Shown here in pieces: positions 1 through 64,000 of a DNA stretch of 64,000 nucleotides (its first letter is position 1; each line of letters begins with the position of its first letter). Both the position numbers and the translations under genes were made by a program. The stretch lies in assembly GCA_905250025.1 (NCBI GenBank), contig CAJNOJ010000063.1, forward strand, positions 265,210 through 329,209. Reading direction: 5' to 3'. The notes beneath the pieces are model-generated. The model worked only from the letters and a program-made list of their open reading frames with translations, ran no database searches and was not told the DNA's origin. Source of the stretch: Adineta ricciae (lineage: Eukaryota > Rotifera > Eurotatoria > Adinetida > Adinetidae).

Positions 1-1730
1 CAATCGACAAACATTTTCAATGAATTAAATCGAGTGGATACGATGATGAATGATGAACATGAAATGATTTCATCGTTAGATAAACAATTACAAATTTATC
101 GACAGATTTCACTCGACTTCAATCAATTATCACAATTGAAACAACAATTCAATTCATTTTTTTCGACAGATAATCGACAAGGTCAGAATTTGATCACAAA
201 AGTATTGTTTTGAGCATTTATCTTTAGACTTAGTCGTTGATTTACTGAACACAAAAACTTCGTTGACAGAAAAATCTCAACAAGAAGTAAATTTCAATGA
301 TTTGTGTTCAGCAATGATAAATCAAATTCAACAAAGAATCAACCAATTAAAGTAATTCGAATTCAACAAAAACATTTCGAGAAAACGAATTTCTTTTTTT
401 CAGTAAAATCGAAAACAACGATGAAGAAAGAAATTCCACCATTATTCAAAGTTATGAAGATGCACTAACCAAAACAAATTTAGATTTCACAAAACAGTAA
501 GTTGTTTTCATTTTTTTCTCCAACATGATCATTCATAAGAGTTAACGGACAAACGACCAAAGTCATATAGGTGGTAAAGAAATGTACTATAAGTCTCGTT
601 CTCAGTCAGACAGAGAAGTTCTACATGAGTAATTTGAACATTATTTTGAAATAGATTTGTTCATTTGGCAAATATTCGTCTGGAATGTGCAAAACTTCGT
701 CATCGTCTTCAAGAAAGTAAACGTGAAGTTTTATCTCGTCGTGCATCGAATGAACAAGGTCAATTATTAACAATTCTTGATGCGATGATCGCTGTGAGTT
801 TAAATTTTTAATTGACACACAATATCTGTTTTATATCTAGAGTAAATCAATCGAAAATCACTTGAATCTATTGAAAAAGAAAGTTCAGACAGAAGCTGAA
901 CAAACAAAAAAATCTCAGGAAAATCTTCTTCCACAAATTCATCAACAAATAACTGAACAAAGAAATCAATTGAATCGAATCGATCAACAATTGAACAAAA
1001 TTATCCAAGAAAATCTCTTCGACAAATTAGAAAAGTAAGAATTCATTCATCCTTTATCTTCAATTTCTTTGTTTTTTTTCCAGACTCGAATCAAAAATTC
1101 GTGATTACACTCGTCTAATTTCTGAATTCCCTCAGCATATTCATTCATTGAACATTCTTCATTTATCATTGTCAAATCAAATTCGTTCAAATCTTTTCAC
1201 CTGGTCAAACGAACAATTTAATCAAATTAATTTAACAAATCAACCAATAATTCAATCATCACCAACTCCATTACCAGAAATTCCCTCTCAAACTCCATCA
1301 ACACCATTGACTTCACTGAAACAACTACTCGGAATTCGAACACAAGACTCGACAATACTCGAACCACCTGCAACGAACGATTCATCAACAAAACAAGAAA
1401 CTCAACAGTTGTTTTTCTCTTAGAATCTTTGATAGTTCAATAATCTGCTTTTTTTAGTTGGGATATTCCAAGTAAAGATGAAGATATGTTCAAAATCATC
1501 TGCCCATCATTAACAGAAATCGATTGGCAAATGTTAAATCGCGTCGATCAACAAATTGAAGATTCACTGAAAGACTGTCGTCAGGATTTTAATCAGTATG
1601 AAGAACTTTTCCAAAATATGATCAAAGAAGTAAAAAAAGAAATCTACTTGATATTTTATTTCGATCCTTTCCGTTTTAGACTCGTGTCTTACAATACGAA
1701 TACAGAGAAAAACCGGCTTTTCGCTCGTGA
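1..1730 (+). CDS. 3' part of an unrecognised coiled-coil protein gene
   Basis: Partial gene entering from the left edge. Exons read as 1-181, 228-351, 404-496, 655-793, 841-1034, 1084-1407, 1458-1629 and 1680-1730, all with GT/AG borders and one continuous frame ending in TGA at 1728-1730. The protein is rich in Gln, Asn, Glu and Lys, with long heptad-like stretches (for example ECAKLRHRLQESKREV and the segment after SKSIENHLNLLKKK), so a coiled coil is likely. A Pro/Ser/Thr-rich linker (SSPTPLPEIPSQTPSTP) separates it from a C-terminal helical piece that ends YEYREKPAFRS. AATAAATA at about 1794 could be the polyadenylation signal. I do not recognise the family and suggest no function. The 5' end lies outside the window. 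Confidence 0.6.
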
Positions 1731-1951
1731 CAAAATCATGTTCAACGGAAAATTCAATAGGACTTAAATTTTTTCATTGTTATCTAAGAATCAATAAATA
1801 AGTAATTTCATTGTCTCACTCTGATGAATCGAAAGTGATTTCAAATTTTCGACTTCTGAAGAACACGTTCTAACGTTCGAAATTGATTACATGCGATATC
1901 TTTCGTAAACGAGAACAAAGTAAGATGATAAGCTGATGTGAAAATTCACAT

Positions 1952-2024
1952 GGGGATGTAGCTCATATGGTAGAGCGCTCGCTTAGCATGCGAGAGGTAT
2001 TGGGATCGATGCCCAACTTCTCCA
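1952..2024 (+). tRNA. tRNA-Ala (anticodon AGC)
   Basis: A full cloverleaf can be drawn. The acceptor arm starts GGGGATG, the D arm is GCTC...GAGC, and the anticodon arm CTCGC/GCGAG encloses the loop TTAGCAT (anticodon AGC). The T arm TTGGG/CCCAA encloses ATCGATG, as in animal tRNA-Ala genes. The G3-T70 wobble pair, the alanine identity element, is present. A run of nine T residues just downstream fits a Pol III terminator. One oddity is a T-T mismatch at the sixth acceptor pair, which could mean slight decay. Confidence 0.9.
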
Positions 2025-2290
2025 AATTGTTTTTTTTTTCAAAAATTAGTTTTCTATTTACAAAACACTCTTTCATTCTTGAACCGATAGTTACATTCGA
2101 TTCGGAGAAAAGATCTGGGAATTATTTGATGTGCTTTCGTTTTTGTTGATTAATAACGAGCAAGACAATTGCCTTCGATATTTTGAAATCGGCTGAAAAT
2201 CATTTTTCATTTCTTAGGTTTATCCCTCTTGAATAAAACAGTTCAGTAAATTGATTATCTTCTCTTGACAGAAAATTAACTGAGCGCTCA

Positions 2291-2758
2291 ATGAAGAGAA
2301 ATGAACGTTTTTCAAACAGACGCAAACATTCGTTGACTTATTGGGAAAAGCATCGAAGTTCAACCGGACGAATTTATTACTATAATCGAATAACTGACCA
2401 ATCTCAATGGGAAATTCCATCACGACGAGTCAAACGACGATATTTCTCGAGACCTTCAAAGTCTCTTGATAAAAAAGTTCGATTAATTGAAACGCCTGCA
2501 TCACCACCAGAGAATGAGAAAATTCTGTTAGAACATGTTGATCCTGTTTTCATCATGGAAAACGATGAATTAATACGATACTATCGTCCTGATTTAATCG
2601 AACATTTAGTTCATTGTCCTCTGACACAAATTGAATATGAAAGAAGTTATTTTTCAAGTGAACAAGATTGTCTTCGAACTTATGAATTCCTTTCTTTACG
2701 AACAGATATCTTTTGTCTTCGTTTTCGATTTGAATCGATTCGTTTTTGTCGAAATTAA
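2291..2758 (+). CDS. small WW-domain protein
   Basis: Open frame of 155 codons. A WW domain lies at about residues 18-45: WEKHRSSTGRIYYYNRITD then QSQWEIP, with both signature Trp residues, the aromatic YYY block and the final Pro. WW domains bind proline-rich peptides such as PPxY. The rest is basic, then has an acidic/aromatic tail without a recognised domain. The start at 2291 is the first ATG after a likely acceptor (ctcttgacag at about 2270), so a 5' non-coding exon is possible. It could be a truncated relative of a larger WW protein. AATAAAG at about 2876 may be the poly(A) signal. Confidence 0.6.
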   Translation: MKRNERFSNRRKHSLTYWEKHRSSTGRIYYYNRITDQSQWEIPSRRVKRRYFSRPSKSLDKKVRLIETPASPPENEKILLEHVDPVFIMENDELIRYYRPDLIEHLVHCPLTQIEYERSYFSSEQDCLRTYEFLSLRTDIFCLRFRFESIRFCRN

Positions 2759-2973
2759 AAAGAAAAGAAAAGATTTGCTTTTTCTGTTTTGATCGGCATT
2801 TATTGCTTGTCAAAAACAAACAAAATGAGATGTTTCAGAAAAAAAACAATTTCATAAAAAATGAAAATGAGAAGAAATAAAGAGACTAAAAGTAAACCTA
2901 GATGTTAAAAGGAAAAACGATTAGAAAAGTACGCTAGCTAACGCTTGACGTTCATTTCCGATTTTGTGATTGT

Positions 2974-4582
2974 TTAATAACCAGATGATGGTTGTTGTGG
3001 TTGTGGACGGAAGAAGTCCTTTTGTTGTGAGAAGACTTGTAGTTTTTGTGGTTGTTGGTATCCGCCATATGAGACTTTTGGTAAATCTTGTTGGATTTGG
3101 ATTTGTGGTTGTTGGTATCCGCTGAATGATTTTGGTACATCTTGTTGTGGGATTTGGATTTGTGGTTGTTGATATCCACCGTATGTTTGTTTTGGTAAAT
3201 CTTGAATTAATGGGGTTTGGACTTGACCGTATGTTGAGACTTGATCGAGTTTTGGTTGGGTGAAGGTTTTAGTTTGGACTTGTCCGTATTGTGGAACATC
3301 AGTTTGTGGTGTCATTGATCGTGGGGCTGATCCGTATGATGATTGACCGTATGATGGGACTTGTGGTGTTTGATCTTCGAATGAGAGTCCTTGCATATCT
3401 GGCCAGACACAAGCTTTGTTGAGTTCATCCCAAACTGTACCACCTGGGCATGTTTCAATAAACATTAAGTCACCGTTGCACATGATGAAACCTTTGTCGC
3501 TGAAGGCTAATGGGAATACTCCATCAACACCTGTGCATGGGCTTGGTGTGGCTTGTGAAGCTGTAAGACCATAGGCACGGCCGTTTTGGAGGATGCAAAT
3601 GTGTTTAAGAGCAGCTCCCCATCGAAATGATTGACATTTGGTATCTGGTGATTGACCGCATGGTTGTTGGGTTTGGCAGACTGTGGCATCTAATTCGCAG
3701 TGTTCACCATCGAAACCTGGAGCACATTGGCATTTGTATGATGTGAAGTCGGTTTGAACACATTGTCCGTTGTTAAGACATGGTTGTGATGAGCATGGGT
3801 TTTCCAATGGGCCTAATTTGCGTTCGCATCGGCGTGATTCGGGGTGGAAGAGAAGACCACGTGGGCATTGTTGTTCTTGACCTTTGGCTTCATCAATGCA
3901 GATAACAAATCGTCGGCCGTTATCTAATGGGATGACGGTTTCTGGGCGTTGACCACGGCAGAGGTTGTCTATGAAAACGAGTCAAGGTCAAAATCTCCGA
4001 TCATCTCGAAAAGAAAGTATTTTCTCTTACCAGCTTCAGTTGGGATTGTGGCATCATCGATGATCTTTTTCAATTGTAATTTTTGTTCTTCCAATAATTG
4101 GATTTGTGTTGGTGTTGGTCGGGCCATTGGGTATGTTTTGGGGAGTGATTGGTCGTATTGTTGAACTGGTTTGCGGATCATGGATGGAGCAGCATATTGT
4201 TGACCATATCCGGTTTGGACGGGTTGGATTTCTGGTTGTGAAACACGTTCATCAAGTGCTGGTTGTGGGAAAACTTGTGATTGTTGTCCATATCCAGTTT
4301 GGGTGAATGATGGTTGTTGAACTTGTTGGCTTCCGAAATCACGGATGAGGTTTGCCGATGAAACTTGGGGCATTTGAACAGCTCCATATGAACCATATGA
4401 AACTAAATAGAAATGAAAGGAACTAGATCGAGAATTTCGAAACGAAATTCGCCGTACCTGATCGTGCCAAAGCTGAGCTCGACAGAGCGAGCAAGCAAAC
4501 GAATGAAATCTATTTGAAAAGAAAAACCATCGAAATTAGATAGGATTTGAAAAAAGAAATCATTTGAACATACCCAAGTCAT
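2974..4582 (-). CDS. secreted chitin-binding (peritrophin-A-like) and EGF-domain protein with Gln/Tyr-rich tail
   Basis: Four exons (4574-4582, 4458-4509, 4031-4402, 2974-3968) join in frame to 475 aa. The three-residue first exon plus the second encode a clear signal peptide (MTW then ISFVCLLALSSSALA), so the product is secreted. Order after it: a Gln-rich spacer, a six-Cys-type peritrophin-A/CBM14-like module (starts DNLCRGQRPETVIPLDNGRR), one EGF repeat (NPCSSQPCLNNGQC...CQCAPGFDGEHC), a second Cys-rich module resembling CBM14 (ends CPGGTVWDELNKACVWP), and a tail of repeats YGGYQQPQIQI / DLPK / YGQVQT. This suggests an extracellular chitin-associated structural protein (cuticle, jaw, eggshell or gut lining; inference). 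A TATA box lies 82 nt upstream of the ATG. Confidence 0.85.
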
Positions 4583-4663
4583 TGCTAACAATCGTATTAA
4601 TCGATAATGTTAAACCTTTAGGTTTGGAAGATGAATGGTAAAGATTTATGGATTGGAGGCATC

Positions 4664-4671
4664 TTTTTATA
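4664..4671 (-). promoter_or_regulatory. TATA box of the chitin-binding protein gene
   Basis: TATAAAAA on the minus strand, 82 nt upstream of the start codon at 4582. It would place transcription start near 4640. Position and sequence fit a focused promoter of a highly expressed gene; no experimental support is visible. Confidence 0.5.
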
Positions 4672-4682
4672 CCCCTCATCGA

Positions 4683-6840
4683 CCTACCCTAGACAAAGTA
4701 TTTACAAAGAAGCGAGTGATATGATGTGATGTGATATGATATCACTCTGTGCTTTCTTTCTTTATATGTTAACATATATTCCACAATGGTATTCTCTTTC
4801 TTCTAGTTGTCTAGGCTAAATCATCCAGGGCGCGATCACATAGTATCCTCATATGGAATAAAAGAATTATGGAGATGATCAGAGAATAAAGATATTTCTA
4901 GAACGAATCGGACCACCATGTAACGAAAGTTCACAATATCGTTTTGGTACATTCGTCATCGAATTAATTATTCGAATATTCATTTACGGAAAATCATTTC
5001 TAATTAATGAGAAAATATTTCCACTATGACACAGTTTTCATCAACATTTGTCATAAAAACTTTTATCTGGAAGCGTTTATGTTTATGTGATAGTGATGAC
5101 CAATTTAAAGATATACGAATTATTTGAATGATACTTGTTAATGATTATGAAATTATTCAACAATTTCGAAAATAAAAGAGAATTTCCAGAGTAAGCCGCA
5201 TTTTGACTGTTTTCAAAAAATGAATATATCACTGAAATCGATCAATATGTTCGTTGTTCCATTTAGTAACTTCTGAAAGAAGAATGAAATTTTCAGCAGT
5301 TTGGACTAATCAATATCTTGGATCCGATTTCTACAAGAATACTGATTTTCTCATTTACTTTTTTTAAATACGCATATCTCTTGCAAGAAATTCGAAGATT
5401 TCGCATAAATACGATCTAACACATTAAATTTGTTAATTTATTCTCAATTCACTGATGAAATTTTCAACCAAATTCTCATTTGCTTTTGTTAATTCAATTC
5501 AAATTAGTTTTAATCATATGCGAAAAATCGTTTCACGAAGAAAACATGCCTTCTGTATTACATTTTCTCTTTTCACATGCATAAAGAATGTTCTTGACGT
5601 GCAAAAGTTATTCCACCACAGAATATTCGAGAGGATTCATCGATCCGAACAGTATAGAAGAAAGAATTCACTTCGTTTTAACATAATTCTATCCGCATCG
5701 AAAGATATTCCATAAGATTTTTTGTATTTTGATTTGGTGAATTCAACACAAAACTTTATAGTAAGTTGAATAAAGATTTGTTCATCGGTATATCTGTTGC
5801 AAGATGATCATCGCTGAGATTTTCGCGTTTCGTTCATGAATCAATCAAAATGAAATGTTCGATTTTCGAAGTTATCAATGAATAGTTCGTAGAACTTTCC
5901 TGCAAAATCATTTAAATTTTTTGTCAAAATATCTTCGACAATGTGATACGATTGAAGTTGGGGTTCTAGTGGAGATTTGGATTTATATTTCATATTGGGT
6001 GATTCAGAGTGCAAAAACATCTTCTCCAAATGAGAAAAGAAATAAAACTGGATTAAAGTTTATTCTTGAATGGAAAATTTCAGATCTGCTGGATTGTTAG
6101 TCGACATACTGAATAAAGAATATGAATTCATTGAAAGAACGTGTTTGATATGATTCGAATCGTGTGGCAGACTGATATTGATATCGATGTGTTTATATTA
6201 AGTAAAAGGCTATTTAGTGGAATGTTATTTTTGTTTTTAATCTCTGAGAAACAAGAAATCTTCTATCATAAAATGTTGATTGATTGATACTATTTTCTAT
6301 TCAATATGAAATATTTTCTTTCATCAGTTTGTCAAGATCAAATGAGATAAATTTAATTAACCTGTTTTACTTTTTCAAATCAAAACAAAACTCGATGTTG
6401 TCGATCCTCTCAATGTATTTGACAAAAGTCATTTCCTTTTTCTGTCTCAGGAAAACCATACCTTTTGTCAATATAATACATCGAGGTGTCTGTTAACGAA
6501 CGATGTTAGTCTTCGAGATGTTGATTTTTATGTCAAAGAGAACAACATACACATTTTTCCTTTGCCACTCAGCGTTTATATAGTAACATTTGTCTTGTCT
6601 CTTTATGATCGATGTATAATACTGTTGCTGTTCTCTTCGCATATGTCGGCAAGTTTTGGGATAGAATGTCTTTCTCTCTCTCTCTCTGTTCTTTATCATT
6701 ACAAGCATTTCGTCTTCTCATTATTAACATCAACAAGGATATTGAGTCGCATAAGGCAAGTTGTTGATGGAGAAACAAAGATGAGACGATTTTCTCTGGA
6801 ATTTGGTCTGAAGACTTGAGAAGAATTTTCATATTTCTTT
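4683..6840. other. about 2.2 kb without a supported gene
   Basis: AT-rich sequence with only short open frames (for example one at 5455-5715) that lack domains, good splice contexts or partners. It lies between the divergent promoters of the chitin-binding protein gene (minus) and the channel gene (plus), so it probably contains both upstream regions. A CT-rich microsatellite is present near 6670-6690. The stretch just before 6845 ends in a good acceptor (atatttctttttag), which suggests a 5' untranslated exon of the channel gene somewhere upstream. Confidence 0.5.
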
Positions 6841-6860
6841 TTAGATTCGAAATCTTCTCA

Positions 6861-9800
6861 ATGAATTCATCGACAGGGTCTTCATATACATTACCAGCAG
6901 TATCTTCACCTTATCAACATCTTTCAGCAAAACGAAGTCACAGTTCTCATTCAACATCTGTTTCAACGAACGATTTACGCGACTTAGCTAACACACTTCA
7001 AGAATTGAATAGTAATTTCAAACAAAATATTAAAGTTTTAACGGAAATTAAGGATTATATCGCGAAAGTTTGTGATAAACAAGATTCTCGACCGGTCGAT
7101 GACAATTCTGGTGTTCATAAACTTGAACGGGTAAGTTCGTTTCACTTGAAAACTTTTCTTTATTAAAAAGCAAATGAATACTCATGAAAAACAACTTCCT
7201 AGTAGTTCATTCGAACCATATTTGATTTAATCTGACAAGGGAGATTCGACAAAAACTAATTAATAAAACAATTTCATTGATCCAGAAGACTATCAATGAG
7301 CTTCTTCTCCTTCGAGTATAAAGAAAAAAGAAGAATTCATTGATGCTAGTTTAATTATTCTAACAATAACATTCTACAAAAACGAGGAGTAATTAGGAAA
7401 GAAAAAGAGTCTAATTTCGTCAAGAATTGTTTAATAATGAGGTGCTGAATAAGCAGGCGGAGGCGGTGGATGAAGAACATTTGCGAAATTATCGAATTCA
7501 TCGCCTTGGTTTTGACAAAAATTTCCCGAAATGAGTGAACCAATTGTTAAAATAAGTGAAATAATGAATGATAGAACACCGCAGATGAAGAGAAGAACAT
7601 TGACAACAACTTCTTTTTGTTCCATTGATGTACGTTGATTGGCATTTGTTCGACCTTCGAAGATATAACGTTGAAAAACGATGATTGAAGATAAAAATAG
7701 AAATAAACTAAGAAAAATTGAAATAAATCCAAGAAATGCCACAATTCGCATGGAAATTAACGTTTTCTCGCGATGACAAATCAAACAAAAGATTCCAACA
7801 CCGATGAAAAACAATCCACACCATATTCCTTTCGCAAGTGTTGGCCAAATCGATTGTTCCGAGTACGAACTTGGAACTGTATACTGAACGACTTGACCCG
7901 TTGAGTTAATTGTTGTAACTGTTGATCGACTATTACTTAAATCGATCGAGGAAAGTATAACAGAAGCCATTCCGAGCAGAATTAAGAGAATTCCAAGTGG
8001 AACAAGAAATGTCGTTGAACGAGAAACGAGTTTTGTTGAGTAAATATTTTCCATATCGACGTGAGATGTTCGATTGAGAGAAAGAAATGAAATGAATGAC
8101 CGAGGGAAGAAGATGATCAGGTCAACACGTCATGCTTGAATGAATATGAAGAGAAAATGAATGTTGAACTATGTTCTCTTTAGGTCACTGTTGAATTACG
8201 TTTAGTGTTTTTGAAAATTGGAGAAATTGATACACTAAAAGAACAATTTCAAGCTGAAGCATTTATTCAAGCACGATGGGCTGAACCGACCTTGAAAGGA
8301 ACGGTAAGTGACATGTAAGTATGTATAACACTTATAAGAATGAATTTTTGCATTTCAAAGATAAACGTTTATTTGATTTTCTTGAATAGAACATCGATTC
8401 TTTTGATCCAAATAAATTTTGGAATCCATTGTTATATGTGGATAACTCGGTGGGAGATTTGAAGAATGATACATGGCATAAAGTTGTGTATGATGGAATT
8501 GATACACCGATGGTATTAAAAAAAATAGAAGTTTTGTTATTTCAAACTATTTGATTTTGAATGTTTAGATTTATGAAATGAGAAAAGTGAAAGGCGTGTT
8601 TCTGGAGAATCTCGAATTGAATGACTTTCCTGTTGATGTTCAAGTAATTTCATTGATTTTCTTGAGAAAATCTCAGGAAATGTTTTCCAATCAGGATTTA
8701 TCCATCACCGTTTCAACAACTCGCACGGTAAATGAAGTTTACTTAACAGCAGATACAAGTCAGTTAAGTGCAATCAATACACGTAAGATGAAAAAAAAAG
8801 GATTCTAGATGAAACTTTGTCTTTTCTCTTTGTCAAGATGCATTTATCGATCAACAAGAATGGCGTTTACATGAACATGTCGAAACGTCAACAAAATTTC
8901 TATCAAATCCGTTTACACCTTCACAAAATCAGCATCCAGCATTTTCTGCTACTTGTAAAAAGAATTATTTTGAAAACTAATTGAACAAAACTTATGTTTT
9001 TCAGGCCGAGCTGCTCGACGACCGGGATATTTCTATTGGAATGTTTATTTTCTAATCGTAAACTTCACTTTCGAGCAAACCTTGTCAATTAATCAATGAG
9101 ATTTTCTAGTTTTTCATCACCGTAATGGCATTTGCAACATTTAGTGTAACATACAATCTTCCACAGAATCGTCTTCAATTAAGTTTTACCCTTCTTCTCA
9201 CATCTGTCACATTCAAATGGGTTGTTGTTCGATGTTTGCCGACAATATCCTATTTAACAACTCTAGTAAGTCAATTTCTCTTCGCAAATCTCGTCTTTTT
9301 TTCAAAAATTCATCTCATTTAGGATAAATATGTTCTTTTATCCATGGTTATGCTATGCACTGTATGCGTATGGCACGCAATTATTGCTGTTTTCCCAACC
9401 GATATCGCACCATACTGGGATAAAATTGCTTTTATATCTTTCGCTGTAATTTATACACTATTTCATGTTGTTTTTTTTCTTTGGATGTATTTTGTGGTGA
9501 GTTGTCTGAACTGTAGTCGATAATTTTCACTTCGACATTGGTTTCTATTTAGACTTACCGACGACGGCGGGTAATGAAACGAAAAGATCGAGAATATTTA
9601 GTAAGTAGAGAGCGATTCTTATTGGATTTGTCAGTACAAAACAAGTTTTGTTGATGCATGTAATCAATTGATTAGATCGATCTTTGTTTTTGCCGAGAAA
9701 AATTACAATAACATTGCCTTCTATTTTATTTATTTTTCTTTTTAGAAAGATCGTTTGGAGCATTTATCAACATTCGCAAATCAATCCAATGATGAACCAA

Positions 9801-10105
9801 ATAAACATGTGAGTTCATCAGCTGCCACGACTGTTTTACGACGAACGACAAATGTCAAAGTTGATCGTCGATTGTCGAATTCGTCCGATGGAACATTTCG
9901 ACGTCATTCAGTCGAAACAAATCATCAAATTTTAACCAATCGTTATGCAATTGATGGAAATTATCGTGCCACGTCGATTTCCAATCCATTTCATTCGACA
10001 AATTCTTTTCATAATAATTACAATGGACAACGTGTTTTAATCACATCGGGTGATATTGAAGCAATGACAATGAAACAATTTCAAATGGGTTCTCTTGGAT
10101 GTTAA
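6861..10105 (+). CDS. pentameric ligand-gated ion channel subunit lacking the Cys-loop cysteines
   Basis: Eleven exons: 6861-7130, 8184-8303, 8390-8512, 8569-8643, 8695-8782, 8838-8954, 9005-9057, 9110-9265, 9323-9496, 9553-9600, 9746-10105; 527 aa in frame. The N-terminal ~90 residues are Ser-rich with a helical stretch and no signal peptide. A ligand-binding domain follows (VTVELRLVFLKIGEIDT, QARWAEP). The Pro-loop reads LELNDFPVDVQ with the invariant Pro, but neither flanking Cys exists. Four membrane segments follow: TM1 after GYFYWN, TM2 LQLSFTLLLTSVTFKW, TM3 DKYVLLSMVMLCTVCVW, TM4 FISFAVIYTLFHVVFFLW. A basic linker and Ser/Arg/Asn-rich tail end the protein. It resembles prokaryote-type Cys-less channels more than classical nicotinic or GABA receptors. 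Ligand and ion selectivity are unknown. Confidence 0.85.
7431..8054 (-). CDS. four-transmembrane protein nested in an intron of the channel gene
   Basis: Uninterrupted 207-codon frame starting at a real ATG (8054-8052), lying wholly inside intron 1 (7131-8183) of the channel gene on the opposite strand. Hydrophobic segments are at about residues 16-36, 72-93, 102-125 and 147-170. The loop between TM1 and TM2 carries NST (possible N-glycosylation). The C-terminus is Pro-rich, PPPPPAYSAPHY, and contains a PPxY-type motif (PPAY) that could bind WW domains. The architecture is that of a tetraspan/MARVEL/claudin-like protein, but I cannot assign a family. The single-exon structure contrasts with its intron-rich host gene. 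Confidence 0.75.
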   Translation of the reverse strand: MENIYSTKLVSRSTTFLVPLGILLILLGMASVILSSIDLSNSRSTVTTINSTGQVVQYTVPSSYSEQSIWPTLAKGIWCGLFFIGVGIFCLICHREKTLISMRIVAFLGFISIFLSLFLFLSSIIVFQRYIFEGRTNANQRTSMEQKEVVVNVLLFICGVLSFIISLILTIGSLISGNFCQNQGDEFDNFANVLHPPPPPAYSAPHY

Positions 10106-11543
10106 TCTTTTGTTTTCTTTTCTTTTGTTGATTCGATAAATTATTAATAAACTTTTTTTATTTAAATATTCAAATTGTTTTTTCATTCATCAGACAAGGT
10201 CTTTTCAAACACGACAAAGATCTTGTCTTACAAAGAAAATTTGCTTTTAGATTGCATGATAACAATCACATCTCGTTCCTCAACCTTAGAGTACATTTTC
10301 TGTTTCTCTATTCTTAGACAATCACACTTGAACTTTGTTTCATAATTAATCAAAAGAAAATTGTAGTTATCATCATAGTCAAAACAGTAGTATTGATTGT
10401 TCGAGTAGTGAAAATTTTTATTATTTAAAACGGTGTTTTTATCTGATAATGAAAATATTTATCATTTGATTAGACTTCTTTATTAGCTCATATTGGATTT
10501 CGAAGAGTTTCTTAAGAAGAAAGAAAAGATGTGCGAAATAAACTTTTTTCTTCGTATGTTACTTACAGAAAGGTGGTCTTTCTTCAGATTTGTATTATTT
10601 TCAAGGAATATTCAATTGGTTGTTGAAAGAAACAAAAAAAATCTTCATTTGAAGAAATCGATTTCTTTACTTCAGGTCGAGCAAATATGTATGAGATGGT
10701 TTGAAATGAATATTTAATAAATGACTGTCATTTTTGCTCACTTCACACGTCGTTGAATTTGTCAAGAAACGTTTCATGAGAATTTTTTTGTTCTTCATAG
10801 AATTTCAATTTTTACAAAAATGAACAGATAAGAATTCTAACGGCATTAATATTCTGTATGGATGGTGTATGACTTTAATCTTTTAAGATCGATATGAAAT
10901 CTTTCGAAATAAGAAATTTACTCAGAGCAAAAGATTAGCTGTAACATTAACACCGACTCGACCTATAAATATAAACTTCTTTTCTCAGCTACACTGAGCA
11001 ATTTCATTAAGAGCAACATACGATGGTAATCTTTGTAAAGACAGAAGTTTTTTTTTAATAATTTCTCTCGAGAAAACATTTGTTAACAAGATCCTCTTCT
11101 ACTCTGTGTAATACAGAAGTGAAAACACTGGTTGAATATGTTGGAAGAAAAAATTTAATTAAGAACTGAAATTATGTCAATAGATGTCACAAGAATCGAT
11201 TTGAAAAGTAAAAGGGTAAGGAAGTTATTGATGGCGACTAACAAACAAATGAGGAAATAGTAATCCATCATTTCCGTAAGTTACTTTGAATTCTAATCAT
11301 TTATCGTTGATCAAAATCGCCTTTTCTTCCATTTTAGAGTTCACCAATCTCTTCATATCTTTTCTTCCAAAAGACAGATTTTAATACGAAGTTGTTTTTT
11401 CTTGTCATGAACATATAAATGAAGAAGAAAGGGTTTGAATAATTAATTTGATGTGTTCATCTTTAGATAAAACATCTTGTCATATGTCAAAAATCAGCCA
11501 GACAAGATTTTTCTCTTTACTCTTCATTTAAAATATTTTCAAC
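10106..11543. other. about 1.4 kb without a supported gene
   Basis: The 3' end of the channel gene has AATAAA at about 10145. The rest, up to the first arrestin exon, contains only short frames without recognisable domains. It probably includes the main arrestin promoter. Confidence 0.5.
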
Positions 11544-14500
11544 ATGGCAAAACACGAACAAATCAACAGCAACATTCCACTGGATTTTGATTTTGATGAT
11601 TCCAAGAAACAAGGAACACGGTATTGTTAATAAAGATTTTCTTTCGTTAAAAAACCATTTACTCAGTTGGTCAATACACAAGAGAAAAATATCTCTTTCA
11701 GTTTTCAGAATAAATTTCCCTCTTGATCGTTTGAGGATTCTCTTTTAATTTATCAACAAGTCGAAAAAATCAGATGAACAAGTAAAATATTGAAAATGAA
11801 AAGTTTCTTCATCCCGCTTCTTCGATTATTCTTCCTGCCATCTTTTGCTTGTGGACCTTTTAATTATTACAGACGTTAGATGAGTGCATCGTTCTTTCCT
11901 TCTTTTTCTTTGTAAAACGTTCCTTTCTCTATGATTACTATTATTCCGTGTCTCGTCTAATACAAAGAAGAGAAATCTTTAAGCACAAAAGAAGGAAGAC
12001 GAAGAAAAAAAGAACGTTTGTAAGAGTTACAAATAGGAGAAGAATGCATTCAACGTCAAGTTGATATGAAAAATAAGGATAAAGAAGACAAAGATGCACG
12101 ATGGAAGCGGCTCTATATATTGACGAACATAGAGAAAGTGTGCATGTGATTAATTCGCGTTGGAGCTCATCTGATTTAATGAGAAGAAGTCAGAATTAAA
12201 TGTCTATATGAAACCGTAAGTAAAAATCACGTGCGAAAATTGAATTATTGATGAAAAAGGCGTTATTTATCTAGATAAAATGACATTAATCGAATGACAT
12301 TAAATAGAGATAATCATCAAAGTTTGCTTTTTCATTTAATTGAAAGTTGAGTTATTAAAGAAAAGAAAATTATATGTTAATTTACCAGGGAAATATATGA
12401 TTTCATCTGTAATCTTCTATTCTTTTTATTTATTGATAATTTTCCCCCTGACGTCATTGTTTTTGTTCGCAAAAAAATGTAAAAGAAAACCTTCTCTTTT
12501 CCCTTTTCTTCTTCAGTTATCTTTGATGTCAAAAATTATCATTAGGAGATTCTTTGTCAAGAATGTCTTTTCAATTTATTCGTCTAGCTGGACTAAAAGA
12601 AATATTCCAGATGAAGAATTGATTCTCATCTGAAGGTCGACTATTTCTCTTCACTATCGACAGATGGATGATAGTTTGTCTTCTATTTTCCCTATTGATT
12701 ATTATTACATATTCGCAACATTTCTTTTCTCGTATATAGATAGAGAGAGAGAGAAACAGATAGAATGATATTCGCCTACTTAGATAATAGAATTTGGTTT
12801 TGCTATTAGGGAAAAATGTGTAATGTAACATCGATGTGAGTCGAATCTCAAGGTTGTTTCATATTTCATATTTTCTTTTCTTTATTTAGTGTATTTAAAA
12901 AAAGTAGTCCAAACTCAAAGGTATTTACTCTGTTCAATTTTCTTTCTTGGTAATTGATTTGTGTATTGCTTTGAATAGATTACATGTTATCTCGGGAAAA
13001 GAGATTTCATCGATTATATGGATCATATTGATCCAATCGGTATGGAAAAATAATTTGTTCTGGAAATGAAATTAATCGATTTTGATTTAGATGGAGTTGT
13101 TCTAGTCGATCCTGAATATGTTAAAGATCGCAAAGTCTATGCATCAGTATTAGCAGGTAAATTCTCTTATTAATCATTCTGTTTTACTTATGAACGTTTC
13201 TTTTCTAGCGTTTCGATACGGTCGAGAAGATCTTGATGTTCTTGGTTTAACATTTCGAAAAGATTTATTTTGTTCAACTCAACAGATTTATCCTCCTATC
13301 GACGATCAAAAGAAGTCTCTAACACATTTACAGCAACGTCTATTACGAAAATTAGGGTCCAATGCGTATCCATTCTATTTCGAAGTAAATTTCATCGAAG
13401 CAAAGTTCTTTTAAACGAACATTTTCGTTAGATTCCTCCACATGCACCCGCTTCTGTAACATTACAACCAGCTGCAAGTGATACAGGAAAACCTTGCGGC
13501 GTTGACTACGAATTAAAGACCTACGTTGCTGAAGCAAATGACGATAAATCGCATAAACGAAGTTCCGTTCGATTAGCAATTAGAAAACTAACCTACGCGC
13601 CTGAAATTCCTGCGCCACAGCCAGTTATCGAAGCACATAAAGAATTTATGATGTCACCAGCACCTCTACATTTAGAATGCACGTTAGACAAAGAGGTTCG
13701 AAGACAGAAGAAAACGATCTTTATATGTCAAAATTCTATTTAGATGTACTATCATGGTGAAAGCATCAATGTTAATGTTGTTGTGACGAATAATTCAAAT
13801 AAAACTTTACGAAAGATTCGTATTGCAGGTAANGCGCCACAGCCAGTTATCGAAGCACATAAAGAATTTATGATGTCACCAGCACCTCTACATTTAGAAT
13901 GCACGTTAGACAAAGAGGTTCGAAGACAGAAGAAAACGATCTTTATATGTCAAATTTCTATTAAGATGTACTATCATGGTGAAAACATCAATGTTAATGT
14001 CGTTGTGACGAATAATTCAAACAAAACTTTACGAAAGATTCGTATTGCAGGTAAATATTTTTGGTTTTTCGAATTGATTTCTTTTTTGAAATGTTATGAA
14101 GAAATTTTTTGAGAGAAGAAAGATTTTTGTCATAATACATTGTTTATATCTACTCAGTTGTACAAAATGCAGAAATCTGTCTGTACTCATCAACACAGTA
14201 CAGATGTGATGTCGCCGCACTCGAATCGAGGTAATTTTATCTGAAATATTCGTTGTTTTGTTGTACTTAACAATCGCTTCTGTTAATCGAATTCTTCGGT
14301 TTGTCCTTCAATGTTGTCATGCTTTAAATGTTGTGTTCTAGTGAAACAATTTGCTGAAATATGTTTATTTACAAATGCACATTACAAATGTACAGTTGCT
14401 GACCTAGAAAGCGAGTATGAACTTTGATAAAACATTTGTTTTCTTCGTGTTGACATGTTCGAAAAGCAAAGTTGAGATTCAATGAGTTTTGTTTTGAATT

Positions 14501-15151
14501 TTAGTGAAGGATTTCCAGTTACACCATGTTCAACATTAACCAAAGTTTATTCACTGACGCCACTGTTGGCGAATAATAAAGATAAACGAGGTTTAGCCTT
14601 GGATGGCAAATTAAAACATGAAGATACGAATTTAGCGTCGTCGACTATGTAAGATTTGCATTTTGAAACAAAAAAGAAACGAATAACAAAATCGGATTTC
14701 GATTTGATTTAGAATGGGAAGTAACACTCAGAAGGAAAATCTCGGTATTGTTGTTCAATACAAAGTCAAAGTGAAAATTGTTGTTTCAATGGGAGGGTAA
14801 ACGATTCAATTTAATGAACAATAGGTTGTAAAAATATTTTCATCAAATAGAGATTTATCTGTTGAATTGCCATTTACGTTAACTCATCCCAAACCGCCCC
14901 CAACACCCTCACCATCTCGACAATTCGATCAACAATGTAGGGATGGGAATCAAGCTAACGATATTCCTATTGATCATAATTTGATTCAACTTGATGCAAA
15001 GTTCGATGAAATGTTTGGCAAAGAAAACGAATTCATTGATATGTTTTTGTTTAGTTTTGATGGAAATGGCCATGATGATGATTTTATTTTTGAAGAATTT
15101 GCTCGAATACGTCTTAAAGGTCATGAAGATCCGGATGAAACTGAAACTTAA
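11544..15151 (+). CDS. beta-arrestin
   Basis: Exons: 11544-11620, 12890-12920, 12979-13039, 13091-13156, 13209-13384, 13432-13695, 13744-13828 (or its repeat 13966-14050), one of 14158-14230 / 14342-14414, 14505-14648, 14713-14796, 14851-15151; 453 aa. Arrestins bind phosphorylated GPCRs, uncouple G proteins and couple receptors to endocytosis. Hallmarks: [78 protein letters not shown] and [15 protein letters not shown]. The tail has a clathrin box (LIQLD) and the AP-2 beta-adaptin motif [16 protein letters not shown], so it is a non-visual arrestin. An alternative 8-nt coding first exon (12208-12215, MKP) has the same phase. An N at 13833 sits inside a duplicated stretch. Confidence 0.95.
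13612..14051 (+). repeat. direct repeat of about 220 bp across a single N inside arrestin (assembly joint)
   Basis: Bases 13612-13832 (end of exon 6, intron, exon 7) are repeated at 13834-14051 after one N at 13833. The copies differ at only a few sites (acceptor ctatttag versus ctattaag, GAAAGC versus GAAAAC, GTTGTT versus GTCGTT). Only one copy fits a normal arrestin. The repeat is best read as two overlapping allelic contigs joined without collapsing the overlap. Confidence 0.8.
14158..14414 (+). other. tandem pair of mutually exclusive arrestin exons
   Basis: Exon 8a (14158-14230) and exon 8b (14342-14414) are both exactly 73 nt. Both start in phase 1 after the same upstream codon, both end with two bases of a codon, and each has its own acceptor (tactcag, gttctag) and donor (gtaatt, gtatga). 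They encode alternative versions of one arrestin strand: [19 protein letters not shown] and [19 protein letters not shown]. Joining both would shift the frame, so only one can be used per mRNA. 8b is closer to the vertebrate segment VRQYADICLF. Confidence 0.85.
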
Positions 15152-15321
15152 ACCATTGATTGAACTCTCTCATGTCTATTAAATACAATGACGTGATCTT
15201 TAATTCTTGATTATTGTTTTTTTTTCTCGTCTTTGTATATAAATAGTGTTGTTTAAATGTATCTTTCATCGTCAGTATTAAGAAAAGAAAAGGGAAACAT
15301 GAGGCGAAGCAAAACAAACAA

Positions 15322-15731
15322 TTATATTAAGATACAATTATGAACTGAATCATTACTTCTAAGATATCCTCCTACAACAGTTTGATTTGGTTGATGAGTT
15401 GGTGTTGTCGTCATATGGTATGGGTAATGTATTGGTGTTATTGAATGATAAGATGGATGCATTGGTGGTATGATATGATTTGAGTGTGAAATCGTTGGAT
15501 GAACATAAACAGGTGTCATAACTGGTGGATATACTGGACTGGATGGAGTGATTGACATGTCACTATCACCGGGAAGAGCGAAACTGACGGCATTAGCAGT
15601 CGGTAAAAGTTGTCCATGTAGATAGACACGATGATTATCTTTTGCATGGTCAAAATCAATAATCTTAAAAAAGAACGGATCAGCGTCAGGAACTAAATGG
15701 CCCATGTAAAAGACTCGATGCATATCTTTTA
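15322..15731 (-). CDS. DKNYY-repeat protein, copy 1 (5' part missing)
   Basis: Minus-strand exon with an apparent acceptor (tttctatag) at its 5' side and stop at 15322-15324. It encodes two DKNYY-type repeats: KDMHRVFYMGHLVPDADPF and AKDNHRVYLHGQLLPTANA. DKNYY repeats (Pfam DKNYY family) are known mainly from bacteria and their function is unknown. A His/Pro/Tyr/Thr-rich tail follows (PPMHPSYHSITPIHYPYH). The upstream exon seen in the second copy is absent here, so a start codon in this copy would be the in-frame ATG at 15762 (MIKKNVLF...) reading through the old acceptor. It is convergent with arrestin: the two stop codons are about 170 nt apart. Confidence 0.6.
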
Positions 15732-15975
15732 CTATAGAAAAAAGGACGTTCTTTTTTATCATAACTCACATAATGTTTAAGTATGTTCTTTATTTTCGAT
15801 GGTCTGTAAGATATATTTGATGGTTTTCAAAAGAATTTGTTAGCGGGATGGTAGTAGTAGGTAAACAGTGTTAACCATTCATCTGTACAACTCTGCCATC
15901 TGTCGACTGCTAATCAGTTAGAATGAACTTATTATCTGCTTTTCTTCTGCCTTCAAGAAAAATAGAAGATTCATT

Positions 15976-16150
15976 CCCAGGTCGATCATTCCGGCGACTG
16001 GATCCGTTGAAATCTGAGTCGGTTCCGGTACAGCTCTTCTCGATTCCGGCAGGTTCCTTGCCACCGGATTCCAGCCGGAATCCGGCGGCAAGGAAATAGT
16101 CGAAAAACGAACCTAACCGGCCGGAATCGACCGTGCCATAATAACCTGGG
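15976..16150. mobile_element. short terminal-inverted-repeat element, copy 1 (MITE-like, 175 bp)
   Basis: Bounded by CCCAGGT and ACCTGGG (7-bp inverted termini) and flanked by TT on both sides, consistent with a 2-bp target duplication. The interior is GC-rich with repeated CCGG/CCGGAA motifs, unlike its AT-rich surroundings. A close relative, colinear at both ends, lies at 55613-55802. There is no coding capacity, so it would need a transposase in trans. Confidence 0.8.
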
Positions 16151-16184
16151 TTGTTGCTTGCTGTATGTACATTCATATCTGAAG

Positions 16185-16808
16185 ATGGAAGCATTTAATT
16201 TATTCAAAGAACGTTTAAATCAACTTAAATCACCAACATTTATTGACAAAAATGAGTGCATTGACAAAATCGAAGAGCTGGTATTTCAATTATGTTTATC
16301 CAACGACGTTAAATTAAATGATCCCAGGTCAACAAATCCGATGCTGGATCCGATCGGATCCGAGACCGTCAGACTCCGAAGCGATTCCGTCACCAGGGTT
16401 TCATTGGATCCGTCGAATTCTTGTAGGATCTAATAAAATCCTATATCGGATCCGATGGGATTATTCAACCTGGGATGTCATCAAATCGAAGCCATTAGAA
16501 AACACAACAGAATTATATGTAATAGAAAGATATTTTACTTCTTCAATAAATACTCAAATATGAATCAAAGTAATTGACTTTTTCGAAAAAGAATTTCTAT
16601 GGAACAAAGTATTTTAGATGACTCACGGAAAGTGGCTAATCAATTGATTCAACAACTTCAAATGAGCTGGTGTGATTTATATAATACGTAAGAGCTTATT
16701 CGCAATACCATGGATGTGCCATCTTTAAATCTGGTAAAGAACGATGCTTTTAATATTATTGGAAAAATCTATGAGAATGAGTTTTTAAAAGACATTAAAG
16801 CGCAATAA
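16185..16808 (+). pseudogene. unrecognised ORF interrupted by a TIR element and stop codons
   Basis: An ATG at 16185 opens a frame (MEAFNLFKERLNQLK...) that runs to AAATTAAATGAT, where a 152-bp element is inserted. Ignoring the element and one copy of its AT duplication, the frame continues (VIKSKPLENTTELYVIERYF) to TGA at about 16561. Further open pieces follow (MEQSILDDSRKVANQLIQQL, and after a TAA, ELIRNTMDVPSLNLVKND), ending at 16806-16808. The protein family is not recognised. The insertion and stops argue that the gene is dead in this copy. Confidence 0.5.
16323..16474. mobile_element. short terminal-inverted-repeat element, copy 2 (152 bp)
   Basis: Same termini as the element at 15976 (CCCAGGT...ACCTGGG) but a different interior, rich in GGATCCG-type repeats. 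It is flanked by AT on both sides. Removing the element and one AT restores an open reading frame across the site, which supports a 2-bp target duplication and insertion into a former exon. Confidence 0.8.
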
Positions 16809-17347
16809 CCGATGTTATTTATATGAAAACTTTTTATCTTTAATAAACTATTGATATTTATTTCTAAATCGTTTAAAAGTAAGAGGATAAAACATTTAGA
16901 TTTAGAGACGATGTGGACGAATTTTGTTTACAAGTTATAATATGCTCTTCTTGGTTTAGAGAAATAACTTCTGAAAGATATTGACGCTTTTTTAATTTAA
17001 GTAAATATTACAATATTCTATTAAAATTAGAATATTGCTTTTCTTTAGGATCAGAATCGATTCCGTGATCATTTCAATCTTATTCGAAAATTAATTGAGT
17101 TGATTTTTAAAAAACTTCTCAACTATTCAAATCAATGTTCATGTAATATTCAATAAAAATAAAGGAAAAGAATTTATAGCAATCAGTCAAATTTATTTTT
17201 TTTATCATGAATCGTAATGCAATGAAATCACTAATGTTATAGATTAGATGCGCTCGAAATGAACACAGAAAAAAAGAGGCGCTAAAATTAATCTTTTGAC
17301 TTGATCTTGAAAATAAAACGAAAGAGCCATCTAAATACAGCGGCTCT

Positions 17348-17801
17348 GATCCAGAATATGTCAAAGATCCTAAAGTCTATGCATCAGTATTAGCAGGTAA
17401 GGAACATCTTTAATCATATTCTACTAAGTCATGAAATTTTTCAAGCATTCGATGTGGTCGAGAAGATCTTGATATTCTCGGTTTAACATTCCGCAAAGAT
17501 CTATTTTGTTCAACTCGACAAATCTATTCTCCCATTGACGATCAAAAGAAATCATTAACACATCCCAAACCACCTACAAATCCATTACTATCTCGACAAT
17601 TTGATCATTAAACAACGGATGTTTCGATCGAATATAATTTGATTCAACTTGATGCAAAGTTTGTCCCAAGATTATTTTGTTAAATGATGAAAGAAACATA
17701 TTTTGCAAACTTTTTTGTTTAGTTTTGATAGAAATGGTCATGATGATGATTTTATTTTTGAAGAATTTGCTCGAATACGTCTTAAAGAGCGTGCTAATTG
17801 A
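17348..17801 (+). pseudogene. internally deleted beta-arrestin copy
   Basis: It starts in the equivalent of arrestin exon 4 ([16 protein letters not shown]), keeps the intron donor, and continues into an exon 5 equivalent ([31 protein letters not shown]). At the ACACAT/CTCATCCC point it jumps directly into the last-exon sequence (HPKPPTNPLLSRQFD), skipping exons 6-11. A stop follows (TAA after RQFDH). The AP-2 motif region [15 protein letters not shown] is still readable downstream. The start of the exon 5 equivalent is also damaged. It cannot make a functional arrestin. Confidence 0.8.
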
Positions 17802-17855
17802 TCAATCGATTAATCTTCTTTCTACGAAAATAGACTGACCATGATCTTTTTGATT

Positions 17856-18380
17856 CTTAATTATTGTTTTTTTTCTCGTCTTTGTATATAAATAGTGTTG
17901 TTTAAATGTATCTTTCATCGTCAGTATTAAGAAAAGAAAAGGGAAACATGAGGCGAAGCAAAACAAACAATTATATTAAGATACAATTATGAACTGAATC
18001 ATTACTTCTAAGATATCCTCCTACAACAGTTTGATTTGGTTGATGAGTTGGTGTTGTCGTCATATGGTATGGGTAATGTATTGGTGTTATTGAATGATAA
18101 GATGGATGCATTGGTGGTATGATATGATTTGAGTGTGAAATCGTTGGATGAACATAAACAGGTGTCATAACTGGTGGATATACTGGACTGGATGGAGTGA
18201 TTGACATGTCACTATCACCGGGAAGAGCGAAACTGACGGCATTAGCAGTCGGTAAAAGTTGTCCATGTAGATAGACACGATGATTATCTTTTGCATGGTC
18301 AAAATCAATAATCTTAAAAAAGAACGGATCAGCGTCAGGAACTAAATGGCCCATGTAAAAGACTCAATGCGTATCTTTTG
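17856..18380 (+). repeat. second copy of the DKNYY exon segment (nearly identical to 15206-15731)
   Basis: About 520 bp, from the T-rich stretch before CTCGTCTTTG through the DKNYY exon, match 15206-15731 almost base for base. Similarity drops sharply at the exon's 5' border and weakens in the neighbouring arrestin part. Together with the arrestin pseudogene it shows an old duplication of an arrestin-tail/DKNYY block about 2.65 kb apart. Confidence 0.85.
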
Positions 18381-18611
18381 CTGCAAGAAAGAAAAGAGGA
18401 ACGTTTTGTTTTTTAGTAAATAGTATATTATTTCTAGTGAGATCATACCCCATCCTTCGCCTAAGTCTTGGAAAGTAATAAAATCTGCTTCTGGTAACAA
18501 CATATTTCCGTAAAAAATATGAAAATTTTGCTTCGTATAGGCAGGTACAGGTGAATACATTAGTTTTTCTTCATTAAGAAAATAAATAAATGAACTTTGT
18601 GCGCGCGTCAT
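17971..18611 (-). pseudogene. DKNYY-repeat protein, copy 2, with a nonsense codon
   Basis: Two exons (18449-18611 and 17971-18380) separated by a clean GT/AG intron. Exon 1 starts at ATG 18611 and contains a DKNYY unit, YTKQNFHIFYGNMLLPEADF. Exon 2 continues with the same two repeats and His/Pro-rich tail as copy 1. Directly after the splice the frame reads WAKDTH then TGA, where copy 1 has CGA (Arg), so translation stops early. The upstream exon shows what copy 1 has lost. Confidence 0.7.
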
Positions 18612-19109
18612 TTGGTTGGATTCAGTAAATTTGACATTGTATTCAATTATTTCCTCGTGTCACATTGAAACGAAAACGAGCTAATACGGCAGTCATTACA
18701 GATACAGAAAACGAGTAGTGTAGAAATCGTCAAGCCGATTCAAATAGTGAAGGTGTCAACATAATTTCTCACCCATTTTCGCTCAGTTTGAATAGATTCG
18801 ATATCATACTCGGCAATTATTTTAATAAATAGGCATCATGTTTCGATTAAATCAAGTTATAGTACAACACGTATAGGAAGCGCCCTTTTGTCGTATTTTT
18901 ATGTTCATTCTTTACGACGACATTTAGGTGATATTTTAATAATTATAGTGGAAAAATTCTTGGAATAGAACGTAGATGTGGGTGAACAGTGTGGATGTCT
19001 GAGCTGTCTTACTCTGTTCTCTTTTGACTATTAATCTTATTATCATAAACTAAAAATCTACTTTTCTCTCTTGTGATTTTGTTTGATTTGTATTTCTATT
19101 GTCTTTTAG

Positions 19110-19736
19110 GTTTATGAAAACAAAAAATGCAAGAAGATATAATGAATTTAAGAGGAAACATTCTGGTATCATCGATATATATACATCCTCGATTCATATT
19201 GATTTAATTGAAAAAGTTGAGCAAACTATGTTTCCATTGTTTGTTTTATTCCATACGAAACTAAACGCTGTTCGCGAAGAATTACATGGAAAAAGCAACA
19301 AACTACATGTGATAAATAATGAATTAGTAAAAACTCTACAACAAGTTCATCATTTGAAAAGAAACTCGTTTATAGCTAAGTAATCAAATGTTTCAATTTG
19401 TCAATAGAAGCATTAACTAATATTGTTGCACGGTCAATAATCGAATTATTTAGTTGTCAAGAAACACGCCTGATAAATACATCAATTGATAGTTTGATAG
19501 GCGAATTCTGCAAAGAAAAACAAGTTTTGGTAAGAATGCATTTGAAGAGAACTTTCGTGAACATTCTTCTTTTCGTAGTGTCAAGATACGTCAATATCAG
19601 AAATAATAAATGCAATGAAAACAAGATCATTTTGGCGTTGGATTACTCCCGAACAACAAAAAGATGCTGAGCTTATTCAAAAATGGGATCGACATGGACA
19701 TTTAAGAAAAATTATATATGTACCAAACATATATTA
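19110..19736 (+). CDS. unrecognised multi-exon gene fragment
   Basis: Three blocks look coding. 19110-19378 (after acceptor gtcttttag) gives FMKTKNARRYNEFKRKHSG...ELVKTLQQVHHLK. About 19408-19529 gives EALTNIVARSIIELFSCQE and ends at a gtaaga donor. 19579-19736 (after ttttcgtag) gives CQDTSISEIINAMKTRSF and then WRWITPEQQKDAELIQKW to a stop. Blocks 2 and 3 join in phase; blocks 1 and 2 do not join cleanly. No family was recognised and no start codon is secure. It may be a decaying gene or part of a larger one with the 16185 ORF. Confidence 0.35.
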
Positions 19737-20495
19737 AAGAGAATGTTGAAGTGATCGAAATTCATATGAGATTATAACCAAAGTCGCCTAATGTGTAGTA
19801 AGTTTTGTTTCATATGATTGCTTTTATTCTTTTGTATAATATTTGAATATCTTGATGAACAAAATCGAGGAACTGTCAAAAGCATTTCAGAAAATGAAAG
19901 CTAGTGACATACTTCAATCAAAAGAAAATTTCGAAATATTCTTTGTGCTTCGATGAAAGAAAGAATATATAAAATTTGACTTATATTAATTTCAATTTTG
20001 ACGCCGAATCATTGATTCGTCTACATGATACTGATTGAGATTGAACAGTTGGCGTGTTAAATATATCTAAGAAAAGGATAGTACAATAAATGTCTTATAT
20101 TAGAAATACTTGTTATAATCACAACACCAGAAAGAAACTCTTAGGTTCTGACATCAGTAACGGTGACTTAGATTTTTTTATACATATTTTCTTTGAACTT
20201 GATCGTCTCATCCAAGCTATCACAAAACATATTTTCAAGTACTATCATAACCTTGTAAAGTGCGACTGGAAGCGCTTCGTGTACACATTCGAAAAGCTAA
20301 TATGTATATATCGATAAGCATATATTTGTATCATGTGAATATGATTAACCAAAGAAGATCAGAAACTCTTTTGTATTCAAAAAAAATTTATTATTGTTGG
20401 TTTCCGACGATAAAATGAAAAAGCAGACATAGACAAAAACATGAACTAAGTTTAGAAGCAAAAAAAAAGAAACGAAAGATTTTCCCAAGATCAAA

Positions 20496-21077
20496 TTATT
20501 GTTCAGCGCCTGTTTCTTCTTCTGCATTTGCTTGATCTTCATCACGTTCATCAAGAATATCATCTAAATACATTTATTCCATTGATCNTTCTTCGTTACC
20601 TGAGTTCTTCAAGATAGAGTTCAGTTTGAACGTCAACATTTCTTCGATCATGTACAGGTTCAGGTGTTCTTGTACGAATCTGTTCTCGAGCTTTTCGTCT
20701 TGCTATCGCCCGTCGTTTCGCCTCTTGTTGACGTTGAACTTCAATCGGATCTGGTTGAGCATGCTATTTAAACAGAATAAAAAGTTCGAATTTTATTGTC
20801 AAATTACCAAGAAAATCACTCACAGCAGGAAGTGTATGAAGTGCATAAGTGTTTCCACGGATAACACGACGATCATACATGATATTTCCATAAATATTGC
20901 TTTCATCCCTGAAGTAAATATTGTCAAGACTCAAGTGAAACATATCAACGAAACATACTGCGAATCAACAGGTGCTTGCCGAAACTTTTGTCGTTGTCCT
21001 TGCAATTGTTGGACGGCTTTAGGCTGACTGGCAAATGTATATGTTGAATTAGGTGGTTTAACAAGTGTAGCGGCCAT
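20496..21077 (-). CDS. RSPH3: radial spoke head protein 3 (RSPH3), central exons lost at a gap
   Basis: RSPH3 is a structural and PKA-anchoring subunit of the radial spoke in motile cilia. Exons on the minus strand: 20959-21077 (MAATLVKPPNSTYTFASQP), 20824-20908 (NIYGNIMYDRRVIRGNTYAL), 20600-20763 (PDPIEVQRQQEAKRRAIARR, then RTRTPEPVHDRRNVDVQTEL and YLEEL). This is the characteristic RSPH3 N-terminal region. An intron then reaches a single N at 20588. The next exon, 20496-20563, encodes only an acidic C-terminus (DDILDERDEDQANAEEETG). The conserved middle of RSPH3 is missing, so the N most likely replaces a stretch of lost sequence. The start at 21077 is the first in-frame ATG. Confidence 0.85.
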
Positions 21078-21701
21078 ATTTCCTGCGAAGAATCGTGATT
21101 GATTATTCTCAAATCTGAATAAGTAATTCAAATATATTCACAACGAAACAAATCATGTCACTAAACAGCAATCAAAAAACAAAATCTTTTCTGTGAGTAT
21201 ATGTTTTATGCCCAACAACCATAGTTTACAAATGACAAGACATCATGGCTATCGTTGTTACAGCGAAGACTCCGCTTAGATATTTTCATTCGAATTTAGC
21301 AGATCAATATTCGTTGCAGAGTGATTCGTTCATGTAATGAATTATTCGAAAGACAAAACAAAAGATTTATCAATTTTTCAAAAGCGACATCTACTGATGC
21401 TCGGATGGCTTTAGCTGAGTAACTAAGCAACAAGTATATATTGATCTTTGCTAATAAAGATGCTTTATTTAACAAAATTATGGGTATTGTATCTGTTCAT
21501 CATAGAAGAAAAAGAAGAAAAGAAAATATTTCAAAATAGATAGAGAGAGAGAGAAATTCTTAATGAAATGTATGTATAGAATAGATTTGAAATGAATACA
21601 CAATATATATATATAAACAAAAACTAACTGGAGGCGATTTACAAAAAATACAAACACAAGCAATCGGGTATATTGAAAAGAACAAAAGAAAGAAGAAAAT
21701 T

Positions 21702-23064
21702 TTAAATTGTTATAGTAAATTCAATTGAATAAGGACCAAAAAATGGTTCATCAAGCTCTGTTAATATAACATAAGTACGTCGTGTTGGACGTTCATCTGA
21801 ATTGTTAATTGAACAATCATTTTCAGCTGAAGTTATTGCTGAATCAGTTGAGTATTCAGTTGAATATGACGGTTGTTCAATTGGAACTTCGGATACTATT
21901 GGAGCGGTGATTGATTCATTGATCTATTGAAAACCAAACTCTATCATTCAAAACAAAAATGGAAAAACACAAACTTCGCTTAGCGGCATTGGAGTTGGAT
22001 CTTCAGTTGAACGATGTTCAAGTTGATCATCACTAAAACAATCGAATATTTATTGACAATACTTTTTTCATGTTTGTCTTACAGTTGATGAAAATGATCA
22101 ATCAAATGTTGAAACATTCGATATTCTAAATATCCAACGAAAAAGTGTTTTTTTCACTTGAGATAAACTTCTTACCTGAACCATCAACCAGATTCGACAT
22201 AGACGTCGAGTGTTCTTCAGATCCGTGCGTTGTTATACACGATGAACAAGAACATTTACTCGGTGCTCGACGTATACGTGAAGATCGTCGAAGTGGAGCA
22301 GGAATTTTCGCCGATAATCTACAAATAAAAGAAAATCTTACAAATTCGATCCTTTGATTATGATATGTTTACTTTTTATCAGTAAATCGAGGTGTGATGG
22401 AATATTTCATGTAGTTTAAAAGATCGTTTATAAAACTTCGACTGTAATTATTGTCTGTTTTCCATGTAGGAAGATTTGCTCGATTTTCGTTCAAGGATTT
22501 ATTGATTTGAAAATCATTTTCTAGATGAAAAAGGAGAAGAATTTTATCGAAAACGAAGAAGATTCTGTACCATCATTGGAAAATGTTTCATTTTCATGAA
22601 AATTTCGTGATGAAATGTCGTAAATTCCTTGTTCTTTGAGAATCTTCTTGACAAATGATACCTTGCCAGGTTCGGTCATGTTGGACCAAAGATGTTCAAT
22701 AAATTGAGTAACGATCGGACGATGTTTGAAATATGGACGAAATTGAAGGAAATATTCACTGAAAGAATACAAAGAACGGATTTCTTCAATGTGAAAACAA
22801 AAGATTTTACTTGCGAAACAGATCAAATGCACGTTCATCAGACGATTTCTCATTTTCAACAAATGCAGAATCTTAAATAAAAGTAAAAAAAAAAACATAT
22901 TTTCATATTCGTTAAGTTCGAATCCAATCAATTAGAAAACCTTCGGAAGATTGTCGACAAAGTTTTTTCTTTGTTTGTTCATTAGAAGAAATAAATGAAC
23001 CCTGATTTTCATTGTCTGGTCGAACACGTTTTAATGGATGACGACGGGATGTGTTACTAGTCAT
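21702..23064 (-). CDS. unrecognised nuclear-type protein with an HMG-box-like segment
   Basis: Reads from ATG 23064 (MTSNTSRRHPLKRVRPDNEN), through an exon ending AFDLFRN, into a segment resembling an HMG box (EYFLQFRPYFKHRPIVTQFI, EHLWSNMTEPGKVSFVKK). Later exons are Asn-rich (TWKTDNNYSRSFINDLLNYM), then basic (LSAKIPAPLRRSSRIRRAP) with a small Cys cluster (KCSCSSC), then acidic Ser/Thr-rich to a stop at 21702-21704. Most joints keep frame; the one near 22185/22035 does not in my reading. The HMG resemblance is weak. Basic patches suggest a nucleic-acid-binding protein (inference). Confidence 0.45.
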
Positions 23065-23101
23065 GTTTTAAATCAATAAATGACGATTGGATTTGATTTA
23101 T

Positions 23102-23122
23102 TTCGTTCGTTCGTTCGTTCGT
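23102..23122 (+). repeat. (TTCG)n microsatellite
   Basis: Five consecutive TTCG units just upstream of the start of the gene at 23064 on the minus strand. Shorter runs of the same unit occur near 26360 and 28905 upstream of the Atg8 gene. Confidence 0.8.
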
Positions 23123-24099
23123 TTTCTCTTTCCCTTTGTTAAACGCACATGGAGATGATATTTTAGACCTCGATCAATCAGACAAATGTTTCCTTTGTTT
23201 TAACATAAAGATGATTGTGTAGTTGGATCGAAAGACAGTCATTTGTCTTGGTATAACAATAATGGAATGTGCAAATGGTAACCTACATACTTCATTCGTT
23301 CACTTCGAGTTCGGTAATGGTAGAAGAATTTCGGAAGGCATTCCAATGCGCTCTGTGATCTTTCTAAAACTTTTCATCAGAAAATGTGTTTTTTACAAGC
23401 TTTCAAGAGATACCGCAATTGTTCGATATTTTTTCACTTTTTGTATCAAAATAGTTGCATATCTAGTTGAAGTTCGAAGAACAAATTGTTCTTGCTTTTA
23501 TATTGAATTATGTGACACTTCCTCAAAAGGTATCAGTTCTTATTTACTGTATTTCCAACCCAACTAGCATATTGATGCTCAGTCGTTCTCATGTTTTGTC
23601 CGATTATAAATATTCTTCCAGACGCTCACACTTAATTCCGAAAATGTATGTCGTATCTTCTAATAGACAGATGATGATGATGATTACGTAAGAATCAAAG
23701 AAGAGTAGACGTGTTGAGAAAATTCTTTTCCATCTATTTTCAATTTCGAGTGCATCATACATTGAGACATACATATGTTGTCAAACTGTATTAGCAATAA
23801 CGACAGAGATATTTACTGAAAGATGAAATTCTATTTTTGTCTGAAAATCTTTATTTTGTTTTCAAAAGACACAATATGTCGAATATGTGCGAAGCTCTTT
23901 CTTTATTTAGTTTATGTTTATCTCTTGTTTTTCGTTTTGGACAAAAGAGTTGTTTTAATTCTTTTTGAAAAACTCTTTCGGTCAATATGAATAGATAAAA
24001 CGATGTTGAAGTGTTTAGTAAAGATAATAAAACCACGAACATTGCAAAGAAACTTTCGATTTCTTGCGTGTCTTTGATGTTAAGTCATTTCTGAATAGA
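23123..24099. other. about 1 kb without a supported gene
   Basis: Short open frames only (for example 23223-23567), with no domain or splice support. Confidence 0.4.
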
Positions 24100-24756
24100 T
24101 TTTCTGAACTAAAATTAGGAATGAAAGTACAGCAGTACAAATGACTTGAATAAGAAGCATCACTGTTAGTTGCCGATCATTAAAGTTGGATTTATTTTAC
24201 AAATGATAGCATAAGCGACTATTTTGTATTGTCAACCAACCAAAAATCAACCTTATCAGTGAAGGAAATAAAGTAAACGTGATCGATAAGTAAAAATCAT
24301 TTCATGTCCTACAAAATGACGAGGAAAGAGTAACAATTAGTTGATTGAATACTTCCATCGAAACAAATATTCATTTGAAAATAAACTAGAAAAACAAGAA
24401 TTGCAATGTCTATAATAACTCGACCGACAATCTTCAGTTTGACTGAAAGATCAAGTTCCAGTTACTGATGTACTTGACGCATAACGATCCATACAAGCTG
24501 CAACAACGAACTAGACTGAGCCTGTTGGATCAATATAAGTTTAAAATGTCTTCGTTTTACAATACAAAGCCATCTGGGTAAGTAGAGAGCTAATTGAAAA
24601 ACTATTTAAGACACGAGTCACACAGCTGAAATAGATCGCGATGTTCGATGCAAAAAAGTAGATTGAAAAAGAATTTTGTCGAAGCGATCGACGAGTAAAT
24701 ATGATACAATTAAGAATATTCCCAATTGCACCGACAATGATCGTAAATAGAGACAT
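24100..24756 (-). pseudogene. decayed rhodopsin-family GPCR
   Basis: Minus-strand reading gives a TM1-TM2 region (FTIIVGAIGNILNCIIFTRR, YFFASNIAIYFSCVTRVLN) followed by a stop. Then come pieces around the TM3 end with the DRY motif (FVVAACMDRYASST) and a TM4-like stretch (GRVIIDIAILVFLVYFQM). Stops and frame changes separate the pieces. The layout matches a peptide-receptor-like class A GPCR that is no longer translatable. Confidence 0.65.
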
Positions 24757-25548
24757 ATAATGAAGTAGTTACTGTTGTATTAACTGAATTATCGTCAATG
24801 AACTCATTATTGTTGTTAAAGGAAAATTAAGATGAAAAAAGAAATCTTCAGGAGGTTTTTATAGAACTAGAGTGTTGTTTATGCCACTTCCTGGTTTTTA
24901 TTTCAATTTTGTGCTTTAATGGTGCAAAGAAAAATAATACTCTTATGTTTAAATGTTGAACAGAAAATCGAATTTGTGTTTATTCAATACAGATTTCATT
25001 CTGCATAGTTTTTCTCATGATACTTTTGATCTTTAATATTGCGTTTATTCATACGATTAGAAGTTTATCTATTTATAGTAACAATCGCGACAAAACGTTT
25101 CTAGAAGATTCTCGTTGACTCATTTTGAAAGAACATGAATAAAAATGCATTTTTTTTGTTAATCTTTATCGAACAGTATGACACTTTTTTCTCAGCGATT
25201 CGATAAATTCAAATTTCTGTCTCACAAATCATCACTGGAGAACACTTTCATACTCTCCGATGTCGAAGAGTTCGATACTTTCATAAATAAATTTTTGCAT
25301 TTTGAAATAACGCCGACCACGCTTAGTTTTCCAGACAGAACATCTATTTATTAAATTTACATTGAAAATTGTTCAATTATTTTCTTTCTATGTATGTAAA
25401 AGCGAATGAAGAATGATCTCGAATAAATAAATGTTTACACAAAAAAAAAGTGAGAGAAATAAAGTTACAAGACAAGGAGATAAAGTTCATTTTCAAACAG
25501 ATCTTTTCTACATTTATATATACAGATGAGAAAAAACGTCAGATTAGT

Positions 25549-26057
<509 letters not shown>

Positions 26058-26072
26058 TTTGTTTTCAATCGN

Positions 26073-26188
26073 GAATTTGGTGCTCGTTCAACAATAACTG
26101 CACAACGATCCGGATATTCTCGACGAATTCGTTCGCCTTCAGCTCGACGATTTTCATATGGATTGTTACTTTTGAATTCCCAGCGCAT
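26073..26188 (-). pseudogene. Atg8 exon 1 fragment (copy B), cut by an assembly N
   Basis: ATG at 26188, reading MRWEFKSNNPYENRRAEGE... to ...VIVERAPN, then the N. In place of the copy A residues QRAQN it has ERAPN. It carries the head-to-head upstream region shared with DNAJB. It is probably the other allele's 5' end rather than a true pseudogene. Confidence 0.7.
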
Positions 26189-27226
26189 TTTGTTTTCAAT
26201 CGAAATGTGTTCTCTTGACAAATTTGGATTCAGATGAAAAGAAACAATGCGTAGAGAAAAAGCACATGACACATGCTTTGACACGCCAATGCATTGCAAA
26301 GTGAATTTTTATTGGTTGGATCGATGGACGAATGGAAATCTTTGAATTGTTGTTTATTTGTCCTTCGTTCGTTCGTTCGTTTTCATCTGTAACATTGGAA
26401 TAATGTTCGATATCGATACTCAGCTTCGTCATTTAATCGAAAGGGAATGACGAGTAAGAATATGTAGGCGCATTGAATAAATTGATTTCTCATTTAAGAA
26501 CAATACAAAAGAGTTTTCGTCTCATTTACTTTTTCTTTTTTTTTTTTTTGTATTCCGATGAAAGTCTTCTGATGAGTAGAAAATTTCAAGTAAAAGTACA
26601 AAGATCCTTGATAAACATTCGAGTTTCGTCGGAGAATCGAATTCTATCAAGACAGGACATGACATTGACGAATGTTTATTGATTCTTTCAGATGAAGAAG
26701 TCAGCACAGTAGGGACACTTGTTTACAACTGTTTCGATCATTTATCTCTTTTGAAGAATGTCAAGGAAAAAAACAAGTGTCTTTACAGAAAAGACATTCC
26801 AATCATAGTTGCAAACAAATTTCATTTTTCTTTTAGATAAATTATTTAAATTAATCAAATTGTTTATAATTATTTATTCATAATTCGACTTGATCATCAC
26901 AATAAATCGAAATTTTATTGTGACGTGAAAGTTTCCGATTTAAACCAATCTCAAAGTGAGTCTAAATAAATTTCTCATTAGACTCGATATCCAACGAAGA
27001 AAAAGCATTTTTTTGTCTCGTTCTCTGTCTTTAGATACTCTAAACAACGATAGTTAGACCAATACATAGGAAGTGCGTAGGTTTGTTTGCTTTCGGAGAA
27101 AAACGAGATGTCGAGAAATAAGGTATCTGATGTAAAAAATATAAAGACGAAGAAGATATTATAAACAATGAGATCAAATCAAGACTTATTTATCTTTTAG
27201 GATAAATATCTAATTAGAACTAATCA

Positions 27227-28570
27227 ATGACGGATTTTTATGAAATACTTGAAGTCAACAAAACGGCAACCGATGATGAAATCAAAAAATCGTATGTATT
27301 CAAAGATCAACGTTGACAGAAAGGAAAGATTTGCTTTGTTGTTTAGATATCGTCGATTAGCGTTAAAAGTAAACTTTCTTCATGGCAAAATTCGAGGGAA
27401 AATTTTGTTTTTCAGTGGCATCCGGATAAGAATCTCTCGAATAAAACACAAGCGGAAGAAAAATTCAAACTAATCTCAGAAGCTTATGAAGTTTTATCCG
27501 ATAGTAAGTTTGAAACGAAGGAGAAAGTTATTGAGATTGAGTTGTTTTGAGCGTCACAATAAGAAAACACAAGCAGCAACTTGTTTTGTGTTGCTTAATC
27601 ATAGTTGATTTCACATGAATGATTCTTCATAAAATCACTTTGAAAAGAAATCTTTATGTCAATATTTACGAACAGAAAAAAATCTATCGATTTGCTTCTC
27701 AATGAATCATTTGGGATGATTAACAGATTAATAACTGTGGATATGGTTTTTTTTAGAGGATAAACGTCGAAGATATGATCAATTGGGTCGCGCGGGATTA
27801 TCAAATGGACATAGCAATGGTGGATATTCGTCTAGTAATGGATATTCAAGATTCTCAGAAGATTTTCTCAATCGGACATTTCATTTTCACAATCCATTCG
27901 ATATATTCGAGCAATTTATGTCGCATTTCGGCATGGATGATGATTTTGGTGAGTGAATTTTCTTTTTTTCTCCATTGAGAATTCTATTTCGGATGTTCCG
28001 AGCGAATTACATTGCATTCGGATCTTGTAGGCAAATGGACACGCCAAATCTTTCATTTTGGTGAGAAAAGAGAGAAAGTCGATTCACCCTGAAATTTTCC
28101 TTTTGAATGATGTTTGCATTTGACGCATGAGATCAATCATTTGTTTTGCACCAAATTGTATTTGGAATGTCATTTTAGGCTTTGGAATGAATCCATTTGC
28201 TGATTTACACAGTCGCCATCATCAACATCTTCATCATCATCTTCACCATCCGTTTGGAAATCCTCGTTCATCTTCGTCATCATCATCACGACGAGATCCA
28301 CATAGACAACAAATGGCATTGTTCGATAGTGTCTTTGCTCCAATGAGAATGTCGCTATTTGATCATGATCCATTTGGACATCACGATCCTTTCGGACATC
28401 ATCAGATCGGATCGATATCGTCATTTAATGTGTCGTTTGGGTGAGTCTTCATCATGAAACTGGAATTTAAAGATAGATTTTATTTTTAGGAGTGGAAATG
28501 CTCGGCCAATTGCCAAGAAAACTACACGATCAACAAAATTCATCAACGGTCGTCGTATTGTGACAACACG
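27227..28570 (+). CDS. DNAJB6-like Hsp40 co-chaperone, copy 1 (last exon missing)
   Basis: Exons 27227-27291, 27347-27368, 27416-27503, 27757-27948, 28179-28440 and 28490-28570. The J domain opens the protein ([20 protein letters not shown], then WHPDKN with the HPD motif, [17 protein letters not shown]), followed by a Gly/Ser/Phe-rich region ([20 protein letters not shown]). A region with His-rich ([11 protein letters not shown]) and Ser-rich tracts comes next. J proteins stimulate Hsp70 ATPase; the B6/B8 subgroup suppresses protein aggregation. The final exon present in copy 2 should follow, but an N at 28616 interrupts the intron. It is therefore incomplete because of the assembly, not obviously because of mutation. 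Confidence 0.85.
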
Positions 28571-28616
28571 GTAAATGAAAACGAAATCGATTTTTCTTGA
28601 AATATTTCATTGAAAN

Positions 28617-28732
28617 GAATTTGGTGCTCGTTCAACAATAACTGCACAACGATCCGGATATTCTCGACGAATTCGTTCGCCTTCAGCTCGACGATTTTCA
28701 TATGGATTGTTACTTTTGAATTCCCAGCGCAT
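28617..28732 (-). pseudogene. Atg8 exon 1 fragment (copy C), cut by an assembly N
   Basis: Same content as the fragment at 26073-26188: ATG at 28732, reading to VIVERAPN, where the N at 28616 ends it. It belongs to the upstream side of the second DNAJB copy. Confidence 0.7.
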
Positions 28733-29759
28733 TTTGTCTTCAATCGAAATGTGTTCTCTTGACAAATTTGGATTCGGGTGAAAAGAAACAATGCGTAGAG
28801 AAAAAGCACATGACACATGCTTTGACACACCAATGCATTTCAAAGTGAATTTTCATTGGTCGATCGACGGACGAATGGAAATCTTTGAATTGTTGTTTAT
28901 TTGTCCTTCGTTCGTTTCATCTGTAACATTGGAATAATGTTCGATATCGATACTCAGCTTCGTCACTTAATCGAAAGGGAATGACGAGTAAGAATATGTA
29001 GGCGCGTTGAATAAATTGATTTCTCATTTAAGAACAATACAAAAGAGTTTTCATCTCATTTACTTTTTCTTTTTTTTTTTTCGTATTCCGATGAAAGTCT
29101 TCTGATGAGTAGAAAATCTCAAATAGAAGTACAAAGATCCTTGACAGACATTGGAGTTTCGTCGGAGAGTCGAATTTTATCAAGACAGGACATGACATTG
29201 ACGAATGTTTATTGATTCTTTCAGACGAAGAAGTCAGCACAGTAGGGGCACTTGTTTACAACTGTTTCGATCATTTATCTCTTTTGAAGAATGTCAAGGA
29301 AAAAAACAAGTGTCTTTACAGAAGACATTCCAATCATAGCTGCAAACAAATTTTCATTTTTCTCTTTCAGATAAATTATTTAAATTAATCAAATTGTTTA
29401 TAATTATTTATTCATAGTTCGACTTGATCATCACAATAAATCGAAATTTTATTGTGACGTGAAAGTTTGCGATTTAAACGAATCTCAAAGTGAGTCCAAA
29501 TAAATTTCTCATTAGACTCGATATCCAACGAAGAAAAAGTGTTTTTTGTCTCGTTCTCCATCTTTAGATACTCTAAACAACGATAGTTAGACCAATACAT
29601 AGAAAGTGCGTAGGTTTGTTTGCTTTCGGAGAAAAACGAGATGTCGAGAAATAAGGTATCTGATGTAAAAAATATAAAGACGAAGAAGATATTATAAACA
29701 ATGAGATCAAATCAAGACTTATTTATCTTTTAGGATAAATATTTAATTAGAACTAATCA

Positions 29760-31263
29760 ATGACGGATTTTTATGAAATACTTGAAGTCAACAAAACGGC
29801 AACCGATGATGAAATCAAAAAATCGTATGTATTCAGAGATAAATGTTGACAGAAAGGAAAGATTTGCTTTGTTGTTTAGATATCGTCGATTAGCGTTAAA
29901 AGTAAACTTTCTTCATGGGAAAATTTGAGGGAAAATTTTGTTTTTCAGTGGCATCCGGATAAGAATCTCTCGAATAAAACACAAGCGGAAGAAAAATTCA
30001 AAATAATCTCAGAAGCGTATGAAGTTTTATCCGATAGTAAGTTTGAAACGAAGGAGAAAGTCATTGAGATTGAGTTGTTTTGAGCGTCACAATAAAAAAA
30101 TACAAGCAGCAACTTGTTTTGTGTTGTTTAATCATAGTTGATTTCACTTGAATGATTCTTCATAGAATCACTTTGAAAAGAAATCTTTATGTCAATATTT
30201 ACGAACAAAGAAAAAAAATCTGTCAATTCGTTTCCCAGTGAATCATTTGGGATGATTAACAGATGAATAACTGTGGATGTGTTTTTTTAGAGGATAAACG
30301 TCGAAGATATGATCAATTAGGTCGCGCGGGATTATCAAATGGACATAGCAATGGTGGATATTCGTCTAGTAATGGTTATTCGAGATTCTCAGAAGACTTT
30401 CTCAATCGGACATTTCATTTTCATAATCCATTCGATATATTCGAGCAATTTATGTCGCATTTCGGCATGGATGATGATTTTGGTGAGTGAACTTTCTTTT
30501 TTTCTCCATTGAGAATTTTATTTCGGATGTTCCGAGCGAATTACATTGCATTCGGATCTTGTAGGCAAATGGACACGCCAAATCTTTCATTTTGGTGAGA
30601 AAAGAGAGAGAGTCGATTCACCCTGAAACTTCCCTTTTGAATGATGTTTGCATTTGATGCACGAGATCAATTATTTGATTTGAATCAAATTGTATTCGGA
30701 ATGTCATTCTAGGCTTTGGAATGAATCCATTTGCTGATTTACACAGTCGCCATCATCAACATCTTCATCATCATCATCATCTTCATCATCCGTTTGGAAA
30801 TCCTCGTTCATCATCGTCATCATCATCATCATCACGACGAGATCCACACAGACAACAAATGGCATTGTTTGATAGTGTCTTTGCTCCAATGAGAATGTCG
30901 CTATTTGATCATGATCCATTTGGACATCACGATCCTTTCGGACATCATCAGATCGGATCGATATCGTCATTTAATGTATCGTTTGGGTGAGTTTTCATCA
31001 CGGAACTGGAATTGAAACATAGATGTGATTTTTAGGAGTGGAAATTCTCGGCCAATTGCCAAGAAAACTACACGATCAACAAAAATTATCAACGGTCGTC
31101 GTATTGTGACAACACGGTAAGTAAAACGGAAGGGATTTTCTTGGAATATTTCATTGAAATTCGTTTTAGAGTCGAAGAAAATGGACAAACGACTGAAACA
31201 GTGGAAGAAGATGGTCGATTAACATCGAGAAAAGTCAATGGAGTTTTACAAGCAATAAAATGA
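29760..31263 (+). CDS. DNAJB6: DNAJB6-like Hsp40 co-chaperone, copy 2 (complete)
   Basis: Exons 29760-29824, 29880-29901, 29949-30036, 30291-30482, 30713-30986, 31036-31116 and 31170-31263; 271 aa. J domain with HPD at residues ~32-34, G/F-type linker ([19 protein letters not shown]), His-rich and Ser-rich tracts two residues longer each than in copy 1, and a C-terminal segment ([12 protein letters not shown]...[20 protein letters not shown]) as in DNAJB6/DNAJB2 proteins. It probably acts with Hsp70 in cytosol or nucleus. The gene is head-to-head with Atg8, with about 1 kb between the start codons, so both proteostasis genes could share regulatory DNA (inference). The symbol is by similarity. 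Confidence 0.88.
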
Positions 31264-31624
31264 TCAAATGGAACGAAATATTTCAACATTTGTCATTCCC
31301 AAATTGGCAACATACAAAGAATTCTCTTCATCTATCTCTCTATCTACTCTAAACATTCAATAAATCTTCTTTTCACTCTCTTTTTTGTGTGTATGTATTG
31401 CTGTATGACAGAAAAAGATAGAACAAACTTCATTTGTCTGTTTTTTTAACGAGTCGAAAAACTTTTTTTTCTCAATTCAAATGTTATTCGATGTTTCTCT
31501 TCTTTAATACATTGTGTGTGTATTTAGTATATGAGATATTTGTAATAATGAAGGCACAAACCAATAGATAAGATCAGCTTTATATCGAAGACGTTTTTTT
31601 TTAGAAGATTTTTGTTTTCTAAAC

Positions 31625-32242
31625 ATGACAAGTGAAAATGAATTAGCGGGCGGAACACGAGCACAAAATTTATCGTTACCGATTGAATTATCCGCAGAAA
31701 AAATTCAAGATTTCCAAGCATCGTTTTCTCTGATGGATATTCGGGCTAAAGGTTTTATCAGTCCGGATGATCTTCTTCAAGTTGCAAAAGCCGCAGGTAG
31801 TTTCCAATGATGTTTTCCAATCATTGATTTTATGTTCATTTTTGAAGATATGAAAATTTCGGTAAACGAAGCACATTTATTACTTGGATCAGCTGATGAA
31901 GATCAATCAGGTGGAATTGATATGAGAGAGTTTCTTTCTATCATGACAACACCTATTAATCAACAAGATCTTGAAGAAGAACTTCGAGGAACATTTAATG
32001 TTTTTGATAAAGATAAAAATGGAACAATTAATGCAAATGAATTGAAAAAATTCGTTCGAGTAAAGTTTGGTTTTGTTTTTTCAGAGAAATTTTCCAATGA
32101 AAATAAGAAAAATTTATTGTTTTAGTTTTGGGATTGTGAATTAACTGAAGACGAAGCTGATGATATGATTAATCAAGCCGATCCGAACAAAACTGGCTCA
32201 ATTAATTATCACGATTTTATTGAATTTCTTTTACATACATAA
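31625..32242 (+). CDS. centrin/calmodulin-like EF-hand protein
   Basis: Exons 31625-31796, 31848-32059 and 32126-32242 encode 166 aa with four EF-hand positions. The first loop (DIRAKGFISPDD) lacks acidic ligands and is probably silent. The others look functional: DEDQSGGIDMREF, DKDKNGTINANEL and DPNKTGSINYHDF. Spacing and length resemble centrin and calmodulin-like Ca2+ sensors. The extended Asn/Ser/Gly-containing N-terminus (MTSENELAGGTRAQNLSLP) favours a centrin-like role, but this is uncertain. It starts 360 nt downstream of DNAJB copy 2, with its own likely 5' splice acceptor (ttttttttag at about 31604). Confidence 0.85.
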
Positions 32243-32957
32243 CAATTAATAATCAAATTACTTTTCTTTTGTCAGATATTTTATTCTCGTTGATAATAAA
32301 TATTCATTCCATAATCTAATGAAGATTCTTTCTTTCTTTCCAAGATATGTTTATTGCGATTCTATCTGACAGTTACATACTATCATTTGATAAGTGAAAA
32401 CATTGATGTTTATTTAACATTGATATGTCTAACGAGTCATTGGAATATAATTGAAAAACGAAATTTGTATTTCTTTATAATGATTTTTAAAATTGAGATT
32501 TGATTTAAATTAAAATACGAAATTATGTCAAATTAGATCGATGAAATAGATTTTCTTATTGTTATGTGTTGTAGTCTTATCATCATTAGAAAAGATAAAT
32601 AAATCAATATTTTCTTTTACTTTCATAATGTTATTTTATGTCAAAAATAGTTTAAATATTCTTCAAACAAATTCTCATTCTCCATTATATATTATTCATT
32701 GTTTAGCTTTCGCCTACTTTTCAAAAAGTTCCATTTCCATCATCAATGTGAAACAATCCTTGAATTGATAAACAAAACGATGCAAAATGATGAAGATATA
32801 TTATACTAAAATTCATGTTCTCAAAAACAATAAAGAGAATCAAGAAATATTTGATTGTAACTAATATTCTTCTGTATGATTAAATCATAAAAATCAGATA
32901 TATTAAGAAAAAAATTCACATTTTCTTTTCTTATCTCATCGAGATATCATTGATAAT
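32243..32957. other. about 700 bp intergenic between convergent genes
   Basis: Very AT-rich. It contains the 3' ends of the EF-hand gene and of the minus-strand sulfotransferase. No gene is seen. Confidence 0.5.
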
Positions 32958-34419
32958 TTATTGAAATTTTCCTAAAAAAGATTTGTATTCACAATGAAGA
33001 TCTTTTTTCTTAATTAAATAATCATCAAATCGATAATTAAACACATTAAAATCATCATGATAAAATCGTTTCAAAGTACAAAGCATTTGATTCGATAGAT
33101 TTTTATATAACGATTGATAATTTTCCTTTGTATTTCCTGTTTTCGCATAATCATTCCGATTCCATTTTTGTGAATTTATTCCCAACAAAGTCATAAATCT
33201 CTGTAAATCTGTTCTAATTGTTTCATATTTACCAATGAAGTTATATTTGAGTAAACAAACTTGACACAATTTCGTATATGGTTGCCAATGAACATCGTCT
33301 CTGAGTCCTTTGGAGAAAATATACTGAAGGAAATGTTCAAATGTTGGAATCACATTTCGACAACCTTCAACAACATTGGTAGAAAAGATTTTCTTTCGAC
33401 GAAAAGAAAATTTCGATTGAGAAATATTCAAATAGAACAAAGAATTATGTTGACAAATCTTTTGACGTAATTCATCGTAAGATGATGATCGATTTTTCAA
33501 TGAACCAATTTTATCCATATATGCTGATGCTAAACGATCTAACGGATGACGAACAAATATCGCTCGCGTAAAATTCACAGAAAAGATTCGTGATGTATCG
33601 ATTAAATTGCGAAGACGAATGTATGGTAATGATTCTTGTGCGTATAAAACCCAAAGATCAATTTTAGATGCATCTTTATGGATTAGACGTGATAAAAATG
33701 ATTCTAGAATCGTAGATAATTCTATGTTTGGTTTTCGCAAACGATCCTAAAAAGTGTTTTGTTTATATCGAAAGAAATCGTCAACGAAAAAAGAATGTGA
33801 CGTAGATTTTAAATTAAACCAATGCAGTGACAAGAGAAATACAACGCCTTAGGATTTTTTCTTTTGTGTAGATACTTCAACTTACTTGAGATGAATTAAA
33901 AATCATTTTCATTATATATTCAGAATTGAAAGTGTCCGTGATTTTTTGTGATTTTGAATTGAACATATTCACATGTGAAGAGTGATTTTTTGTTAATGGT
34001 AACAAATCATCGCGTACATGAAGATATGTAATAAAAGGAAGAATAGTTCGTGTAGCAACTTTTGGTACAGAACAATAGAATAATGAATGAGATTGAAGAA
34101 GAAAACCAAGATAATTTAATGTTTTATCCGAATGAAGTACCTTGGAATAACCTCGATAATATGGATTGTAAATATGTCCACATTGTTTTTTAAGACTTTT
34201 CAATCGGTTTTCATCAACAATTGGTGAATTTTGATGATGTGAAATTCTTCTGGAAACTGTTCTTGGAATAATTATTGACATTTTTGTCAAATTTTGTTTT
34301 GATTTCAGGAAGAGACCATCTTGTATAAACTTACTTTGATCATAAATAACTATGATTATTACCGAGATTGAAATAATATAAGAAAGATTTTGAAAAATTC
34401 TCTTGATAAAACGTGACAT
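32958..34419 (-). CDS. carbohydrate sulfotransferase (HNK-1/CHST8-14 type)
   Basis: Two exons (33886-34419 and 32958-33746) give 440 aa. A short cytosolic N-terminus and one membrane span (LSYIISISVIIIVIY, residues ~12-26) mark a type II Golgi protein. The PAPS-binding motifs of the sulfotransferase-2 family are present: 5'-phosphosulfate loop CSVPKVATRTI and 3'-phosphate motif FVRHPLDRLASAYMDK. Other family features: CGHIYNPYYRG, ESLPYIRLRNLI, HWQPYTKLCQVC, YNFIGKYETI. Such enzymes transfer sulfate from PAPS to terminal sugars on glycoproteins or glycosaminoglycans. The acceptor sugar cannot be told from sequence. Confidence 0.9.
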
Positions 34420-35131
34420 ATAACACTTTTTTGTTCTGAGAAAAAGAATTTGTTGATTCTCTGAGAAGAAATTTCTCTTCTATTTTTCTTTCCGATTACT
34501 TTCATAGTAGGCAAAGAATAGAAAAATTGGTTATGAGCATCAAGTACAAGAACATTTGTCCGTAGCAACAATTATAAATGTACTTTTCGCGCAATGCAGG
34601 TTAAAAAAAAAAAGAGAATAGTTCTATTTGCTCACTAAACATTCAAATAATTATTTTTAAGAAATATATGATGTAAAAGAATTCCTAATTGGCAATGTTA
34701 TAAGAAAATAAACATTTTCATGAGATGACTTTGACAAAACGAGATGGTTTGTTAAATGATTTTCATTTATTCTAAAAACTATGTTCGAAGAAAAATTATT
34801 CGTTGTGAAACAAAACATAAAGAATTTGTTATATAAACGAATTTTGTTTCATCGATGTCAAACTTTCAATTTGAATTCAATTATATCATTCTCAATGAGT
34901 TCTTGTTTTCCTCAACCCACTCATATCCTTAGAAAGTGATCTAATTTAATTTTAAAAAGACTTTTATTTATTTGATCAACATCAAAAGACGACATCGAAA
35001 AAGAAAAGAAGATCATTGAAATAATCAAAAATATATGTATGTGTAAATGTTTTGGGCACTTGAATCTTTTCTTATAAATAATGTACAACATAAAGTATGA
35101 CTAGATTAGACATGACAAAAACAACATTAAC
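34420..35131. other. about 700 bp intergenic: sulfotransferase upstream region and NF1 3' UTR
   Basis: It contains AATAAA on the minus strand near 34970, a plausible poly(A) signal about 160 nt beyond the neurofibromin stop. No other gene is supported. Confidence 0.5.
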
Positions 35132-45437
<10,306 letters not shown>

Positions 45438-45753
45438 TTTTTATTCAGGAAATTTTCTCTATCAATTGATAATCCACATCACGGGTAAAGAGAGAGAGAA
45501 AAAAAAAGAATGATAATTTCTGTTAGAGGGCAAAAATAACCAAGATGGAAAAGACAGAACACTTTTTCTTCTCGTTCTCTCTTGTTTCTTTGATGATGAC
45601 GTCGATAAATGCGACATAGCAAGAGAAAAACATTTTCATGGAGGCGCTCTTCTATCCAATCAGATATGGAGAACACTCGACGATGTATTTATTATTTATT
45701 TCCTTTCACATCACTTGTTGTTTTTAGATTTGAATAGATCCGAAGAAGAGAAA
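45438..45753. promoter_or_regulatory. shared upstream region between NF1 and ATP5PO
   Basis: Only 316 bp separate the divergent start codons. It contains CCAAGATGG at about 45540 (YY1-like, frequent in promoters of mitochondrial genes), GA-rich runs, and an acceptor (gtttttag at about 45727) for a 5' untranslated ATP5PO exon. Bidirectional promoter use is an inference from spacing. Confidence 0.4.
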
Positions 45754-46434
45754 ATGATGGCAAATCGTTTAGTTGGTCTTCGTAATCAAATTGTACGTTC
45801 ATTTAGTACAAGTACAGCACTTCTTCAAGGAACATCAGCAGCACAATCAGCTTTACCAAATCCGACGGAAGGTCCATCATTGGTTGCACCACCAATTCCA
45901 GTTTTCGGTTTAGAAGGTCGATATGCTTCAGCTCTATTTTCCGCTGCATCCAAACAAAAGAAACTCGATCAAATCGATGCTGACTTTCAAAAACTAGATC
46001 GTCTTCTAACCCAAAATAAAGCTATCGGTGATCTTTTTCGTAATCCTGGTGTCACGCGTGAACAACGTATGGCTTTAATCAACGAAATAGGTGTATCCGA
46101 TATGACTCGAGCAACATTAGAAACACTTGTTGATAAGCGAAGAGAAAAAAAATTGGTCAAATTCGTCAGTGTCATGAATCGTTTAATGGCAGCCAATCGA
46201 GGCGAATTAATATGCCGAGTGATCACAGCTAAACCATTGGATGATAAATTACGTAGTGAACTCGACTCTGTACTAAAACAATTTAGCAAAAAAGGCGAAA
46301 AAGTCAATGTTGAAACAACAGTTGATCCATCAATTATGGGAGGAATGATTGTCGAAGTTGGTGATCGATATATTGATATGAGCATTTCAAGCAAAATTAA
46401 AGCTTATACCGATATATTGACAAGCAATGTCTAA
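45754..46434 (+). CDS. ATP5PO: ATP synthase peripheral-stalk subunit OSCP, mitochondrial
   Basis: Single coding exon of 226 codons. The N-terminus (MMANRLVGLRNQIVRSFSTS) is a typical mitochondrial targeting sequence. The mature part matches OSCP: FGLEGRYASALFSAASKQKK, FRNPGVTREQRMALINEIG, KFVSVMNRLMAANRGELIC, and the C-terminal PSIMGGMIVEVGDRYIDMSI with KIKAYTDIL. OSCP joins the F1 head to the peripheral stalk. The start is at the first of two ATGs after the UTR acceptor. A small decayed copy lies at 54640-54710. Confidence 0.95.
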   Translation: MMANRLVGLRNQIVRSFSTSTALLQGTSAAQSALPNPTEGPSLVAPPIPVFGLEGRYASALFSAASKQKKLDQIDADFQKLDRLLTQNKAIGDLFRNPGVTREQRMALINEIGVSDMTRATLETLVDKRREKKLVKFVSVMNRLMAANRGELICRVITAKPLDDKLRSELDSVLKQFSKKGEKVNVETTVDPSIMGGMIVEVGDRYIDMSISSKIKAYTDILTSNV

Positions 46435-46593
46435 GAAATCGAATTGACATTGAGATTTTTTTTCCTTATTTTCTTTTCTCCTTCTAATTCACTATCATTT
46501 ATTGTAGTTTCTTCTTTTTCTTCTATTTCCGTCATCTTTTAGAATAAAAGCATTTGGAAAGGAAAGATCGTTTGAGATTTAGGCTTTTTTCAG

Positions 46594-47594
46594 ATGTTGT
46601 TAAGATCGGCATTGAAAACGAATTTTTCCTCTCAATTATGCAAAATTTTACGTAAATATTTCTCGATGAATTTCCATGGATTTTCATTTTTCCGAATTCG
46701 AATAGGTCGATCCATGTTTATTCAATCTCAAGACACACCAAATCCAAACAGTTTAAAATTTTTACCTGGTCGTTCAGTTCTTGACTCAAATCTCGGCACG
46801 CGAGATTTTCCAAATATTCAATCAGCTTTTACTTCACCACTCGCAAAGTATAAAACAAACTTTTCTTTTGTCAAATCATGTTTCGTTGTTCGTATTAGAC
46901 AATTGTTTCGTATCGAAGGTGTAAAATCCGTCTTTTTGGGTTCAGATTTTATCACAGTAACCAAACAACACGATGATATTCAATGGCAGACATTAAAACC
47001 TGAGATCTATGCAGCGATTATGGATTTCTTCTCAACAAATCTTCCAGTGATCGATGACGATGCCCAACAACCTTCGAGTAGTAAGAGAGTGAGATGAATT
47101 TGTACTAAATTTGAATCTACTAATTCTTTTCAAGGTGTTTCACCCGACGATGATGATACAACTGCAATGATCAAAGAATTGTTGGACACACGGATACGAC
47201 CAACTGTTCAAGAAGATGGTGGAGATATCACTTTTGTGGTAAAATATTTCTCGTCTTAAATTCGTTTTTTCAATTTGATGTATTTGAAAATAGAGATTTG
47301 TTGATGGGATAGTGAAATTGAAGTTACAAGGTGCTTGTACATCATGTCCAAGTTCAATAATTACATTGAAGAATGGTGTTCAAAATATGTTACAATTTTA
47401 TATTCCCGAAGTGAAAGGTGTTGAACAAGTGAGTCAACAAAGAATCGAGAATTTGTATTAAAATATGTTTGATTTAGGTGGAAGACGAAGTCGATAAACT
47501 TGCAAATAAGGAATTTGAAGAATTTGAAGAGAAACTCGAAGAAGAGTTAGAAGAAGAAAAAGATCAAATGAAAAATTCTCCATCAAAAAAATAA
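46594..47594 (+). CDS. NFU1: NFU1 iron-sulfur cluster scaffold, mitochondrial
   Basis: Exons 46594-46847, 46899-47080, 47135-47238, 47294-47428 and 47478-47594; 263 aa. NFU1 delivers [4Fe-4S] clusters to lipoyl synthase and other mitochondrial enzymes. The N-terminus [20 protein letters not shown] fits a targeting peptide. The N-terminal Nfu domain has [18 protein letters not shown] and [15 protein letters not shown]. The C-terminal NifU domain has [16 protein letters not shown] and the cluster-binding CxxC in [18 protein letters not shown]. An acidic Glu/Lys-rich tail follows. It lies 160 bp downstream of ATP5PO on the same strand. Confidence 0.95.
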
Positions 47595-47646
47595 AATCAC
47601 TTGTGTTTTCGCAATCAATTTTCCTAAGCAAGCTCTCCGTTTGTAA

Positions 47647-49214
47647 ATGTCTTCTAGATTTATATTGATGGAGTCATCACCATCATCATTGCATTATCCT
47701 GATGTTATTAGTCGATCAAGTAATCCAAGTAAATTTTTCTTATTTCTTCATTTCAAATTTCATTTTTTTTCGATTAATAGATTCAAAACAAGCTGCCAGT
47801 AATTATGCAGCGGGACTTAAAATGGCGAGGTAAAACAACTACTCTATTTATATCATATTGAACTGTTGTACTCGACTTTTGTTTAGTCTTTTCTCTGAAC
47901 ATGTTCTCCTTTATCCACTTGATGTTCTCAGACGACAAATTCAAGTAAAACGCCACTATTTCTGTACAATTTTAACTCTCGTTTATGTATAGGTAAATAA
48001 TGAAGCAGTTAAATATCATTTATCTCCTGTTAGTGTCTTTCCTGTTCTTTTTAAAATCTCAGCACAAGTAAAACAAGAAAAGCTTTAATTCTCGTCATTC
48101 ATTCTTCGTCTTTAGGGCCCGTCTTCCCTTTGGAAAGGTGTATTAACATCTATTGCGTATAATGGTTTAGTTGTTGCAACAGATAATTTTCTTCAAGATT
48201 TAATTCCTGTGAAGAAGTAAAATCTTAATGAACTTACCTAACTTTTCTCTTCTTCTTCTTCTTTCTGTTTGCAGAAGTAAACATAATCGCACTCAACAAG
48301 TTCGTCGTGTCGTTCGCAATGTCGCTGTTCGAACGTAAGTCTTCAATTTTTTGCTTTCAACTGATGAAATTCTTCGTTATAGAATATCTTATCTAATTGT
48401 CTCTCCAATCTATTACATAATGTTAATTGAATCAGTACAAAGTGTCAGTGCATCGGATGGAAATTTACTCGATGGAATTCGTGATACATTAGTTCGTTTT
48501 ATTCCTTATTCATCAGCGATCACCGGTGTTCGAAGTAAAATGTTACCAATTTGGAAAATTCTTCTACCAGCCGTTGGTTTAATGACTGGAAGATATGTTT
48601 GTGAGAAGATTTTGTATAAAATCATTTTACCGACATTAAATGCAATTCAAGAAGCTGATCGATATCGAAAAAGAAAACAAAAGCGAATTGCTCAAGTAAG
48701 ATGCGTCATTTTCTTCTTTCTAACTCGAGATTTTGTTTTTTAGTTATCAATGGATGATGATTATGAAACTGAGGAGAATGTTCTTCTCTTCGAAACAACC
48801 TATGCATCGTTGATCGCTCGAATAGCTGCAGGATTCTTCGGACAAGTTTTATTTTATCCTGTTGAAACTATTGTACATCGTCTTCACGTTCAAGGTGTTC
48901 GTGCCATTATTGATAATACAGACACCGGTGTTGGAGTTGTGCCAATCAACTCATCGATTTATTACACTGACTTTTGGTCTTGTTTCAAATCCATCGAAGA
49001 AACAGAAGGAAGTTCTGGTTTATACAAAGGAATCGGTTGTGTTCTTCTTAAATTTTCACTTTTGTATGGTGGAATGTTGTTGGCACATGGTGTGGCAAAG
49101 AAATTCGTTATGGATAATAAACCTCCGTTGACTCCTGCTCCTATCACAACTGCTCCACCATCTTGGCGACACGAACCAGCAACTACAATGACTACTGAAA
49201 GTGGACAATGGTAA
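47647..49214 (+). CDS. SLC25A46: SLC25A46-like mitochondrial outer-membrane carrier
   Basis: Exons 47647-47728, 47781-47829, 47887-47944, 47993-48067, 48116-48216, 48275-48334, 48383-48695 and 48744-49214; 402 aa. SLC25A46 is a divergent carrier-fold protein of the outer mitochondrial membrane, linked to mitochondrial dynamics and lipid transfer. Diagnostic blocks: LKMASLFSEHVLLYPLDVLRR, VNNEAVKYHLSPVSVFPV, QGPSSLWKG, FYPVETIVHRLHVQG and AIIDNTDTGVGVVPIN. It keeps two degenerate PX(D/E) carrier signatures. The C-terminus is Pro/Thr-rich. The first codon could instead be the ATG at 47668. A truncated copy lies at 56352-57265. Confidence 0.92.
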
Positions 49215-51157
49215 ACTAATTGAGAAAGAAATACATCATTTCAATCAATATATTTTTTCCTTCTTTGAATGAACTAAAGACTCCTTTTGAATTTGTATTG
49301 TCATTGTCAATTGCTTATTTGATTGTAGTTGTCAGAAATAAAGAAAAACAAAATCTTTTCTATAAAACAAGCTCTCAGATGATAATAATCTGGGGGAAAA
49401 TATTCTGATTAGGAACTTGTGTTATATTCACCTCCTAACATTCGCGACGTAACGTATCGGCTTTTCAATATGGTCAGTAAACCATTTTCTATGGTACATA
49501 TTTTGTATTTTAGTTATGCGGATTTTGTTTATTTACAGTGAATAGCAGCAGATAGAATTTGCTATTTTGATGAATGACTTATATATTTAACAATTGAAGA
49601 AATTTGTCTTCAATAATTCTCACGAATTGGAGAGTGCGGCTATTCTTTGTGACATTTAGATCAATCTTCTGAAGAAGACATGATTTTTTTAGAAGTAGCT
49701 CACACTTCATTCTCCAGAGAAATAGAGAAAATCAAGTGTCTTGTCCCAAATCTTCTCGTCCAAATAGTAGGAAATGGTAATATAAATCAACTAATGACTC
49801 TCATATATGATTCGTGTGAAAGTTTATCGAACGATCAGATCCATTAAAGATCTAAATTGATGTGTAGGAGTTCAGACTATATTGATTAGAATGGTTTAGT
49901 CTTATCTATAATAAGGATAATACAAGTTTAACGTGATCTTATGTCACATTCTTGTTGGTTTCATTGAAGGAGTTATCGTGACATCTCTATGACTGTGTAT
50001 TTGACAGTCTGTCCTAACAGCACCTATGCCGATATTATTAAAAAATTGATGATCACCGGTTTCTTGAATTTTTCTTTTGATTATGCAGAATTTATTCCGT
50101 GCCGTTCGTCTTTTTTTGTAAGTTTTTACAGTATTTTTCCGAACGCTTACGAAAAGGTCAAGGAGACAATTTGCACAGTTTTGATTTTCGACTTAATTTC
50201 ATACTCGTATATGTACATAAAAAGCCTCTTTTTTCAATATAACTCGAACACTTCACAAACTGAACACTTTGTGTCATGTTGTTTCAAAAACTAAAGTGTC
50301 ATCTTGCCACTTTGATTACGCAAATACAGTGTAAATGGATCCTTTATTTCAGATTTCTGTTAGAAACACTGTTTCCAATGCATTTACCAGACCATCTTCA
50401 CTGCATAAGATTGGTGTGATTAACTAAGCCTCTCTAAATGAATCATACGATTGTTCTTTGAAAGTTAACGAACTAGTTTTACCTTCTTCTCAGGTTCATC
50501 AAAATATTTGACCAGTTGATTGATGGATTGACCTAGCAATTCATAAATATCATCAGCTTGGTGATTCGATTGATTTTCTAGAAAGAGAAAATCAAAAGAG
50601 AATAGGATAATTTGATATGTTAGATGATTTTGTAGGACAAGTAATGGTAAATCAGTAGCAGCGCTGCTGTTGGGTGTGTATTTCAGAGAAAGAACAAGAA
50701 GCAAATCAAGCTTTCATGCAATCCTTACAATGATAGACATTTTCCGAGAATCAACCGAATACAGTATCTGTACGTGGGATGTTCATGTGATTGAGATCAT
50801 GTTACTATTCAGAAGATTTTATAAAAATCAACACTGATGACTTACTTTGATCATTTGCACATCGTAAACTCGGTGATCTTTATCGTCCAACAACCGATGA
50901 TATTTTGAACTATATGAAACATTTATTCCCATTTCTCCGAATTAAACTGGAAGTTTCAACGTAATACATTGCCGATCTTTCCTCATTCAGAACATTCATT
51001 ATGGGTCTACAATTTTCATAGAAGACAGCGACGAAGTTATTCATTGTTGATTCAATAGCAGATTTACTCTTGTTTACAATTCAGATATGTTGTCACTCTA
51101 TCTAATTACTATTAATCCAACATGCTCTATTTCTCGTACATTGGTTTATTCATGATA
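49215..51157. other. about 1.9 kb with no complete gene; two possible exon fragments
   Basis: Two short stretches look formerly coding. One is on the plus strand at about 50864-50963 (FAHRKLGDLYRPTTDDILNY, then MKHLFPFLRIKLEVST, to a stop). The other is on the minus strand at about 50486-50580 (NQSNHQADDIYELLGQSINQ, then LVKYFDEPEKK, between an acceptor and a donor). Neither can be extended into a gene or assigned to a family. Confidence 0.35.
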
Positions 51158-52921
51158 TTACAATGACGAAAAGTACTGATGAAAGTTTTCTGGTACTACA
51201 TATGGCTCCTTTATGTAAACATGTTTCAATCGAGCACACGTCAGACGTGTAGAATCACTTGTGAAGTTGATTGTAACTAATGCTAAAGGTTCATAGCGAA
51301 TATAGAGATTTGTCAAACGAGGCAGATTACAAAGTTTATCAATGAGAAATTGTCTGATATAATCTAAGTGGGCATTCGCAACACCGAGAAATTCAAGATA
51401 AGGAAAGCTGATACATATTGTTGGATCTTGCTGAAGTTCAGATGATTTTAGATTGAATATATCCAATGCTACTAACAAAGGAAAACTTTCGGAAATAATT
51501 TTGAACAGATTAGCAACAAAAGGACGATTTTCAGTCATAGACAAATTGCGAACATTGTTGAATAGTCCATCTGGAAATGCATTGTTTAAAAAATAGAAGT
51601 CATAAAAATGATATGGAAGTGAATAAATGTGACATCGACTTTGAAATACATCTGGATATGACAAATGATGAAAAATTATTGTTCTCCATTTTAATTTAGG
51701 TGTTTCAATGTACAAACCAACTGGTCCATATTCTTTTCTAATAAAACTAAGTTTCATATCTTCTCTTGACGAAAGAAGACGTTTACGACTTTTAATTATC
51801 GATGTGTTGATACTAAACTTAAAATTTTGTAATTTTGGCAAATAAACAAGAATATTATCATATAATTCGTTTCCATCGATGTAATTTCTGTTTGATCTTA
51901 TTACCATTAATAATAATTTTAATTATTCAAGATTTATCATTCGTCGAAATAGTGGAACAACTAACTCATCATAAAATTTTGTGTGATGAAATGAAGTTAA
52001 TAAAAAATATTTCAAATTTGGAAGTTTATCCTATAAAACAACAAAACATATGTCGATTTGTTTTTGATCAATTGTTTTCTTTCCGAATCTCCAATTGAAG
52101 ATTATACTAACCGTTGTTTGATTAACTCGTGAACATTTAATATGAACCACGAAAATGGTTAATCTTGATAAATTATTCAAACGTCCATCAAGCAGATGAA
52201 GACAATCATCGAAAGTTTCGACATTGATTTTCAATGAAGTCAACGTTGAAGATTCCCAATCGATAGATGAGAAGTGAAATATATATTCAAGAAGTCCCAC
52301 ACGGTTTCGACGAAAACTTAGCTTGCTCAAGTGTTTACATAATGATACGATGAGAACAAAAATTGCGAGTAAAATGTCCGGACCTGGTGTAATCTCTTCT
52401 CCAACAAGATCAAGTTGAAGAGATACTATTTGTTCCGATAAAAGATTCCGAAACAATGCATCATCTTTGAAAGAGAGAGAACAAACGATTATTATCATAA
52501 TGAATCACATTTGAGTACTGATAGTGAAATGTATGAGAGAAAAGAGTTTACCTGTTAGAATTTTGAGAAGTGTCCTTGGCTGAAAGTCAATAAGTGACAA
52601 TGAGTTGAGTCGTGGGTAACTCCCGGCATGAAGAACACGTTGCAATAGATGTTGTTCAACAAAGAGTTTATTCACTTGATCATGAATTTGTGGAATAATA
52701 TCGCCACAGAGTTTATCGACAATTTCATCTTTTGTCAAACACATATTGTCGGAAAATGATTTTGTCGTCACAATAAGTTTGCGAATGTAAAATGGATCTA
52801 GTGCTAAACGATCCAACCGTTCATTAATACTCATAAACGAATAAAATACATTGATTATATCTAGTTTGTGAAAAATTACACACAGAATTTCATTTGGCAA
52901 ATCCAATACGGTGAGACGCAT
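51158..52921 (-). pseudogene. F-box/leucine-rich-repeat-like protein with an in-frame stop
   Basis: Three exons (52552-52921, 52112-52464, 51158-52030) join to 532 codons. An N-terminal F-box (MRLTVLDLPNEILCVIFHKL, then DIINVFYSFMSINERLDRLA) would bind Skp1 in an SCF ubiquitin ligase. The rest has irregular Leu-rich repeats (LNSLSLIDFQPRTLL, LSRLTIFVVHIKCS, LPRLTNLYIRY). At 51923-51925 the frame reads ...RRMINLE then TAA, then continues LKLLLMVIRSNRN for about 250 more codons without another stop. The intact frame afterwards suggests a recent nonsense change, a polymorphism or a sequencing error. An alternative upstream ATG is at 52993. This F-box style is one I associate with bdelloid rotifers. 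Confidence 0.8.
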
Positions 52922-53029
52922 TATGTTGGAAATTTCCGTGTTTAATCTCTTAGTGCATGTGCTTTGTATACACATATATATTAATAGATGCATGAGAAAA
53001 AATTCTTCTCTTCGGTCAATATCGTCCAA

Positions 53030-53945
53030 AAGAACAATGACGAAGGAATGAGGTTATCTATTGTTGAGATCGTCGTTTCTGTTTGAAAGAACTATTCCTC
53101 TGTTTTCAGAATATTTGTCGTTTAATCAATCATGCAAATTTTCTACTGGTTTGGTATCAAATGTTTGCCTTATGTAGTTCGTGTGATTTGATTTGTTAAA
53201 AAAACATTAGAAGATGAGATGTATTGTAAGAAATAAATGAATTCGTACTATAGTCGATAGACAGAGAATATTTTATTATGTTTGAATATTTACATTTTTT
53301 CTCATGACGAACTGAATATTGATACTAATAGTACATCTTACCTCGAGACTTTTGCGGATACCATATTTGAAAATTTAGCTAGAAGTCGTCAGTTAGTATT
53401 AGTCGAATCTGTTTCAAGTGTATACACCATTTAAAGTGGAGAAGATAACTAAAAAATCTGCAACGAAAACAGATCTTATCATTTGAAATCATTCAGTTAT
53501 TGATTTTATTTCAATACTGTGAGGATGAACTTCGTCATTTCGTACAAATGATATCAATGATACCAATAGTGTCGATAATTCGTTAACAATTGAGGATAGA
53601 TATCCTTTAACCAGGGAAAGAATGCCCCACAAATAACGTGCGTCGGCGGTCTTACTCAGTTCTTTCTCATAGAAATCGTGTTCGACAACGTTATTGAATA
53701 CTTCACTTATATAATTAGACGAAACCGATACCAGGTTTAAACCTCCGTGCTGAACTAGCGTTCGGTGAATATTCATGAGTAGAATCACTTTTAATTTCAA
53801 ATTCATCATCCTCTCAGTGGAGTGCGATCACATTTACAAATAGACAATTTATGTTTGTAACATCGTCCCTACCAGAAGGGGAAGAGAAAAATCATTGAAG
53901 TAGTTGTAATTATGTGGAAAACATCTCGATCAAATGCAACGAAGA
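53030..53945. other. about 0.9 kb without a supported gene
   Basis: One minus-strand open stretch (53489-53809) contains VEHDFYEKELSKTADARYLW but has no recognisable family or gene structure. Confidence 0.35.
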
Positions 53946-53967
53946 TTGTCTGTCTCAAAATATTTCA

Positions 53968-54474
53968 CCACAAAAGTGATATCTCCACCATCTTCTTGAA
54001 CAGTTGGTCGTATTCGCGTGTCCAACAATTCTTTGATCATCGCAGTTGTTGTATCATCATTATCGGGTGAAACACATTCAAGAGTACTATTTGGAGGCTG
54101 TTGGGCATCGTCATCGATCACTGGAAGATTTGTTGAGAAAAAAATCCATAATCGCTGCATAAATCTCAGGTTTTAATGTGTGCCATTGAATATCATCGTG
54201 TTGTTTGGTTACTGTGATAAAATCTGAGCCCAGAAAGACGGATTTAACACCTTCGATACGAAACAATTGTCTAATGCGAAAACTGAAACATGAATTGTTG
54301 AGGGAAATGTTCGTTTTCTACTTTATGAGTGGTGAAATGAAAGCTGATTGAATGTTTGGGAAATCTCGCGTGCCGAGATTTGTGTCGAGAACTGATCGAC
54401 CAGGCAGAAATTTCAAACTATTTGAATCTGGTGTGTCTTGAGATTGAATAAACATGGATCGACCTATTCGAGTT
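53968..54474 (-). pseudogene. NFU1 pseudogene (inverted, 3' exons lost)
   Basis: Matches NFU1 exons 1-3 in inverted orientation: [55 protein letters not shown], then [21 protein letters not shown] one-base expansion of a T run (GGATTTTTTTCTC versus GGATTTCTTCTC) breaks the frame, one intron is lost, and the exon with the CxxC cluster ligands is absent. No functional scaffold can result. Confidence 0.88.
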
Positions 54475-54639
54475 CGGGAAATCAACGAGTGTTTCGTATG
54501 TTGATCGAGATTCACAAGACAGAAGTAATTCATAGATAAGAGTCATGCATTGTACACGCGATAGTATGCGAATTGCGAAAAAGATTACCGACGGCTTTGT
54601 TTTATCTTAGGAGGCGGTTTACTTTTTAGAAATCAACAT

Positions 54640-54710
54640 TGATTTCCTTTTGTTTGGATGCTGTATGAAGCAAAGCGGAAGCATATTGACCTTCTAAACC
54701 AAAAATTGAA
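54640..54710 (-). pseudogene. ATP5PO (OSCP) fragment
   Basis: Minus-strand reading gives ISIFGLEGQYASALLHTASK then QKEI, clearly the OSCP block FGLEGRYASALFSAASKQKK. It lies upstream of the NFU1 pseudogene in the same relative order and orientation as the intact ATP5PO-NFU1 pair, so the two were duplicated and inverted together. Confidence 0.8.
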
Positions 54711-55176
54711 ATAAATGGCTTGGTCAATGATTTTGCATTATTCAAATATAAAAAAGAACAAACAACCCACATCTTATGAAATTGAAAAGAGATTTTGATG
54801 AAAAGGAAGCAACTTGGTGAAGTTGAATGTTGATTTCAACACCTTTCATATGCTGAGCGAATGCTCTGCCGTATGAGGCATATCTTCATGTTAATCTTTC
54901 CATTGTGACACCGTATTCATTTATTGTCTTTATCTTCAGAGTATGTATTAGTTATCGACAAATGGTCATGAGAAGTCGAAACGGAATATTTTTAATCTAG
55001 TACTATTTTCTCAATGTCAAAATGGATGAAGTTTGTTTTGGAACGTTTATTATCTCCTTGAGAAAAGAGTTTAACAGATATGAAGAAGATGTAATTAAGA
55101 TGTAGACTAATGAATCGATCGAATGAATTGAATGATATTTTCGATCATATGGATTTGTTCTCGTTCATTTGTCACA
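54711..55176. other. about 460 bp without a supported gene
   Basis: No coding or RNA signal seen between the OSCP fragment and the next minus-strand gene remains. Confidence 0.4.
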
Positions 55177-56156
55177 TCATGACCAGATTTTTTCAATAAA
55201 ATGAACTTCGATATCATCATCGATTGTATGTGAACCATATGGCGACTTATGCGAACGAAATAACGGCTGGATCAATGAGTACGACCATTGAGAAAGGCAT
55301 TCGTTAAGTCGGGTGAGATATGCCGGATACAATAAGCCATTGCTATCATTTATGAAAATAATAGCGGCCGTTGGCGTTAATGAAGCCGATTCCAATGTGC
55401 CTAAAAAAAGACGCGAGTTGAAAATAAAGTAAATACCAATTAGCTAAAATACAAGGACAATGTATTGAATTTTGCAGTATGGTCAAAAGTTGTTTACTGA
55501 CCATCGGTAGAAGATTATCATCGCTTGTTGAGAAATCCTCGAGATCCGAATCGTCACTGTCGTCGTCATTTTCATATTCGTCTTTGCCGTCACCATTGTC
55601 TTCCCAGGTCGATCATTCCGGCGACTGGATCCGTTGAAATCTGAGCCGGTTCCGGTACAGTTTTCGCCGATTCCAGCAGGTTCCTTGTCGCCGGAATTAC
55701 ACAGGAAATATCCGATCGGTTCCTGGCCGGAATCCGGCGGCAAGGAAATGGTCGGAAAACGAACCTAACCGGCCGGAACCTACCGTGCCATAATAACCTG
55801 GGTTCGTCACTCACATGACTTGTACGATCTTTGCAATCAGCTTCTAGAGCCAATAAAGTAGAGAAACATCAAACTTTGAAAAAAAAATTACTTTTCCGTT
55901 TATCTTCTTCTAATAAAGTGAGTTCGGCCTTCATTCCAATGATTTTAAGTTGTAATAATGCCTTATTTTTTTTCTTTTTCCAGTGGAATGATTTGTTCGT
56001 TTAATTTTTCAATATTTTCTTTTATCTTTTTTTCACGTTGAGACAACTCGAGAATCTAAAAAATAGACGCATAACAAAAGAATGAATTGCAAAGATATTC
56101 ATATACACATTTCCAAATGCACCACCGCCATATTTCTTTAGCTCGCGATTAGCCAT
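55177..56156 (-). pseudogene. unrecognised coiled-coil gene split by a TIR element
   Basis: It starts at ATG 56156 (MANRELKKYGGGAFGN, exon 56109-56156). Exon 55892-56055 encodes a coiled coil (ILELSQREKKIKENIEKL...LLQLKIIGMKAELTLLEED) but needs one frame change in an A8 run. The next exon, from 55843, reads KADCKDRTSHVSDE and is interrupted by a 190-bp element. It then resumes as DNGDGKDEYENDDDSDDSDL. A last block at 55177-55395 (TLESASLTPTAAIIFINDSN...) does not join in phase. The family is not recognised. The frame break and insertion suggest a dead gene, unless the A-run is a sequencing error and the element is spliced out. Confidence 0.5.
55613..55802. mobile_element. short terminal-inverted-repeat element, copy 3 (190 bp)
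   Basis: Close relative of the element at 15976-16150: same CCCAGGT...ACCTGGG ends, same opening (CGATCATTCCGGCGACTGG) and same closing (CCGTGCCATAATAACCTGGG), with an internal length difference. TT flanks on both sides. On the minus strand, removing the element and one AA restores codons GAC GAA GAC AAT across the site, confirming insertion into coding sequence with a 2-bp duplication. Confidence 0.85.
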
Positions 56157-56351
56157 TACGACACGACAAACGCTAGAATGTATCTGTATTCGTTTGTTGA
56201 CTACGAGATGGACGAAAGAGATAGAAAAAGGAATGAATGTACGCATCGTCCCTATTGTTTTCTGTTTCTCTCGTTCTTTTCGTGATCTACAGACGAATTC
56301 AGATACAATTCAACGAATTTTCCTAACTTATTTCTTCTTCTGTCTCTGCAG

Positions 56352-57265
56352 AAGTAAACACAATCGTACCCAACAAGTTCGCAATGTCGCTATTCGAACG
56401 TATATCTCTCGCTTTATTGTTTCACTTAATGAAATTCTCCGTTATAGAATATCTTATCTTCTGTCTCTCCAATCTATTACATAATGTTAATTGAATCAGT
56501 GCATCGGATGGAAATTTACTCGATGGAATTCGTGATACATTAGTTCGTTTTATTCCTTATTCATCAGCGATCACCGGTGTTCGAAGTAAAATGTTACCAA
56601 TCTGGAAAATTCTTCTACCAGCTGTTGGTTTAATGACTGGAAGATATGTTTGTGAGAAGATTTTGTATAAAATTATTTTACCGACATTGAATGCAATTCA
56701 AGAAGCTGATCGATATCGAAAAAGAAAACAAAAGCGAATTGCTCAAGTAAGATGCGTCATTTTCTTCTTTCTAACTCGAGATTTTGTTGTTTAGTTATCG
56801 ATGGATGATGATTATGAAACCGAAGAAAATGTTCTTCTCTTCGAAACAACCTATGCATCGTTGGTCGCTCGAATAGCTGCAGGATTCTTCGGACAAGTTT
56901 TATTTTATCCTGTTGAAACTATTGTACATCGTCTTCACGTTCAAGGTGTTCGTGCCATTATTGATAATACAGACACCGGTGTTGGAGTTGTGCCAATCAA
57001 CTCATCGATTTATTACACTGACTTTTGGTCTTGTTTCAAATCCATCGAAGAAACAGAAGGAAGTTCTGGTTTATACAAAGGAATCGGTTGTGTTCTTCTC
57101 AAATTTTCACTTTTGTATGGTGGAATGTTGTTGGCACATGGTGTGGCAAAGAAATTCGTTATGGATAATAAACCTCCGTTGACTCCTGCTCCTATCACAA
57201 CTGCTCCACCACCTTGGCGACACGAACCAGCAACTACAATGACTACTGAAAATGGGCAATGGTAA
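56352..57265 (+). pseudogene. SLC25A46 pseudogene (5' half missing)
   Basis: Begins at the equivalent of exon 6 and retains exons 6-8. The last exon (56795-57265) is almost identical to the intact gene and still open. Exon 6 has lost a few codons (the QQVRRVV block). In exon 7 a one-base deletion (TTATCTTCTGTC versus TTATCTAATTGTC) and a 12-nt deletion break the frame. The first five exons, holding the initial carrier repeat, are absent. The very high identity at the 3' end contrasts with the damaged 5' end. Confidence 0.88.
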
Positions 57266-57490
57266 TCTTATTGAGAAAGAAATACACCATTTCGATCTTC
57301 GAATGAACTAAACACTTCTTTTGAATCTGTACTGTCATTGTCAATTACTTATTTGATTGTAGTTGTCAGAAATAAACAAAAACAAAATCTTTTTCTACAA
57401 CGCACTCTCAATGAAAGTAATGTAGTATTCAAGAAAGATTTTCGGTAGAGAGGATTTTTGTTTCAATAATGATAAATTAACAAAGAAAGA

Positions 57491-59840
57491 CTAGAAATGA
57501 TCTTGACAAGAACATAGCCCATTTCGATGGAAATGATGGATACGATTCGCGTCTCGTATTATGATTTCACACTGCCGAATTTGAGCAATCATTTTTGTAG
57601 CACGATCTAAGAATGAAAAAAGTTTGGGGAAATATTTTAATTGAATAATTTCTTACGACAATCTCCGCAAACACGGAGATTTTTTGTAATTTGAATGAAA
57701 GATGGTTGAGATTGTTGGATGAAGTTGAACGCGATAGCGAGTTTTTCACTATGTCCACATAGTACAGATTCGACACTTTCTCCATCTTTAATCGGTCGAG
57801 TTATCCAACTTGAATCAAACTCAAAGCCATGCTGCTTCAATTCATTCGACAAACGATCAAGTTCAGCATAAATTTCGTTTGTTTGAGGATGTGAACGATC
57901 ATGAGCTTTGAACCTCTTCAGCAATAAAAGAAACAAACAAAAATACTGTTTGAAGATTTACAAGAAATCTTTGCTTACCACAATTTTATCGCCGACTTCT
58001 GTCCATGATAATCCGACCTTGACGTTATTGCCGAATTGTTGTATTCGTTTTAATCGTTCTTCTTCAGCCGATTGATAATCTCCCACAGAAGAATAAGTAT
58101 TTGACAAAAGAATAGAGGCAGAAATCAACGCTGATTTTTTCTCTGGAAATAAATTTTTCATTCGTTTGAACACTTTTTCAGAACGAACGATCTGACGATG
58201 ATTACGAGCACCGGCCAACAGCGCCACTTTGAAAATCAGACGGTTTTGTACATTTGATCAATGATTTTCATCAAATAAAATCACAACTTACTGTACATTC
58301 CCAAAAAAGGCATATTTGACACTTCATAATCATCAATTAATTCCTGTGCTTCGTCAAATAATTCCATACGACTAAGACAATCAACCTGGAATTTACATAT
58401 AAAATATTCGTTTTTTTCTAATATTCGAAATGAACAAACCATTGCAGTAACGATAACATCGGTCTTTCTTGGAATTTTCTTGAAGATAGTTCGAGCTTGG
58501 TCAATAAGTCCTGAATGTGAACATGCATTTAAAATACATATATGTGAGACGGAATCGTGAAGATTATTAGGTATTTTTTCGTAGATATCGAATGCTTCGT
58601 ATCCCATTCCATTCCTTGTATACGCATTGACTAAAAAGTGACACATTATTGAATAATAAAACGAATTATCTTGTCATTACTCATAGAAGTATAAGTGAAA
58701 AGATCAGGTTGAGTTATGGATTGAAATATCTTCTCAGCTTGTTGAATATCACTTGATTTACCCTTTGGAAACAAATGAATTGTAGAAAATGGTAGTAATT
58801 TACAATATCATTACCAACATATCAATCAAAGCATTTCGCAATTGAAGATTATTTTGTAGATGTGAAATCTGATGAAGAATTCTTCTTGAAGTTTGTTGCA
58901 TACCAATCTGAGCACATGCACCAACTAATGCCAATGCCATGATTAGATTAATTTGAATATTCTTCTGTTTTGCTTCTTCAAACATCGATAAACATTCGAA
59001 TGGTTGATGATTGATTTTATAACCATTCATCATTATTCCGCAGAAAAATGAATCGAAAATTTGGATTTGTCGAAAGAATAATTCAGCATCTTCTACTTGA
59101 CCAAATTTCATCAACATATCAATTGCTGAACTGAGAAGATTCCGATGGCGAAGGAAAGATTTTTGTAGTTTGTTAAATGCGCGATTTCCAATTTGAATTG
59201 CATGTTCATTGCAAAGTTTAGCACAAGCATTGAATACAATCGTGATGATTACCTCATTGGCTTCTATCGACATTTTCTCATACAATTCAAGAACTTTTTC
59301 TGCCATGTTATTCGACATATAACCTAAGATTGAAAACGGATTTTTCTGACGAAATTACGGGAAAAACGAACCTTTGAGCATGGCACCATACATAAATACA
59401 GTTTTATTCTCAATACTTGAAAAGATTTTATGTGCCTCATCGATTCTACGACATTGCACTAAAGGAAAAAAATCAGTAGTCGACAATACTTTAGTTTATG
59501 TTTCAAGATTGATTTTACTATAAAAGTGAATTAATGATGTCAGCAGAAATGGATCTTTTAATGATTGTATTGATAATTGTCTATGAATATAAATTCCACG
59601 TTGGTAATTCATTAATTTTGTAGCTGCTTTCAAAGCTAATGTATGAGTGATATTTGTAGCTATTGACTGATTTTTATCAAATAAATTAAGTGCTTCTTTA
59701 TATTGTTGAGAATCGATTAGATTCTTCATATTCCAATTTAATTTAATCGATAATGATGATATGTTGGAAACATATCGATAGTGTTTCTTTTCCATATTCA
59801 ACATATATCGAACAAGACTTAAGCAAATATTGTTCAACAT
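57491..59840 (-). CDS. DYW-type pentatricopeptide repeat (PPR) protein, plant RNA-editing-factor-like
   Basis: Nine exons (59519-59840, 59372-59458, 58815-59323, 58681-58762, 58440-58630, 58292-58385, 57979-58226, 57657-57915, 57491-57606) give 635 aa in one frame. PPR units of 31-36 aa run through most of the protein (CRRIDEAHKIFSSIENKTVF, DIQQAEKIFQSITQPDLFTY, TSMINAYTRNGMGYEAFDIY). E/E+-like motifs follow (MALLAGARNHRQ, ILLSNTYSSVGDYQSAEEER, GLSWTEVGDKI). The DYW cytidine-deaminase domain is complete: HP in DRSHPQTNEIY, HxE and CxxC zinc site in HSEKLAIAFNF and VCGDC, second site HHFHRNGLCSCQDHF. It ends DHF instead of DYW. In plants such proteins edit C to U in organellar RNA. The N-terminus (MLNNICLSLVRYMLNMEKKH) may target mitochondria. 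Confidence 0.93.
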
Positions 59841-61047
59841 GATCTGAAAGAAATGGACAATTTTTTGTTTTCGTCATCATTCTTTTCTCATCTGATGGAA
59901 ATTTACAACTCACTCACTGATTTTCTTTTTTTATAATGGCTGTGCACAACCATTCGCAGGAATATCTATCCCAATAAAATACATCTTTATAGATGGCACT
60001 ACAGACGGGAATTGACAATTTTAAGATGATTACAATCCACGTTCAAAAGCAATGTCTTTTGAGAAATTCGGTAAAGATTTCGAACATACATTCGAAAGAA
60101 TATGTAAATGTACGATTCATGCGTAAACGATACAATACTGTCGAATCTTTTTGAAAATGAATAAAGTATGTAAAGGGAACAAATCGAATTTACCGTTTGG
60201 TATTCATCAAAGTAAACACAATGATCATTGATTATCGTCTCATATCTCAAGTATCAACTGGAGAAACAAAGTGTGTCAATTATTCAGTACATTCTGAATC
60301 TTCGTCTCGATCAGAAAAAAGTTACACTTTGAATACTTTTTTGTTTCAAAACGTTGATTAGCAATTAAAATACGACTCAGATCATTTCCCTGTAGTTTGT
60401 TTCTAATTATTAATTTCGATGAAACCAAATGAAGACCAAACTTTTGGTGAATGAGTCGAGAAAGACATTTGAAAAGCTTCTATCGATTTTGTTATTCTCA
60501 GGTTCTTGTAACAGATGTTTTATACATGCGAATGCTTGACCCTTTTACTCCTAATAAAAAACATCTGACAGTAAATAACAATATTGTAAACGCTATTATT
60601 TTCGTTTATTTTTCTACAAAATAAATTTGATATAATATTAAACACATAGAGGACATATCTACTGGTATTTCTCTGCTCAGAAAAAGTTTATGAAGCATGG
60701 TGATTCAATGTTATTTGCGTTTTATTGTACGAGCAAAGTCAGTGAATAACAACAATCGAATGCAATCTTATTTTAACTATGTTATTACTAGAAATTAATC
60801 ATGTTATACGCGAATTTTTTTCATTCGTCCGTTAAAACTTTATTTAGTGACTTCGTTGATCACATATTTTCTTTTGGAATAAAAGACTCGACGATTGTGA
60901 AAATACCCACATCTTGTTCGGTTTTCTCCAACAAACAACTTTGTTTATATACTTATATAAGATTACACATTTCACATACATTTTATTATTGTATCGTATG
61001 ACTTTTTTGAAAGGGTTTTTGTTTTCATCGCATAAAATGTGTTTCAG
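59841..61047. other. about 1.2 kb intergenic between divergent PPR and cullin genes
   Basis: AT-rich, with short frames only. The first cullin exon and its start codon must lie in the right part of this stretch, but I could not place them. Confidence 0.45.
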
Positions 61048-64000
61048 ATCAGAATCTCCAACACGGCTCGTATGGAGAAAAATTATATCCCAAACACACT
61101 CTCAGATTTGATCGATTTGTTTTGGAATTCTTATGGATCTCGTACCGAGATGACTTTCTGAAATTATATACGTAAGTTTCTTGTCTTTATTACTTCATTT
61201 CTATTTATGATTTACAGTGAAATATACACATATCTTACAACTGCAAGGGCTGTACTTGATCGATCACTTAGAAGCCGGACGAATCAGCTTCATGATACCA
61301 GTTGGATCTCAGGTGAAAGATTATATGTATTTACAGAAAATTATATTCGAAATAAACTTGACAAAGTTTCAAAAGTAAGATTCACTGTGTTGAAATCAAT
61401 ATGCGTTTACGAAAGAATTATCGCTAATATGTAGAGAACCTTACGTTTATTTCATTTTCTTCGAGGATATTAACAGCCAACCTGCCGATAATATTCTTCA
61501 ATATTATAAAAGGTCTCGGGACAAACATCGAATATTATTTGGAACACTCAATGGTGCTTATAACTATTTTAATCGTCACTGGGTTAGAGATGCGTATGAC
61601 AATGGTAGAGATGTATGTGAGATTCATGTGGTATGTATTTTACTTGTCATGCTATTATGTACAGTTCTTCATCTGAATAGCTATGCACGAAAATATGGTC
61701 GGAAGTTGTGTTGAAACCGTTGTTTTCTCGAATAATTGGAAATTTAACGACATTTATGAACAGTTATAAGAACCGTACTTTCACTGATACCAATTTGATC
61801 CAGTGCATGAAGAAATTATTTGGCAGTGATATAGATTGGTCTCAACCTCCTTCCTTTGGATTCGACTTTCTTTCGACTAATATAAACAACACAGATATGC
61901 CAGATATTCACCATTTGATGGTAACGGTCGAAAAGGAGCTTTTGCGAACAACAGAAGATTTTTATCAGAAGAAACCGATTCCTCCTTCTTTCGAATCAAA
62001 TGATCAATTATTTAATTACATAAAATCAGCAAGTGTACTTTCATTGATATAATATAAATATATTATTAGCTGATTTTAGATAGTAGAATATGTTGATGAT
62101 GAAATACAACAAGCCAACGTTTGTTTATTAATCGAAATATCAACATTGAAGAAGTTACAGGATTTATTAGAAGGAATATTTTTTCCACCAAATGTTGTCG
62201 ATATTATCGTGGATAAACTACGAAAACTTTTGTTAGACGATAACAACTACAACGGTAAATTTGATAAAAGTGATTTCGTTTGTTTATGAATAGTTTATTG
62301 ATTGTCTTACAGAATTATCGAGACAATTCGAATCAATTCGTCGATTAAAGATATTGAAAAATGAATTATTGAAATTAATTGAAGAGCACGTTTACGAAAA
62401 AGGTCGTCATGAAATTGAATCTATCTATACCGACAAATCAATAAATGAGACTATCGTAAGCGATCTCTCTTATTTTCTTTCCTATCTATAAATTTCATAT
62501 TTAGGATCCTTCATTTTATATCGAAACATTGATTGATCTTCAGACGAAATATCAGGCATTGATTCAAAAAATTCTCGCAAATGATGCAGCTTGTATTGCT
62601 GCTTGTAATAGTGTACAAATATGAATATTTCATTTTCAATTTCACTTATATTCAGAATATTTTTTTAAGGGTTGTGCAAAATTTGCTAATCAAAATGTTT
62701 TAACGGAAAAGTCGGATATGACGACAAAATCAGAAGTATTGTTATGCCAATACTGCGATCTTCTGTTGAAGAAAGGGTTCATATTTATATGATTTCGCAA
62801 AATTTCATACGAACTCCTTGTTGATTTTCTAGAAAAACAGCGACTACGGATGATAATTGGAATCATAAACAAAAAACTATTCTCGTAAGACTTTCATTGA
62901 TACTTTACTATGGTTGATGTTGATTTCTTAGATTGTTTTCGATTTTATCGAATCTAAAGATCTTTTCATGCGAATATATCAAAAGAAACTCTGCAAACGT
63001 TTACTTAATAAATCAAGTGTATCGCATGAGTACGAAACATCGTTAATTTCAACATTCAAAGTAAAACCCATTCGTCTTTCATCAACAAATACTCGATAAT
63101 TCATTCGCAGGATAAATGTGGTCATGAATATACATCAAAAATTGAACAAATGATGAAAGATATTCGTATAAGTGAAGATTTAACTAAGGAGTATAAAGAG
63201 AATGTAGAGAAGAATTCGATCTACGATTCAGAGAAATTCTCTGTCATGGTATTTATGACAAATTACTGGCCATTATCTCCTTTACCGAATGTGATTTTAC
63301 CAACCGAAGTCAGAGTTTTCATTATAAATATTTTCCTTTTGAATCGTTTTTTATTTTAATTTAGTTAAAATCAATGTTTGATGATTTCACGAAATTTTAT
63401 CTTGGAAAGTATAATGGTCGAAAGTTAACGTTACTTCATCAACATTCACATGGAGAACTTCGTATGAAAATTTCGGGACAAACTTATCAATTACTAGTAG
63501 GATAATATCTGTATGAGATGACTGAAATCGAAAATATCATTCTCTTCGTCAAGGTTTCAACATATCAAATGATGGTATTATTTTTATTCAATGACAAGCC
63601 AAATTGGACAGTCGAACAAATTCAAGATCGAACACAGATTGAATCAAAATTGTTACCAGACATTTTATCAATTTTATCAAACAAAAATATCTTAATCTCT
63701 GAGAATGGTTTTGATTCAACCAGTGTAATTCGACTAACTGACAATTTCACCAGGTAAATATTTTCTCAAGTAAAAATAAGAAAAGAAATGTTTGTTTCAA
63801 GTGATAAGTTTCGAGTGAATTTGAATATTCCATTGGAATTGAATAAAGAGAAAAAGTCCAATGATCTATCTCGAACAATTGATGAAGAACGTCGAATGAA
63901 AATTCAAGCTGCTCTTGTTCGAATTATGAAGAAGGAAAAGATATTGAAATATTCATTATTAATTGAACAAATCAGAACACAATTTCAACCAGAAGTTTCG
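61048..64000 (+). CDS. cullin (CUL1-like), 3' end beyond the window
   Basis: Exons 61048-61171, 61218-61374, 61466-61630, 61681-62032, 62084-62254, 62313-62455, 62515-62612, 62670-62776, 62833-62884, 62932-63060, 63111-63308, 63365-63496, 63554-63753 and 63802 onward. Cullins scaffold RING ubiquitin ligases. Matches follow the CUL1 order: LYTEIYTYLTTARAV, LNGAYNYFNRHWVRDAYDNG, FDFIESKDLFMRIYQKKLCK, KCGHEYTSKIEQMMKD, YWPLSPLPNVILPTE, KYNGRKLTLLHQHSHGEL, and the winged-helix AALVRIMKKEKILKYSLLIE carrying the conserved neddylation Lys region. The sequence is rather divergent from animal CUL1, including the N-terminal repeats that bind Skp1-type adaptors. One acceptor (62083) was chosen by frame. 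The start codon was not found. Confidence 0.85.

Follow-up and report, generated by a model that had tools for sequence, protein, structure and literature searches.

The closest described systems are the DYW editing factors of land plants, represented among solved structures by the Arabidopsis DYW structure 7o4e and the synthetic protein 9kfx, which share with the protein analysed here the order of PLS array, E1, E2, E+ and DYW domain as well as the HxE, CxxCH and terminal CxC motifs. In comparison with those factors, the present protein ends in DHF and its PG box (PGxSWIEV) reads VGLSWTEV, in which G-x-S-W is kept and the P is missing, while the family to which it belongs has repeated units with short P motifs (31-32 aa) that mostly carry G at position 5, introns at the triplet borders and longer arrays formed via exon duplication. 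DYW-PPR proteins have already been reported from Adineta ricciae and Philodina roseola, in a rotifer clade grouped with Naegleria (PMC4202320, citing a 2013 survey), and the statement in an earlier note on this DNA that the class was known outside plants, rotifers included, agrees with that source as far as it was accessible. The published bdelloid proteins are of the same class and very probably of the same family as the gene described below, and the accessible part of that paper describes no gene structure, copy number or exon duplication for them. Lineage-specific expansion outside plants is likewise found in Naegleria gruberi (11 DYW-PPR proteins) and Acrasis kona (12), where the proteins outnumber the known editing sites and where, according to the same part of the source, the retention of editing factors above known site numbers in non-plants is called unexplained (PMC4202320); the present genome has 81 DYW loci, and the triplet exon reported below is not described for those families in the accessible text. 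An animal family of 81 loci, some members of which are clearly selected, makes this question testable in an animal. Clustered birth-and-death expansion of RNA-binding PPR genes is also known from the plant restorer-of-fertility-like PPR clusters, whose members are of the P class and lack a DYW domain.

The window, as we call the whole stretch of 64,000 nt of Adineta ricciae DNA that was analysed, is part of contig C63 of an assembly of 130.5 Mb in 1033 contigs. Its DYW gene lies on the minus strand, with the ATG at 59840 and the stop ending at 57491, exactly as first proposed, and its nine exons (322, 87, 509, 82, 191, 94, 248, 259 and 116 nt; 1908 nt together) encode 635 aa in a frame that is open and free of internal stops. 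All eight introns (60, 48, 52, 50, 54, 65, 63 and 50 nt) follow GT-AG, and the initial description of a complete DYW-type PPR gene with nine exons holds to the exact coordinates. Splice-aware alignment returns the identical eight introns, which amounts to self-consistency, both queries having been built on the window protein; the model is supported more strongly because relatives are split at the same residues. Exon 1 (59519-59840) encodes the possible mitochondrial presequence, motifs P1 and L1 and the start of S1, and the 29-aa exon 2 (59372-59458, phase 1/1) encodes the remainder of S1 and the start of P2; an exon of 29 aa at this place recurs in 17 of the 18 models compared and is absent from L010. 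Intron 2 (59324-59371, phase 1) is the site at which relatives carry extra triplet exons and the window gene carries none. It is followed by exon 3 (58815-59323), in which the terminal triplet unit (remainder of P2, L2, S2 and start of P3) is fused to P3, L3 and part of S3. The remainder of S3 and the start of P4 are encoded by exon 4 (58681-58762), the remainder of P4, L4 and the start of S4 by exon 5 (58440-58630), and the remainder of S4 with the start of E1 by exon 6 (58292-58385). Exon 7 (57979-58226) covers E1/E2 and a PG-box-like start of E+, exon 8 (57657-57915) covers E+ and the DYW deaminase with HSE (57753-57745) and CGDC, and exon 9 (57491-57606) completes the deaminase with HHFHRNGLCSC (57538-57506), the C-terminus QDHF and the stop.

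Pfam profiles recognize PPR (1.8e-33), PPR_2 (2.5e-21) and DYW_deaminase (3.8e-32; 110.4 bits, cut-off 24) in the window protein, together with an E+ motif at 24.4 bits, just above its cut-off of 24, while E1-E2 are seen only via the full-length alignment to 9kfx. This synthetic PPR-DYW protein is also the best match among solved-structure sequences (E 5.4e-100, window residues 36-634), followed by 7o4e at the C-terminus (E 5e-33). The array consists of 12 PPR motifs in four P-L-S triplets, with borders set by eye on the alignments and lengths of 30-35 aa for P, 31-37 aa for L and 31 aa for S (4/4). In the deaminase, HSE occupies residues 566-568, CGDCH residues 594-598 and HHFHRNGLCSC residues 621-631, and HSE, C-x-D-C-H and CSC are invariant in 11/11 sequences of an alignment (A1) of nine genes of the present genome and two plant-type sequences. 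The catalytic residues had been described as intact, and HxE, CxxCH and the terminal CxC are indeed all in place; the last of these belongs to the second zinc site, which has a role in zinc binding. The C-terminal D-Y-W tripeptide, which varies and is not catalytic, is replaced by DHF in the window protein and by DYF, DHF, DFF, DNF or EHF across the 14 undisrupted models of the family. Classified by its sequence, the window protein is a DYW-type PLS-class PPR protein, apart from the DYW letters and the PG-box P.

Our preferred reading, to which we assign a probability of roughly 0.72, is that the gene encodes a PLS-class DYW PPR protein of a large, partly selected and partly decaying host family with a triplet exon, and that it acts as a mitochondrial C-to-U editor; mitochondrial editing is the likeliest activity that we infer for it. 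The protein would be imported into mitochondria, its PPR array would lie along a short stretch of RNA, and its DYW domain would deaminate the cytidine four bases 3' of the position that the last S motif recognizes, which is the editing geometry of plants, so that each added triplet exon would lengthen the footprint by three bases. A mitochondrial presequence is plausible rather than proven: the first 30 residues hold four K/R and one D/E, a composition taken without a control set, and the only moderate character of this presequence counts against mitochondrial editing. Across the family, again without a control set, the 30 residues from the first listed Met contain at least three K/R in 20/20 models and at most one D/E in 13/20, with K/R and D/E counts of 6 and 0 in L015, L020, L021 and L023 and of 5 and 0 in L011.

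The window gene is one of many. A search of the genome with the Pfam DYW_deaminase profile gave 127 exon matches, which group into 81 DYW loci on 48 contigs when same-strand matches separated by under 800 nt are joined, such counts being lower bounds; 62 loci are near-complete (from profile position 16 or lower through 86 or higher of 93). Two or more loci occur on 18 contigs, with clusters of six on C170, five on C461 and four each on C311 and C322. The expectation that the gene edits 'one or a few' mitochondrial transcripts is not supported in that form, the gene being one of 81 loci, and this number seems far above the need of a small animal mtDNA, which also speaks against the editing explanation. 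Splice-aware alignment of 40 fetched stretches plus the window gene yielded 41 models, covering about half of the 81 loci and at most 40 genes, because L022 is the front part of the L026 gene; the models of L009, L015, L018, L025, L026, L028 and the window gene are partly circular, looped queries having been built from them, and the DYW match at C155:206330 has a poor model only. Counted strictly, 14 models are undisrupted, a class that takes in the window gene, the outlier L011 and also L017, truncated where its contig ends; frameshifts or stops disrupt 16 more, and the other 11 are fragments, in some cases for no other reason than that the fetched stretch or the contig runs out. One locus stands somewhat apart: at C131:199455-200219 a DYW match and the best PPR_2 match of the genome lie 0.4 kb apart in one 284-aa open frame, and this locus is possibly intronless and a second acquisition.

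Selection was gauged by dN/dS (Nei-Gojobori, 20 pairs), which is 0.17-0.34 in the nine pairs whose members are both free of disruption; for the window gene and L028 it is 0.17, at a saturated dS of 2.25. The eleven pairs with a disrupted member give 0.13, 0.21, 0.22, 0.24, 0.31, 0.31, 0.33, 0.52, 0.57, 0.63 and 0.94, with both members disrupted in L020/L023 (0.21), L033/L034 (0.52), L024/L027 (0.63) and L042/L043 (0.94). The values below 0.35 in 7/11 of these pairs indicate that several of the disrupted models are recent losses of function, modelling mistakes or products of sequencing errors. All 14 undisrupted models have HxE and CxxC, and the same text patterns recover HxE in 12/16 and CxxC in 15/16 disrupted ones, so that their presence alone proves little; as both dN/dS and HxE overlap between the classes, neither separates working from broken copies well.

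Further evidence on selection and origin comes from the neighbourhood. The 3' part of a mitochondrial-carrier gene, presumably SLC25A46, lies tail to tail with the DYW gene on the plus strand (56795-57265; Pfam Mito_carr 4.7e-10), and the context is host-like in that a homologous segment elsewhere in the genome, on contig C309, carries a collinear copy of the DYW gene beside the same carrier gene. The two segments share 89% DNA identity over 6.2 kb in two pieces (window 56332-62489) and 99% protein identity in the carrier segment. With exon-only queries, exon 3 of the C309 DYW gene reaches 90% protein and 92% DNA identity and has no stops, which supports the earlier proposal that the gene is still selected; the roughly 40 nucleotide and 17 amino-acid differences across these 509 nt, derived from rounded figures, would correspond to a dN/dS near 0.2, as an estimate from those figures rather than a computation from sequence. 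A description of the C309 copy as 69-83% identical with stops was rejected, as the long queries behind it spanned introns and gave 83-98% for the window gene itself. A functionless remnant of horizontal transfer, now decaying, would be in keeping with the frameshifts or stops in 16/41 models and the frameshift carried by 2/11 fragments, but it sits poorly with the 635 open codons and eight clean introns of the window gene, with the stop-free C309 exon and with the low dN/dS of the undisrupted pairs, and we regard it as very improbable. Contamination of the assembly by a plant or protist, an idea suggested by a class typical of land plants, is hardly credible in view of the collinear C309 copy with its shared neighbour, the spread of the family over 48 contigs and the introns of the models, which are mostly 45-80 nt. 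As a separate matter, pattern scans based on A1 for a viral or prokaryotic source returned 10 viral and 21 genome contig matches, none of which was confirmed by tblastn, with patterns (two short peptides) that reach close relatives only.

The 11 other undisrupted full-length models, L011 excluded, have introns at the residues and in the phases of the eight found in the window gene. All eight are present in 10 of these 11, L009 being without the last, and the seventh intron of L018 is modelled one residue off. Introns common to relatives in this way are an old feature of the DYW family in this genome. The introns had been singled out as short, host-like and unusual; short and host-like they are, but the set is common to the family and not peculiar to the window gene. 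Some may be inherited from a donor, since moss PPR genes are intron-rich, three quarters of them containing introns according to the part of the source at hand (PMC9459714). The most divergent model, L011 (C45:184500-192000), shares 34% identity with the window gene in 305 aligned columns, sits on a long branch and has mostly different introns, with two positions common to the window gene by eye. A FastTree phylogeny built on the C-terminal 310 residues (23 models plus two plant-type sequences) places L028 and the broken L039 beside the window gene at a support of 0.997, with weak branching inside this trio (0.317), and over the same residues the models except L011 are 46-64% identical to the window gene and 30-42% identical to the synthetic plant-type sequence.

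In many relatives, extra exons of 99 or 100 aa stand between exon 2 and the long exon 3, each flanked by phase-1 introns at the same place of a P motif (after ...YGAMMKG) and each equivalent to one P-L-S triplet of 31-32, 37 and 31 residues by segmentation by eye. The shortest form, without an extra triplet exon, is shared by the window gene, L015, L020, L021, L023 and L030; L012, L018, L019, L026, L032 and L034 have one, L028 has two, and L025 and L031 have three each. L016 has three extra triplets, two of them fused without introns to the long exon, and L009 carries two copies of a two-exon block (99 and 167-168 aa), repeating with a period of 892 nt. Two unit queries gave 66 and 121 matches genome-wide at 141 distinct places, a number in which the opening part of the long terminal exon is counted too, the window gene being one example; 66/66 and 119/121 of the matches are stop-free. 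These units form 66 chains, of which 35 hold two or more units and the longest holds six. Among the 75 spacings between units, 66 fall at 335-364 nt, five at 294-300 nt (fused), three at 210-211 nt (partial) and one at 320 nt. As the spacings are evenly distributed modulo 3 (26, 25 and 24), most neighbouring units lie in different frames and are joinable only by splicing. Two arrays were seen away from DYW matches: at C242:152950-155976 a long triplet-exon array, perhaps an array-only relative, lies on a contig with no DYW match, and at C113:307048-310703 an array without a DYW match contains one unit whose residues 46-100 and 1-49 seem to lie about 2 kb apart, as after an insertion.

Traces of the duplication itself are clearest in L028, where Tandem Repeats Finder detects two copies (80%) of a 364-nt unit that combines a 300-nt exon with a 64-nt intron, with exons 72% and introns 89% identical and an intron-pair z of 14.9 against shuffles. 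A spacing of exactly 364 nt occurs 12 times, on C159, C113, C142 and C311, and the same period is seen in L040. Comparisons of introns within L009, L016, L025 and L031 gave weak scores only (z 4-6), none of them between neighbouring unit introns, and L028 alone among the five genes compared shows clearly duplicated introns. The unit sequences extend the picture to other genes. Units 1 and 2 of L028 are mutual nearest neighbours at 64% (next best 35% and 42%, respectively), as are units 2 and 3 of L016 at 62% (next 52-56%); units 1 and 2 of L009 share 58%, compared with 36-41% to other genes, its near copy L010 excepted, and unit 1 of L025 is 58% identical to its own unit 2 and 51% to the next gene, the near-identical L031 excepted. 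The nearest relatives of L016 unit 1 and L025 unit 3 are units of other genes, which indicates that some duplications predate gene splits. These sequence comparisons show that the triplet exon has been duplicated in tandem, with the frame kept, inside at least some genes of the family.

A more tentative proposal, to which we would give rather less than even odds, is that the array is a modular gene in which one symmetric exon encodes one P-L-S triplet and reads three bases, with new specificities arising via exon duplication and possibly via alternative splicing; exon gain, loss or skipping would then change the length and phase of the footprint and leave the frame intact. The triplet exon itself exemplifies the natural growth of an RNA-binding array by one reading unit at a time, of use both for understanding repeat-array evolution and for the design of PPR editors, two of which are reported, in the part of the source consulted, to work in human cells (PMC9508816). 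In the literature, neither triplet exons nor a DYW family of such size in an animal is described among the matches listed, on the basis of titles and abstract starts and with most subscription papers and preprints outside the scope, and we provisionally regard the triplet exon arrangement as new.

The RNA-reading positions bear on what the arrays recognize. At position 5 and the last position, the P motifs of the window protein carry N/T (P1), G/N (P2), G/N (P3) and T/D (P4), and the S motifs carry T/T (S1), S/D (S2), N/D (S3) and T/N (S4). In the plant PPR code, S/D, N/D, T/D and T/N read G, U, G and A, from which a target with G at -10, U at -7, G at -6 and A at -4 relative to the edited C is predicted, the other motifs giving no clear letter. 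Position 5 of the P motif is G in 31/40 repeated units, which does not fit the plant code and suggests that these units recognize bases in another way or are hardly selective. A canonical S3 pair (N/D, T/D, N/N or T/N) occurs in 10/16 models; the pair differs among paralogues and is non-canonical in the remaining six, a pattern that fits different targets only in part. By entropy, position 5 of the S motif ranks 15th and position 5 of the L motif 21st among the 99 unit columns, with the other four code columns between 36th and 86th; in the S3-P4 stretch, the three code columns rank 13th, 18th and 25th of 40, the P4-last column there being one off. A search for positive selection at the code positions gave no signal in 13 unit pairs (12/52 against 352/1183 changed; Fisher p 0.35), and this result, like the prevalence of G at position 5 and the incomplete canonical match of S3, counts against the editing explanation.

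The poor fit of position 5 to the plant code would also suit a PPR-DYW family that bound mitochondrial RNA mostly without editing it, stabilizing or cleaving transcripts or helping in their processing, with the deaminase being structural or serving rare sites. Other roles have been suggested, in the portion of the source available, for Acrasis and Naegleria, where DYW proteins exceed editing sites (12 and 2, and 11 and 2, respectively; PMC4202320). We nevertheless find a largely non-editing family unlikely, given the retention of HxE and CxxC in every undisrupted model and the low overall dN/dS, a whole-protein and not a per-domain value. Less likely again, and in our judgement improbable, is a fast-turnover family directed against selfish or foreign RNA (transcripts of transposons or viruses, or rogue mitochondrial ones), with a turnover like that of the plant restorer-of-fertility-like PPR genes: the clusters of loci, the many broken copies and the variation of array length among genes would suit it, but the code positions are without excess change and the N-termini resemble those of mitochondrial proteins.

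Several further features of the region and of the assembly were recorded. On contig C55 (at least 471 kb), COX1 with 11 TGA codons read through (C55:466242-467585) and cytochrome b with seven (C55:471050-471601) lie 5 kb apart, the pair being mitochondrial DNA that was either inserted into a nuclear contig or joined to it. Within the window, long minus-strand ORFs at 42344-44299, 40868-42181 and 35975-36697 (651, 437 and 240 aa) have no Pfam match at 0.001. The carrier gene region is doubled in direct orientation 8 kb apart (48312-49359 and 56377-57393), with 91% DNA identity over about 1.1 kb and 98% in a 300-nt core, and an inverted repeat accompanies the carrier copies (46688-47249 and 53958-54481; 343 nt at 90% and 101 nt at 93%). 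A dispersed element of ~200 nt at about 55600-55807 matches 32 other places, in full or in part, at 76-97% identity, with some copies arranged in tandem. Finally, a gene for the ATP synthase OSCP subunit lies at 45517-46434 (9.1e-43), another mitochondrial-protein gene near the DYW gene.
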